A program made the position numbers and the translations under genes. Of a stretch of DNA of 64,000 nucleotides, positions 1 to 64,000 are shown in pieces. The number at the start of each line of letters is the position of its first letter. Position 1 is the stretch's first letter. Location: contig JBBPFI010000006.1 of the NCBI GenBank assembly GCA_037974965.1, forward strand, positions 558,001 to 622,000, given 5' to 3'. This DNA is from Dacryopinax spathularia. Its lineage: Eukaryota > Basidiomycota > Dacrymycetes > Dacrymycetales > Dacrymycetaceae. The notes beneath the pieces were generated by a model. That model worked only from the letters and a program-made list of their open reading frames with translations, made no database searches and was not told the DNA's origin.

Positions 1-1669
1 ACTTTAACGTCCCGCTGTATGCGTTCGACTGGGATCTCGATCTTCTTACGTGTCTCATCTGAGGTCTAGATGCATCTACCTCTTTGTTCTTGTACGACAT
101 TCTTCTGACCTTGGACGACGAAGTGAGCGGTTGCTCTCTCCGCATGGTTGGAACGCACGCTGACGCCCACGGCCCAGGTCACCTATATATGGAGGTGAGC
201 CGCTTACCGAAACATTTTCGGTACAGAACAGATCTTATTATATATCATAGCACGAAGCTCACGGGACCCAAAGCCCTCTACCTATGGGTTCGATATCCTG
301 GCTTCATGGTGCAACTGTAAGCTATACCCTGCTCAGGGCCTAGATATACGCGCTCACTTCTGGGACAGATTCTCTTGCGTCTGTGAGATCGTTATTGCTG
401 CAGTGGGTTGCAGACTCTCACGCTCGCACAGTGTCCATATTTTCGCTGTCGGATAAGGTAAGAGTGTCAGTTTGGACCGAAGTATCAAGCTGACGCGTCA
501 TAGTTGTATGTAGCCAAATTCTCGCTACAGTCGGACTGCTGTTTACACCGAACAAAGCTGCATCGACTATAACATGTTTTTCTCTACGTGAGTCGCATGG
601 TTACCCTAACCTAGAGTGCCCCTTATCCCACTTAGGTGGCTTTTCCTTACCTCAGCAACAACAGACGGTCTGCTACTGTTGCGCGTACTCGCACTAGTGA
701 AAGGGCGAAGAGGGTGTAGGGAACTTCTCGTGATTCTCTTAACCGTTTGCTGAATTGTTCGGGACAGTGAGCGTCAGCTTACGCGTTGTCTACTCCGGTC
801 AGTCACCCACCGATCGATCGGCCCAGTACTGACGCCTTGCAGTCGTCTACGTGGTGAGAGGTGGTGCGCAAACGGTTGTTTCTCCTGCTCACTCCCACTT
901 GCGCCTCGCAAAGACGCTGTTGGTTCTACTGGCATACAACTACAAGGAATGGGCGGGCGATAAGGCCTCATGGGCCGAGAACCTGGGCTGCATCCAAACG
1001 ATGTATGTTGGGCCATACAGTCATCTCCAAGTGGGAAATGTGCTGGTGCCCATTGCATCGTACGTCCTGTCGTCTTGATTCAGCCTCGCTAGCTGAGAAC
1101 ACGCAGACTGCCCGTGATCGTGCTGAACAGTGTGTCACGCTTTTCCCAGCGCCCGGCACAGAATAACAGACGAACCTGACAGCAATCTTCCTCATCGTTG
1201 TCCTATGCGTTGTCGGGCCGAGTGTACGCCGAGAGACGACGTCGCCCACTTTGATGGAAGCGCTTGTTCGTGATGGACTGGTGTACTTTATCATGTAAGC
1301 CCTGATCAACATTGGTGACGGAGTAAGAAGCTGATGTAGCAATAGCGTCGCAGGTATATCCTAGCCCCAAACGGGTGGCATCCGTTCTTCTCATTCACTC
1401 ACCTGACCATAGGAACAACAGCGATGATGGGAGTCACCGGCCTGATCTACTGGAATGTACCGCGGGCCACTTCGCTGGGTGAATCGTATGTCGCCCACCC
1501 CGTATAACACATCGGGAGTATAGCAACTGACGCGCTTTCCAGGTGGTTTACAGCAATATGCTCGATGGCGGTAGGCATCCAACCTCTTCCTTCGTCACCA
1601 TGTCATCCTAAGCTGCATTCGACAGGCAAGCCGGCTCTTCCTTCATCTTCGGGCGACAGGAGCGAATAA
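1..1669 (+). CDS. DUF6533 membrane protein (P1), 5' end cut by window edge
   Basis: Agaricomycete-specific multi-helix membrane protein of unknown function. Clear exons: 1-16 (tail of exon 1), 69-122, 178-194 (17 nt), 251-316, 636-696, 1183-1294 and a last exon 1543-1669. They give the family landmarks: SRYASTSLFLYDILLTLDDE, then VTYIW, then LTGPKALYLWVRY, a helix WLFLTSATTDGLLLLRVLAL, and LMEALVRDGLVYFIM near the C terminus. Exon sizes and phases match the paralogue at 10294-11990. About eight N-terminal codons are missing. Exons between 317 and 635 and between 697 and 1182 could not be fixed: the stretch after 368 stays open only until a stop near 455 in the expected phase, so decay is possible. 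The LxLNLR-like tail usual in the family is not obvious here. Family assignment is firm; the precise model is not. Confidence 0.65.
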
Positions 1670-3004
1670 AGACCTTCCACGGCCAAGCACAACGCAAGAA
1701 GACGAGTTGGTCATTGATACGACGCTTGCTTCGTCTTCAGCAGGGGCTCTCCATTCACGCCAGTTGGCTGTCATTCCCGAAGAAGGGCTGGATTAATGTC
1801 TGTATTTTTTGCAGGACATGCAATGCAAAAGCGCTGGTCGCAACGATTTTGGCAACCTTCGTGGTGCGCCCTTTGAGCCAAGCTGCCGGAGCCTCATTAT
1901 GATCTGGACCGCTTGTGCTTGCCGGCCATTGCCGACAGTTATCAGATCAGAGCCAAGCGTAAGCACAAAAGAAAAGATGCTGGCGAAGAAAAATGAATCT
2001 CGGCAAACTGGAAAACATCTTGCCCCTCCTTAGTCGGCGGGAAATCGACCAGTTCGGCTCCGCTCGGCAGCCCTATCAGGCAGGGCGGGCAAAGGGGTCC
2101 GGACCCTGCATCCGGCCTAGCGCAGCCACCGCGTGGCCTCCACAGCGCGTCGGCGCCGACGCGGGCGGGCTGAGCGGGCACATGACTTGAACCGCTGTCG
2201 CCACAGGTCTGGAGGCGTATCGAAAGTGTGAGAAGGTTGGCAGGACGTCGGGCGGCGGACACCGAAACGGGCTAGGCCATAGCCAGAAATAGCGTCAAGA
2301 ACACGAGAATGCGGGCATTATTGATGGCAGAATGTGAGAAGTCCCTTATCACGGCCCATGCCGTGAAACGAAGTGGGGAAGTGTGGGATCAATTCTAAGC
2401 CATAACATTGTTGAGTCTGGCCCGCAATGGAAGTTTTAGTTGGGCGGCAAGAAACTGCGTCAAACGGGCGCTACGGCACAGGCGCGGGCGGATTTCCATT
2501 CAGACGTCATTAAAAATATACACTTCGCCACCCCATGGAAGGGAAGCTCCCCCGGACGCGGGCCGGTGAGGAAGCAGAAGGATAAGGTCGGCACGGCACG
2601 GCATGATGCCGTCCCATGCACGGAAGCAAAAAAGTCCGAAATGACCGATTATCCCTTTGGGCTGAGTGTGTGGGCTTCGCAGTAGTGTGCCGCAGACGTT
2701 TGGGACACCGAGTGGGGTGGGCCGACCCAACCGCCTGCTGTCGTGTGGGCGCATACAGTCGTACATGCGACGGACATCGACAGCCGACAGCCGATGATGG
2801 AGGGCGAAGGACGGCACACACGCACCGTATGCTTAAATACTGCTGCAATGACCGGCATGTCGGCGCGACGTTTCTTGCCCCCACAGCGCATACATCGACA
2901 GCGGCGACGTGGATAACGCCGTCTGCGCGCGCATATACCTTGCTGGTTCTTCGCTGGCTGTATCTGCTAGAGCTTCTTGAACGATCCTGACGACTACGAC
3001 ACGC
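1670..3004. other. Intergenic, no gene recognised
   Basis: About 1.3 kb between the DUF6533 gene and the MFS transporter. Short open frames on both strands show no family motif and no consistent splice structure. The last few hundred bases presumably hold the promoter of the transporter; a CTTAAATAC element lies near 2832. Confidence 0.5.
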
Positions 3005-5182
3005 ATGTCCTCCGACTTGCTCCCTACGCCGGCCAGCGACCGCTCACGTGCTCCACTTTCGCGGTCTGAAACTCTGGTCGACGTGCATATCGGGATGGAG
3101 CCTTCGTCGTCATCACCCGTGGAGGGTCGCGCCTCGGGCGAGAGCTCACGAGAAGGCGACGAGAAAGAGAAGGAGCAGTTGAAGAAGAGCCGACAGGCAG
3201 ACTACACTGCTGAGCAGGAAGCCGCGCATGGGATGTCCGGTGCCACAGATGAGCTGCCTTCCGACCCGCATCCTCCCACACCCGGCGAGAGCCCGTTACC
3301 CTCTGGCGCTCAAACACCCCCGACTCCGCCAGAAGATACCGAAGCCGAGGCTGGCCTAACAGCCGAAGAGAAACAGCAGCGAAAGGAGGAAAGGAAGAAG
3401 AAAGGCGTTCCCGAGCTGCAAGACCAGACCAACCTCCTCCCCTTCAAGCAGCTCATGGTCGTCTTCACCGGCTTGGCAATAGCGATCTTCGTCTCCCTCC
3501 TCGACCAGACGATCGTCAGCACGGCCATTCCGCAAATAGCGAACGACTTCAACTCGGGCCAGCAGGCCGCGTGGGTCGGTACGAGCTACCTTGTAACGAG
3601 TACGGTCTTCCAGCCTATTTATGGTCGAGTGAGCGATATCTTCGGCCGCAAGTTCGTCCTCCTCTTCACGCTCGCGGTCTTCCTCGTCGGCTCGATTCTC
3701 TGTGCGATCGCGAAGAGCATGATCCAGCTCATCGCTTTCCGCGCCGTGACCGGTATTGGCGGAGGAGGGATAATCACGCTCGTCATGATCATCGTCTCGG
3801 ACGTAGTGGCGATGAAAGATCGTGGCAAGTACCAAGGCATCATCGGCGGTGTGGTCGCATTGGGGAACTCGATCGGCCCCGTAATCGGAGGAACGTTCAC
3901 GACCAAGGCGACTTGGCGCTGGTGTTTCTGGCTCGGAGTGCCTCTCGCCGGCGTCGCAATTCTTGTCGTTATCTTCCTTCTCCCGCTTAAGAGGGTGAAG
4001 GGAAATATGAAGACCAAGCTGAAGCAGGTCGATTACCTCGGTACGGTACTGTCCCTTATGGGCACGATGGGCATACTTCTTCCCATTTCGTGGGGTGGGA
4101 CCTCGTTCCCCTGGAACTCGGCGGCTGTCATTGCCCCCCTAATCCTGGGCGCGTTCTTCATCTGCCTATTCCTGATTGTCGAATGGAAGTTTGCCAAGAT
4201 CCCGAACATTCCCCGTGAGTTCACCCCCTCTTTTCAGTGATAGCGCAGCGACCTGACAATTCTCACAGTCGAGATCTTCAGAAACAAGACCGTCTGCGGT
4301 GTCCAAATTGCAACCTTCCTCTCCGGTTGCGCATTCTACGTCCAGCTCTATTACCTCCCGCAGTACTTCCAAGTCGTCAACGGCGTTTCCTCCCTCCGGT
4401 CCGGTGTCCAGCTCCTCCCGCTCATCGTTGTCCAAACGGTCTTCTCATTCTCTTCCGGCCTGATCGTCTCCCTCTCCGGCAAATACAGGGCCAACATCTA
4501 CCTGGGCTTTGCGATCTGGGCCGTTGGACTCGGTCTGCTCTCGACGCTCAACCTCCATTCCACGACTGGCCAGCAAGTCGGCTATCTCATCCTCACTGGT
4601 GTGGGAGCTGGGCAGACATTCCAAACCACCCTCATCGCTGCACAGGCCGCTGTTCCTCGACACCAGATGGCAGTCGTAACCGGTACACGCAACTTCATCC
4701 GCATGCTCGGCGGAACCGTCGCGCTCGCAGTATGCCAAGCTATCTTAAACAACACAGTCCAAGGCGGTCTCCTTAGCGCGGGCTTCAGCCAAAGTCTGGT
4801 CGATACGATCACTTCCTCCCCGACGACCTTCAGCTCCCTCGGGCTCACGCCGGACCAAGTCCTAACAGTCCAAAACACATTCAGCAACGGCGTCCAGAAT
4901 GTCTTCCGGTTCTGTTTCCCCTGCGCGACGGTCGCCTTCTTCGTCTCGGTGCTTATGATCGAGCAGCATTCGCTTAAGCGAGGGGACGAGGACCAGCTAA
5001 AGGCGAAGGGGAAGGAATGGGCGGCGAAGCATTCCCATAAGAAGGATGGGGAGAAGTCGGCGCATGCGTCGACCGCGCAGAAGCCTGCTGCTGGCTCGCC
5101 GGCGAATCAGCAGCCTGATCCGATCGCTGCGACGAGCGATCCGGAGAAGGCTGCTCAGGCCGCTTCGAGGGAACAACGATAA
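3005..5182 (+). CDS. MFS drug:H+ antiporter, DHA2 (14-helix) family
   Basis: Plasma-membrane or vacuolar multidrug/small-molecule efflux carrier. Two exons, 3005-4214 and 4269-5182, joined by a 54-nt intron, give 707 residues. The first ~145 residues are hydrophilic and rich in S, P, E and K, a long cytosolic head common in fungal DHA2 proteins. The first helix reads LLDQTIVSTAIPQI, typical of DHA2. Motif A (GRVSDIFGRK) lies near residue 207 and the antiporter motif C (GNSIGPVIGG) near 295. Helices continue through LSGCAFYVQLYYLPQYFQVV to about residue 650, followed by a charged K/A-rich tail. The ATG at 3005 is the first in frame and is followed by uninterrupted coding sequence. The substrate cannot be told from sequence. 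No biosynthetic cluster surrounds it. Confidence 0.93.
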
Positions 5183-5551
5183 CGCTCCTGCTTTCCGAAT
5201 CGCCCCACCATGACGAAAAGCCTGTTCCACGCTTCTGCCACGACCGGTCACGCATAGACAAGGATCAAGGACAGAGCAACCCCCTCCCGCAAGTGTACCA
5301 TCATAAAATACCCCAAGGAATCTGTAACCCTAGTTTGTTTCCGCACGAATAGAAGGCGTGTAGCGTGTAATACGATGCTTAGCTGCTAATGACGATGAAC
5401 TGATGATGACGATACCGTGTCCGGCGTGGTCCTTGCTGGAACAAAAATGCGGGTCCGAAAAAAGAGAGTCTAGTGTACAATACAACGCATGACCGGTCAG
5501 TGTCCCCGATGCCCAACCCGATTCAGACCCAACGGTGAGGGCGGCGGGCGG
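5183..5551. other. Intergenic between convergent genes
   Basis: 3' flanks of the MFS transporter and the RING-H2 gene, which converge here. Nothing else recognised. Confidence 0.6.
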
Positions 5552-7414
5552 TTAAGCAAGCGGATGAGGCGGCAAGCCCTGCTCATGCTCCACATACTGC
5601 ATCTCAAGCTCTCTCTCCCTCTCTCTTCTTCTCTCCCTCTCTCGTTCCCTGTCCCGATCATCGACCGTACTACTCGGCCGTCTCCCAGCGCCAAACAGCA
5701 CCCTACTTAGCCTCCCTGCACTCCCTGCTACATCCACTAATGGAGGCCTCCTAGCCGGAGGAGGCGTAACAGGTACCGGAAGCTCGAGGTATTCTTCTTC
5801 CTGTCCTTCTTCCCTTCCTTCTGCTCGTGCGGCCGCAGCAGCAGCGGCAGCGAAATCTTCCCTGCAGAGCGGGCAGCTCGTCGCTAGGCGGAGGAGCCAC
5901 GGGTCGACGCAGTCTTTATGGAACCGATGATGCCCTTGACAGGGTAAGACGCGGACTTCATCACCTTCCTCAAAGGGCGTTAGGCAGATAGGGCAGGTCT
6001 CGTGGCCGAGGGTGGGGTCGTCTTCCTGCGGATGCGGGACACCAGCCGCGAGCCCACCAGAGGGGGAAGAGGGTCGGGGTGGAGAGGACCCGGAGGCGGA
6101 CTGCGAGTGTTGTTGGCGGGAGAAGGAGGCGGAGCGCGCGAGCTGCAGGGCAGGGAGGACCGATGCGTCGGCGAGGATTGACGGGTCTGGTGGGGACGAT
6201 GCGTCTCCTGCTTGCTCAGCTTGGCGGCCCTGGGAGTTGGGGATGTACCGCGACGACCGGAGATGACTTGATCCTGGTCTTGGTGTGATTCGCCCGCTCT
6301 TCGTACTCTCGCCGCCTTGCTCGGCATCAACGCCCATATACTCCAGATCGTGCATCCTTATATCCTTTCCCTGCTGCATACCCTGCCCAGTCGGGGGCGC
6401 GTCCCCGGACCCAGCACCGAAGCGAATGACAGGGAAGGTGTCTAGTATCGCCCGTGCCAGACCGGCCGTCCGGGTCTGTGGTGGTGGACCGCCGAGGTAT
6501 CCAGGGTCGGCGCGGGGGCCGTAGCGCTCTGGATGTCGGATGGCGCGTATTGCCCCGGACAGGATGACCACGCAGAACAGCACGCTCACGCATCCGGTGA
6601 TAGCATATAGGATGATCATCGCCAGTCCGGTATTCGGTTGGCCGCTTCCCCCCGAGCCTCCTGATCCCGAACTGCCGGTAGTAGGGGATGTTGCATTACC
6701 AGTCGCATTGCTTGCTTGAAGCATCGCTACCAGGTACGCTGGCTGACCATCCGACACGCCCGCCAAGCTCTCATTAACCAATGCCGCGCTCGCGTTCAGC
6801 AGCTTAGCGTCGTAGTAGTAGAACGTGCTGTTGACCTGCTCGAACTGGCTCTCTATGAGCCCAGCCGTCTTCTGCGACGTAGTAGCGAACACGTCGATAA
6901 GCTTGTCGAACTCCGGCGAGAGGTACTCGGCGTTGATGAGGCATGCTTGCGAGTAGAAGGAATAGAGGAGCGCGCTGACTGCTCCGCGCTCTTGAGCGAG
7001 AGTGAAGATGTCGTCTTCCATCGACGCGTCGGTCGCGTTCGCGTCGCAGGAGATGAACGCGATCCAGGGAGTCGTGGTGGTGAGGTTGTCAGCGGCGGTC
7101 GCTTCGGTGAAATGGACGATCGCGCCCTATTCGCGAGTGATCAGGACCAGCCATCTACGTGAAGGATGGAAGGGGATACGTACCTGGGTGACCCCGTTAC
7201 TGCCGTTACCTGCGAGTTGGTAGCTCACTGCGGTCGAGTATACGCCGAGTGGCTGGTGTTCGACTTGCTGCCATCGGAGCTGGAAGGAGGAGAGGGACGA
7301 GGTGTTGAATACTGGAAGCGTTGTGTCGTTTGTCGGTACGGCGGGGATGTAGGCTGAGGACAAGCCGATGGATGCGAGCACCACCAGAAGCGGGAGGAGA
7401 GGTAGGGCGATCAT
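5552..7414 (-). CDS. PA-TM-RING type E3 ubiquitin ligase (RING-H2)
   Basis: Membrane-anchored ubiquitin ligase of the endosomal/vacuolar PA-TM-RING type. Exons 7184-7414 and 5552-7126 (intron 57 nt) encode 601 residues. An N-terminal signal peptide ([20 protein letters not shown]) leads into a protease-associated luminal domain ([16 protein letters not shown]...[11 protein letters not shown]). A Gly/Ser linker precedes one transmembrane helix ([20 protein letters not shown]). A cytosolic RING-H2 follows: CPIC, 14 or so residues, [11 protein letters not shown], then CPLC, with all eight zinc ligands present. The C-terminal tail contains an Arg/Glu repeat ([19 protein letters not shown]) encoded by a CT-rich simple repeat at about 5609-5650. 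The start at 7414 is supported by the signal peptide. Substrates are unknown. Confidence 0.93.
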
Positions 7415-9098
7415 GATGTGTGATCACCAGCGATGACCAGAAGCGGGGTGTGGTCGTTGTATATGGTACTCCGGCTAACGAGGACGACGAGGATGAGGTG
7501 ATCGTCGCCCACTTGAGAGAGGCAGCCAAGGCTTTCGATCCCGTGCACCTGTCAAGCACCTGAAGGTGGTCGATGAGGAGAGTCCCGTGGTCGTCGAGGA
7601 CGATGTGGGTTGATGACCAAGGACAGCGCCGAGGCCGTCTGTGTCCCGTCCGTCCCCGTCGATGAGTGTGCGATGTGTCGATGCGATGTGCGATATGATT
7701 GACCGCGAGACATAGCCTAAATCTGCCTCCGTCGGGGGAGGCGGTGTTTCATCATTTGGCCTGTAAACACGGGCTCCGTGCCTGACAAGACATTTCAATA
7801 CATTCAATTGTTTGCATGCAGACGGCCGCTCCTCAGACGCAATGTCATCCACCTTGAGAATCGTCTTTTGCTATGTTACCCTCGCGGCAGTCGTACAACA
7901 TCGCGATGCACACGACAAAAAGGCCGAATCTCCGCGAATGCAAAAGATAAAGCCTCTCATCGCATGACGCGACAAAATGCTCCGACGAATTCCAACTCCA
8001 TCGCGGGGGAAGCACTGACTACAGTGCCGCTCATCAATCCGCCTTCTGTTGTCAGATAAGCACGTTCCAGCGCAAGTTCGAGTCGTCGGACGTCCTAAGC
8101 TTGCAGGAGCTCGCGTTTTCTTCCCGCAGAATTTCCTTGCCCTGCCCTGGCTGTCTGAAAAGTCGCAGTCCTTGCACAAGTGGGGCAATTACACGGATCC
8201 CCTCCTGGAGGCCATCACTCCTGCCTCCGGTTCGCCACGGATCCACTGCCTTCAAGGGCAATCAGCCTTAGAGCCTTACAAGCCCGCAAGACTTCACGGC
8301 GCTTAAACGACGTCGCCCGAGCCAGCAAGTCGCAATGCTGAAAACCGCTCAAACTTGGCAGTGACGTTCAGCGGACCCGTTTGATATTCACCCGACTTGC
8401 AAACTACCTTCAGATCATGCATTGCGACGTCGGTAGTGCGCGACAAGCGATGCCTCATCCAAACTCCATTAACGCCAAGCCAGCCATCAGCTTCTACAAT
8501 GCCTGGCCCTGCAAATCCGTCCATGGTAATAGTCGCCCCGTGTCAAGGAGCAAGATCACGTTCTGTCCGCTGGACATACCCTTTTGCACGGGCGGCCGGA
8601 AATAGGGCCCATCGGATTTCTGACAGGTTGGACGAAGCGCCCTCTTCGGAGTAGGTTCTAGCTTCATATGAAACATGTTGCGGTGCCAAAGTCAGCCTCA
8701 ATCATCACGTCGGTTATATATCGACTATCGCCCATGGCAAGACTGAGAAATGGTATAGCATGAAGCGAATCCTTGTCGCTCAAATGCTCAGGTACGCCGT
8801 ATGCAAGTAGCCAGACGCCTGGGAGCCGTTGCTCATGCCGTGATAGGCGCTGCACCTTGACCCCTTTGTGGGCCTGCCAAGGCCGTCTGGCCGCAGCTGC
8901 TCGCCAGATTGCAGTCCAGATCTTGATGATCGATATCGACCGGCTTTCAATCGTCCAATTCTGACGGTCAATGGTCAAGGGAAGAGCTGTTGCGTTTCCG
9001 TGCGGCTAGCCCGAGGCGCTGTCGAACTGCCACCACCCAAGGGCAAGCATGGAGGCTGTCAATGGGGTGCGCTTCACAGACACCGACGTCCGAACAAA
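7415..9098. other. Intergenic, no gene recognised
   Basis: About 1.7 kb upstream of both the RING-H2 gene (leftward) and the coiled-coil gene (rightward). Open frames up to ~125 codons exist on both strands but lack recognisable motifs and do not join through plausible splice sites. Confidence 0.5.
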
Positions 9099-9105
9099 TA
9101 TAAAA
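9099..9105 (+). promoter_or_regulatory. TATA box of the coiled-coil gene
   Basis: TATAAAA, 60 bases upstream of the ATG at 9165, a normal position for a fungal core promoter. Confidence 0.5.
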
Positions 9106-9164
9106 CTAGCCTGTCATGAAGGGGCATCTCCATTGCCTCGTCTTTCATATCCCCGTCATCTTCG

Positions 9165-10171
9165 ATGGACCTCTTCAAGTGGATCGGCAAGACCGGTTTA
9201 TATCTTGCGGCGCAGTTCCCGAACGGACACACCGTCACTCTCGCCGATGTGCGCCCATCCGTCGGCTATGGTGAAGACGCGCAACGAGCGTTGCAATACA
9301 TGGACCAGGTCGTCTCCTCCTTTCACAGATGGGGTCAGATTCTCGATGAGTACGTACTGTCTTCCTCCGACCTGTGGGTCTTGGTTGAACTCTGAACTAG
9401 AGAATCGCATCGCGTTCGCAACACGCTTGAGATCCAAGTCATCGACAACCGGATCCAGGAGTTGCGTAGCCGAGGAATGGATGCTCTCGAGAGTACCCAC
9501 CAGATGGTTGCCAGCTACGAAGAATTCGCCTCACTGCAGGCTGAGCGACTTCTGCACGCAAGTCAGGGGAGCGGCACCCTTTCACCGGACGCACGATTGT
9601 CAGACATAGCAGCACAAATTAAGCAGCACGGGGCCGACTTGGGCTCGTACACTGACGCAATGCGCGAATCCCTCACCGAACTGTCTTCCGAGCTGGACGC
9701 CTTGCGGCTTCGCAAGCAGACTACCTGGAAGAAGATTAAGGGCTTCTTGGTGCGGTTGCTGAGACTGCTATCTCTCTTGTCGGCTGCTGCGGCTGCGATC
9801 CTGTGTGTGACGCCGGGCTCTCAATACACGGCTATCCCGTCAGCGTTCGGGTTGGCAGCAGATCGTATTGCCGACGACTGGGACTCATCGACGAAAGGCT
9901 GGTGCAGTACACTCACGCTCTCGCGCATGGGCTAACAGATGTTGCAGAGGAACAACGCCTGAATAACCTCATCAGATCCCTCAAAACCAGCATTCCCAAC
10001 GATATTCGCAGGACCCAGCACGACTTGACCGTCCATACAAAGTGCTTGGAACGAGTCCTCGGCGTGGTAGACAATGCTTGGGGGAGCTCATACATAAAGC
10101 CGGAGGAGGCTAGGGAAGCTGGGCGGGAATGGACTCAGCAGTTGGAATTGATCGCTCAAGCGAGGTCTTAG
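9165..10171 (+). CDS. Unknown coiled-coil protein with central hydrophobic helix
   Basis: Not recognised. Model: exons 9165-9349, 9401-9802 and 9859-10171 (introns 51 and 56 nt; acceptor 9844 would also keep frame), giving 299 residues. The protein opens with MDLFKWIGKTGLYLAAQF and has long heptad-like helical segments (about residues 60-170: VRNTLEIQVIDNRIQELRS, LTELSSELDALRLRKQ). A strongly hydrophobic stretch follows (VRLLRLLSLLSAAAAAIL), then a second amphipathic region (LNNLIRSLKTSIPNDIRR). The coil, hydrophobic hairpin, coil layout resembles membrane-active helical-bundle proteins, but that is only a shape comparison. It lies tail to tail with DUF6533 gene P2, 122 bases apart. Donor GTACGT at 9350 and the frame changes support the introns. 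Confidence 0.7.
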
Positions 10172-10293
10172 TGACCTCAAGTTTGATGGAACCAATCTGG
10201 TCCGTATTAGTATCGCGAAACTATTACGCGTCCTCAGGGCGGGATTCAAACATGACGCTCGGTATAGTAGAAGTGCTAGAAGAGGCCGGCGGT

Positions 10294-11990
10294 CTAGCGT
10301 TTGGCGAACTGGCCGCTAATACTACTGCGTCCCGGTTCGCCATAATAGAGCGCAAGTTCAGGAATAGTCTCCCAGCCTAGGTTCAGGATCAGCCATCTTG
10401 TCGTGAGGGTTAACTGGTCGAGGCAAACCGAGACAGGTCCAACAGCCAGAAACCAGCTGCGAACAGTTAGACGAGGAACACATGTAACGTGCAGATTCGC
10501 TCACGGTATACTGAGACTCACAGCCCGAGGCGTGTTATAGTATATGAGGGGAGTAATCGTCGCGATCAGGGTCACGCCTTCGTGAGATGAGGACGGAACA
10601 AGCTCGCAAGTTCTCGACGTACACGTAGTCCTAACTCAATCAGCCTGGCGCGCCAGTAACATATGCGACAAACTCACAAAACGAAGTAGGCGACGCCATC
10701 CCGGATGAGAGCGCCGAATAAGGGCGTCCGTAGTCTCCCTCTTTCCCTTCGAGTGAAGGGAAGGACAGTATAGAGCACGACAGAAAGGAGAAGAACTGCA
10801 TACTGCGTCAGTAGGCCCTTTCCGAGGGACCGACAATGAAAGACTGACAGTTCAACAGAACCACAGGGGCACTGAATTGATACTATGAGTTCGTGGGTTG
10901 GGTTGGTGGTCTAGGAGCGTACGTGGCAATGGGGACCAAGGCGGCCGACACGGACAGCGAAGTGTAATCTCCAACGTAGTATGTCTGCACGCATCCAAGG
11001 TTCGTAGCCCAGCTATACGGTCCAGTTGCAGCCCCATAGTAATAGTAGCAAAGAAGGCAAGCCTCTATCTGATGGACTCTTCAGGATCGTATAAGCATGA
11101 TATGGGCCGACTCACGACATAGACGACTGTACTCTCCTGAATGAGATGGAAGTCCCCCAATAAGGCTCACTCACCTCCGTAAGCCCATTTCAAGGCAACC
11201 GTCACTGAAGCAGTGTCAGGCTTCTCAGGTCCATCAGGGAGGAGAACAGCTTACATCGCCGCCTCCCCTTCACTAGCGCGAGGACGCGCAGAAGGAGGAG
11301 TCCGTCTGTTGTGCCGGCCGATATCAATAACCACCTGAATGCTTCAGTCATACAGTACTTGAGCTGTGCCAGAGGCGCTCACGTGGAGTTGAAGATGCCA
11401 TATCCGAAACAGCTTGATTGGCGTTAGCGTTCCTGTAGTATGGGTTCACGTCCTTGTGGTTTTGACGTACAACTGCATAGTAATCAGCATATGATAACTA
11501 CCATTGGTCCATAGGAACTCACAATATCGGGAAGAGCAAATACGGATACTAGCTTTGATCAGTAAGGGAGACGCGTCTGGACGAGAACACGAACTGATAC
11601 ATGCAAATCTGCGAGATGTATTCAGGTAAGAGCTCGCACAACACGTAACTCACAGGCTCACAGTTGTGCAATCAAGCCCGGGTATCTGACCCGCAGGTAT
11701 AGTGCTTTCGGCAACGTCCATTTAGTGCTGGCAGACATCTTCAATGGATAATTTCGCGTGGAGCTAATGCAGCGCACGTCCAGACGTAAGTCACCTAGAT
11801 ACACGGTTCACGCAGTGCAGTGACTTCAAGGCTCAGGAGCTCACCTCATCTTCCATAGTCAGCAGAATGTCATAGATGAAGAGGGTAGTGGAGGCATCTG
11901 CGAGCGGGATGTGAGAAGTGAGACTTGCCGACGAGTGCGGTGCGTCTTACATCGAGAGATGATTGTGGGAACGAAGTCGTACTGGCCCAT
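10294..11990 (-). CDS. DUF6533 membrane protein (P2), about 10 short exons
   Basis: Complete paralogue of the gene at 1-1669. ATG at 11990 opens MGQYDFVPTIISRY. Firm exons: 11951-11990, 11845-11897, 11778-11794 (17-nt microexon, VTYVW), 11662-11727, 11274-11334, 10678-10795 and 10294-10456. They give ASTTLFIYDILLTMEDE, TKWTLPKALYLRVRYPG, WLLISAGTTDGLLLLRVLAL, TPLFGALIRDGVAYFVL and a C-terminal WLILNLGWE, the LNLR-type end of this family. Further coding segments near 10885-11000 (TNLGCVQTYYVGDYTSL) and 11560-11650 are present but their borders are uncertain. Exon lengths 53/17/66/61 and phases equal those of P1. Family proteins have about seven helices; function unknown. Confidence 0.75.
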
Positions 11991-13313
11991 GGCGATGACC
12001 GCAGAGCTACAGCTAACCCTTCGCAGGTCTTATATAGACAACGCATCATACAGCAGCGCTTCCATTTGTCAAGTTCTATGAGTGATCCAATTGTGTCCTT
12101 ACATCCCGGATATACCCTTGCGCGTGACAGATCCTTGTAAAGTCGAATGGACCACGCTGAAAAGATCGTCCGGTCGAGATCGTCAGGGATCAACGCAGGA
12201 GACTTGCGGCTGCCTGACCAATATGGTTCTATCACCCAAGATAGTCGTACAGCACATAGCAAGCGGTGGATTCGACGGGATTTCGGCAGATCAATGTTGA
12301 GCGGCTCCGGAGAAGTCCAGCTCAACTTCGGGCTCGAAGACCGTCCCAGAACAAGGGTGCGGATATATCGCATAATTCAACTCCATCCATCCCGCATAGA
12401 GGTTAGAGGATGCTAGAGACAAGGCCAGGAGCAAAATGAGCAGATAGTCCGACGTCAACGAATTTGATGGAGAAGGGCAGGGAGTCTTCAAACGCATTCT
12501 ATGCCAAGGCGACGGATCATGAAGCCGTTCTGATAAGCATGAGAGTATCTCAAGAAGCGACATAGAGCTGGCAGTCTGATTTCATGTTCCGCCATGACAG
12601 CACAGAATGAAGGATTTGGCAGTACTATAATCATGTTGTGGTACGACAACAAAGGTCGAACATCGTCAGATGTAGAAGCGCCGGTACATCTGTGGCTGTG
12701 CCCATTGCTGCCGAAAATCACACTCGCTGGTATTCTTCGCATCTTTGCACATCACCGTCATCTTCTTACCCCCGATGCGGTTGATGAAACGAACAAGAAA
12801 CCAGCCAGTCTTGCACGGCAAGATATCCTATGAAATGTGTGCGGTTTTGGCTTGCGTGAATCCGCATGAAACATGGGGGAACTGTACATTTCTATTGACT
12901 CGGCTTGGGAGTCCTGATGTGGCCGGTGGTATGCTGCGCTTCCAAGTCCCGCTCCATACCTCTCTCGTCGTCAAGGATGCTTGTGTGATGCGCTCTCAAT
13001 GAATGCGATCTTGAAAGCATGGGGGTGTCCAATGAACCGGTCCTTGTGTTCTGAGATGAAGAACGGAATGTCGTTATGAGGTGACGTGAAGCGATAAAAG
13101 CGATAAAAAGATCGTCATCGGACGCCTTCCGTCCTCGGCGAACCTTCTACAATGTACACTTGGGGTTTTCGTTCATTGCTACCGTGCAATAAGAAAGGCA
13201 CGGTGGAGTGAACGCGGAGAGACGGGGACTTGGACGACGTAGATTGATGCAATTGCCCGTTTTGACGTCACTGCGTTCGCTCGCCGATCGCGCAGGAGCA
13301 GGACGGCAGAGAC
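11991..13313. other. Intergenic, no gene recognised
   Basis: About 1.3 kb between two divergent starts (P2 leftward, Con-6 gene rightward). A hydrophobic stretch on the minus strand near 12400 (YLLILLLALSLASSNLYAGW) is the only protein-like signal and does not connect to a gene I can define. Confidence 0.45.
13263..13270 (+). promoter_or_regulatory. CRE palindrome TGACGTCA upstream of Con-6 gene
   Basis: Perfect 8-bp ATF/CREB palindrome, 136 bases before the Con-6 ATG and about 44 bases before its TATA box. Atf1-type bZIP factors bind this site in fungi and drive stress and spore genes. Confidence 0.55.
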
Positions 13314-13321
13314 TATATATT
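13314..13321 (+). promoter_or_regulatory. TATA box of Con-6 gene
   Basis: TATATATT, 85 bases upstream of the ATG at 13406; fits a strongly inducible small gene. Confidence 0.55.
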
Positions 13322-13405
13322 GGGTACATTCCTTGCTGAGTTGGATCGCAAACCCTTGTCAGCCAGAGCGTACGAAAACCATAACATACGTAACTGGAAA
13401 TCACC

Positions 13406-13830
13406 ATGTCGACAGGCAACGTTATTGGAGGCTACAAGTAAGTGCAGTCGCGGTTGATCATGGCCCAAGCAAAAATTCTGAAACCGCTTCCACAGAGCCG
13501 CAACTAAGAACCCGAACGTGAGCGACGAAGCTAAGGAGCATGCCGCTCAGAAAGTGAAGGAGCTTGAGAACTCGGAAGAGCGGCAGAAGGAGCTGAACCA
13601 GCCTCAGGGCGGCAATCCAGTTCGTCCCCATGCCCTTCCTGAAACGAGGTCGTGGTGCTGACATGTCTGCACAGGGCAACATTATCGGTGGCTATAAGGC
13701 TACCCTTGCCCGAGACGACCGGTCCGACGTGAGTACTTCCTTATGAATCAGTAGAATGATTTGCTCATCGGCGCTGTAGGAGGCGAAACAGCACGCTAGG
13801 GAGGTCCTCGAGCAGGAGGGTGAGGCTTGA
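13406..13830 (+). CDS. con-6: Conidiation-specific protein 6 (Con-6) family, 86 aa
   Basis: Small hydrophilic protein of the Con-6 family, whose founder in Neurospora accumulates in conidia. Four exons: 13406-13437, 13496-13619, 13675-13728 and 13780-13830 (introns 58, 55, 51 nt); the sum is 261 nt. Two tandem Con-6 repeats are visible. The first begins GNVIGGYKAATKNPNVSDEA and continues KEHAAQKVKELE; the second begins GNIIGGYKATLARDDRSDEA and continues KQHAREVLEQEG. Both show the invariant GG-YK-A and DEAK-HA cores. Repeat 1 spans exons 1-2 and repeat 2 spans exons 3-4, so the duplication kept its intron position after the YK/EAK segments only roughly. The function is not known at molecular level; stress or desiccation tolerance is suspected. 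A CRE and a TATA box lie upstream. Confidence 0.93.
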
Positions 13831-14282
13831 AGTGGAGGTCGCATCTCTGGAACTGTATCCTTAGGTCTGCATGTATGAAATATAAGAATCTCGTTCCTGT
13901 CCGGCGCTCAATGTTAGCCTACAACTGTTCGTGTGTGGGTATGTGCTGGTGTGTAGGACTCCAGGACAAACTGCACGGTTGTCAATCCAGCAGGCAAGAG
14001 GATGAGGTGGACGCGCGAAGAAAGAAAGAGACGGCTTTACGCGTCATGAAATGCCTCCGTGAAAGCCGGCTGATCGTGGAGGACTCATCGGTAGACGCCG
14101 TAAGCGTAGAAACGTTGGATAGACCGCATAGACTTGCTTTCCTATTGGCTTCAATAAAGCAGAACTAGAGCGACAACGGACTAGATTGTACCTATAACTG
14201 TGGACAGAAGAGAAGTCAGAGCCAAGTCAACCGCGTACGCAGGTCTTCCGGCACTCGAGAATAAGCGCGCCTCTTGCTTGGA
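13831..14282. other. Intergenic
   Basis: 3' flank of the Con-6 gene and promoter of the SQS1 homologue. No other feature recognised. Confidence 0.55.
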
Positions 14283-17200
14283 ATGACGAGAGGTAACAAT
14301 ACGCCTCAACGAGGCCGAGGTACGCCGCGTGGAGGACGCGGAGGAGGGAGAGGAGGAGGATCAGGGAGGGGTACGCCGCGTGGATCAGGCTTCAACACGC
14401 CTCGAGGCCGTGGACGCGGTCGAGGTGGCTGGGGTGGAAGCTCGGCGCACTGGGAGATAGAGTATGAAGCCCAGCGTACGTCCCTAGTGCTCGCGCGGCA
14501 CTCTACTAACATGGGATGAGCAGAAGTGATGGCCACCCTTGGTATTCCCTACGACTCTCCCTATCGTGGGCGAGGAGGTCCTAACTCCCAAGCTGGGCGA
14601 GGCGGTCGAGGTCGAGGGTTTCAGCCATTCATCCCCAAGCCTAAGCGAGGCGGCGGCCTTGGCTACAGGCAAATACCGGACGACAGTCCACCTTATGCCT
14701 GGTCACGGCCTACACCATCTCGTCCCAACGCAGCCGGACGGCGTGCGGACGGAAGAGATCGACCGCTCTTGCAGCCTATTGTCTTTGTACGATCTGGCAC
14801 TCTATTCGAGAACAAGGACGACCTCTTGAAACCGGAAGTGCGAGATGTGGACGAGGGGCAGGAAGAAACTGCGCAGTGGCTACAGAAGGCGTTTGAGCGA
14901 GCACAGGAGATCGAGGCACAGAGAGAGGCTGCAGAGCTTGAGGAACTTGGGGCAGAGGAGCTGGTTAGCGGGATGAGCGGGACGCAGACGCCGGGAGATG
15001 GGCTGGAGGAATTAGTCGCGCAAGCGGTTATGCCGGGCGTATTCCTGCAAGCGCAAACCAGGACTTCGGTGGCTCTGGATTCCACACCCGCAGCAAAGGA
15101 GGAGGAAGATCTGGAGAGCGAGGAGGAGGACAAGGTCGTCTACGTTGCCCCGGCGCAGAAGATGGTGAACATCAGTGAAACGACAGCAGTACCGACTATG
15201 TCTGCGCCTGAGGCGGTGGAACAAGCGACGTCCGAATTACCCGTGGTTACCGTCGTGGCGGAGACGCAACCCACACCTGATCCTACACCGCTCCCCGTTC
15301 CGGAAGCGCAACTGCCTGCACTCGACCCCGCCATCATCAGTGTCTCCCTGCCGCATTCGGTTGACCCATCTCGGGCACCTACTCCGCCGACTCTTATGAA
15401 CCCCTTCCCCTCCGCCCCAGCGCTTTCCAGTCTACTAGCACGTTTCAAGGCCTCGCCATCTGTTCGCAGCCCGGCGGAGGGCACGGCAAGCGCTGCTTCT
15501 ACGCCCGCTCTTGCGAGCGGAGCGTTGACTCCTGTTGAAGCTGAGCTCGGAGAGAAGGTCCAGGGACAGCAGGTCGAAGGAAATGCCGAGGCAGAAAGTA
15601 GCAGGGTTGTAGATGCCGTAACAGCTCTCTTGGAGGATGTCACCACGCCGCCTGTACCAGAGGCCAACCAACGCGAAGCCGGACCTTCGGCAGAGCCCGT
15701 CGAGCTGGCGGTTCCAGTTTCGCCCACATTCCCCTTCCCGACCGGGTCAAAGGAGGTGCCGTCATTCGCCAGCTTCACATTCTCTTCCTCCTTCTCCCCG
15801 CGCAAGGCTGCCGAAAGTCCCGCACAAGACAAGGGCAAAGGCAAAGCGAAGAAACCGCTGAAGCGGAAGGAGATCAAGCGACTCCGGCGAGCAGCCGCTC
15901 GTCGGCGGACGAGAATGTCGATGCCCTGTGGTGAGGAGGAAGGCGCACCGCGGATAGGAGACTCGGATCTGGAATGGGGGAGCGATGGACCACCTGTACG
16001 GGTCCCTGGCGAGCCTGGCCAGGCTGACAGTGACGAGGAAAGTGATGAAGATGGTAATGCAGCGTTCACAGCTGCTGCCGACGGCCTGGTCCATGCTATG
16101 GGCGGGATGGACATGGATGACCTGGAGGAAGATGCTTTGGCGAGATTCGCACTGAGCGTAGGTGCGGGCCAGATGAGCATCGCAGACTTGGACGTGGAGG
16201 AAGAGTGGAAGAGGGAGAAGGGTGATCGGGATTCTTCTGGCAGCGATGAAGATGACAGCGATGAGGAGGATGAAGATGAAGAGGACGACAGTGAAAGTGA
16301 CGAATTTGAGGCCGAGCTCCGGGAGGTAGAGAAACAGCTTGTTGGCGAGAGCGACGAAGATAGTGAGGACGACGATGATGAAGAGGATGATGAACCGGTT
16401 GCTGGTCCGTCAGGAGGGTTCAAAGCCCGTCTTGCGCGAGCTGCCGCCAAAGGGGCAGCAAAGAAATCCAAGTGGCGTCTCAACTATGACGAAGAGGACA
16501 AGGAAGATACCGACGATGCGGCGCTCTTCGAGGGTAACCTCGCTTGGAAGGACGACGGTGACCTGATCGAGGAGATTCAAGCTGTTCTGGATGACAACCA
16601 GGATATTCTCACTGGGAGAGATAGGAAGAGTCGCAAGAAGCTGTTTTCCGCTATACGGGACGGGGAGTTCGCCGGTCTTATAGATGAGGATGATGACCTC
16701 TTCCTCAGCTCCATGGGTGAGTGAATCTTACTAGCATACACGGTCGGCGCTCATGTCGTCGCAGTCAAGAGCAAGAAGAAGAAGCGAAACGATTTGCCGC
16801 CGGAGCTGCAGATTTTGTGGGACAAGGATCGTGCGAAGAAAGCAGAGTACAAGCGCCTACGAGCTCTGGAGCGCAAAGAGCGGGAAGCCACCTTGTTCAA
16901 GTCTCGCAAAGACAAGAACAAGAAGGACTGGAAGGCGAAGTTTGACGATCCGGAATCGACTTTCGAACCCAAGTATGAAGAAATTACGGACATGTATTCG
17001 CTCGAGCGCATGATCCGCCTGTTCTTGCAGGACAAGAACAAGATGACTCTGGCTCTTCCAGCCATGGAGAAAGAGAGCCGGCGGCGTGTGCACTTGCTCG
17101 CGGAGTGCTTCAAACTGAAGAGCCAGAGCAAGGGGAACGGGGTCGGACGATACCCCATGTTGATCAAGACTACTCGGTCGGGCACGAACAACGACGAGGA

Positions 17201-17557
17201 GAAGATCGCAAGGATTTTAGATGCATGCAAGGAAGCCGGCATGGATAGCAATATGGCAGCGTTCAATAGGGCTTACTACCGGAAGAAGGACAAGGGTGCA
17301 AGTAAAGGCACCGCAAGGCATGTTGAGGGGCAGATCGTTGGTGAGAAGGCGGCCAAGATCGGAGAGTCGAACGTGGGTTATAAGATGCTGCAACTCATGG
17401 GGTATGTCGTCCGCTGATTGTGGCTGAGGGGAGTTGCTCACATATGGCATTTAGGTGGTCTGAGGGCGACAGGATCGGGCTCCAGGACAACGGCATTATC
17501 GATCCACTTACTGCGCGTATCAAGCGCACCAAGCTGGGCTTGGGTGCGGCTTTCTGA
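14283..17557 (+). CDS. SQS1: SQS1-like R3H and G-patch protein (Prp43 cofactor)
   Basis: Homologue of yeast Sqs1/Pfa1, which activates the DEAH helicase Prp43 in pre-mRNA splicing and ribosome maturation. Four exons: 14283-14475, 14524-16716, 16765-17401, 17455-17557; 1041 residues. The N terminus is a Gly/Arg-rich RGG-like region (RGGRGGGRGGGSGRGTPRG). A long disordered Pro/Ala/Glu region follows, then acidic tracts near residues 640-690 (DSDEEDEDEEDDSESDE). The R3H domain centres on ESRRRVHLLAECFKL near residue 880. The C-terminal G-patch reads IGESNVGYKMLQLMGW, then GLQDNGIIDP and KRTKLGLG, and is split by the last intron inside MG-W. Length and order (RGG, acidic, R3H, G-patch) match fungal Sqs1. 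The large minus-strand frame under exon 2 is only its Ser-rich shadow. Confidence 0.92.
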
Positions 17558-17978
17558 AAGCGGCCTTCACTCGGTCCATCCATCTGTAACAGTGCACCGT
17601 GCAATCAAACTAGACCCCGAACATGTGATGAGACATTGTAGCATTTTGTCATTCGATAGAAATCCATCGCTCTTCCGGCCTTCCATCGAAACGTACGTCT
17701 GATGACTACAATAAGCCCGCATACTGCGACTGTCCAAAAATAACATTCCGCTGCGTGGCGCAACGGACGGCTGAATGCGGCGTCAGCGGATGTCTCATCG
17801 TGCGCAGCATCGTTGTGGCTGTGCTCTCCATAAGGTGGGGCCAGCCCACCATCAGCCGTCCGCCTCTTCCTCACCCGTCTCAAGTGAATTCTCTGCTCTC
17901 TGCTACCGTCACTCTCTTGAACCTCTGTTTTGCTTGCTTTCTCGTATATCGCACCTTTCTACCGCTAGATCTCCGTCC
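17558..17978. other. Intergenic
   Basis: Between SQS1 and the His-rich membrane protein; pyrimidine-rich just before the next ATG. No other feature recognised. Confidence 0.55.
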
Positions 17979-19065
17979 ATGAAGGCGCTTTCCGCCGCAG
18001 TACTTGGCGTAGCTGCGCTTGGTACGCTTGCTGAACGAGCATATACCAACACGGTGGCTGACCTTCTTGTCTGCAGCACTCCAGGCAAGCGCAGCTCCCC
18101 TCCGAGTTGACGTCTTTGTTGCATCTCCTGCATCTCCTATCCCTGTCGAAGATGCCCTCAAGCACACGAACGGCCGCCCGAACGTCCCCGTCCGCATACC
18201 GGGTTACGGCTTCGTGAGCGCTGCTGGCGAGGCCGTACGGCATCCCACCGTACAAGGCGGCGAAGCACAGGAGAAGAAGCTGCACTGGGTCTATCGGCCA
18301 GCTGCAGGCGAAGAGGGCATAGTGAACATGTCCGAAGCCGGCGTATCTCCCTATGAGCAGAAGCAGGCCTTCCGGCACTGGGTCATGACGCATCCCGACA
18401 TCCAGCACGACGACGGCATCGGGCACCTAAGGCTGCGACCGGTGGACCCAAGTCATATGCGGGGAATGCGTCACGGTTGCGAGAAATCCTGGAAGAACCC
18501 CTTCACCCGGCTTGCCAACTCGTTGCGCGAGGCACTCGGTTTCGCACCTGTAGCCCAGTTTCGTCCTCACGCTCGTCCACACCACCCATCCCAAACGACC
18601 GACATGATGTTCACGGACGGTGTTGTGTTCGGCAGCTATGACTTGCACGAAAAGGACGACCGCATGATGCGCCGACCCGACTCTCGCTGGCCGATGCCCT
18701 TCCATCACCAGGGTCAAGGAAGACATCATCGCTTCCACCATCATCGCGGCGGCGACTGGCACAAGAAGCCATTCTCCCGCCGCGTCATGCACGCTCTTTA
18801 CATTCTTGGTCCTGTCGAAGGCCGTATTGTCGCCTTCGTGCTCGGTCTTGGCATTGGTGCCCTCATTCGCGTCGTCTTTGTCATGGGTGTCCTCGCCTTC
18901 CGCTCGCTTTCCGGCCACAACAGGCGAATCATGTTAAGCGAAGAGGATGAGCTACCAGAGCCGATCGTCGTTGAGCGGGTGTACGAAATTAGGGAGAAAG
19001 AGGAGGCTCCTGCATACACTGCTGTTGTCAAGGATGGCGAGAAGACTCTCGCTCCTCCTAGCTAA
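17979..19065 (+). CDS. Secretory-pathway His-rich protein with one C-terminal helix
   Basis: Function not known. Exons 17979-18021 and 18077-19065 (55-nt intron) encode 343 residues. A classic signal peptide (MKALSAAVLGVAALALQASA) is created only when the intron is spliced. The luminal part is followed near residue 225-245 by a His-rich tract (FHHQGQGRHHRFHHHRGG). One long hydrophobic helix (GRIVAFVLGLGIGALIRVVF, continuing to LAF) lies near residue 265-290, and a short charged cytosolic tail contains PEPIVVERVYEI. Topology is therefore type I: lumen or exterior, helix, cytosol. The His tract suggests metal binding, an inference only. It looks like a basidiomycete-specific hypothetical protein. 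Confidence 0.85.
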
Positions 19066-19523
19066 GAACCGCACTCTTTTTTCACCTCTTGCCTTTCCTT
19101 TGCCCGGAGATTGCTCTAGGTTGTACTGTATACAGTGGGACGGATTGTGATTGAACAACCGTTTGACAGTTTTCTTTGACATGTAGGCTCTTGATGTGGA
19201 CTATACTATCAATCTCACTTCTATTTGCTGCTAACAAGACTGTTGATGTTGATTTGCGAAAGAGGAAGGCTTTATCGCTTGGCAGTTGGATAGGCTTTTG
19301 TAGATTGCGGTAGAACCGTCTCGAAGCCCAGGAAAGCGCGCGCAAACAACGTTGCGGGTATGTGGCGGTGCTGCGCGTCGTGGGCAACTTTTTAAAGGCC
19401 TGTCCCGCATCATTGCGTTCCCCGCCATAAAACACGCCCGTCACCGCCTGTAGAAAACCCCCCTCTACACTTTTTCCTCCCTTCTCTTTACTTTCCTAAT
19501 TCACCGCAGAACGCACTGTAATC
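19066..19523. other. Intergenic, promoter of SSE1
   Basis: Contains a TTTTTAAAGG element near 19390 and a pyrimidine-rich tract just before the SSE1 ATG. I looked for canonical heat-shock elements (alternating GAA/TTC blocks) and did not see a clear one. Confidence 0.5.
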
Positions 19524-22090
19524 ATGGCAAGCGTTGTCGGTATTGATTTGGGCAACCTCGGTAGCAAGGTGCGTATATGCGGTCGACTTGCCCATTTGGG
19601 ATCAGAAGCTGACTTCGGCCATTCAGGTCGGCGTTGCCCGGCAAAGGGGTATCGATATCGTCGTGAATGAGGTATCAAACCGCGTTACTCCGTAAGTAAC
19701 ATTCTCTCCTAGCTCGAGTGAACAGGATACTCATGGGCGCTTACAGCTCGTTAATATCGTTCGGCCCCAAAGCGCGTGCGATCGGAGAGGCCGCGAAGAC
19801 GATGGAGACCGGTAACTTCAAGAACACCATTGGGTCGCTGAAGCGTCTCGTTGGGCGGTCCCTCAATGACCCTGAGGTGTCCGAGATTGAGAAGAAGTTC
19901 ATCAACGCCCAGCTTGTGGATGTGAACGGTCAAGTGGGTGTTAGTGTAAGTACCACCCAACGTATATGCGCATGAACAGGATGCTAACATGACTTCAGGT
20001 GATGTACCGCGGTGAGCGGAAGACATTCTCCGCAACACAGCTCCTCGCCATGTACCTGGGCAAGCTGGGGTCGATTGCCGCCAAGGAGCTGCAGCAAGAT
20101 GTGACGGATTGCGTGATTGCGGTTCCCGGTTGGTACACCGAGATTCAGCGTCGGGCTGTCATGGATGCCGCCTTCATCGCTGGCCTCAACCCTCTTCGCC
20201 TCATCAACGATACCACCGCCGTCGCCCTCGGGTATGGTATCACCAAGTCCGACCTTCCTCCACCTGAGACCCCTCGCCATGTCGTCTTCGTGGACGTTGG
20301 CCACTCCAATTACTCGGTAGCCGTTGTCGCCTTCGCCCAGGGCCAGCTGACCGTGAAGTCCATGGCTTACGACCGTCACTTCGGTGGCCGTGACTTCGAC
20401 TACGCTCTTGTGCAACACTTCGCTGAGGAGTTCAAGGGCAAGTACAAGATCGACGTTCTCTCCAACCCTAAGGCTGTTTTCCGCCTTGCTACAGCCTGCG
20501 AGCGCCTGAAGAAGATGCTGTCCGCGAATAATGAGGCACCTCTTAACGTCGAGTCCATCATGAACGACGTGGACGCGTCCTCAAAACTCACCCGAGAGCA
20601 GTTCGAGGAGCTCATCGCTCCGCTACTTGCTCGCGTGCACGTCCCGCTGGAGGAGGCCCTTCGTGAGGCTCAGCTGACCCCGGCTGACATCTTCGCTGTC
20701 GAGCTCGTTGGCGGTTCCACCCGTATTCCCGCTATCAAGTCGCGTATCCAGGAGTTCTTTGGCAAGCCGCTCTCTACCACTTTGAACGCTGATGAGGCTA
20801 TTGCCCGTGGCGCAACTTTCGCCTGCGCTGGTCTCTCGCCTCGCTTCAAGCTCCGCTCTTTCGCTGTGAACGATATCGCTCTCTATCCCATCAAGATCTC
20901 ATGGCAACCGTCGCCCGAGGACGAGGGCGAGGAGCCGGAAGCCATCGTGTTCCCTCGGGGCAACAGCATTCCTTCCACCAAGACCCTCAAGTTCACCCGG
21001 AGTGCACCCTTCGAGCTCGAGGCGTCCTATGCGGATCCCTCGACTCTCCCCGGTAAGATCAACCCTTGGATCGGCAAAGTCACAGTCAAGAGCGTTGGCG
21101 ATGTGGTCCCTGCAACCGTAAAGGTTCGGACACGCCTGAACCTTCACGGCATCTTCAGCTTCGAGGGTGCTTTCATTGAGAAGACCGAGATCGTGGAAGA
21201 GGACGTGCCGCCTGCAGAGGGCGAGGCTGCTGAGGGCGCTCCGCCGCAGAAGAAGCAGAAGAAGGTTGTAAAGAGGACCGATGTTCCCGTTGTGGCAGGT
21301 GGACTTGCTCTCGATAGCTCCATCCTCAACAATCAGCGTGAGCTGGAGGGTCAGATGATTGCCGAAGACAAATTGGTGCAGGACACCGAGGTATGTACTA
21401 ACCGCCTTGAGGTTTACACAATGGATTACTGACATTTTCGTGTAGGATCGTAAGAATGCGCTTGAGGAGTACATCTACGATATGCGGCAAAAGCTGGACG
21501 ACCGCTATGCGGCATTCGTGCAGCCGAAGGAGAAGGAAGCCCTGACTGCCAAGCTGGCCGAGGCAGAAGACTGGCTGTACACTGAGGAAGGCGAGGACGC
21601 ACCGAAGTCTGCATACGTCTCCCGGCTGGACGCCTTGAAGGCCCTTGGTGATCCCATTGCCAAGCGGTACCTGGAGTCTGAGAACCGTGCTCGCGCTGCA
21701 GCAGCCTTGCGCGAGACGATCAACACCTATCTGTCTCAGGCGCAGTCTGACGACGAGAAGTATGCGCACATCAGTGCGGAGGACAAGCAGAAGGTCATCG
21801 AAAAGGCTGCCAATGCGCAGTCATGGCTCGAGAACTCGCTGGTCAAGATCTCTGAGCGGCCGAAGAACGTCGACCCTGTCATCACATGCGCCGAGATCGA
21901 CAAGAAGCGCGACGAGCTCATTTTCTTCGCCAACCCCATCATGACGAAGCCCAAGCCGAGGGCTGAGGCGCCTGCCAACGCGCAGAACAACAACGCCAAC
22001 CAGCAGGCGCCTCCTCAGCCTCCTAAGGAGGAGACGATGGAACCCTCCGAGGAGGCGGGCCCTAAGGTTGAGGAGATGGATGTCGACTAA
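19524..22090 (+). CDS. SSE1: Hsp110 chaperone / Hsp70 nucleotide-exchange factor
   Basis: Cytosolic Hsp110 of the Sse1/Pss1 type, which exchanges nucleotide on Hsp70 and holds unfolded clients. Five exons: 19524-19568, 19627-19691, 19747-19945, 19999-21390, 21446-22090; 781 residues. The ATPase domain starts MASVVGIDLGNLGSKVGVAR, followed by NDTTAVALGYGI, FVDVGHSNYSV and ELVGGSTRIPAIK. Hsp110-specific wording (VVNEVSNRVTPS, FGPKARAIGE) separates it from Hsp70. The substrate-binding region carries an acidic loop, then QKKQKKVVKRTDVPV and a helical lid ending in KVEEMDVD, without the EEVD of Hsp70. The introns cluster at the 5' end, as is common in this gene. It is slightly longer than yeast Sse1 (693). 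Confidence 0.96.
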
Positions 22091-22417
22091 GGGCTGGGTT
22101 AGACTTACGACTATACTGGAGACTGTTGTGGGGTGTGGCATAGATGATATCCCGAATTGTATCTGACTATTCTAGTGCAATGGAATGCTATAGAGACGAA
22201 CGCCGGAATGCCCCGTTACTTGTGAGAGATACATTCGATAGCTTATACAACAAGAGCTCAAAGGAGCGTCCGTTCACCACATGCTTTGGCCTTGCCGCTT
22301 CACGGATTCCACAACGATCTTATGTCCGGTGTCTGGTACAAAGGTGAGGAAATGCCTGGTCGGGTTCCCAGTCTGACGTACGGAAGTGAGGGCACAAGCA
22401 GCTAAATCCGCAACACC
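22091..22417. other. Intergenic between convergent genes
   Basis: 3' flanks of SSE1 and DAD4, which converge. Nothing else recognised. Confidence 0.55.
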
Positions 22418-22734
22418 TCATTTCGGTTCGGGCATGATACCGATCGCCTCCAGGTTGTATCGTACGTTCTTGCTGTAGATTGTGAACAGATTCGCTGCGA
22501 TGGCGGTATCCATGTGTCCGACAGCAATCTCCTGCATGAAATGTTGGTTATCCGCCTTGAGGGTCGCAGCGGGCGGCTCACGTTGGCACAGTGGTTCATC
22601 TCTAGGATAGCTTCATTGCACTTTTCCTATTCATTGTAAGTCAACATCATCGGGATGCAGCGACCGGCACATACCACATTCTTGATTATGCGTTCTAGAA
22701 GGACGGCTTGTCGCTCTTCATGGGGGTTGTCCAT
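22418..22734 (-). CDS. DAD4: DASH/Dam1 complex subunit Dad4, 72 aa
   Basis: Kinetochore subunit of the DASH ring that couples chromosomes to spindle microtubules. Three exons on the minus strand: 22675-22734, 22582-22626 and 22418-22531 (introns 48 and 50 nt), together 219 nt. The protein begins MDNPHEERQAVLLERIIKNV, continues EKCNEAILEMNHCANEIAVG and ends in IYSKNVRYNLEAIGIMPEPK. It has 72 residues, the same length as yeast Dad4, with the diagnostic NPHEE, EKCN-AI-E-N and NLEA segments. It is mostly helical. The start lies only 158 bp from the start of SEA4 on the other strand. The gene is too fragmented to be seen as a single open frame. Confidence 0.95.
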
Positions 22735-22892
22735 GGTGGTCGCTGCTGATGAGGGACGCGTTCGTTCACGCGTCGGTTCCGCATACCAGCGCGTAAGGGA
22801 CCGGACGACGAGCTCCTAAAGCAGCCTACGAGGCCAAGCCGATTCAAGCCATCCCAGCTCAATGATGGTCGTCATACCATTATAGACCCTCC
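22735..22892. promoter_or_regulatory. Short divergent promoter, DAD4 / SEA4
   Basis: 158 bp separates the two start codons, so both 5' leaders and any core promoter elements must fit here. No TATA box seen. Confidence 0.55.
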
Positions 22893-25800
22893 ATGTTTTC
22901 CTCGTGTGTTGGCTTCTCCCAAGATTGAGAGGAGGATTACTGAGTAGACCTATGCAGGGCCAGCGAGAAAGTGCAGGGAGCGCGGCGGCTGGACCAGGTG
23001 ATATGGGATCCGCGGGGTAGTGACCGGTACGCCTGTGCTTGGAGGGCATGCGATTGTAGCTGATCGATGATCAGGTTCATTGTTGGGGGAGGGACGGATG
23101 TGAAGATGTATGAGTGGGTGCCTGATGTCCGTTGCATGCCATCTGTCCATCGAATGACACTCACAATTTGCTAGGAGGGACGAATCCAGCTCGTGACTGT
23201 GCAGACCGACTTGCAATACATGAAGGTGGGCCACTCAGTCGTCGTGGATAGAACCATATTGACTAAAAGCACCTTGTGACCTTGGTAGGCACTTGCGTGG
23301 TCACCGAGCACCGAATATCAGGACCTCGTTGCTGTCGGGCTCACCAGCGGCAGGGTCGAGCTCATGCGACTGCATGCTGGTGTCGGTATTGGAGCCGACA
23401 GGCGCAATCACGTAGATGCGACAAGAACGGTCTCCCTGTCTCCAAAGGCACAGCGCTCGTGTCACGCTTTGGCATTCTCCTCGGTAGATCCCAACTATCT
23501 GGCGGTTGGGCTGGACAAGGTTCGCAACGAGAGCAGCTTGATCATCTACGATGTCGAGCATTCCGCAAGCTCCCTTGGTCCTCCATCCCGCGCTCGCGAA
23601 CAGCGGCTTCGTCCACAGCCCTTGCTGAACCAGCGAGGAGCTGGGTCTGCCTTCAAAGGCGAAACCCCGGCCCTACAGGCGTATGCATCTGCAGAACTAG
23701 TCCACTCGATTGCATGGGTACCCTCCACATACACTCAAGTCTTGGCGGGCATGTCCCAGAAGTACATCCGATTGTACGATCTGCGGGATAATCAGACTGC
23801 TACAGGATACTCCCAATTTTGGAGCGATAAGCATTCACATGGGCTATGTTTTGATCCGTTCGATAGCAACACATTCGCAAGTCATGGCGATGACTCAAGA
23901 GTGTGCGTCTGGGACAGGCGGAAGTCAACGGAACCTGTCCTCTACCTCAACGACGCCGATGGAAAAGAGGGTGTCAGGCCTCAAGTCATTTCGTCAATTG
24001 CTTGGTCCCCGACACATCGTGGGACGCTGGTTTCGCTCGCCAGGGATAGCACCACGCTCCGAATCTGGAATATCGCCAGCAGCGAACGCGCTGTCGAAGA
24101 GAAACCGTCATCTTCTGAAGAGAGCCAAGACGATCGGCCCAGGCCTCAGTCTGTCGCCTCGATGGCATCCACGACAGATTACTCTATCTCAGGAAACTCC
24201 GGTATCTACTTTCAAAACCCTCCTATTCTGATTGGTATGAAACAAAGTGAGTGATATCTTACTCCGTCAGTGACTATCTAACAAGCTGTTTAGGTCCACC
24301 AGTTAACTACCCGATCACATCATTCGCCTTCGTCCCCCATGGCTCACCCACGAATAGCTCGGCCCACGTTGTTACGCTCGGACGCGAGGGCCGTAATATC
24401 GATATCAAACCGCTCACCACCTCCTGTCAGCACATATGGGGATCACGGGGTCACTTAGCAGTGGCTAGTGAATCCTCACTGCGTGTCCTTAAACCTTTGT
24501 CGGCCACAAGTTCTACCGGGTCCGCGTTGTTGGGCAACACAAATGGGCTTCATCAGTCCAGGTCCGGGGCTGCGGGAGAGCCAAGTGGCAACATGGAAGA
24601 CAATCATACGAATGGAGGACGAAGGGTTGCGCGGATCGCCAGCCGCACTCGACTGGGCCCATTACTGCGGCTGGATCAGTCCGGAAGCCCTGCTTCGATG
24701 CGGGGTTCATCCTTATCCCGCACCGCTGCATCGCCTACCCGCGATACAGATGGAACGGCGACCCCTCGACCGCCGCTACGGACTTTACCGTCTGCCTCCA
24801 CAATTCTAACAGACGCCACGTCCGGGACAATGTCAGCAGTCTCGCTACGGCCCAAGCCAGCCCGGGAGAACCGACCGGAACGTCGTCACCAGCGCCGCGG
24901 CTCCTCGATCATGGTTGATCGTGTCTTGAGTGGCGACATCAGCTTGACGATGTTACGTCGTGCCCAGCTTGGTTATGGTCTGGATAGCGTAAGAGCACTC
25001 TCTGTTACAACATTCCTCTTCTAACTGCTTGCAGCCCCGGGATAATGCACATATTGTGGATCTTATTGAGGATGGAGATTCAGAGTTCCTACATAATCTG
25101 TGGAACTGGATTGAAGGTGGGCGGTCCCAAGGTACCAGAAGCGATCGATTAATTACATTTACTTTCAACGTAGATCATGACACTGCCCTTATTGGAGATA
25201 CCTCGCGGGAGAATATACGGACTTTAGGCTTCGACTTTTCCGTTCAAGGAGTAATGGGAATCTGGGACGGCTTCCCTGACGCTCTTCCACCCGGCGAAAG
25301 CCCTTACCCCGCGGTGGACGCCACTCAATACCCTTTTCCACGACGAAGCGATTCACCATTTGAGCCGTCTCGGGGCGGGTTCGATGAGGCAATTGCCAGG
25401 CTGGCGTCTCTTGCCCGGCTGGATAACAAGCAAATGTCACATCTTGCCTCAAGCAAGCACAAGAAACGCCGCCTCTTGGCTTTGTCGCTATGTGGATGGT
25501 GCCTCAGTGATGAGGAGTTGTTTCACGCTATGCACGAGTGAGACGAAATCTTGACCTTCTGTGATGTTGCTAAACCTGACTCGCGTAGATGGGAAGAATC
25601 TGGTCAACATGCCAAGGCTGCCTGCTGGTCTCTCTTCACACATAACGTCGATAAGGCGGTCGATATTCTCATGCGAAGTGGAGGTGGGTGCCCTCCAGCT
25701 CGCCCGGGCAAACGTCTGAAGTGATTCCTTGTTGCTAGATGAACAGTCCAGAGCTTTCTCTGCCGCCGTTGCCGGATTCGACGATCAACGAGACAAAGAC

Positions 25801-26869
25801 CCCGACCGAGTCATCGATGCCAGAACACAACGGTGGAGAGATCAGTGCGAGAAGCTCATAGTGCGCACTCAAGATCCTTATCTCCGAGTTCTACTTCAGT
25901 ACATGGTTACCGACGGCTGGCTGGATGTTTTGGACGAACAATCCCTACCATTGAGAGACAGACTCGGGATAGCATTCATGTTCTTGCATGACGACCAGGT
26001 GCGTCGACGCTTATTTGGGCTATCAGAAGTCTGTTTCTTAGTGTTCATAGATATCTCCGTGGCTCCATGCTCTGAGCAAACGGAAAGGATCGAAAGGTCA
26101 CATAGACGCGTTACTGGTCACCGGCCTGACGGCACCTGGCATGGGTTTACTTCAGGCATATGTGGATTTCCATGGCGATGTTCAGACGGCTGCTATACTC
26201 GGCACGCTCGCGTCACCCGGACTTCGAGGTGATTCTCGCATCGAGCGCTGGGTGGAAGCGTACCACGATCTGCTGGATCGTTGGAAACTTTTCCACGAGC
26301 GATGTCAGTTTGACATCGAGAGAGGGCGGTTAATCCATGAGGCCATTGAACATCACCAGCTGGAACCATATGAGTGGACTGAGCGCCAAGTCTTCATTCG
26401 GTGTCATTTTTGCTCGAAGATCGTTAACCCCAATGCGCCTACACCGGTCCTCCAGCCCGGGAAGGAAGAGCGGCCATTGGTAGGAACGCTCCCGTCCATC
26501 ATGGAAAAGAACTGATGTCTTGTCTGACTAGGTTGATTTCTGTCCGAGCTGCAAGAGCAAGCTACCGAATTGTTCCATTTGCCTTATGCCAGTTGGGATG
26601 CCCTCCGACTTTGTTAGGGATGCTGGACTGCGCATGGATAGCCAGACGAGAGGTTCGTTGATCCTCTCATGTTCCACAACGTGACATTCATTCATATGCC
26701 AGATACATTGGATACGGGGGTTGTTTTCTGCATGAGTTGTCGCCACGGCGGCCATGCTGCCCACATTCTGGATTGGTTCCATGGTAGCGGACGATCTGAT
26801 GGGAGGGGCCACGACGTATGCGCTGTACCGGACTGTGATTGTAAATGTGCGGATCCAAGGTCGGACTAG
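22893..26869 (+). CDS. SEA4: SEA complex / GATOR2 subunit Sea4 (MIOS), 12 exons
   Basis: WD40 and zinc-ribbon subunit of the SEACAT/GATOR2 complex at the vacuole, which promotes TORC1 signalling on amino acids. Exons: 22893-22903, 22958-23026, 23075-23117, 23175-23225, 23289-24246, 24294-24988, 25035-25537, 25589-25683, 25739-25998, 26051-26479, 26532-26652, 26703-26869; 3402 nt, 1133 residues. The propeller carries IWDPRGSDRFIVGGG, ALAWSPSTEYQDLVAVGL and AFSSVDPNYLAVGLDK. The C-terminal zinc fold shows CHFC, FCPSCKSKLPNCSIC, FCMSCRHGGHAAHILDWF and CAVPDCDCKC, the MIOS signature. The first coding exon (11 nt) is the least certain part; the remainder is in phase throughout. A Ser/Arg-rich disordered loop lies at residues ~450-570. 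Confidence 0.93.
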
Positions 26870-27131
26870 TGCCACGTAATGTGTGCTGTACTGTGTATGT
26901 GCGTGTAATGAGTCTATTGTATTTTCACTTTGAAACCCCGACGGGGAGGCACAACCGCGTCTTCCAACGATTGCCTTATTTGGTGCAGGCCAGCTCATCG
27001 TAGAATCTGATGCGATCCTGGGCGTTAGGCTCAAACTCCTGATCACCCGCCCGTTGCCTTATTGCCTTCTCCTTATAGTCGAGGATGCGATTGGGTGTTG
27101 GTTTTTTGAAGCGTTCAACAGGTGACCGATA

Positions 27132-28965
27132 ATGGGAGCGTCCCTATCCGTTGCACAACGAGCATTGCTCACCGTTTGGTTGGAGGTCAGTATGTTTTTC
27201 CACACTTCATTCTTGTATCACTAACGGCCCATATATCAGGGTGTCCTATATGGTTGGCTAGCCCATTCCTTCACGTATCCGAAACCAAGCTCACTTTCGT
27301 CCAAGGGGCAGTCCTGCTGCTATACCTATCCACAGTAACACTGCTCTGCAGTGCGCGAACGTCGGGTTCAATCAACAAGGTACTCAGTATCCGCGAGGTT
27401 GAAAAGACTCCGACACTCATTCTCCTTGGCATGCAGCCCATATTAGGAGCTACAACGGTGATGGTGCTCTTGGCGACGGTGCACCTCAGTAAGTCGCGGT
27501 CCTTAGGGGCGTAATGCTCTCACTCGCGACGGTGTCCAGGCCTGTACTTCTCCACACTGCTGGAACACCTGTCTATGTTCTGCCAGACGACGACAGAAAT
27601 AACGGACTCCACCGCGTGGTCTGTGGGTGCGGCTATAATCATGTTCCAGATGCTGCTCGGAGACGCCGTCAACGTACGTCCCGATCCGTCTGTTCAAAGG
27701 TAGAAGGCTGACCAGGGCTCATTCGACACGCAGCTGTATCGTCTTTGGCTGGTGTGGGAACGCGGTTCTAGGTTGGTGTATGGAGTAGCGGGTCTATTCT
27801 GTATCGGCCTCAGTCAGCCTACGCCTGCCTTTTAGTGGTTGGATTGTGGTTAACTCGTCGCGCTAGTTTGCGCCTGCTTCTATGTCGGTCTGATTACGGA
27901 CCCTCGGTATGCCGACGCTGCGGTACGAGGCCGCCCCTTTCCCTGCTGAACGTAGAGCTCTCTGACTTTCTTTCCTACAGAACGGGCTGCTGATCCTCTT
28001 TGCCGTCGTTGGCCTCCTCCAACCAATAGTAGCATCCGGCATGCTCGTCTTCCGGCTCCTAGAAGTCGAGAAACAGACCCGGACATACGGCACCCGCACA
28101 AGCACAGCAACGAGCTACCTTCCAATCGTGCGGATCATCATCGAGTCTGCCAGCGCGTACGTGGTGATATTAGAGAGGTTGAGCGCCGTCTGCAGGAAGC
28201 GTTCGCGCAGACCCTAGCCCCAAATCTGCATCCTGATTGGTGGAAACCCCTGGAAATGTTCTGGAAAGGACAGGGAAACGCTATCGTCCGCTTGAACTTA
28301 CCTTTGTATCCAGACAACCACACCGGGTGTCACTCTTACAGATAAGTCTTATAAGTGTCCCGAGAGTGAGAGTGCCCTTAAATCAGGGTTTATTAAGGCG
28401 GTTATGGAGAAATATGGGTGTAAAGTTACTAAGTGGGCCCACCGAAAGGGCCATTGGAGTGGCTTAGGGTCTGCGCGAACGCTTCCTGCAGACGGCGCTC
28501 AACCTCTCTATTGTTCGTGTTGGCTGTGTTGTGGTGGTCGAGCGAGGCGGCCTTTGAGGTCGGGGCGGATCTGATGGTTCCGCTTGTTGTGAGTCGTCTC
28601 TTCCTCATTACCCGTATCAGGACCGACAGTGATGATGCTACGCAGCCGTTGGTATGCCATCCGGAGAGAATGCGAGACTAGTCCGTCTGACGAGAACATA
28701 GATTTTTTGCGGCCTCACGACTCGAGTAGGGATGCACACGCTCAAAGTTCGGCTAGCTGCGCCATCAGTTCTTCCAGTCAAGTCGGCTGTCCCGGTGGCG
28801 CCGGAGGGGTTTGATATACCGACCGAGCTGAATCGAACGGGAGGGCCGAATGAGGAGATCGGCGAACGGCCCGGCAGGCATCCGGATGTCGAGGAAGATT
28901 TGGGAGTAGACGGGCACCGAATTTTATGCGTTGAGATTGTTAGACATGCTTCGTGTGATAAGTGA
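27132..28965 (+). CDS. Seven-helix membrane protein T1, exon 8 split by a MITE
   Basis: Uncharacterised Agaricomycete membrane-protein family (~7 helices). Exons: 27132-27185, 27240-27252 (13 nt), 27306-27379, 27437-27488, 27540-27673, 27734-27812, 27867-27922, 27981-28588, 28646-28651 (6 nt), 28702-28965. Landmarks: MLLGDAVN then LYRLWLVWERG, QPIVASGMLVFRLLEVE, SYLPIVRIIIESASAYVVI and IFCGLTTRVGMHTL. Exon 8 contains a 338-bp transposon (28172-28509) flanked by ATT. Without it and one ATT copy the exon is 267 nt, in frame, and the protein is 332 residues. With it, the frame meets a stop inside the element. A GT at 28178 and the CTTCCTGCAG ending at 28491 could splice out 314 nt in frame, adding eight or nine residues in a helix. 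Everything else is intact, so insertion was recent or is tolerated. Paralogues: T2 and T3 at 51.4-55.1 kb. Confidence 0.85.
28172..28509. mobile_element. 338-bp MITE with 45-bp perfect terminal inverted repeats
   Basis: Non-autonomous DNA transposon. The left end starts AGAGAGGTTGAGCGCC at 28172 and is the exact reverse complement of the right end over 45 bases (28172-28216 and 28465-28509). Further pairing resumes after a one-base offset. The flanks carry a 3-bp duplication, ATT at 28169-28171 and 28510-28512. The ~250-bp core has no coding capacity. The superfamily is not certain: a 3-bp duplication fits PIF/Harbinger or CMC, but ATT is not the usual TWA and the termini are not CACT-type. 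Perfect repeats point to a young insertion. No second copy was seen in the window. Confidence 0.9.
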
Positions 28966-29072
28966 CGGGCTGGAACATATCTGGAAAAATGTCTTCATTC
29001 TTATAGCTTACGTTCGATAGAGGTATACATGGTATCTGACTTCTTCTCTTCGGATAGGAATAATGGTGCAAC

Positions 29073-30168
29073 TCAGACCGTAGCAGCCTATGCAAACATG
29101 AGCAAACTCTTTCGGGCCGAGGCGGGTAGAGCATCATACATACCCCAGCAACCTTGATATTCTGCCCCGACACCCAGTTCGAGTCCGGCCCCGCAAGGAA
29201 CAGCGCCGCACCGGCAATATCCTCCGGCTGGCCCAAGCGATTAAACGGCGAGAATCCCTCAAACTTCTTGATCAGCTCCTCGCTCTTGCCCGCAAAGAAC
29301 AGACTCGTCGCTGTCGGCCCCGGAGAAATCGTATTGACCGTGATCCCCTTCGTGCCCAAGTCCTTAGCGAGCACGCGCGAGAACTGCTCGACCGCGCCCT
29401 TTGTGCCGGCGTAGACGACGTAGTTGGGCGTTATGACGGATTGGACTGTTAGGTGCGTGGAGAAGAAGATGATCCGCCCGCCAGGGGGGATGTGTGGGAC
29501 GGCGAATTTGGTGAGGAAGAAAGGGCCTTTGACGTTGATGTTGAAGTGCGCATCGTAGTACTCTTCGTCGACTTCGGCGATAGGCTTGTTGCCCATGATG
29601 CCAGCGTTGAGGACTGCCAGCATCAAGCTATTAGCATATATGCGCCTATATTGGTGGAGGGATGGGGCGTACCGAGGATGTCGATCTTCCCGAACGCGGC
29701 GAGCGTCTCGTTCACTAGCTTGTTCGCAGCAGTCACGGAGCTCACATCGCTCTGCACCGCGATCGCCTTCCCCACTCCGCGCGAGTTGATAAACTCGACC
29801 GTCTCCCTCGCGGCCTCCTCGTTCCTAGCATAATTGACGACGACGTTCGCCCCCGCGTCCGCATACCGGATGGCGATCGCACGACCGATGTTGCGCGACG
29901 AGCCGGTGATGAGCGCGACTTTGCCGTACAGAGGCAGGCCGGGGGTGACTTGTGGGGACGTGTCCTGCCCCGCTACGGGCTGCTGGGGCTGCTGAGGCGA
30001 GTCGTCCTTGTTTCCACCTGGGTGGGGAATCTTCTTGAGTAGGGAGGCCATACTGTTAGATATGGGTTGACAGTGATACAGAGTTGGAATTCTCAGACGA
30101 GACAAGCGACGAGGGTTATATGCAGCTCTGAGAGAGCGCCACACTGAGGGCCGTAGGAGGGCGAACAT
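29073..30168 (-). CDS. Short-chain dehydrogenase/reductase, classical type
   Basis: NAD(P)H-dependent oxidoreductase of the classical SDR fold. Exons: 29673-30168, 29144-29613 and 29073-29087 (introns 59 and 56 nt). From the outer ATG (30168) it has 326 residues; from the ATG at 30051 (MASLLKKIPHPGG) 287. The outer 39 residues are rich in Arg, Leu and Ser and lack acids, like a mitochondrial presequence, so both starts are credible. Motifs: cofactor loop LITGSSRNIGRAIA, LNAGIMG, catalytic Ser in FFSTHLT, YAGTK (Tyr and Lys), and SPGPTATSLF. The last 15-nt exon gives the C terminus VAGAATV. Closest in style to fungal 3-oxoacyl-ACP-reductase-like SDRs; the substrate cannot be inferred. Confidence 0.9.
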
Positions 30169-30707
30169 TGCGTCAACGTATCGTCGCAGCTGGACATGCT
30201 GCTAATCATAGCATCCAGGAAGTTCAGTATGACGACAGTCCAGCCCAACACTGCAGCAGTCTATCGGAGATTGCGAAATAGCCCGCATTCAGCCGGCCGA
30301 GGAGTTACACCACTTGTTGGAGGACTCGAACGGTACTGCCGGCGGATGCCGCATGACGCGAACTTAGAACCTCGTTGCGCGTGCATTTCCATTCTCAGCA
30401 CCAGCTCTCCACCATAGTCCGACCGCGAGATACAGTAGTCAAGCTTCGCCGAGGACGAGACCTTTGCTGGCCGTTGGCTCCAAAGAAGCAGGCGCCGGGA
30501 CGACCACGGCGTTAACAGCGCCGATGCCGGAGCCACGCTTCCGGCCGGAGTACGCAACTCCGTGAGGGGACGTCACCGCGCCAAACGGGAGCATTCGAAC
30601 CCTCAGTTCCGATCGTGCTTCGCGCACAGTACGCAGCTCACCGTCCTAACTGACCTACTCGCCGATCCTTTGACTTTGTGTGCTGCTCGAAGGACACGCT
30701 CGTAACG
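30169..30707. other. Divergent intergenic region, SDR / VMA16
   Basis: 539 bp between the outer SDR start and the VMA16 ATG. A tRNA-like B-box on the minus strand near 30590 was examined and rejected. No other element recognised. Confidence 0.5.
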
Positions 30708-31630
30708 ATGGGCGTAGCGAGCACCACTTCATACCTGTCGGTATTCATAATCCTCCTCATAGCGCTCTACCTTCTCTTCTCCGGTACGCACCACTCCCCA
30801 TCTCCGCCCTAACACCAAATCATCCTGGAGCTGCGAGCTGATACCCCGTGTTAGGGAGCGGCGAATCGTTCAATGTCGGCCGATACCTCGAAGAGAGCTC
30901 GCCCTACATGTGGAGCATGGTTGGTGTCGGGCTATGTATAGGGCTAAGCGTGCTCGGAGCGGGATGGTACGTTCTACGCTCGTCCGCGACTGCGCAGAAC
31001 GGTGGCTGACGAATGAGTAGGGGGATCTTCATAACTGGTTCAAGTATCCTTGGTGGGGGTGTGAGAACGCCGAGAATTAGGACGAAGAACCTTATTAGGT
31101 ACTCTGTGCCTTCAGTGAGCAGTATCGCGATAGCTGACAATGTGGGCAGTATCATCTTCTGCGAAGTCGTCGCCATCTATGGAGTCGTGCGTCCTCTCCC
31201 TCCCCTCATACTGCATGCGCGATGTTGATACCGTCTTTCTTGGCGGCAGATCATGGCCATAGTCTTCTCCTCAAAATTCGCCTTCGTACCCGAAACCGAG
31301 CTCTACACACCCTCAAACTACTACACAGGCTTCGCCCTCTTCTGGGGCGGCCTCACCGTCGGCCTGTGCAATCTCCTCTGCGGCATCTCAGTGGGCATCA
31401 CTGGGTCAAACGCTGCGTTGGCGGACGCGGCAGATCCGAGTTTGTTCGTGAAGATTCTGATTGTGGAGGTGTTTGGGAGTATTATGGGGTTGTTTGGACT
31501 TATTGTGGGGTTGTTGATGGTGCGTTTTTTCTGCGTTGTCGTGTGCAATGGAAGGGGCGTGCTAATTGTTCTGCAGAGCGGCAAGGCAGTCGCATTCAGC
31601 GCGGTCGAGTCCCAGGCAGTCAGGCTATGA
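30708..31630 (+). CDS. VMA16: V-ATPase proteolipid subunit c'' (Vma16)
   Basis: Integral proteolipid of the V-ATPase proton ring in vacuolar and Golgi membranes. Six exons: 30708-30783, 30855-30966, 31021-31098, 31150-31186, 31250-31519, 31577-31630; 627 nt, 208 residues (yeast 213). The helices are clear: an N-terminal helix ([17 protein letters not shown]), [20 protein letters not shown], then [19 protein letters not shown]. The proton-carrying glutamate sits in [13 protein letters not shown], followed by [20 protein letters not shown] and [15 protein letters not shown]. The five-helix layout and the extra N-terminal helix distinguish c'' from subunits c and c'. It is head to head with the SDR gene and tail to tail with the CUE gene. 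Confidence 0.96.
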
Positions 31631-31822
31631 GCATATCACTCCCAGCTTTCGGTCCTACAGACCCACCCGGGCGTGCAGCAGCGCGGTATTGTACAGAACG
31701 CAGCAATATAATGGGAATAAGACGCATGACCACAGCACACGCGTGTACGACGCGTACAGCGCGTATATTGAGTATTACACCTCCAGAACGAAGTCCTCAT
31801 AATGATACCACCACACGACTAC

Positions 31823-33420
31823 TTACCGGTCCTCAAATGGATTCTCGACGTATTCCACTAAAGACGCACTTAGGATCGGTCTCATAGGAATGGGCTGTTC
31901 TCACGTACAGTCATCATCGTCCTCTTTCGCTGCTGGACTAGTGCCAGGACCGACGAGAGATACGGGCCGCTTTGGCAACAGGTTGATCTTGGCTACAAAA
32001 CATGTTTAGCGCGCATATATTTGGATGTCACGAGCGAGCTCACAAGTATCAATCTGGGCCGGTGGTGGTGGGGAGCTCCCACTCGAGCCGATCGCCGGAT
32101 GAGCATCTGTACTCGACGTGCGGATGCTCAACCCAGCTCGCTGCGGGGCCGAAGTGGTCTTAGGCGGCGAGCTCGCAGGCGGTTCTGCGCATACATATTC
32201 GGATCAGCTTCTATCCCCAACGCGAATCAACCAGACTAGAGACGCACGGAACGGCCCATGCCCCACAGTATACCCCTGCACCTTAGTCCCCTCGGGCGCT
32301 GCAGGCAAAGTAAAATCGTCGGCATCCGTATTCACAGTATTGGGATAACTTGCGCGCGGGGGCGCAGACCTGGGGAAAGAAGATGCACCTTTAGGACCTG
32401 GAGCGGGCGTGGCGGTGAGGGATGCCCACTGGTTCCATTCTGAGGCTGGGACGGGCTGGTTTGAGCTGTCTGAGGGTTCGGCCCTGCAGCTTGGGTTATC
32501 GCACTGCCCAGAGGGGTGAGAGCGAGAGGGAGGGAGACGTACGGCTTGTCAAACTCTTGCATGCGTTGCTTAACTTTGGAGAACAGGCTGCTGAACGTCT
32601 TCTTCCCCGCTGTTCACACCGATAAGCATATGATATATTCCTCACACCACCCAAGCACACTCACTTTCGGCAAACTTGTTGATCTGATCCTGCACTTGAG
32701 CGGTATCAATCCCGCTCCAAGTACCAGTGCCCATCCCGCCCTGATTGGGTCCTGTGCCGGACGCACCGGTCGAGACGGGGTACCCGCCGCCCTGAGGTGG
32801 TGGAGCACGGCGGGGAGCGCGCTGTCGTGGTTGGTAGGGCACGGGGATCTGTCCTTGACCGCCTGGCGGTGGGTGGCCCGAACGAGCCGCGTTCTCTTCT
32901 TCTTCCAACATCAGCCGGTGGGCGAGCTGCTCGTCCAAATCGGTCTGCGTCACACGTGGGTTAGAGACCGAAAGGTTAGGGGAGAGGAGCGTGGGGTGCG
33001 CACCTGATGCTGGGTATGCGAATTCCCCGTCTCCTGCGGGACATAGCTGGGATCGCTCATCCCCAGCAAGGTCTCGATCGCCCTCTCCTGATTCCCATTC
33101 GACGCGTCCAGCACGCTGCTCAGCACACTCGGGTCAAAATCGGGGAAGATCGCTTGCAGAGGGGCGATCCTGGGATCCGTGGGCTCGTCTACCGCTCCGA
33201 GGGTAGTGGTGATCGGTGCTGGCGGAGGAGGCGAGGAGAGGGGCGCGCCTTGCCTGTCCGTTGCGGTTGTGAGGTCGTCGGATTTGGTAGCTTGGAGCTT
33301 GGCGAGCACTTCTTCTGAGGCTTCTGTGCCGGTCTTTGACGAGGATGTGGCATCTCCAGCTGAGGCTGGGACAGCTGTGACTGTCCAGTATGAGCGCGTC
33401 AGCAGTAAGGGGAACGACAT
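31823..33420 (-). CDS. CUE-domain protein, Cue5-like
   Basis: Probable ubiquitin-binding adaptor of the Cue5 type; yeast Cue5 links ubiquitylated cargo to Atg8 for autophagy. Exons: 33004-33420, 32665-32944, 32543-32609, 32248-32504, 32044-32184, 31909-31992, 31823-31857; 1281 nt, 426 residues. The CUE domain covers residues ~82-125 (DPRIAPLQAIFPDFDPSVL, then ERAIETLLGMSDPSY). Downstream are TDLDEQLAHRLMLEEEE and KFAETGKKTFSSLFSKVKQR, both hallmarks of fungal relatives, then a Pro/Ser-rich region and an acidic end (KEDDDDLEYVENPFEDR) restored by the last intron. Intron 3 is only 38 nt, unusually short. The start at 33420 is the first ATG in frame but is not strongly supported. Confidence 0.9.
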
Positions 33421-33778
33421 GGTTCGCACCCGAGTGTTCGATCTGGTCTTGATCTTTCTCCGTCATTGTAGGTTATATATAATGACCGATAGATCGATAG
33501 CAGTGGAAGATCAAGGAGTCGAACGGGAAAGAAGTCAAGAGGACAGTTGCAAGGTGCAGATGCTGTAGTAACTGTGCTAACTACGCGTTGCTCTGCCCTT
33601 CTCTTTGGCGCAGCGCCGAAGCGCGCATCGCCACGTCCGGTGTCGTCATGAACCTTTCGATGGTCCCTTACAACCTTGGCACGGAGTCGCGGAGAAACAA
33701 CAAAATGAATACAAATAACAAAGTATATCAAGAGAGGCGGCACAGTATATGCCAGTAGATTGCGGGAATCGAATCGTC
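33421..33778. other. Intergenic
   Basis: Upstream of the CUE gene and downstream of the SET-domain gene, both on the minus strand. No other feature recognised. Confidence 0.55.
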
Positions 33779-35664
33779 CTAATGTCGCGCCTTCTTCGAT
33801 TGTCGCGATTTGTCCTCTTCACCGCTGCGTTTCCGCCCCTCCCCGTTCGCCTTAGCAGACTGCTTCTCCTTCAGCGCTTCCAGCTTGGCTAGCGTCTTGT
33901 GGAGGATGCGCTGCTCCGCAGTCGTAACAATCAGCGCATTCCGGCGTCTTTCGGTCAATCCCTCCCCGTTAGACAACATCGCCTCTTGTTCCTGGAAGAG
34001 GATGTTAGCTCCATCCTGAATCTGGGCGCGACTGCACTTACAGTCAATGGTGTGGGATACATAGCCAGGCGCTTCTGTAAAGTTGCTTTGACGACCTCGT
34101 AGCTTCTTCCATCCAGCTTTGGCTTTGGAGGCTTTCCCTTGGATCGCGCCTTGTCCCACTCCTCTTGGTTAAGCAGGAGCAGCCGGACTAGGGAGAGCAT
34201 ATCCTCCGGCAATTCATATGTCGTGTCCAATACGAATGCGCTGCGGTACGGGATCAGCGAGGGGTCGCAAACAAACTCAGGAAGAGCGCACTCGTCACCA
34301 CCTTCTTCCAACCACCAATCAATTCTCTCCTGATACGCCTCGACTTTTGCAGCCTCAACAACGGTGTCGGCATTGATCTCGACCACGTCAGAAGGGCTAC
34401 CGATCCCATCAGGTAGCGGTAGAGCGTCGACGTAGCCGTATCTCCGCAGAAGATCGGAGTTGGGGGGGTCGCCGTATGTGTTCCACTGCGTCTTGTCAGC
34501 CTCAGACTTTCCTGAAGATTTGAGGAGAGAGCGTACTATTTGCTCGCCCTTGCTGATGGGTTTTGTTGCGAGCATCTGTAGATCGTCTCTCGTGTAGAAC
34601 AATCTTGCCTATGGCAGTCTTTGGTTAGAGCAGCTGGTGTAGGTGCGCGAAGGAGACGCACGTTATTACACCCACACCGCGCGTTCAGCATATCCGCCAT
34701 AGGAACCATAGCCACGTCCTCCACCTTTTCCCTCTCCTCGTCCTCCTCATCGTCCAAATCGCCCAAGTCAATATTCTCCTCCGACTCGTCACCGAGTACG
34801 TTCACCTCGCCCATCAACTCATCCCCTCCTGAGGCAGCAGCCGATGTATCGACCAGCTCGGGCGCTTCATCGTCCTCGTTTTCGGGTGCTGCACCCGGCC
34901 ATGGGGAGACGGTGAAAGATCGGGAAAGGATGCGGGAGCCTTGGATATGGTAATTTTGTAAACTGTAGTGCGAAGGGATGAGGGAGGGATCGAACAGATC
35001 GGATCGTTTCTATTTACATGGTGATGTCAGCTCAGCATGGTGCAGAGAGACATATAAATGCGCACTTGTAGGACAGGAGCCACCTTCTCGTTATAGTCCC
35101 TCTCAGCTGATTCCTTACCGATCTTGTCTGCATGTCCGGATGAGGACCTCGTGCCTTGTGTAGACGTGGTCAGTGCTCACCTAGAACCAAGCTACCCTTC
35201 AACCACTCCAGCTCCTCATCACTCCAGAACATAAGTGTTCCAAATGCAGTCGGCATCGATCCTGCCTCAAGTATCAATCCCCGACGTTCCGCGCAAGATC
35301 TACGCACGCACTCAAGTACCCAGCCCACTTGCTCGACTCGCCCCTCGCCTCTTCCCACATCATGCACAAGATCAAACCAGCCCAGCCATCTCCCAGACTC
35401 GTCCAGTCTTCCTCTCCAAGCAATTTCGGGAGTTCAGACGTGCGCGTGGAGAGAAGCAGGGATCGTGGGATGGCGAATAGTTTCTCGCCTTCCTGTATGC
35501 TGTCGGTCAGAGTTCCTCCCTTAACCAGGACCAGAGTTGTTACGCACCTGTATGTCTCGAAGAGCCACGGCGCTCCGACCTGTTTCTGGCAGATCGGCTA
35601 GCCCTACGGCGGAGTTATCGAGTGTACCGCCTGCGGACGTGAACCAGCTTAGGAAATCGGCCAT
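33779..35664 (-). CDS. SET-domain protein lysine methyltransferase, RKM4/SETD6-like
   Basis: Likely ribosomal-protein lysine methyltransferase; yeast Rkm4 methylates Rpl42. Eight exons: 35548-35664, 35312-35492, 35181-35261, 35066-35127, 34662-35009, 34537-34608, 34042-34485, 33779-33991; 1518 nt, 505 residues. The N terminus reads MADFLSWFTSAGGTLDNSAV and continues EGEKLFAIPRSLLLS (SET start). WAGLILCMMWEEARGESSKW and FWSDEELEWLKGS belong to the inserted iSET region. The SET core is PMADMLNARCGCNNARLFYT and GEQIWNTYGDPPNSDLLRRY, with the catalytic tyrosine in NTYG. An acidic insert (DLDDEEDEE) and a Lys-rich tail are present. The C-terminal half is the Rubisco-LSMT-type substrate-binding domain. 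An intron falls exactly between GEQI and WNTYG. Confidence 0.92.
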
Positions 35665-35825
35665 ATTGGGCGGCGTTGCGAAGAACCCAACAGCTGGCTC
35701 CTCTGAAATTTCGGGACAGGGTCTGATTTCTTTTGGTCACGTGTACTCTCTTTTCACCTTCCTCAGGACTAGCGACAGGCAACTTCTTCATTCGCGCTTT
35801 TATATACGTTACTAGGTCGTCTAAA

Positions 35826-38252
35826 CTAAGAGGACTCTCTAGAGTCCGCCAACAGCTGCTCCAAGCACGCATCCAACACCGGCTTCTCCAGCTCTAGCGC
35901 GCTCAGCCCGCCCGCCTTCGCAAGTCTCGACCCACCCGACTGCATAACCTTCCACGCCGCCGTCTTGAGCTCAAACTTGATCTGCGCTTCATCAAGTACC
36001 TTCCACACTCGAGGAGCAGGGTCAAGTACGTCTAGCTGCGGATTTGGCCCGATGCGCAGTACGATCTCCGAGTCTGCGGCTGCTTCGCCTAGGTCTATGA
36101 TTGTTCCCGTGGGAGAGGACTTGACGGTCGTCTCGCGGTTGGAACCTCCAACCGTCGCTTTGACGTTCTTGAGCGACGAGAGGGAAAGGAAGCGGAACGA
36201 CCAGTTGCGTTTGTTCGGCAGGCTAGGGACGACCTTGGTCGAGATTGGGTTCACGCGCAGGACGCCGTTCTTCTGATCCCAGGTGAGGGTCGTCTTTGCC
36301 CACCGGACGGTGTCGACCGTCGAGCCGCTGCCGTCGTCTTCCATGATGTCGAATTTCCCATCAGCACCAACAACGATGAGCACCTCGAACGAATGAGGAG
36401 GGGGACAACCGTTTTCGGGCACTGTGTCCGCGTCGAGCGGGATGATGGCGCCTTCGTGCGCAAGGACGGGATAGCCATCCAGCGGTCGGTGGAGAACTAT
36501 TTCACGGTCGCCGTCGTACACTGTTCCAGTGAAGATGTCGACATGCTTTCCATGCGGGATGAACGCGCGGACCGAGCCGTATCGGGTGGCCTTGTCTCTT
36601 GGAGTCGTGATAGGCGCAACGGTCAGCTCTGTGCCAAAGAAGAACTGGTTCCTGTTCCTGTACGCTTCGGCCCGATCAGGATACTGCCAGTACAGCGGCT
36701 GGACGAGCGGTTCCTGTTCCTTCGCCGCGCGGTAGTTCATCGAATGGAGGTACGGCATCAGCCGATGTCTCAACCGGAGCTGCTCTTCCATCACGGTCCG
36801 CGCCTCGATCCCATATGCCCAGGGCTCCTTCGTCATGAACAGGTTGAACGTGCTGTGCAGCCGGAGGATCGGGCTCCACACGCCCAGCTGAACCCAACGT
36901 GCAGTCAGCTCGTCATCCTTGATCCCACGCAGATGTCCGCCGATATCGTGCGACCACCAGCCGTAGCCGATGTTGCTCGCCGTGAGCGTGAACTCAGGCT
37001 GGAAGTCGAGCGACGCCCAGCTGATCACCGTATCTCCCGAGAACCCGATCGGATATCGGTGGCTCCCGGGGCCGGCATACCGGGAGAACGTAAGTGGTCG
37101 CTGGCCGTTCCGCGCCGAATCGAGAAAATGGAAGTGGTTGAGCATCCAGAGCGGGTCCACGCCGGGGATCTTCGTGTGCTCGCCGGACTGCCAGTCGATC
37201 CACCAGAAATCGACACCTTGTTTCTCCAGTTGACGATGGAGGACGTTGAAGTAGACGTTAAGGAAGTCTTTGTTGACGATGTCGAACGGGATCGGATCGC
37301 CCGTGCTGGGATCGCGGCCGAGAGCTTTGGCGACCGCCTCGTACGCGTCTTCGAACGCGTGCACGCCTTCATGAGGGTGAATGTTGAGCGTCACCTTCAG
37401 CTGTCGATCGTGCAGGCCCTTGAGGAACCCTTCCGGGTCGGGGAAGAGGTCTGGATCCCATGTATAGCCTGTCCAGCCAGAATGGGTGACGCGCGGATGC
37501 TTGACCAGATGCCAGTCCATGTCGATCACGCCAACGCTCAGCGGGATCTTCTCCTTCTTGAACTTGTCCATCAACTCGAGGTACTGCTGAGCGCTGTATG
37601 GGTAGTACCGGCTCCACCAGTTTCCGAGCGACCATCGTGGCAGAAGCGGCGTGTCGCCGGAGATGGTGTAAAGCGCCTTGACAGCCTCCTTGTAGTCGTG
37701 CCCGTACGCGAAGACGTAGCCGTCCACGCGCTCGCCTGGTCGGCGTCCGCTGACCCAGCCATCGTCCTCGAATAGCATGCTCTTGCTGTCGTCGATGACT
37801 GCCCATCCGTCCCGGCTGCATACGCCTGGACCCAGCTCACAGCGTCCATCGATCGTATCCAGTGTTCGAGCAGTACCGTACAGCGTCATCTCCGGGCGAG
37901 GCTCAACGCCATACCTCCAAAAGCTGTGCCGATTGAGGTTCGGACCACGGACGTAGACGGTCAGTCCGGACGGTGAGAAAGGGCGCTTGTCGTACACGAG
38001 GTGAAAGCGGGAGGTGAGGATCTCGAGGTCGACGTTTGGGTCTTTGCTGTCTTTTCCCAGAACGCGGAAGGAGGGTACGGGCAGCTTGCGTCGGATCGCG
38101 AATGTTGATGCGCGGTCTTCGAACACGCCGTCCTCGGCATACTCGTACCGCACGACACCTTCGGTAAGGATCGTGAACCTCCAGCGGTCGCCCTCTACAA
38201 TGGCCGCAGGGTCGGCGACCGGCGCTGCCTCGCGCAGCTTGTAGTGCTCCAT
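35826..38252 (-). CDS. Glycoside hydrolase family 31 (alpha-glucosidase-like), single exon
   Basis: Retaining alpha-glycosidase of family GH31 (alpha-glucosidase/alpha-xylosidase group), 808 residues from the ATG at 38252 (MEHYKLREAAP); the frame stays open a little upstream but without another ATG. An N-terminal beta domain is followed by the barrel: GNWWSRYYPYS, VGVIDMDWH, the nucleophile Asp-353 in FWWIDWQSGE and the likely acid/base Asp-407 in GFSGDT. The double-Trp motif YGWWSHDIGGH is present. A C-terminal beta region (DUF5110-like) follows. No signal peptide is seen, suggesting an intracellular enzyme. It has no intron in 2.4 kb, while neighbours carry one about every 150-300 bp. The long plus-strand frame opposite is a shadow. 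Confidence 0.94.
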   Translation of the reverse strand: MEHYKLREAAPVADPAAIVEGDRWRFTILTEGVVRYEYAEDGVFEDRASTFAIRRKLPVPSFRVLGKDSKDPNVDLEILTSRFHLVYDKRPFSPSGLTVYVRGPNLNRHSFWRYGVEPRPEMTLYGTARTLDTIDGRCELGPGVCSRDGWAVIDDSKSMLFEDDGWVSGRRPGERVDGYVFAYGHDYKEAVKALYTISGDTPLLPRWSLGNWWSRYYPYSAQQYLELMDKFKKEKIPLSVGVIDMDWHLVKHPRVTHSGWTGYTWDPDLFPDPEGFLKGLHDRQLKVTLNIHPHEGVHAFEDAYEAVAKALGRDPSTGDPIPFDIVNKDFLNVYFNVLHRQLEKQGVDFWWIDWQSGEHTKIPGVDPLWMLNHFHFLDSARNGQRPLTFSRYAGPGSHRYPIGFSGDTVISWASLDFQPEFTLTASNIGYGWWSHDIGGHLRGIKDDELTARWVQLGVWSPILRLHSTFNLFMTKEPWAYGIEARTVMEEQLRLRHRLMPYLHSMNYRAAKEQEPLVQPLYWQYPDRAEAYRNRNQFFFGTELTVAPITTPRDKATRYGSVRAFIPHGKHVDIFTGTVYDGDREIVLHRPLDGYPVLAHEGAIIPLDADTVPENGCPPPHSFEVLIVVGADGKFDIMEDDGSGSTVDTVRWAKTTLTWDQKNGVLRVNPISTKVVPSLPNKRNWSFRFLSLSSLKNVKATVGGSNRETTVKSSPTGTIIDLGEAAADSEIVLRIGPNPQLDVLDPAPRVWKVLDEAQIKFELKTAAWKVMQSGGSRLAKAGGLSALELEKPVLDACLEQLLADSRESS

Positions 38253-38751
38253 ATTGTCCACTACAGGTTCAGTCGCTGTTGGTAGCAAAGGACGGTGCAA
38301 GGGACAGGAAAGAGAGGTGAGCACGTTGTGTGATGTGCGGGGAATGCGGGGGGTTGCGTGGTCTATTTAAGGACCCTCGGCCGCTCGGTCCACTTTCGGT
38401 CGGCGAAATCGGCCCGATTTCTTCTGATTATTTCCATCCTCCGACCGCCCAATCCCCACAGATCTGGTGTATTGCGTTGAGGCAGGTGACCGGTCGATTA
38501 TAATCGTCGGCATGCGGTGCCCGGCCGGTCGGGGCGATGTCCGTGCGAGCAAGGCCGATTGTCGGCAGGACCCTGCGAGTTTACCGGAAGGACGGCCTAA
38601 GGGTCACGTGCCCACACGTGGTGTGCTTCTCGACGCGTCCATTCGACGGGCGAATCCCTGCAAATCCAACTCGCCACATCGCTCATTATCACCGACTTTC
38701 ATTGTTGACCATCATCCTCGTCGACTAACTCGCGTTATCCCGCGTAGTTAG
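38253..38751. promoter_or_regulatory. Divergent promoter of GH31 and CLASP-like genes
   Basis: 499 bp. A TTAAATAG element near 38363-38370 (read on the minus strand) lies ~115 bases before the GH31 ATG. Several CGGNCG-type GC boxes and two CACGTG boxes are present. Confidence 0.55.
38605..38620 (+). promoter_or_regulatory. Pair of CACGTG E-boxes, 10-bp spacing
   Basis: CACGTG at 38605-38610 and again at 38615-38620, so the centres are one helical turn apart. These are the classic sites for bHLH factors (Cbf1, Pho4, SREBP-like). They sit ~135 bases from the CLASP-like ATG and ~350 from GH31. Confidence 0.6.
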
Positions 38752-40646
38752 ATGCCTCCTGCTATTCCTGATAAGCTTCCTGTATGTTACTTCATTCCCT
38801 GAAGCTACAACTCTGCTGACTGTGTCATTTCAGTGCACAAACGCTGCCCAGCTCGAACACGAACTCAATGACATCCGACAGGTCATCACCCAGCCAGAGA
38901 CAGAGGATAACTGGGAGAAGATAGCACGGAGTCTGCAGAAATATGCGGCAATCGTGAGGGGAGGTGCTGCGAAAGTCGAGCCAGAGTTTGGGAAGGCGCT
39001 GCGAGAATTGAGCCGACCGATCAATGCCGCTGTGCGTATCCTCCCCATTCCTCTAGCAATTATCCGAAGACTCATCCTCGCCTGCAGATGTGTTCCGAAC
39101 GATCTCGCTTGTCTGGTACGGCGTGCGACCTGCTGGGCACGATCGCGCCCCGTCTTGGCGAGAAGTTTGAACCCTTCCTCATCCTCTTCATGCCCGAGCT
39201 GCTCAAACTGTGTACCCGGACCAACAAGCTATTCATCGCTCGTGCGCAGAAGACGATTGCGCTATTCATCACTCATACAAAGCTCGCATCCATCATCCCG
39301 TACCTACGCGAGGCGGTAAAGGACAAGAGCGCCACCCTCCGCGTATCTGCTATCGAAGCTGCTTTGAGGTGTATGCGGGAATACGAGCACCGAACATTGC
39401 AAGCCAAGGTGGAAGATATCGAGAGCATCGTCGCGAGCACGGCAACAGATTCCAACCCGGAAGTACGGAAGTTGTCAAAACAGCTGTTCGAGCTATACAA
39501 GCAGCAGTTTCCAGATCGCGTCGATTCGTGCGTGTCTCTTTCCACGCGTATAGAGTACCATCTGACAATCCAGTCAGGTTCAGCGATCCACTCACACCCA
39601 TAACCAAGCGATATCTTGACGTCCTTCCGCGTGACAAGAATGCAGCACTCTCAAGATCACAACTTTCGAGGTCCACGACTTCCGCCCCGCCCCCGGCAAG
39701 GCCGCAGCACAGGCTAGCTGCGTCAACATCAAATCTGCCGACAGTGGAACGTAAACCGGCTGCACGATCTGTGAGTGCGACTGTGGTCGCCACCTCATCT
39801 CGAGCAAAACAGGATGCTCCTGTGGCCGGTCCCAGTTCTGCACCAGCTGCACCGGTCAGATCAGCAGTTACTTCTGGATCAGTTGAGCGGCCCAGCACAA
39901 CTGAGTCGGTTGGAACAGCCAGTCAACCGCATGAACGGCCCCCGTCAATATTGAGGACTACCTCTGCTCGGCCCCGTCCTGCGTCTGCCCAAGCGCGTGC
40001 GCCGCCCTTTAGGCCGAAGCGGGTGCCATCAGACTCCACACAGTCCGCATCAGCAACGGCAACAGCATCAAAGGGCTTCATGCGCCCCACCGCAAGCTCG
40101 CGAAGCGCTACCGCCGGACGCCTACCCGCATCCGCAGTTGTCCGCCCTGCGTCCGCAGCTGCGACTGCTACTTCCCGCCCTCCTCTCGCCCGACTACCAA
40201 CAGCACCCGCCGCACTCCTCTCTAATGCCGCCCGCCGTCCTCTGCCTTTACAAGCATCGAAAGCCTCCTCCGCGCGAGGAGGGAAGGTCCTGGGAGGAGG
40301 GGCGAAACGGGTCGTCGCTGCTCGGCCTGCGAACGCACCTACCGCTGCAGTGCTCGCTCAGGCTATTAGGAAAACGGCTCCTGAGCCACGCCAACACAGT
40401 CATCGGGACGCCGAGCCGGCACGAGAGAAAGCGACAAGTCCGTCAGATGCTGCAGCTGCAGAGCCGGAAAAAGCGACGACTCCGTCAGACGTTGCAGCTG
40501 CGCCGGGAAAAGATACAGCCCTGACGGACGTTCCAGCCGCTACGGAGCAAGTGGCAAGATCGCAAAGTCCTCCAACTGCGCTGGAACAGGCCGCAGTCCC
40601 GTTAGAAGCTGCAGCTGCGCTGGAGGTCGTCCCCTGCCAATCGTAG
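38752..40646 (+). CDS. TOG-domain protein of the CLASP family
   Basis: Probable microtubule-stabilising protein with one CLASP-type TOG domain. Exons: 38752-38781, 38834-39031, 39088-39527, 39578-40646 (introns 52, 56, 50 nt); 1737 nt, 578 residues. Residues ~10-225 form HEAT-like helices (LEHELNDIRQVITQPETEDN, CDLLGTIAPRLGEKFEPFLI, LFIARAQKTIALFITHTKLA, IPYLREAVKDKSATLRVSAI, NPEVRKLSKQLFELYKQQFP), close to the CLASP N-terminal domain. The remaining ~350 residues are disordered, basic and rich in Ser, Ala, Pro and Arg, as in microtubule-lattice binding tails. The tail ends with imperfect repeats of the type EKAT-PSD-AAA. It is shorter than full CLASPs (>1000 residues), so it is a reduced paralogue or a separate fungal subfamily. 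Confidence 0.87.
40417..40625 (+). repeat. Imperfect coding repeats in CLASP-like C terminus
   Basis: Degenerate tandem units of about 14-20 codons: EKATSPSDAAAAEP, EKATTPSDVAAAPG, KDTALTDVPAATEQ, then LEQAAVPLEAAA. Expansion within the coding region. Confidence 0.6.
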
Positions 40647-40735
40647 TCGAACTTGGTCAATTTATCTGTATGGCCCGACATAACACTCTTCTGCTTTGAG
40701 CAGATGACGCCGGACTAAACCCTTTGTATCAATCA

Positions 40736-42500
40736 TTACACATTCAGCTCCACCGCTTTCGCCCCGGAAATAACGTTCTCATACGGCCGGAGCGCCGGCT
40801 TGACCCACTCATCGAGGAACTCATCCACCTGCTCCGGCGCCCTCCCGACAAACGTGCTCGCATCCAGCAGAGAATCAAGTTCCGGCCAAATCGGCTCAAA
40901 GTACTTATCCTTCCGCACCCGCTCGACCAGGTCGTTCTGCCCTCCTTCGTCCTTGACGACTTTGGCCGCCTGGTGCGACAGGACCCGGATGGCCTCGTGA
41001 CATTCTTGCCTGTCGGCACCGTGTTTCTCGACCATGGCCATGATGATGTTTTCTGTTGCCATGAAGGGGAGTTCTTGTGCGATGCGGGCGGCGATCACTT
41101 TGGGGTAGACGACGAGGCCCTCGGAGATGTTCTGCAGTGTGCTGAGGAGGATGTCGGTCGTGAGGAAGGCTTCTGGAATTGTGATCCGGCGATTCGCACT
41201 GTACCCATACCCATAGTTTATCATCCGCATGCTTATCAGATATACACATAGACGCACCTATCGTCCAACGTCCGCTCGAACCACTGCGTCCCCGCAGTCG
41301 TAAGCGTATTGTTCTGCAACGCCCATAAATGCCTTGCGAGCGAGCACACCCGCTCGCATCGCATCGGATTCCGCTTGTACGCCATGGCGCTGCTCCCGAT
41401 CTGGTCCTTCTCGAACGGCTCCTCGACTTCCTTGAGGTGCGCGAGGAGCCGGATGTCAGTCGCGATCTTGTGCGCTGTCGCGCCGAACGAGGCGAGCGGG
41501 GCGAGCACTTGGATGTCGATCTTGCGGGAATAGGTCTGGCCGGAGACGGGGTAGGCGTACTTGAACCCCATCAGTTCGGTCACGCGCTTGTCGAGCGCTT
41601 TGACCTATCAAGCAGTTCAACTGATCAATGCCGGACAGGATGAGTTAGGGGAAGCGCACCTTCTCGTGATCGCCCTTGAACAGCGTGAGGAAGCTAGCCT
41701 GCGTTCCCGTCGTCCCCTTCACCCCTCTAAAACCAAGATCGTCCCTAGCCCGCTGAATAGCCTGCAGATCCCACAAAAGCTCCTGGATCCACAGTGTCGC
41801 CCGCTTGCCAACTGTGGTCAGTTGAGCAGGCTGGAAATGCGTGAAGCCGAGCGTTGGTAGGGCGCGGTATTGCGCTGCGAAGGCAGAGAGACGGTGGATC
41901 ACTACGGCGAGCTTGTCGAGAAGGAGGTTACACCCGTCGCGCAGGAAGATGAGGTCGGCGTTACTAGGCTTCAGAATCAGACGACGCTGGGCAAATCACC
42001 CGAGATGGCATCCTCACTCGGTCACATAGCACGACGTGGCACCAAGACTAACCTCATCGTCAGCACCCCTGGGTAAGGAATGAGAGTATGAAGCGCACTG
42101 GATGATCCCTGCAGCAGCAGGTGCAACCGTCCCAAACGTATGCACATGAGCCATCACATCGTGTCGCCTCTTCTTCTCCTCCTGAGCGGCGATCCTGAAC
42201 TGCTCCTCGTTGAGGTACAGATTAGCCTTCATCTGCTCTATCGCTTCGTCTGTTATGTGCAGCCCGAGCTCTTTCTCGGCAATGGCGAGGTTGAGCCATA
42301 GTTTTCGCCATGTATGGAACCGCATCTATAGTTGTCTATGAGCGCATCATTCTTCGATAGCTAAGGAAGGGCGTGTACGGCAGGCGAGAAGAGATAGGCC
42401 ATTTCCTTGCTTGCATAGCGGCTATATAGCACGTTCAGCTATACATAGAGATCCAGCCACGAGTTACATGCCTTGCAAGAGGTGTTTGATAAGTGTCCAT
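40736..42500 (-). CDS. ADE13: Adenylosuccinate lyase
   Basis: Purine biosynthesis enzyme acting twice, on SAICAR and on adenylosuccinate; cytosolic tetramer. Seven exons: 42472-42500, 42379-42421, 42099-42325, 42018-42047, 41660-41963, 41258-41604, 40736-41198; 1443 nt, 480 residues (yeast 482). It begins [60 protein letters not shown] and [19 protein letters not shown] follow. The superfamily signature with the mobile catalytic serine is [16 protein letters not shown], and the end is [17 protein letters not shown]. Intron 1 begins with GC (AG/GCATGT), not GT; only this boundary restores the universally conserved LASRY sequence. Exon 4 is just 30 nt. Confidence 0.96.
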
Positions 42501-42797
42501 ATCCATTGTCGGCCTTCGAAGTATTTCAACTGAAGTACACCCTGTTGACTGGAGAGGACAAACACTTCAATGTCACCTTCCCAAATCGGCTCAGTCCCTG
42601 ATGGTGCACCCTGAAATCACCATCGCTCAGAAGCACAACTTTTGCGCCACTCTCAGCGGAACCAAATTCACCCCTTCTTCTCCTCGTCGCGCGCCTCTTT
42701 GAACAGTGACTACAAGAACAACGGTGCAGACGACCAACTATCGTCCACACACCTATTTTTCCCACATCCTCCTTTCTGTGGATTGCTATAAACAAAG
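42501..42797. promoter_or_regulatory. Divergent promoter, ADE13 / SMD3
   Basis: 297 bp between start codons; no gene recognised inside. Confidence 0.5.
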
Positions 42798-43344
42798 ATG
42801 GCATCCACGATTGGAGTTCCTATCAAGCTGCTGCATGAGTCGTTAGGCCATGTTATTACGGTTGAGCTGAAGACGGGGCAGATGTATCGTGGGAAACTGG
42901 CGGATGGTGCGTCTTGCTTGCATATCACCGTTACTTGCTCCAGCTGACGCCGGAATGGTCTTTAGCTGAGGACTCGCTCAACATCTCGTTAAAAGACATT
43001 ACCGTCACTGGTCGGGATGGGCGCGTATCGCAGCTGGACTCGGTCTACATCAGGGGGAGCATGATCAGGTTCTTCATCGTCCCTGATATGCTACAAAACG
43101 CACCGATGTGAGTTCCCACGATTTCCGTTCCAAGGACCTTGCTGACGCTTGTCGTGCAGGTTCAAGCGGGTAGGGCCGAACGCTATGAAGGGTCGCGGTA
43201 TCGGAACGGCGCGTGGTCGTGCAACCATTATGCGGGGTGCGTACTACATCTGCTGTCTTGCTGTCCTCTTGTCTAATTCTCCTTCCAGCAAATGCTCGTC
43301 GTGGACGTGGAGCACCAGCACCAGCACGCGCTATCCGCCGCTGA
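42798..43344 (+). CDS. SMD3: Small nuclear ribonucleoprotein Sm D3
   Basis: Core spliceosomal Sm-ring protein. Four exons: 42798-42906, 42966-43107, 43160-43236, 43289-43344; 384 nt, 127 residues. Sm1 motif: [20 protein letters not shown], continuing [20 protein letters not shown]. Sm2: [20 protein letters not shown], continuing NAPMFKR. The C terminus is the Arg/Gly-rich tail typical of SmD3 ([20 protein letters not shown]), a likely site of symmetric arginine methylation. All four introns or exon borders are in phase; the end is PAPARAIRR. It is head to head with ADE13 across a 297-bp promoter. Confidence 0.96.
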
Positions 43345-43830
43345 TATCTCGCTTTTATCGCATGGGAGGCGCATACAGCGGTACTTACGAGGAAGTGGGT
43401 CGCGCAGCATCGTTAGCAGGGTACCATTAGTGGAAAACCGTACTTCTGCACTGTATTATCTCTCCTGTCTAATACGCATGAACCGCCGCCTACAGCCTCA
43501 TCATATCCTCCTTTCTGTGCCATGGTGCTGAAATAGTATTATGTACCTGCCCAATTTGGCCAGTGGGCTGACAATGATACTTCGCCACTAACGACGTGAC
43601 AGTGTTCGGTCCCTGAAACGTAAAGGTCGGGAAACGATCAATCACAGATATCTCGCACTGCGCAAGCTCGCAGGCAGTAAATGGCCCTTACATTGCACTT
43701 ATCCTGAACTTCCTCTGTGTGATCTGTCGAACCCACCTACGATCTCTTATTATATACTCGACGAGCTCATCCCTTGACCTGGACCCAACATACCTGGCAG
43801 TGATCGAGACGCGCCCTCGAACGCGGACTC
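43345..43830. other. Intergenic
   Basis: Between SMD3 and the CLC gene; no other feature recognised. Confidence 0.55.
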
Positions 43831-46800
43831 ATGGCCAACCACGGCCGGCTGGATTCGTACGACTCCCCAATCCTACGAGCCGAAAATGGGTATCCTCCAG
43901 AAAACAGTTTCGCGCGAGAAGAGGAAGAGGAGGAGCTTGAGCAGATCCGGTGCGCCCTGTCCCTCCCACCTCAGTCCAGCAAACCGCTAACATCGGTGAT
44001 AGACGCTATGAGGACTTCCGAACGATAGGTACGCTCTTGCCTTGACTGGATTTGGAGTTCGGTTTGCCTGATACGGTGGATGGTAGATTGGATACATGAT
44101 TCGATGCTGGAGCGCAATAGGCGGATGAGGCATAAGACCGCCATACGCCATCCGTTCCGAAATCCAGACGGCTCCTTCTCATGGGATTGGCTGCGCTACC
44201 AGCTCACGTGGGTAGGGAGAGTAGGACAAGACTCGTTCATCGTCACAGCAGTCGGTGCGTCCTTTTCTCCATTCCCCACCTCCACGTTGGAATATAGTGT
44301 GCTAATGGTAATGCTGCAGGCGCGGTGATAGGGCTCAGCGCTGCCCTCATCAGCATCGTCACTGAATGGCTCTCCGACCTCAAGATGGGCTTTTGCTCGG
44401 ACGGATGGTGGCTGAACCAGCAGTTCTGCTGCTGGGAGATAGACAACAACGAAGGCGGGCGATGTAGAGCCTGGCACGTCTGGACACACTCGGGGGCGAT
44501 CAGCTGGCTCATATACGTCACTGTTGCCGTGCGTCTTTTCTGCCTATCCGGGCACGGGGTGCAACATGGGCTGATAGGAGCGGTAGGCGCTGTTCTCGTT
44601 CTTGGCGGCGCATCTTGTGAAGAGTTATGCGAAGTATGCGGCTGGGTCGGGGATCTCGGAGATCAAGGTTATTTTGTCGGGGTTCGTGATCAAAGGATAC
44701 CTCGGGATTTGGACCTTCGTGATCAAGGCTCTTACCCTAGTGCGTCCACCCCCTTCATCCTGCCTTAGTCGAAGTTGATCGTCGTTATAGCCTCTTGTCA
44801 TCGCTTCTGGGCTCTCTGTGGGGAAGGAAGGCCCGTCCGTCCATATCGCAGGCTGCGTCGGGTACATCATCGCCCGCTGTTTCCCCACCTTTCGGCGAAG
44901 TGAAAGCAAGATGCGCGAGATCCTCACCGCAGCCAGCGCGGCGGGTGTTGCTGTCGCTTTCGGTTCACCGATCGGAGGCGTGCTCTTCTCGATCGAGGAG
45001 ATGAGCCATATATTCACGATCAAGACTATGTGGAGGAGCTTCTTCTGCGCTCTGGTGGCGACTGTTTCCCTCTCTGTATGTGCCGCCTTCGAGTGGAGGT
45101 ATGACTGCTCATGGAGGACAGTTCATGAATCCGTACCGAACGGGGAAACTGGTGCTTTTCCAAGTCAGCTACGATCGAGACTGGCATTTCTTCGAAATCT
45201 TCTTCTTCATCATCATCGGTGTCTTTGGGGTACACATCTCCCCCATTCTCTATCTGCCCACCTGATCAATCTCGTGCTTTAGGGTCTATACGGAGCGTTC
45301 GTAACGAAGTTCAACCTGCAAGTGATGGCCTTCAGGCGGAAACACCTCGCCGCCTACCCAGTCGCAGAAGCCGTCATCCTAGCAACGCTCACCGCCGTGT
45401 TCGGCTACTTCAACCGTTTCCTCCGGATCGACATGACCGAGAGCCTCGCCATCCTCTTCAAAGAATGTTCCGGCGGGGGAGACTACGAAAACCTGTGCCA
45501 GTACGCCGCTGTCCCTATCATGTACATATGCGGGCGAAAGTGTGCTGATGCAACGTGGGAAGGACATGGGCACAGTGGCCGATGGCAAACTCGCTTTTTA
45601 TCGCGACGCTGTTTAGGATTGGGTTTGTGATCGTTTCGTATGGATGTAAGGTGCCTTGTGGGATCTTTGTGCCGTCTATGGCGATCGGTGCCACTTTTGG
45701 GAGGATGGTGGGGATTATCGTCAAGGCGATGTATCAGTATGTCCTGGGGAACGGTTAGCGTCGGACCTGTGAGGCTGATTTTGGCGACTAGGGCATATCC
45801 TACTTCCGGATGGTTCGCTGCGTGCCAGCCAGACGTACCTTGCATAACACCTGGGACGTATGCGCTGCTCGGTGCTGCAGCCGCATTAGGGTACGTCCTT
45901 CCCTCTATAACGTGACAACCTCTCATCATTCGTGCAGCGGTATCATGCGCCTCACCGTAACAGTAGTCGTGATCATGTTCGAACTCACGGGTACCGTGAC
46001 ATACATCCTCCCGCTTATGGTGCGAATCGTGCTTTGACTCCCAACCGTCATTGCTCACACAAAATCAGATCGTACTGCTCGTCACCCGTGCAGTGGGCGA
46101 CCTGTGCGGAGCAAGCGGGATAGCGGACGAGATGATCCGGTTCAACGGATACCCTTTCCTGGAGAAGGAGGAGCAGGTGTACGATGTCCCTGGTATGGGC
46201 TTTGTTTACGGCCATCTCGTTTGTTCACTCATATACTGGGTGAAGTGTCGAGCGTGATGCGAAAAGAGCTCATAACGATGAGCGCCACCATGCGGCTCGG
46301 CGATATCCGTGAGTTCCGCCTTACTAGTTCAGAAGTCCGATCACGTTTGCTAACGTCTGGCTTGCAGAACATATCCTCGAGACCACCGCGGTGCAAGGTT
46401 TCCCGGTCGTGAACACGCACAGCAGAATCCTGCGCGGCTATATCGGCCGAACAGAGCTAAACTTCGTCATCAGTGCGTGCAGCCTTTTCCTGCCGCCACT
46501 CTCCCTCTCCGTGCACAACTATCAGAAGTTAACCCAACACACAGGCAAAGCCCGCCGCGCGGGCAACCCCTCCCCCAACACCCTCTGCGAGCTCGCAACG
46601 GAAGAGCACACCCAAGAAGTAGAACAAGCGACCGAGAATGGTCATCCGCTCATCACCCCCACCCCTCTGGACGGGCATTTAGGCCCGATGGGGACTGAGG
46701 AGGACGAGGCTGCCCCTGAGGCTATTGAAGATCTGAGTATTTTGCCGAATGAGAGGCTGAACTTTAAGCCTTGGGTTAATAAGGTGCGCCTTCTCATCCT

Positions 46801-47242
46801 TTCAGGCTGGGTTATATGCTAGGGGAGAGGAAGCTGATGTGGGTGCGTGATATAGACGCCGTTGACGGTTGCGCCTCAGTTGCCGTTGGAGATTGTGATG
46901 CAGCTGTTCAAGCGGATGGGGTGCGTCAAGCCTTCCTCCTTTCACATTAATCAGCCCTCGCTGTTATCCTGCCCGTTCTCAGACTGACATTGCACACGCA
47001 ACAGACCGCGCGTAATCCTCGTCGAGCGCTACGGCTCCCTCGTCGGCCTAATAACAGTCAAAGACGTCCTGCGCTACACAGCCGAAACGGAGCACATCCA
47101 ATCAATCTCAAACAGATACGACGAATGGAGCGCGATAGATAGTACGCTCGAGGAGGCGTGGGGTTGGTGGGGGGATGTGATGCGTGGGGTGGGGGAGAGG
47201 GTGAGGGGTATGGTAGGGAGGATGAGGGGGAGGGGGAGATGA
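43831..47242 (+). CDS. CLC-type chloride channel/transporter, 17 exons, two CBS domains
   Basis: Voltage-gated chloride channel or Cl-/H+ exchanger of the eukaryotic CLC family (Gef1 relatives act in Golgi/endosomes). Exons: 43831-43949, 44003-44028, 44087-44254, 44320-44528, 44587-44739, 44791-45075, 45122-45229, 45283-45500, 45563-45736, 45792-45890, 45938-46019, 46069-46192, 46246-46308, 46368-46472, 46545-46783, 46856-46920, 47005-47242; 2475 nt, 824 residues. Selectivity-filter motifs: [19 protein letters not shown] (gating Glu) and [11 protein letters not shown]. Others: [14 protein letters not shown] and [16 protein letters not shown]1 runs [14 protein letters not shown] to [23 protein letters not shown]2 ends [16 protein letters not shown], with an acidic linker between them. 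An acidic N-terminal cluster ([10 protein letters not shown]) precedes the channel. The tail is Gly/Arg-rich. Confidence 0.95.
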
Positions 47243-47578
47243 GCGGGCCGAGCTGGATGGGGAGAATATACCTGTGTTGAGATACCTGTAGATTTTGAGA
47301 TGGGAGAATATCATTATTGGATACTGGTCCTAGTGGCAGCCGGGCTCGACAAGAGCACGCAATGCCCCAGACAGAGGCACCCATGTTACAATATGTGCAC
47401 CACCGCTTGACAACTCGATTCCACAGAATTCACACCCAGTCTGACCCATGTTCGTCCCACTCATCGTTCTTCAACGCAAAATCAGCCCAATCATCCAATG
47501 CAGCACCAAAAACACGCACGATTCACCATTGCCTCGGGGCAGACATTGGGGTAAAGACCCTCCCCACCCGGGCGCAAA
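47243..47578. other. Intergenic between convergent genes
   Basis: 3' flanks of the CLC gene and MRPL34. Nothing else recognised. Confidence 0.55.
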
Positions 47579-48001
47579 CTAGTGACTCAAGAACCTCCTT
47601 CCCTTCATCCTCCGATTCGCGAGCGTCTTGCGCCCGTTCTTGTCCTTCAGCCTCTGGAGAAACCCGAACTTCCTCTTTCTCTTCCTCTGGCTGGGCTGGT
47701 ATTCGTTGCCCAAGAATCGGGCTTGAAGGAGGGGGAGAGCGGTTGCGAGGGGAGAGGGTGTGAGAGTCGGGCGAGGGAGGGAGGAGGAGAGGGAGAGGAG
47801 GGAGGTTGGGGTGGATGAGGGGCGGGCGAAGGGGGTGAGGGCGCGGAGGGGGGACGGGAGTGTTGATAGCCTCGAGAGGTAGGGGGTCGGGGCGACGGCG
47901 GCAAGGGATGGCGTGGCTCGCACGACTGCAGTTTGGGTGACACGCGTCGTCGTTGACCGCGCTACTGGGCCAACCGTGCGTTGGAGTAGCTGACGCGGCA
48001 T
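47579..48001 (-). CDS. MRPL34: Mitochondrial ribosomal protein bL34m
   Basis: Large-subunit mitoribosomal protein. One exon, 140 residues from the ATG at 48001 ([16 protein letters not shown]). The first ~95 residues are rich in Ser, Thr, Arg, Ala and Leu with no acidic residues, a long mitochondrial presequence. The mature C terminus is the bL34 signature: [20 protein letters not shown], then [20 protein letters not shown]. The frame extends upstream to 48100, but only this ATG gives a presequence-like N terminus. A longer frame on the same strand in another phase is a shadow created by the biased composition. Confidence 0.95.
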
Positions 48002-48559
48002 GACTTCTCGCTGTCTGTCGGTGAGCAGCGAAGTTCCGGACGTCGAGCTCGTCGTGTACGACCGGCACGTCGTCGAGGCGCAGCCAAAAACGACCACCAA
48101 CTCGCGCGGAACCTTTTCCCAGATAATCCGAAGTCACTCGGCTCCGACCAGCCTCAGGGTCTGGCTGGCTCTCGCGGTCCAGCCCGACCCGCCCGCCACC
48201 GTTCGAGGCTGATCCGACCGTTCCGAGCGGTTGCGTGGCCCCTTCTGGAAGCGCAGGCAAAAGGGTGGTTATGACGTCGTTCCCTCCCAAGGCGGCGTCA
48301 CGCGTTGGATTCGATCCCGAAGCCGGGCGGCCTCCTCATCCATCCATCCTCCCTGCTTGCTCTCCTTCTCAGCCCCCTTTCTGTTCTTAAGGGGTTAGAC
48401 GAGCCCCTACTCTACCTATTCACCAACCAAACTCAACTAAACCAGACAATTAGTACTGTCAGTGTGGCTACTCTGCAACCGAGCACAACATCCCTCGAAC
48501 GATCTACTCTTCCACCCAACCAGCAACCCAACACCTCAGAAACGGAGACAGATCCGACA
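48002..48559. other. Divergent promoter, MRPL34 / OM14-like
   Basis: 558 bp between two genes for mitochondrial proteins that are transcribed away from each other. A pyrimidine-rich leader precedes the ATG at 48560. No discrete element identified. Confidence 0.5.
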
Positions 48560-49499
48560 ATGTCCTACGCCGCTGTTGCGAAAGAACACGCTTCTGGTCC
48601 GCAGCCTAAGCCTGATCCGGCGTTGTTGAACCTCGAACCTACTACGACTGAGCTGCCGGACGTGGAGACGAAGGTGGCTATTGTCGAGCCGGACTTTAAG
48701 GAGCATCCGCATGTACGTCCCTTTCTTTTACTTGGTGCTGAGGGAAATCAGGCGCTGATAAGGTTTTGCGTGGTAGACGGTGACGAGCGAGACGCAGGTG
48801 AACGTCCCTCCCCTCCCTGAGGACCTGCCCAAGCCCGAAGAGAAGAAGAAGAAGGCCTCTTCCGCCGCTGCGTCGGCCAAATCCAAGGCTCAGGGGTACA
48901 AGGCCAAAGCGGAGGAATACGTCGAGGAAGCGGAGGAGGAGGCCACCCACCTGTGGGCAATCGCGAAGCAGAGGATCCTCCAGCCTGGCGTTCTTGGTGG
49001 CTTGCTCGGCATCGTGAACGTGGGCGTGCTTGGCGGACTGGGGTACGTGCTGTACACCCGGCCGCACTTGAGGACAGAGTACAAGCAGCTCGGTCTTGCT
49101 GGCGCGGGCGTGTTCGCCCTGTTTGCGGCTGAGGGCGCGGTTGCCGAGTCGTACAGGAAGACAGACGCTGGCAGGCGCGAAGAGGCTCGGGCGAAGAAGG
49201 AGGGTGCCGCGCTCTACCGGCAGGCAAAGGAGGTCGTCCTCCGTCCTGGCGTGTTTGGCGGCATTCTGGGAGCGGTGAATGTCGGTATTTTGGGTGGTGT
49301 GGGATATGTGGCGTATAAGCACTGGAACGAGCCGCGCTGGGACCGCAGGATCGTGAGCGCGATCAGCGTCGGCCTCCTCAGTCTGTTCGCGGGTGAAGGG
49401 TGAGCATTTCCTTCTTACATGTATGCGCGTATATTGACCAATCGAGACAGATACGTCGCGGAGCAGTACCGGGAGAAGGAGCTGCCTAAGCACAAGTAA
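48560..49499 (+). CDS. OM14-like mitochondrial outer-membrane protein, duplicated domain
   Basis: Likely relative of yeast OM14, a mitochondrial outer-membrane protein that helps dock ribosomes. Exons 48560-48712, 48777-49399, 49451-49499 (introns 64 and 51 nt); 825 nt, 274 residues. An acidic N terminus (MSYAAVAKEHASGP) leads to a Lys/Ala-rich coiled-coil (residues ~60-100). Two copies of one module follow. Copy A (residues ~108-170) has LQPGVLGGLLGIVNVGVLGG and FALFAAEGAVAESYRK; copy B (~195-268) has LRPGVFGGILGAVNVGILGG and LSLFAGEGYVAEQYRE. Each has a PG-GG-LG-VNVG-LGG-GY hairpin-like membrane segment and a second hydrophobic helix. OM14 assignment is from the C-terminal module and is moderate; the internal repeat is certain. 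Confidence 0.82.
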
Positions 49500-49746
49500 A
49501 CGACTTTATCTAAATCTTCTATTCTTTTTTACGCATGGCGCCGGAACGAACGAACACTACTCTTCCCGCTTGTCCCTTTTCCCTAGTTGTTCCTGTTGTA
49601 CATGACTGGACCTAGTAGCACCGAAATGATATTATCTCCTCGAAATATCCTGATTGAACCCGCCAAATCTTCAATCTTAATTCTTATTCTTAAGTCTCAG
49701 GCGCATACATGGACTACCGATACATCTTCTCCCCCTCGCTCCGCGC

Positions 49747-50975
49747 TCATCCCTGTGCAAGCGTCAACTCGACATCCTCCGGCATAGCCTCCTCAATCGT
49801 CTTCCCCTTCGGCTTCCACCCCAAGCTGAACGCCCTATCAGCCTTAGTAACACTATTATTCGCCGTCCCATTCAGTAACGGCTCTTTCCCCGGCTCGATA
49901 CTCTTCGCCTCCGGGCTATCCACCACGCCCTTGGCAAACAACAGCGGCGCCAATTGCTTAGCCACCTCGCCCCAACAATGCCTATTCACGCTCCCCCAAT
50001 AAAAGTTCGCGTACGGACTGCCGTTCTTCTCCCCACTGCTAGCCTGGCTGATCGCCCGCTGCAAAACCAACAAATAAAGCTCCTCAAGGTCGTTAATATC
50101 GACGTTCATCCATATGTTCGTCCCCTCGCCAACGTAGTATACTTGTCGATGTTTGACCGCGGCGCGGACCATGTTGGGGAGCTGTTGGGTCAGCTTGCGC
50201 ACGGGGCCGCTGCCGATCCCGACGATTGTGGAGGGGGCGATGATGTGCACGTTGATGAGGTCGCGTCGGTGGGCTTCGAATAGTTCGAGGTCGACGTCGC
50301 GGTGCGGCTCGGAGGGGTCGATCGAGGCGATGTCTTCTTCGTTTGCGTCCTATGCTTACCGTCAGCATCGCCTCACATACTGCATCATCCGGCTCTCCTC
50401 CCTCGAGCGAGCGGGAGAGGGAAGGAAGAGAGGGAAGAAGAGACAGAGGGGGAGACTCACATTCCACACCTTCTTCGCAAACTCCGTAAACTTCCCCCCA
50501 GCCTTATCCGTCACCACCCCCGTCCCACTCGTATGAATCAGCACGGGCTTGACCCTCCCCACCCCGGCCTCCCGACTCCGTCTCTCCATCCCCCGCACAA
50601 CAGCCCGAGCGAGCTCGAGCCCGTCCGCGTCGGCAGCGTTGATCACTATGTCCGCTTCGGCCGATGCGGCCTCGACGACGTCGAGTGTCTCGCTGCTGCC
50701 CTTTATGACTTTTACGCCGAGACGCTCGAGTGCGGAGAAGTCTTTTTCGGAGCGGACGAGCGCGGTGTATTTGTATTTGCCTGGGTAGGCGGTAAGGAGG
50801 GCGTGGAGGACGGCGCCTGTTGTCGATGGGTCAGTTCCAGCAAGTCGTGCTACCAGCGCGGTAGGGCGACATACCCCCAATGTAGCCTGTTTGGCTAGTT
50901 AGCAGGCGCCTCTTTCCTCAACATTGAACCTAACGTACCAGTAGCGCCGAGAATGAAGATACTATCGTAGCTCAT
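49747..50975 (-). CDS. NmrA-like/extended SDR NAD(P)-binding protein
   Basis: Extended short-chain dehydrogenase/epimerase-like protein; could be an NAD(P)H reductase or a cofactor-sensing NmrA-type regulator. Exons: 50939-50975, 50875-50886 (12 nt), 50461-50816, 49747-50349; 1008 nt, 335 residues. The Rossmann loop is ILGATGYIGGAVLHAL; the 12-nt microexon encodes YIG inside it. Further landmarks are YTALVRSEKDFSALERLGVK, ADIVINAADADG, LIHTSGTGVVTD (in place of a Ser/Tyr catalytic site), INVHIIAPSTIVGIGSG and NIWMNVDINDLEELYLLVLQ. The canonical YxxxK of active reductases is not obvious, which leans toward a regulatory or divergent enzyme. Intron 3 is 111 nt, the longest normal intron here. 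Confidence 0.88.
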
Positions 50976-51406
50976 GACCGTGGTCGTCGTTCGTAGAGGA
51001 GGAGAGGTTGTGCTGGGAACGCGTATGCGGCCATACTACTCGGAGGGTAGGGTAACCTTCTTATACTCCGGCATGAAGGCGTCATCCGCGGGGCTCGCTT
51101 CCAGACCGTTCTATACCACAGGTACTGCGATGGCTTCTTTCGGCAATCGGCTTTGTTTCTTCATACTGGCTCGACTTGCAGCTATCGAGTACTTGCGCTG
51201 CATACTGCGATATCATGGCCCCGTCGTTGGAGGAAATGAAAGTTTCGAAACGATTCTGTTATGTCCCGGCGCTATGGCAAAGCGATCCTCGTTATCCTAT
51301 TTGGCGAACTATCCTATTTGGCGAACTTCTAACTTCAACTTGTATATTCCGCTACGAATTACCGTACAATCTCATCGGGTATATTCCTACTGTGACAACA
51401 ATGATA
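50976..51406. other. Intergenic
   Basis: Between the NmrA-like gene and T2. Contains a 17-bp tandem duplication (51293-51326). No gene recognised. Confidence 0.55.
51293..51326 (+). repeat. 17-bp perfect tandem duplication
   Basis: The unit TATCCTATTTGGCGAAC occurs twice head to tail (51293-51309 and 51310-51326), ~80 bases beyond the T2 stop codon. Confidence 0.85.
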
Positions 51407-52846
51407 TTACACCTGGCTCTCAACCGTAGTCTCAGTGTGAGCCTTCGTCTCGTTCTCCTCCGAATCTCGCTCGGCACCGTACGTCTGCACCATGATCTCT
51501 ACACGGTCTTCGCTGCTAGGGAAAGATATCCCCAGAGAGGTGGGTGCGCCATCGGTCGAGGTCTCTGCCATTCCTTGTGCTGCTGGAGGCCGTAGGCTGA
51601 GCAGGGTGTGCACTCCCACTCTGGTTGTCTGGCCGCAGAAGACCTGTGAAGAATTGCTCAAGCTCTGGTTCGAAGACACCAAAACCTAGCTTACCACCGG
51701 CTGCAACAAATTGTCAACCTGCTACACAAACAGCGATGGCGGAACGGACTCACTACGAGAGGAAGCAAGATCTGGCTAGCAACTTGGAAAGCCATCGGAT
51801 CTGCCAGGCGCAGGATCGCGACCCCCACGAGCCCAGCGACGTACACTGCCGCCGACTCAGAGATAATGCTGATAATCGGCCAGTATCTGTATGTCCTCTC
51901 TGCTTGGTACGCTAGCGCTCGTCGTTCTCGTCGCTCTACCGCGATTAAGCGCAGGATGATCAGCCCGCTCGTGATGATCGGCTGGATGATGGTGATCAGG
52001 CCGAATGCTAGGCCGCTCACGACCTCGTGGGAATCAAGATCAAAACGATGGGAAACGCATGGAAGAATCGGCCTACCGAGATCCTTTGCGCTATTACTGC
52101 GGCAGAAGGAGAAGAAGCAGTGTACATGCAAGCGAACACTACGCAATCGTCAGGACGGCATCGAGGATGCTGGGAACGGCTCACCAAAGCTGACGACAAA
52201 TAAGATGCCTGGCACCAGAATTGGACGGTACGATCGCCCCCAGACCAGCCATAGTCGATACAGCTGGTCGAAGACTTGTGAGTGTCCTTCGCAGAACGCC
52301 GATATTGGTCCTTACATTGACGCCGTCTCCCAGCAGGACCTGTACCAGGACCAGTGTCGCGCCAAGCACGCAGGTTGTGTTGATGCCATCCAGAATACAA
52401 TTGTCCAAGTCATCCACCATGAAACTTCGGATATTCAAGACTAGTAATGCAAGACGAAATGCTTCAGTCAGATCAACCAACACGAGTAGGAGCAGAGGAC
52501 AAACCCAGGCCGACCGTTGCCAAGGCTATCATCAGCGTTGTCGATGCCAGTATGAGCTGCAGCCCATGTCATCCGTCTGCGAGTGTATGAGCACGGCTTT
52601 AGCTTACCTTGTTGACAGACTTCGTGCTTCGTGACTTCAGGAGAACGATGACCGTCGACCAATATAGCATTAAGGCTGCGCCTGGAAGGGCTCGGTTTGC
52701 AATTGTTGCCCATAGCCCGGCGGTGCATACCATATAAAGTACACTCCGAGATGTCTTAGTTGGACCCACGCCAATATGGTCAAGTTGCTCACTTGTATAG
52801 AGAAACCTAAGAAACCAGCTTGTAAAGGAGAGAGAGTTGAGCTCAT
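51407..52846 (-). CDS. Seven-helix membrane protein T2 (tandem with T3)
   Basis: Intact member of the T1 family; function unknown. Ten exons: 52793-52846, 52731-52743 (13 nt), 52608-52681, 52505-52556, 52316-52440, 52185-52263, 52077-52138, 51754-52023, 51693-51698 (6 nt, CCGGTG), 51407-51643; 972 nt, 323 residues. It begins MSSTLSPLQAGFLGFSIQ. Helices include AALMLYWSTVIVLL and LILASTTLMIALATVGL. Landmarks are VQVLLGDGVNLYRLWLVWGR, GLITIIQPIITSGLIILRLI, YWPIISIISESAAVYVAGLV and VFCGQTTRVGVHTL. The last ~60 residues are a hydrophilic Ser/Thr/Glu-rich tail. Every internal exon equals T3 in length except exon 8 (270 versus 261), which supports the microexon and the recent tandem duplication. 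Same strand as T3, 801 bp downstream. Confidence 0.88.
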
Positions 52847-53647
52847 GTCGTCTGCAAAGCAGCGGGTATCGTACAGTCAAAGTTAGTAGCTGGATTCTCC
52901 CAGCTCATCGAAACCATATAAATGTGTTTGCATTTGCATTCCGTCCGCTATTTCCGGAGTAGGGCATCTGACCGTAACTGAAGAAGCCCGAGTCTAGGGA
53001 CACTATCGGATAGTTGATACCGCCATCAGTGGGCGATGTTACTGATTTGTCATCTCGTCAGTGCGACCTTCCCCAAGAGACTTCTCCGCATCAGAAGGCT
53101 GCTGAAAATGGATCCTCACATTGCGCACAGCTCGATCACCTCCACACGGTAACAAGGGACACAGCGATACTGCTGCTTCGATTCCGCCTTCGGCAGACAT
53201 CTCGGGTTTGAGGTGCGCTAACAAATGCCCGCAATCTATTCACTTTGTTATGTAATCCGAGGCAAGCACCGTAAAAGATTTGGAGCCTCGTTCCCATGTC
53301 GGGCTCGTTGAGCGCTTGGGTCCTTCAAACGTGAACCGTGCGAAAACATCAGCGAACACCCCGCAATTGCCAGTGTCATTGCGCTACTCCATTTCCAATC
53401 GAAGAAAGACACCTGCGGAACATCGGCAGACGGACCTTGATCGAACATCTGATACTGTACGGCTCTCCTTTGTCGTCGAAGTTTTTCCTGTCGCTTCTGC
53501 CGTGGCATTTCAACGGATAGCCTGTTTGTCATCTGCGGGTTGGCGGACGAGTCGCAGCTCTTTGACTTGCACACAACTAGGACGATAGTCCCCAGTATGT
53601 GCCATGTACTCGTTCGTGGACCGGAACATCAAGGAGCGACGCTGCTA
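52847..53647. other. Spacer between T2 and T3
   Basis: 801 bp that holds the T2 promoter and the T3 3' flank. Short frames only; none resembles the family. Confidence 0.5.
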
Positions 53648-55072
53648 CTACGGCGGCGGCAGGCGATTATTCCCATCCGTGTCCGGCTGCTCCTTTGCTG
53701 TATACTGGATTGTACCAGCGCCGACATCGCTGGACTCGATCGCCGCCTCCGAACCGGGTGTGCTTCCGAGGAAAGACAGCGGAAATGCACGCGGCGACGG
53801 GTCGGACGTGCTTTCTGGCTGATCTTGCGCTGCTGCAAGACGTAGGCTGAGCGTGTGCACGCCAACTCGCGTCGTCTGGCCGCAGAACACCTGTCGAGCG
53901 ACTTTGGAACGAAGCGATATGAAAGCAATGAGTTACCCACCAGCGGCTATCCAGCACTGTCAGGTTCCTTCCATTTACACAAGTTGAGAATGAACTCACC
54001 ACTAGCGGAAGGAGGATGTTGCTGGCTACTTGGAACGCGTTCGGATCTGCCAGCCGGAGGATACCAACGACGACCAACCCCAGCACATAAATTGCGGCCG
54101 ACTCGGAGATGATGCTGATAATCGGCCAATATCGGTACGTCCTCTCCACTTGATACGGTATTGCTCTTCGTTCCACAGCGATCAAGCGTAACACGATCAG
54201 ACCGCTCGTGAGGATCGGTTGCAGGATGGTGATGAATCCGAATGCGAGGAAGCTCACTGCCTTTCCTGGATGAGCACAATCAAGGTGAACCCCGGGGAAA
54301 TGTGGCTCACGGCTATCTCCTCTGCTTCTGCGTTACGTGACGGAGAGGCGACGATATACATGCAGGCGAACACTGTATACATTGGTGAGCAACTCTCGGT
54401 TCAAGCCATTGTGGACCGACCGACACTGAGCACGAATAGGCTGCCGGGAACCACGAGCGGACGATAGGAGCGATCCCATACGAGCCAGAGTCGATACAGC
54501 TGTATATTGTCCAGCACATCGTTGGGAGGTGATTGCGGTAGGAACTTACGTTGACGGCATCTCCAAGGAGCACCTGCGCGACAACGAGCGCAGCGCTTAC
54601 CAGACACGAAGTATCCCTGCCATCCACAACACAGTCTTCATAGTCGCCAAGCATGAAGCTGCGAAGGTTGAGGACTGTATGCAAGTTGAATCAGACAGGT
54701 CCAACGACGGCAAACGGAGATACATACCGAGGCCGGCAGTGGCCAGGATGAGCATAAGAGTCGTCGATGTCAGTACGAGCTAAACGACGTGTCACGTTAT
54801 TGGACCAATGAGGAAGGCAACTGGACTCACCTTGTTCAATGCTCGGTTGCTGCGCGACTTCAAGAGCACGACGAGAGTGGACCAGTATAGCATTAATGCG
54901 GCGCCTGCAATCACCGGGTTTGCGCGTTCTCTTCACTGTACGAAAGTGCCTACCATACAGAATACACTCGAGCGCATATTAGAAAGGAAATCGGACACGA
55001 AGGAGGAGGACAGCTTACTTGCATAGCATAGCTCAGGAAGTTGGCTTGCAAGGAGGATAAGGACGACCCCAT
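53648..55072 (-). CDS. Seven-helix membrane protein T3 (tandem with T2)
   Basis: Intact paralogue of T2. Ten exons: 55019-55072, 54954-54966 (13 nt), 54831-54904, 54728-54779, 54550-54674, 54421-54499, 54311-54372, 54000-54260, 53941-53946 (6 nt, CCGCTG), 53648-53890; 969 nt, 322 residues. It starts MGSSLSSLQANFLSYAMQ. Landmarks are AALMLYWSTLVVLLKSRS, VAQVLLGDAVNLYRLWLVWD, GFITILQPILTSGLIVLRLI, YWPIISIISESAAIYVLGLV and VFCGQTTRVGVHTLSLRLAA. The predicted ~7 helices and C-terminal polar tail suggest a receptor-like topology, but no receptor signature is recognisable. Its start codon abuts a run of C-blocks (G-blocks on the plus strand, 55075-55104). Confidence 0.88.
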
Positions 55073-55790
55073 TTGGGGGTGGGGGTGGGGGTGGGTATGG
55101 GGGGACGGCAACGACGGCTGGTGACTTTAGGCAGAATAGCTGGCCAAACGAACCGCCTCCTCTGGACCAAACCTGTGATATACCTTCAACTCGAATGCTG
55201 TACAATCTCTGAGCACCGGTGCCCTAGCTCTCAAGTAGATTCCCTAGGAGTAGGGGACGCGATGGGCCGTAGTCGAATTAGCGCCCACCTCAGTGCGCTG
55301 GCACGGAGTATTCGGAGGGCCGCAGGACTGCTTTTGAGGACTGACTCACAGGATCACAAAATCGCTGATAGTCGGAGACGTATCCCTTCTATTGTTCCTC
55401 ATGCGATCTCTCCGCAAGCCTAAAGTATGCACGGACAACGTGTCACACTCGCTTCATTTCCGCCTTCGGAAGGTACCTCGGGTACAAAATCGACGTTTAC
55501 CGCAGTCCATTCCATTCCCATTCCAGTGCGGGATCTAGCGTGTGGCGTGCCAGCGTTGATGGGAAGATACACGTTTGTTGTTCTACGTTCTCCGGGTGCG
55601 GCGGCGGGAAATGAGGGCGCTTGGTGACTCGAAGGGCGGTCGGTGGTAGGCGAAGAGCCGATCAGGTCTACAACCATCGCGGGAGCGTAATCAGGTCGGT
55701 CAAATGTATAGCTCTGAACGCCGTCAAGAACTGAGTCGCGGGGCATGATGCAGCGCGGTTTGATCGCGTAGTCGAGCACCGGACAGACGT
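55073..55790. other. Intergenic, with G-run next to T3 start
   Basis: Holds the T3 promoter and the 3' flank of the U1-type zinc-finger gene. A 119-codon minus-strand frame (55420-55779) shows no recognisable motif. Confidence 0.5.
55075..55104 (+). repeat. G-quadruplex-type run (five G blocks)
   Basis: G5-T-G5-T-G5-T-G3-TAT-G6 on the plus strand, immediately upstream of the T3 start codon read on the minus strand. Confidence 0.7.
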
Positions 55791-56891
55791 CTAAGGCCGT
55801 GGTCTACCGTGCTTGACGCCCGCCGGTGGTCCTTTCCGCTTCTTGAACAGTCCGGCGGTAGATGGTGGCTCGGGCTCCGGTGCTGGCTCTGGTGCAGGCG
55901 CGGGCGCTGACATCTCCGCCTCCTCCTGCTTGACACCTTCCTCCTTCCCACCGAGAAAACGCTCTTCCTGATGCTCGACCTCAGCCTTGATCCGTTCCTG
56001 CTCCGCAGCTTCGTCGACCGTAGCCCAGCTCTTAGCCCACTTAGGCTGCATCTTCCCCTCGCCCGTATCCTCCGCTTTCACCTCTACCTCCCCCTTAACC
56101 CGTGGACACTCTCCATTCCCCTGCTGTGCTTGCTCTTCCGAGGAAACTTCTTCCTTCTTGGGAGGCTCTTTGACCTTGATCTTGATCACACCGGGATCCC
56201 AGAGCTCGCCAAGTCCCACAGCAGCGGTCTTCTTCCGGACCTTGAACGCCCTTCCGTCCTCCTCGTCCTCCAATGGCCTTGTTCTCTTCTCCGGCGTAGT
56301 CACAGCGTCCTCTTCCTTGGTAGCGGCGGCGGCTGCAGCAGCGGCCAAAGCAGCAGGACTAGGAGCAACGACCTGCCATTCCCCAGCCACACCTGCGGTC
56401 TGGCGCATAGCCGCTTCCCGCATCGCGCGCTCTACGTCGGGGTCGGTATAGCCGAGTGACTCGGCGGTCGTGTAGTTGGCCCATTTGTTCGTTGAGGGTG
56501 GGGCGGAGGATTTGGGTTTTGTGGAGGAGGAGGCGGCGGAGGAGGACGAGGCGACGGGTTTGGCGAGAGCGCTCTGGGAACCGCGGCCTGCTCCGACGTC
56601 GAGGGCGTATGCTGCACTAGCAGCCTAGATATTCCACCGTAAGCAGTCATTATAGGAGTACAGAATAATGGAGGAGCGCACCTTATCGATAGCAGCCATC
56701 TCCCTCCTCTCCTCCTCCCTCTCCTTCACCTGCTTCTCACCGGCCTTATACAGGTTCTTGATAAACCTATCCCGGTTCCCCTTGTGCCTGAGACCATTCT
56801 CGTGCTGCTGGCGAGAAGGTGCGTCGTCCGCTATCCATATATCGCAGTATTGGCAGCGGTAACGTTTGTGGGATACCCAGAATTCTGACAT
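55791..56891 (-). CDS. U1-type zinc-finger splicing protein, WBP4/FBP21-like
   Basis: Probable spliceosome-associated protein. Exons 56682-56891 and 55791-56624 (57-nt intron); 1044 nt, 347 residues. The N terminus is a matrin/U1-type C2H2 finger: YRCQYCDIWIADDAPSRQQH, ENGLRHKGNRDRFIKNLYK, with C-x2-C and H-x5-H ligands. It is followed by a charged helix (KAGEKQVKEREEERREMAAI). This arrangement is that of WBP4/FBP21 and its fungal counterparts. WW domains, present in human FBP21, are not visible. The rest is low-complexity, with an Ala run ([16 protein letters not shown]), a bipartite basic patch (KVRKKT), a Pro/Glu/Ala repeat (PAPAPEPAPEPEPP) and a basic end (FKKRKGPPAG), which suggests nuclear location. 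Confidence 0.88.
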
Positions 56892-57732
56892 TGTTGCGTG
56901 AGTGGGTCAGGAGGGTGAGTGGGTGAGGAGGTGGTGACTTGGTTAGGGACGAGACGGGCGCTTAACTAGCTGGCAGAGCGCCTAGTGGTTGCTTATTTAA
57001 GCGGCAACGGGTTTCATTGCAAAATCTCCCTCTTCCGGTAGGTAGAGACTCAGAACAGTTTCCTTTCATAGTATCACCCAGCGGCGTCATTATCCTTCTA
57101 TACAATGACTTTTCTGCCAGAGATCGTCGAACATTTCTACTTGACTTAAGAACCTCATATTCCTCTTAATATCCAAAATATCCCCAACGAAGCACGGAGG
57201 CATTTCCCCCCAAATGACGCGTCAAGGCCTAGCCCCCTCCTCGCGTTCCCCGCTCCTCCGTCTCCGTCTCCGCCCGTTGTTTACGCACCGTCCCTCCGCT
57301 CCGCATCCAACTCCCCGTTCGCCGACGTTCTACGCCTTTCCCCCATCCTCAAAGAGAACATACAAAAGGACTCACAGACGGCGTTGTTACCTTGAACCTC
57401 AAATTGCTGCTTGTCGACTATTGTTACGCGCTTCGAAGAGCTGACGACGCTCGGAAGTCAAAAGACGCGCAAGCGCGACGCGTCCGTTCACGCCGCCTCA
57501 AACCACGCCCTGAGCACGCGTCTGCCTCGTTCCAGTCATCACTTCACCTGCCAGTCATCTGCCTCCCCGCTCGAACACTACACAAACAAAAAGGATCATC
57601 CACTACTCCAAAGGCTACTCAGGCTTGCTTTACGTCCAACATCCATCATCAACATCCACACATTAGTCTCTTGCACGCCCAACACTCTCAAGTACAGCAC
57701 CTAACGAAACCAAACCAACCCAGCAAAGCAAA
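56892..57732. other. Divergent intergenic region and probable 5' leader
   Basis: 841 bp. ATG-initiated short frames at 57214 onwards may be upstream ORFs in a long C/A-rich leader of the next gene; their products are Arg/Ser/Pro-rich without motifs. Confidence 0.45.
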
Positions 57733-58575
57733 ATGACACGTCAACCCCTCTCCGAACTTCCCCTCTCGCTCTTCACGCCCAGCCTCTTCCCCCAGCCCGC
57801 GAACACGTCACTCCACACACCTCACCCAGGGGCGTACAAGCCCCGCCCACCGCCTTCGCCGTTACACCATGCAACCCCACTCCACCCTCACGCAGGTGTG
57901 AAAGGCGTCAAACGACCCAGGGAGAGCTCGCCCGAGAAGGTCGCCTCGCATAAGAAGCGGCATGTGGATCCTCCGCCTGAGCTACTTGGCGGACGGGAGG
58001 GGGAAGGGGTAGCGAGACGGTTGTTTGCGGATGCGGTCACCCCGGCGAGGCCTACGGATAAGGGGACGTCCACTCCCGTCCGGAAAGAGGGAAAGAAGAC
58101 CGTTCTTGCTCCCTCGCCTGAGATCACGCCTTCGTCAGCGCGGTCTATGCCCCCTCCTGCAACGCGAACGGTCTCAGCGCCAGCTACTCAAGCCTCAAAG
58201 CCCAAGTCCACAACCGCGTCGGGAGCAAAAGCATCCCTCTCAGTACCTTCCTCTTCGACCCATTCTCGCTCGCCGACTCCAAGAGACGAAGAAAACAAAG
58301 AGAACCAACCCCCTCGTCCGCGCCGAGCTCCCTTCCCCGCAATTCTCACAAAACCCACCTCCTCGAAAGATTCCAACCCGTTCACGACTCCAAGCGCGCC
58401 GCGCCCGTCCAAGCAAGCGGTACACCCGCCAAAATCGGCTGGAGCCGCTTTCCGCCTGAAGGACGTGGACGTTGCGGTGATCGTTGGCAAGCCCGCGACG
58501 CCGAGGGATATTGGGCGGGAGATGTTACTCCGCGAGGTGGACGAGCCGGAGGAAGTCGACGAGGAGATGCTCTAG
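57733..58575 (+). CDS. Disordered protein with CDK-type sites, RxL motif and KEN box
   Basis: No homologue recognised. One exon, 280 residues, starting MTRQPLSELPLSLFTPSLFP. It is almost entirely disordered and basic/Pro-rich. It carries at least twelve Ser/Thr-Pro sites, three of which fit the full CDK consensus (SPEK at 66, TPAR at 103, TPVR at 114). ARRLF (95-98) is a textbook cyclin-docking RxL motif and NKENQPP (189-191) a KEN box with the usual downstream prolines. The C terminus is more ordered and acidic (FRLKDVDVAVIVGKPATPRD, EVDEPEEVDEEML). Together these suggest a cell-cycle phosphoprotein degraded through APC/C, an inference from motifs only. An ordinary nuclear disordered protein is the alternative. 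Confidence 0.8.
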   Translation: MTRQPLSELPLSLFTPSLFPQPANTSLHTPHPGAYKPRPPPSPLHHATPLHPHAGVKGVKRPRESSPEKVASHKKRHVDPPPELLGGREGEGVARRLFADAVTPARPTDKGTSTPVRKEGKKTVLAPSPEITPSSARSMPPPATRTVSAPATQASKPKSTTASGAKASLSVPSSSTHSRSPTPRDEENKENQPPRPRRAPFPAILTKPTSSKDSNPFTTPSAPRPSKQAVHPPKSAGAAFRLKDVDVAVIVGKPATPRDIGREMLLREVDEPEEVDEEML

Positions 58576-60244
58576 CCCCGACCTTCCCAAGTGCGACTGG
58601 GGCAACCTTTCCCTGTCCAGTGCGGAAGTGCACGTTGCGAAGAACACGGAGCTGGACAACGTGGAGGATGGCAGACCTGCTGGTTAGGCTGAGGAGGCCG
58701 TGGTGTGGTGTGTAGGCTACGGCTAGGATGATGATACGATAAGATACGCATTTGTATAACTTCATGTTTGTTTTAGTTCTGTTTGATACGGCTGCCCGTG
58801 AACAGTGTTTTGTACAACTTCAGTGGGGTTGCCGTTCTGACCGGACGCCTTTTGGGTCATAAGCGTGATAACGGCCTTGGTAGATACTGTACAACTCGCC
58901 TTGAAGGACAGCCAGAGGGGGAGCACGCTCAGGACGCAGGAGCACATATATTCAGCGTTTAAGGCAAACCCTTCCCGGAGCGTCAGCCTCGGGCCGCAAC
59001 AACCAAAACTCCCCTTGCAGTCTCCCGGAACCCGCCTCCTGAGCAAGATCTTTCCCACACATCCAAACCATCCCAGAGAAGCAAGAAGGTATGGAAGTCG
59101 TTTCTAGCGAATTCTGATGCTCCCGCTTTTCTGAGTCGAGGACTCGCGGTTCTTCGTTTCACGTTCTCCGGAATGAAGGGAAATGAAGTGCACCGCCTCT
59201 GGGAGGGGATGATGCTCGCTCCTTCGTGCCGTATGGTCGGGTTGTTCGGCGCCCGGGACGGTGGGATGATACGCTCGCATCACTTTTTGCGCATATGTTC
59301 GTGCATACAACACTTCTTGTTTGACTTGTGCTCCTCTGGGCTTACAATAGACTCTGAGCTGTTTGGGGCGAAGATGTATGCGCAGTAATTGTGTGGCTAG
59401 GGGATGATAGTCTTGCAGACCATTACGGCACCCCTTTTTCGTCCTGTCAGCCCACCAAACCAAAGCCCATCGCAACGCCTCCGATCCCGTTACAACGTCG
59501 AAGTTGAATGCGTTCGTATATGCATGCGCCGATAACCTGCCGCTCCCAACCCGGCGGGTGTGGATGACGACTGAATACCCTGAGCCTCCAATTCCCCATT
59601 CCCTTCCGAGCGAAGACAACACAGGACATACCATCGGGCGCTCCCACAAAGGACCCTTCCTCCTTACGACCTCTGATTGGCCCGTCTTGCCCCGAAGAAG
59701 GAAGGTGGGGATGTCTCGTCCGCGTGCCGTTGGCTGTCGGGCATGTGCCACACTACGGTGCGGTTGGGTGTGATGAGAGCTCAGGTGACGGCCGATGTCG
59801 GGGGCGTCCACGCTCTTGGGCTTTCGACGCCCGATGCCTGTCTGCTCTGCGAGGACCACGGCTTGCTTCTCCTCTTTGCTGGACCGCCGGGTTCCACCAC
59901 CGCAGGTTTGGGCGAGGAACGGACGATACAGTATGAAGATCTCGACTCTTATTCCCAAGCATTGATCTTCTCCCCTGATCGTCTACATGCAACTTCAATC
60001 TCAACTTCGCTTCTTCGGCTCGCATGATCTGCTCATTATTTTCGCATTGAATCTGCATCAAGCACCTCTCTGACGGCCTTCGCCTTCCGGACGTTCGAGG
60101 CTGCCTTCTTGCCCTGTTGTTTCTTAACGACACCTTCTCACGCACCGCAACATCGACAACAACAACAACGACGAGCGACAATCAGCAATAACAACCAGCA
60201 CCAGCACCAGCTCCCCCAGAACCTACAACCTACAATAAACAATC
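58576..60244. other. Long intergenic region, no gene recognised
   Basis: About 1.7 kb. The only notable item is a 284-codon minus-strand frame (59104-59958), discussed in the findings. The last ~200 bases form a C/A-rich leader (CAACAACAACAACG-like) before the MFS ATG. Confidence 0.5.
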
Positions 60245-62547
60245 ATGTCCAAATCCCCACCACCACCGCCCCTAACACCCCACTCTGCCAACCCGATGCT
60301 CTCCCCACCACACTCCCCTTCGCACTCACCAAGAAAGAACATAACATTCCATTTCTCCCGACCGCCAAACTCAGACTCCGAACAACTCGAGCTGAAGCCT
60401 CTTCCTCTTCCTCTTGCACGGGACGAGCCCTTCCTGGAAGACGGAGAATGTCCCTATCCCCAGCTACCGCTCCAGCGGACGGTCAGTACGGTCGTTACGG
60501 TCGACAAAGAGCTGGAGAGGCAGCTCGTGCGGAAGGTGCGTGCCTCTGGCCCTACCTCTTTTTCGTGGGGTCGCAGCTGAAGCGCAGAGCGCAGTTTGAC
60601 AGGCTTATACTGCCCTTGCTGATGCTTGTGTATCTGCTGGGATATCTCGATCGGTCCAATCTCGTACGCTGTCCTATCTTGCTTGATTGTGCGGGGCGGG
60701 ACTGACGATGGAGCAGGGCAATGCACGCATCATGGGCCTTCCGCAGGATATCCTGGACGGCGACCCCACCGGCACGCGCTACGCGCTCGTCAACACCGCT
60801 TTCTACTTGTAAGCCCCTTCACGCACTCCAGGTCATCCACACCTGACTAAAAGGTGTGCAACAGCGCATACATCACCTTCCAGCTCCCAGCTACAGTAAT
60901 GGGCAAGAAGTTTTCCCAGAACTTTTGGCTCGGCGTTGCGGCTACTGGATGGGGGTTCTGCTGCGCGATGCAAGCGCTCAGCTACAACTTTGCGAATATC
61001 TTCGTTGCCCGATTTCTCGTGGGGTTGTTCGAGAGCATGTTCAGCCCCAATATCTCCCTGTACGCCTTCCGCTTCCCTTCGCCTCTTCGTCGCTTAGGAG
61101 GGAGATCACTGACCCGCGGACGGCAGGTACTTCACCTACTTCTTCACCCGCCAAGAGATCGGCTTCCGTCTCGGCACCTGGTTCTCCTGCGCCTCCGCCG
61201 CAGGCGCGTTCGGCGGCCTAATCGCCTACGGCGTGCAACACATCACCTCCCGGGTCGACAACTGGCGGCTACTATTCATAATCGAAGGTTTCCCCGCGGT
61301 GATCGTCGGCCTGCTATGCATCAAGATCCTCCCCGATCGCCCCGACACGGCGACCTGGCTGAACGAGGACGAACGCCAGCTGGCAGTGATGAGGATGAGC
61401 AGGGGCGGGCTGAAGGAAAAGCCGAGGACGATCAATTTTCGGCATGTGGCAATGGCGGTCAGGGACTGGAAGACATACGTCTATGGAGTGGTGTATTTCG
61501 GGGCGAATACGGCCGCTAGCGCGCTGGCGGCGTTCTTGCCCACGATCATTCTCGTGCGCCCCTCCGTTGTCGCCTTGCCTTGGGCGAGCGGGTTCTGACC
61601 CCGGTATGCAGGATCTGGGCTATGAGGGTGCCCAAGCGCAGATCTTCAGTGCGTTCTGTCCTGGTGCTCTTCAGTATGAGGTGCTAACCAGATCTCAGCC
61701 GTCCCGCCGTACCTCGTCGGCTGCATCGTCCTCATCCTCACAATGCCCATCTCGGATCGACTGCAGTCCCGAGGGATCCCGTTGACCCTGGCGGGGCTTC
61801 TGGGAGGAACAGGCTATCTGTCAGTTTTCGGCTGCTAGACCTCGGGTGTCATTCTGACTTCGACGTTGCAGACTCTTAGTTGTATCGGACAACGTCCATG
61901 TCCGGTACGCGGCAACATTCTTCATCTGTGTAAGCCCTCATCCCCCCTACCCCGGCGAAGCCAACCTGACGGGACCTGCGGCTTGTAGACATCCACCTAC
62001 ACGAGCATCGGCCTCGCTATCACCTGGTTCCCGTATAACATGGGATCGGAGAGTAAGCGTGCAGCCGGTATCCCGCTTTTTCAGGCGATCGGGCAGTGTG
62101 GAAGCGTGCTGGGCAGTAACCTGTATCGTGAGTTCCCTCCGATCCTCCTATGGGCCAGAACTAACGCGGGCTGTGATTCCAGCGAATCGGGATGCACCGC
62201 GATACTTGTGAGTCTTCATAGTTCCTGCAGAGTTCATATGGGACTGACACCGCTCTAGCCGAGGATTTGGCGTCTCATGCGGCTTGCTGTATCTCATGGC
62301 ATTCTGCGCACTCGTATTGACCGTCAGTCCACCAACAGCATAGGTTACCGCAACCAACTGAATCTCTCCTAGGCATACTACCGATACGAGAACGCACGAC
62401 GAGACCGATTGTACGGTGTTGCAGATCGGAACGCAGCAGTAGACACGAGTGAACTAGCGGACGACGTAAGCCTTCCTCCCTCCATCTTTGCCAGGATTCC
62501 AGAGAGCTAACTCGTTTCAGGCCCATGATTTCCGCTACACCGTATGA
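60245..62547 (+). CDS. MFS transporter, allantoate permease (anion:cation symporter) family
   Basis: Twelve-helix carrier of the Dal5/Tna1/Vht1-type family, which imports organic anions and vitamins. Thirteen exons: 60245-60535, 60577-60663, 60717-60808, 60865-61059, 61127-61553, 61612-61648, 61699-61819, 61872-61929, 61989-62127, 62183-62207, 62259-62322, 62373-62465, 62521-62547; 1656 nt, 551 residues. A Pro/Ser-rich cytosolic head (~100 residues) precedes LPLLMLVYLLGYLDRSNLGN. Diagnostic segments: FVARFLVGLFESMFSPNISL, RQEIGFRLGTWFSCASAAGA, WRLLFIIEGFPAVIVGLLCI and LPDRPDTATWLNEDER. The tail reads YYRYENARRDRLYG. Several exons are under 40 nt (37, 25, 27). Substrate unknown. It converges with GPI13. 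Confidence 0.93.
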
Positions 62548-62763
62548 CCGGCCTCTCATCTATTTTTCGCATCTTTGCATCTTCACCGGGCGTATGGTTA
62601 TTGCATTTTTATCTCACATATGGGTTACCATTCTTGTTTGCAATCTTAGGTACATACCCATGTAGCATTATTGTATGCTCAGATTAATGTAAGACTCCCG
62701 ACCTTCACAGCGGGATAGATCAGAGCTCGGGGGTGATAACTAACTTCGTCCATTTTGATTTTG
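62548..62763. other. Short spacer between convergent genes
   Basis: 216 bp holding both 3' flanks. Confidence 0.5.
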
Positions 62764-64000
62764 TTACGGCAACGTGCCGAACATGCGCCTGATTTTGGTA
62801 CATGTGACTGCAGAGCCTATCGCCACGGCAACCAACAACCCTAGATCTACCACGAGAAGCGTTACGCCAGACAACATGAACCGCGGTGCGAACACCTTCC
62901 AGACCATCAGATGCCGCCTGAGCCAAGCAGCGCAGGCGGCACAACTGAGCGTGACGAGTGTGTGATAGAGCATAAATCCTATGCTGGCCTTGACCGTATC
63001 CGCCAGGACGTACACTCGGCCTTCTTGCACCTTGAGCACGGGCGAGACCTGCCACATTGCCAACAACGGCACGCAGAGCGCGGACAGGAAGAGCGGTCCG
63101 ACGCTGTTCATCCCTACGAGGATTGGCGAGAAAGGGTACGTGACCACCTGGAACCCGATGAACGCTGTCTTCCATTGGATGGTCGAGAGGACGGCTTGGT
63201 GGCCCGTGGTGAAGAATAGAAGGTGACCGAGCAGGGCGAGGAGGACGATCTCGACCATTTTGGGCGCTGGGTATGCTCGGCCTGGTTGGGCCGGCGTCAC
63301 TGGTGCCGGAGCGGTGGGGTCCAGAGCTAAGGCGGCTGTTATATCTAGCATCTCTGCATCTCGTACTGAGTCGGTCGTCTCGAGATGCGATAGTAGCGCC
63401 ACGGCGAAAAGGACCATGACCACCTGCCCCGTCAGCTGCGTCGTAGCGAATAGCACCGCATAGAACACCAGCGCGAAAAGGAGGTAGAGCGAGCCGTACG
63501 AGTTCGTGTACCCTAGCACGATAAGCTGTTTCTTCCTCTCCTGTGGTGGCTTGTCCAGCTCCGTCTCGAGTTCGCGCATATGTAGCTCTACACATGGGGG
63601 TGCCATACCCCACATGACGTATCCTCCTACGAGCGTGCCAGAGAGCACGACACGAGCGAGGATCATTCGGATGTTCTTTAGGCCTGGGACGCGGTCCGGA
63701 TTCAGCCCGCGCCAGCTCTCAAGCTGCTCGATCAGCCAGTAGAGCGTGCCGGCTGTTAAGCTCCCTCGGAGGCCGTAGTCCAGGAAGAGAGGGGCGATGC
63801 CGCGGTCGGACTTGGAGATTGCAAGGACGGCACGGATGATGCGTGGTAGGAAACAAGCAGCGGGGAGTGCGACGATTAAGACGAGCGTAGGGGAGACAGG
63901 TGTGGTGGATGATGCGTAGAAGGTGACGTGGCAGTTCGGATGCTGCTCTTCTCTGCAGACGGTGGAGATGCTCATGAGTCGTACGCAGGCGGCGAGCAGG
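62764..64000 (-). CDS. GPI13: GPI ethanolamine phosphate transferase 3 (Gpi13/PIG-O), 3' part
   Basis: C-terminal membrane half of the ER enzyme that adds ethanolamine phosphate to the third mannose of GPI anchors. The frame is open from the right window edge to the stop at 62764, about 412 residues, all one exon; the catalytic alkaline-phosphatase-like N-terminal domain lies outside. Visible are many helices (LVLIVALPAACFLPRIIRAV, LYLLFALVFYAVLFATTQLT). The family hallmark LGHLLFFTTGHQAVLSTIQW leads to KTAFIGFQ and PILVGMNSVGPLFLSALCVP. The Gpi13/PIG-O choice over Gpi7 or Mcd4 rests on the FFTTGHQAVLSTIQW segment and the WRLN-like loop LESWRGLNPD. An internal ATG at 63975 is not the start. 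Confidence 0.92.
   Translation of the reverse strand, partial: LLAACVRLMSISTVCREEQHPNCHVTFYASSTTPVSPTLVLIVALPAACFLPRIIRAVLAISKSDRGIAPLFLDYGLRGSLTAGTLYWLIEQLESWRGLNPDRVPGLKNIRMILARVVLSGTLVGGYVMWGMAPPCVELHMRELETELDKPPQERKKQLIVLGYTNSYGSLYLLFALVFYAVLFATTQLTGQVVMVLFAVALLSHLETTDSVRDAEMLDITAALALDPTAPAPVTPAQPGRAYPAPKMVEIVLLALLGHLLFFTTGHQAVLSTIQWKTAFIGFQVVTYPFSPILVGMNSVGPLFLSALCVPLLAMWQVSPVLKVQEGRVYVLADTVKASIGFMLYHTLVTLSCAACAAWLRRHLMVWKVFAPRFMLSGVTLLVVDLGLLVAVAIGSAVTCTKIRRMFGTLP

What the first reader, a model, noticed from the sequence alone, without database searches (positions are those of the whole stretch)
28172..28509. Young MITE inside a coding exon, with exact excision restoring the frame
The element has 45-bp perfect inverted ends and an ATT duplication, and lies inside a transmembrane segment of T1. 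Removing it plus one ATT gives GTG GTG ATA TTG TTC, matching paralogues T2/T3 in frame. All other T1 exons are intact, so the insertion is very recent, polymorphic, or tolerated.
Basis: partly seen in the sequence, partly recalled or inferred. Interest (0 to 1): 0.8.

Follow-up and report, generated by a model that had tools for sequence, protein, structure and literature searches.

The report
Jumping-gene fragment interrupting a membrane-protein gene
In an edible jelly fungus, a short non-coding piece of mobile DNA of a known kind (Pangu group) sits inside the coding part of a membrane-protein gene and cuts its protein short, while an apparently intact full-length relative that could move it lies elsewhere in the same genome.

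Summary
Window 28172-28509 is a 338-nt element with perfect 45-nt inverted ends, flanked by ATT/ATT, inside exon 8 of a hand-modelled 10-exon gene (T1) whose protein has about seven hydrophobic segments. Read through, the gene stops 16 codons after residue 216. Leaving one ATT would give the residue spacing of paralogues T2, T3 and a database relative. Contig lengths identify the genome as Dacryopinax spathularia. It holds one more copy (91% identical), a 2514-bp element with the same ends, an open DDE transposase gene and a second gene, a 9.7-kb relative split by an LTR retroelement, and two further short elements. Six of six have exact 3-bp target duplications, five of the form ANT. That fits the Pangu group of PIF/Harbinger-like (PHIS) transposons, not classical TWA Harbinger. 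Intact exons bound the insertion only roughly (about 4% neutral divergence or less). Splicing-out is poorly supported. No empty allele was seen, but the published assembly was purged of haplotypes at 5% heterozygosity, so polymorphism is open and testable with public reads. New member of a known kind.

The parts
28172..28509 (+). 338-nt non-autonomous Pangu-type element (MITE-like)
28172..28216 (+). left terminal inverted repeat, 45 nt, begins AGAGAGGTTGAGCGCC, contains an internal dyad (28188-28198 with 28202-28212)
28465..28509 (-). right terminal inverted repeat, 45 nt, identical to the left
28169..28171 (+). target site duplication ATT, left copy
28510..28512 (+). target site duplication ATT, right copy
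28387..28455 (.). subterminal stretch shared ungapped and in the same register from the end with the 483-nt element on C3
   Evidence: 69 nt aligned, 0 of 1000 mononucleotide shuffles; 40 end pairs were compared
27132..28965 (+). host gene T1, 10 exons in a hand-built model; exon 8 (27981-28588) holds the element
28646..28651 (+). 6-nt microexon of T1 (CCGTTG), inferred
   Evidence: CCGCTG in T2 and CCGGTG in T3
53648..55072 (-). paralogue T2, uninterrupted at the matching place
51407..52846 (-). paralogue T3, uninterrupted at the matching place

Best explanation
The element is a non-autonomous (MITE-like) member of the Pangu group of PHIS (PIF/Harbinger-like) DNA transposons in Dacryopinax spathularia. 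It was most likely mobilised in trans by the transposase, probably with the second protein, of an autonomous relative like the 2514-bp element on C11. Inferred steps: the proteins bind the AGAGAGNTTGAGCGCC end boxes, cut out the element and insert it by a 3-nt staggered cut at an ANT site, here ATT in exon 8 of T1. Shown from sequence: the 341-nt gain shifts the frame, so read-through T1 runs 16 codons past residue 216 (the first two, I and L, as in the empty reading, then 14 foreign ones) and stops, losing its last 114 residues. Inferred: the allele is a near-null of an otherwise intact gene. It is young on the gene's clock and probably segregating. It is potentially reversible, because related Tourist/PIF elements generally excise precisely, apparently through pairing of the 3-nt duplications.
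For: Second copy C3:1168668-1169005, 91%. Shared ends with C11:144528-147041. C11 transposase: 390 codons open from the only ATG in the stretch scanned, with two short introns left out; DDE_Tnp_4 E=1.3e-18; the F[ILV]DGT, YGD and RE.VEW segments, which I take as the DDE residues, align in 6 of 6 sequences. Second gene on the opposite strand, matched in the C1 relative at 64% and 74%, the latter piece with one TGA. TSDs ATT, AAT, AAT, AGT, AGT, AAC: 6 of 6 exact 3-mers, 5 of 6 ANT. 12 of 12 ends begin AGAGAG, though most elements were found with that motif; the C1 element was found by its transposase instead. Pangu definition: PMC4482050, abstract and passages. Uninterrupted paralogues and relative; 10 of 10 other genomic matches to exon 8 run across the junction place. 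Precise excision of Tourist/PIF elements: PMC4561436, abstract and background section.
Against: The copy number is low (2 of the 338-nt type, lower bound), unusual for a MITE. One of six TSDs is AAC, not ANT. The ends are 45 nt, longer than the 11-40 bp reported for Pangu. The interior matches neither autonomous copy; only the ends do. The second protein gave no Myb/SANT hit in Pfam. No placement against reference Pangu transposases was possible. Mobilisation, current activity and polymorphism are untested.
Confidence: 0.87

Rival explanations
1. The insertion is tolerated because the element is spliced out as a new (introner-like) intron, so T1 still works.
For: Of 1330 donor x acceptor pairs between 28080 and 28588 (too-short ones included in that total but skipped), 23 restore an open frame. 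The acceptor CTTCCTGCAG in the right end (4.6) lies within the native range (1.2-10.5). T1 is otherwise intact.
Against: The 12 of 23 in-frame candidates listed use donors scoring at most 3.1, against 3.8-11.0 for the 27 native donors (which were scored on the matrix built from themselves). They would be 272-431 nt long against 46-64 nt native, and would change or delete hydrophobic segment 6.
Confidence: 0.07
2. The interrupted T1 is fixed: T1 is a recently dead pseudogene in this species.
For: The assembly shows only the interrupted form, and T2 and T3 could cover its role.
Against: No second lesion in about 330 codons and 9 modelled introns. Heterozygosity is 5.09% and haplotypic duplicates were purged (PMC11066560, passages), so a missing empty allele in the assembly says little.
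Confidence: 0.3
3. The element is a Tc1/mariner- or classical Harbinger-type MITE with TA or TWA duplication.
For: A TA duplication with ends shortened by one base can be read at 5 of 6 sites, the T1 site included (sequences).
Against: It leaves three further flank matches at each of these five sites unexplained and fails at the AAC site; no site is TAA or TTA. The partner encodes DDE_Tnp_4. TA excision would give 33 residues over a stretch of 32 in T2, T3 and P0121 (counted).
Confidence: 0.04
4. The inverted repeat is a chance or assembly artefact.
For: None found.
Against: A 46-nt perfect inverted repeat, the only one found in the window, with an independent second copy and shared duplications. 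The published assembly is from HiFi reads (PMC11066560, passages).
Confidence: 0.01

Closest known systems
Pangu group of the PHIS superfamily (Han et al. 2015, PMC4482050; called Harbinger2 in Repbase according to PMC12730594, passages)
   Same: ANT 3-bp duplications, ends beginning AG, two-gene autonomous form with DDE transposase, reported in fungi
   Different: Ends of 45 nt or more; one of six duplications is AAC; autonomous element shorter (2514 bp against a reported mean of about 3487 bp); non-autonomous forms are the subject here, which that survey says it may have missed
Tourist/mPing MITEs of PIF/Pong/Harbinger (PMC4561436, abstract and background section)
   Same: Short non-coding element moved in trans, 3-bp duplication, related transposase type; exact excision would restore the frame
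   Different: Duplication is not TWA; very low copy number; excision not shown here
Bacterial IS5-family elements
   Same: Related transposase (NCBIfam IS5 model E=7.8e-6, 25.4 bits against a cut-off of 140); ANT target stated for IS5 in PMC4482050
   Different: Eukaryotic two-gene element with introns
Introner elements (recalled, no call)
   Same: Non-autonomous DNA element inside a coding exon
   Different: No convincing splice sites at or near the ends

Membership tests
Pangu (PHIS) | 3-bp ANT target duplication | tested here: met
   The window element has ATT; family 6 of 6 exact 3-mers, 5 of 6 ANT, one AAC
Pangu (PHIS) | Ends begin AG or GG | tested here: met
   12 of 12 ends begin AGAGAG; most were found with that motif, the C1 element was not
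Pangu (PHIS) | TIR length 11-40 bp (reported range, descriptive) | tested here: inconclusive
   45 nt here; about 50-66 nt in the two autonomous-type copies; outside the reported range
Pangu (PHIS) | Autonomous form with DDE transposase plus a second ORF | tested here: met
   C11 element, DDE_Tnp_4 1.3e-18; second ORF on the opposite strand without a Pfam match reaching its cut-off
Pangu (PHIS) | Transposase falls in the Pangu clade | not testable with these tools
   No labelled reference Pangu transposases at hand
PIF/Harbinger (strict) | TWA target duplication | tested here: not met
   0 of 6
Tc1/mariner (Stowaway) | TA duplication | tested here: not met
   Readable at 5 of 6 sites but leaves the rest of each 3-bp match unexplained, and fails at the AAC site
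Tc1/mariner (Stowaway) | Mariner-type transposase in the partner | tested here: not met
   Partner matches DDE_Tnp_4 and DDE_Tnp_1 only
MITE | Short, non-coding, ends shared with an autonomous partner | tested here: met
   338 nt; ends shared with C11 (44 nt at 84-86% for the sister copy, 28 nt at 89% for this one); every frame of the element has stops, one 53-aa piece tested has no family above its cut-off
MITE | High copy number | tested here: not met
   2 copies of this type, lower bound

The most novel reading that the evidence does not exclude
In four of six elements each end carries a dyad at a fixed distance from the tip whose pairing, rather than its sequence, is largely kept between copies. 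Left and right ends also change together. This suggests that Pangu ends are maintained as hairpin-forming structures, by template switching or selection, and that the T1 insertion is a reversible on/off allele segregating between the two nuclei of a dikaryon (dikaryon inferred from the reported heterozygosity).
Probability: 0.2. Interest if true: 0.55.

Novelty: new member of a known kind. Interest (0 to 1): 0.36.

Why it matters
It gives a low-copy Pangu family in one small fungal genome with its main parts in view: an apparently intact autonomous copy, a broken one, and short derivatives, one of them interrupting an otherwise intact gene. The published reads of a highly heterozygous sample make it directly testable whether such coding insertions segregate and excise exactly. 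The concerted change of the two ends also warns against dating DNA elements by the identity of their inverted repeats.

Tried and rejected
Pattern hits at 3 mismatches are near chance: 25 against 14 for the reversed control, 24 against 27. Only pairs with inverted partners were kept; the stricter pattern gave 6 against 0. The partner scan looked only downstream of the match in 41 loci (2 pairs found), and 4 of the 24 hits had no locus, so further elements may have been missed. Splice-out of the element: scored and found weak. Captured coding sequence inside the element: one 53-aa piece gave nothing reaching a cut-off (best E=0.18) and matched only the two copies in the genome, the second with a stop. 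Rfam: 0 matches at gathering threshold in 27900-28800. Open frames across the empty sites of the C3 and C11 copies (longest 164 and 154 aa) were not tested against families, so no insertion preference for exons is claimed. The structure model of P0121 is too poor to use (mean pLDDT 38.7) and no fold search was made with it. No solved structure matched the transposase at E up to 0.01. The dyad test is mixed. Cells paired 88.3% against 31-49% when slid. 1, 23 and 3 of 500 shuffles reached the paired-cell, two-sided-cell and covariation scores, but 162 and 302 of 500 reached the counts of two-sided pairs and of pair types (7 rows; the 4 ends of the 311- and 483-nt elements were left out and the two identical ends of the window element given once). 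In single-end shuffles 7 of 11 ends tested were at 58 of 2000 or fewer, while C1L (103), n311L (1671), n311R (438) and n483L (466) were not (mononucleotide shuffles). In one search the shuffles were also mononucleotide, 40 end pairs were compared, and the sister copy was not among them; besides the pair reported, C11R and C1L passed the filter (1 of 1000).

Full report
What is there. The window holds one inverted repeat of 20 nt or more within 1.5 kb by the search used: arms 28171-28216 and 28465-28510, 46 of 46 complementary. With the 3-bp duplication set apart, the element is 28172-28509 (338 nt), with 45-nt ends and ATT on both sides. It lies in exon 8 of T1, a + strand gene that I model with 10 exons (27132-28965). 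The nine other exons are open, and all 27 modelled introns of T1 and its paralogues T2 and T3 are GT-AG, 46-64 nt long; the borders were placed by hand at such sites, guided by the paralogues. Insert plus duplication is 341 nt, so the frame shifts. The read-through frame runs 16 codons beyond residue 216 and stops; the first two (I, L) are as in the empty reading (ORF 27966-28217). Leaving one ATT gives 32 residues between ESA and the end of PLV, the same number as in T2, T3 and P0121 (PIV in P0121; counted on the alignment). P0121 is the only relative found at E up to 0.001 among 6730 candidates (38% identity). Of 12 matches to exon 8 in the genome, 2 are T1 itself and the other 10 all run across the junction place. 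I group the hydrophobic windows of T1 into about seven segments; the junction (217) lies in the one at 206-224. T3 whole and the first 216 residues of T1 have no Pfam match at E up to 1.

Which genome. The window is C6:558001-622000 of a 29,246,034-base, 24-contig genome. Of 14 contig lengths seen, 13 (C2-C9, C11, C12, C14, C16, C18) equal scaffold lengths in Table 3 of the Dacryopinax spathularia genome paper. C1 is 1,299 bases shorter than scaffold 1, which is also the difference in total length (PMC11066560, passages). The neighbouring dehydrogenase is 80-84% identical to named Calocera and Dacryopinax proteins. The paper reports HiFi reads, heterozygosity 5.09%, purging of haplotypic duplicates and 1.62% transposable elements; the word Harbinger does not occur in its main text. 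So the assembly need not show both alleles and cannot tell whether an empty one exists. The T1 left flank is found once.

The family. (1) A second 338-nt copy at C3:1168668-1169005 is 91% identical with TSD AAT. (2) A 2514-bp element at C11:144528-147041 with TSD AAT shares the ends. It carries a transposase with two short introns, 390 codons open, PF13359 E=1.3e-18, with aligned DDE segments. A second gene lies on the other strand. (3) A relative at C1:2115787-2125527 with TSD AGT has transposase pieces 82% and 64% identical and a second gene 64-74% identical with one stop in the match. It is cut by an LTR element whose 716-nt LTRs are 98.7% identical and which is flanked by AGACC. (4) Two short elements, each found once, lie on C3: 771629-772111 (483 nt, TSD AAC) and 2412947-2413257 (311 nt, TSD AGT). 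The 483-nt element shares 69 ungapped nucleotides with the window element at the same distance from the end (0 of 1000 shuffles, 40 end pairs compared), so these two have common ancestry outside the ends. The interior of the window element matches neither autonomous copy. Transposase relatives named by sources include Tulasnella, Ceratobasidium, Mycena, Pleurotus, Sphaerobolus and marine animals; the top hit is 49% identical (201 proteins, 120 listed).

Which kind. Six of six target duplications are exact 3-mers: ATT, AAT, AAT, AGT, AGT, AAC. Five fit ANT, none TWA. A TA reading is possible at the five ANT sites but not at the sixth, and leaves three matching flank bases per site to chance. 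Han et al. define Pangu by ANT duplications, describe ends beginning AG or GG and two ORFs, and find it in fungi (PMC4482050, abstract and passages). The fit is good, with three reservations: the AAC site, ends longer than the reported 11-40 bp, and no tree.

How old. Perfect ends are not a clock here. The two 338-nt copies differ at 29 sites (21 transitions): 12 of 90 in the ends and 17 of 248 inside. All five right-end differences fall on positions mirrored in the left end (chance 1.7e-5). At four of them both ends of each copy agree. Template switching between inverted repeats, said to homogenise arms (PMC8604942, only the start of the abstract seen, in the listing), would be a sufficient cause. 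Rough bounds for no disabling substitution in 330 codons plus splice sites give K below about 0.043, and for identical ends below about 0.033. The second bound is void if ends are homogenised, and the first assumes that T1 has been free of constraint since insertion and counts substitutions only.

How it works. Inferred from Tourist/PIF elements: trans-mobilisation, staggered 3-nt cut, generally exact excision through pairing of the duplications (PMC4561436, abstract and background section). In T1 that would make a reversible loss-of-function allele. Splicing-out was scored. Of 1330 donor-acceptor pairs 23 keep the frame, but the 12 listed use donors below all 27 native ones, and introns of 272-431 nt against 46-64 nt.

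A structural aside. Each end of the window, C3 (338-nt), C11 and C1 elements has a dyad of 11-nt arms about the same centre, with 8-10 of 11 Watson-Crick pairs (for one end another centre scores as well). 88.3% of cells pair, against 31-49% when slid; two-sided changes occur at 4 of 11 pairs; two of five shuffle measures are unremarkable. One end of the 483-nt element has a good dyad with the centre shifted; its other end and both ends of the 311-nt element do not stand out from shuffles. Whether this reflects selection on structure, a protein-binding dyad, or repair within the palindrome is open.

Verdict. A real, well-bounded insertion of a known kind of element with an apparently intact partner present. 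It is ordinary in class, but a clean test case for segregation and exact excision of coding insertions in a heterozygous fungus.

Noticed in passing
window 28646-28651; T2 53946-53941; T3 51700-51695: A 6-nt microexon (CCGTTG, CCGCTG, CCGGTG) between two short introns can be modelled in all three paralogues.
   Followed up: partly
L041/L042, C1:2115787-2125527: An autonomous-type Pangu relative is split by an LTR retroelement with 716-nt LTRs 98.7% identical and an AGACC duplication.
   Followed up: partly
L068 1501-1983 and L077 1501-1811: Two short elements, 483 and 311 nt, each found once, with the same AGAGAG ends and 3-bp duplications AAC and AGT.
   Followed up: partly
window 27132-28965, 51407-55072; C6, C4, C11, C18, C5 matches: A family of proteins with about seven hydrophobic segments; no Pfam match for T3 or the first 216 residues of T1, and one database relative found for T1.
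   Followed up: partly
window 28172-28216 and the ends of related elements: Ends of four of six elements contain a dyad whose pairing is largely kept while its sequence changes.
   Followed up: partly
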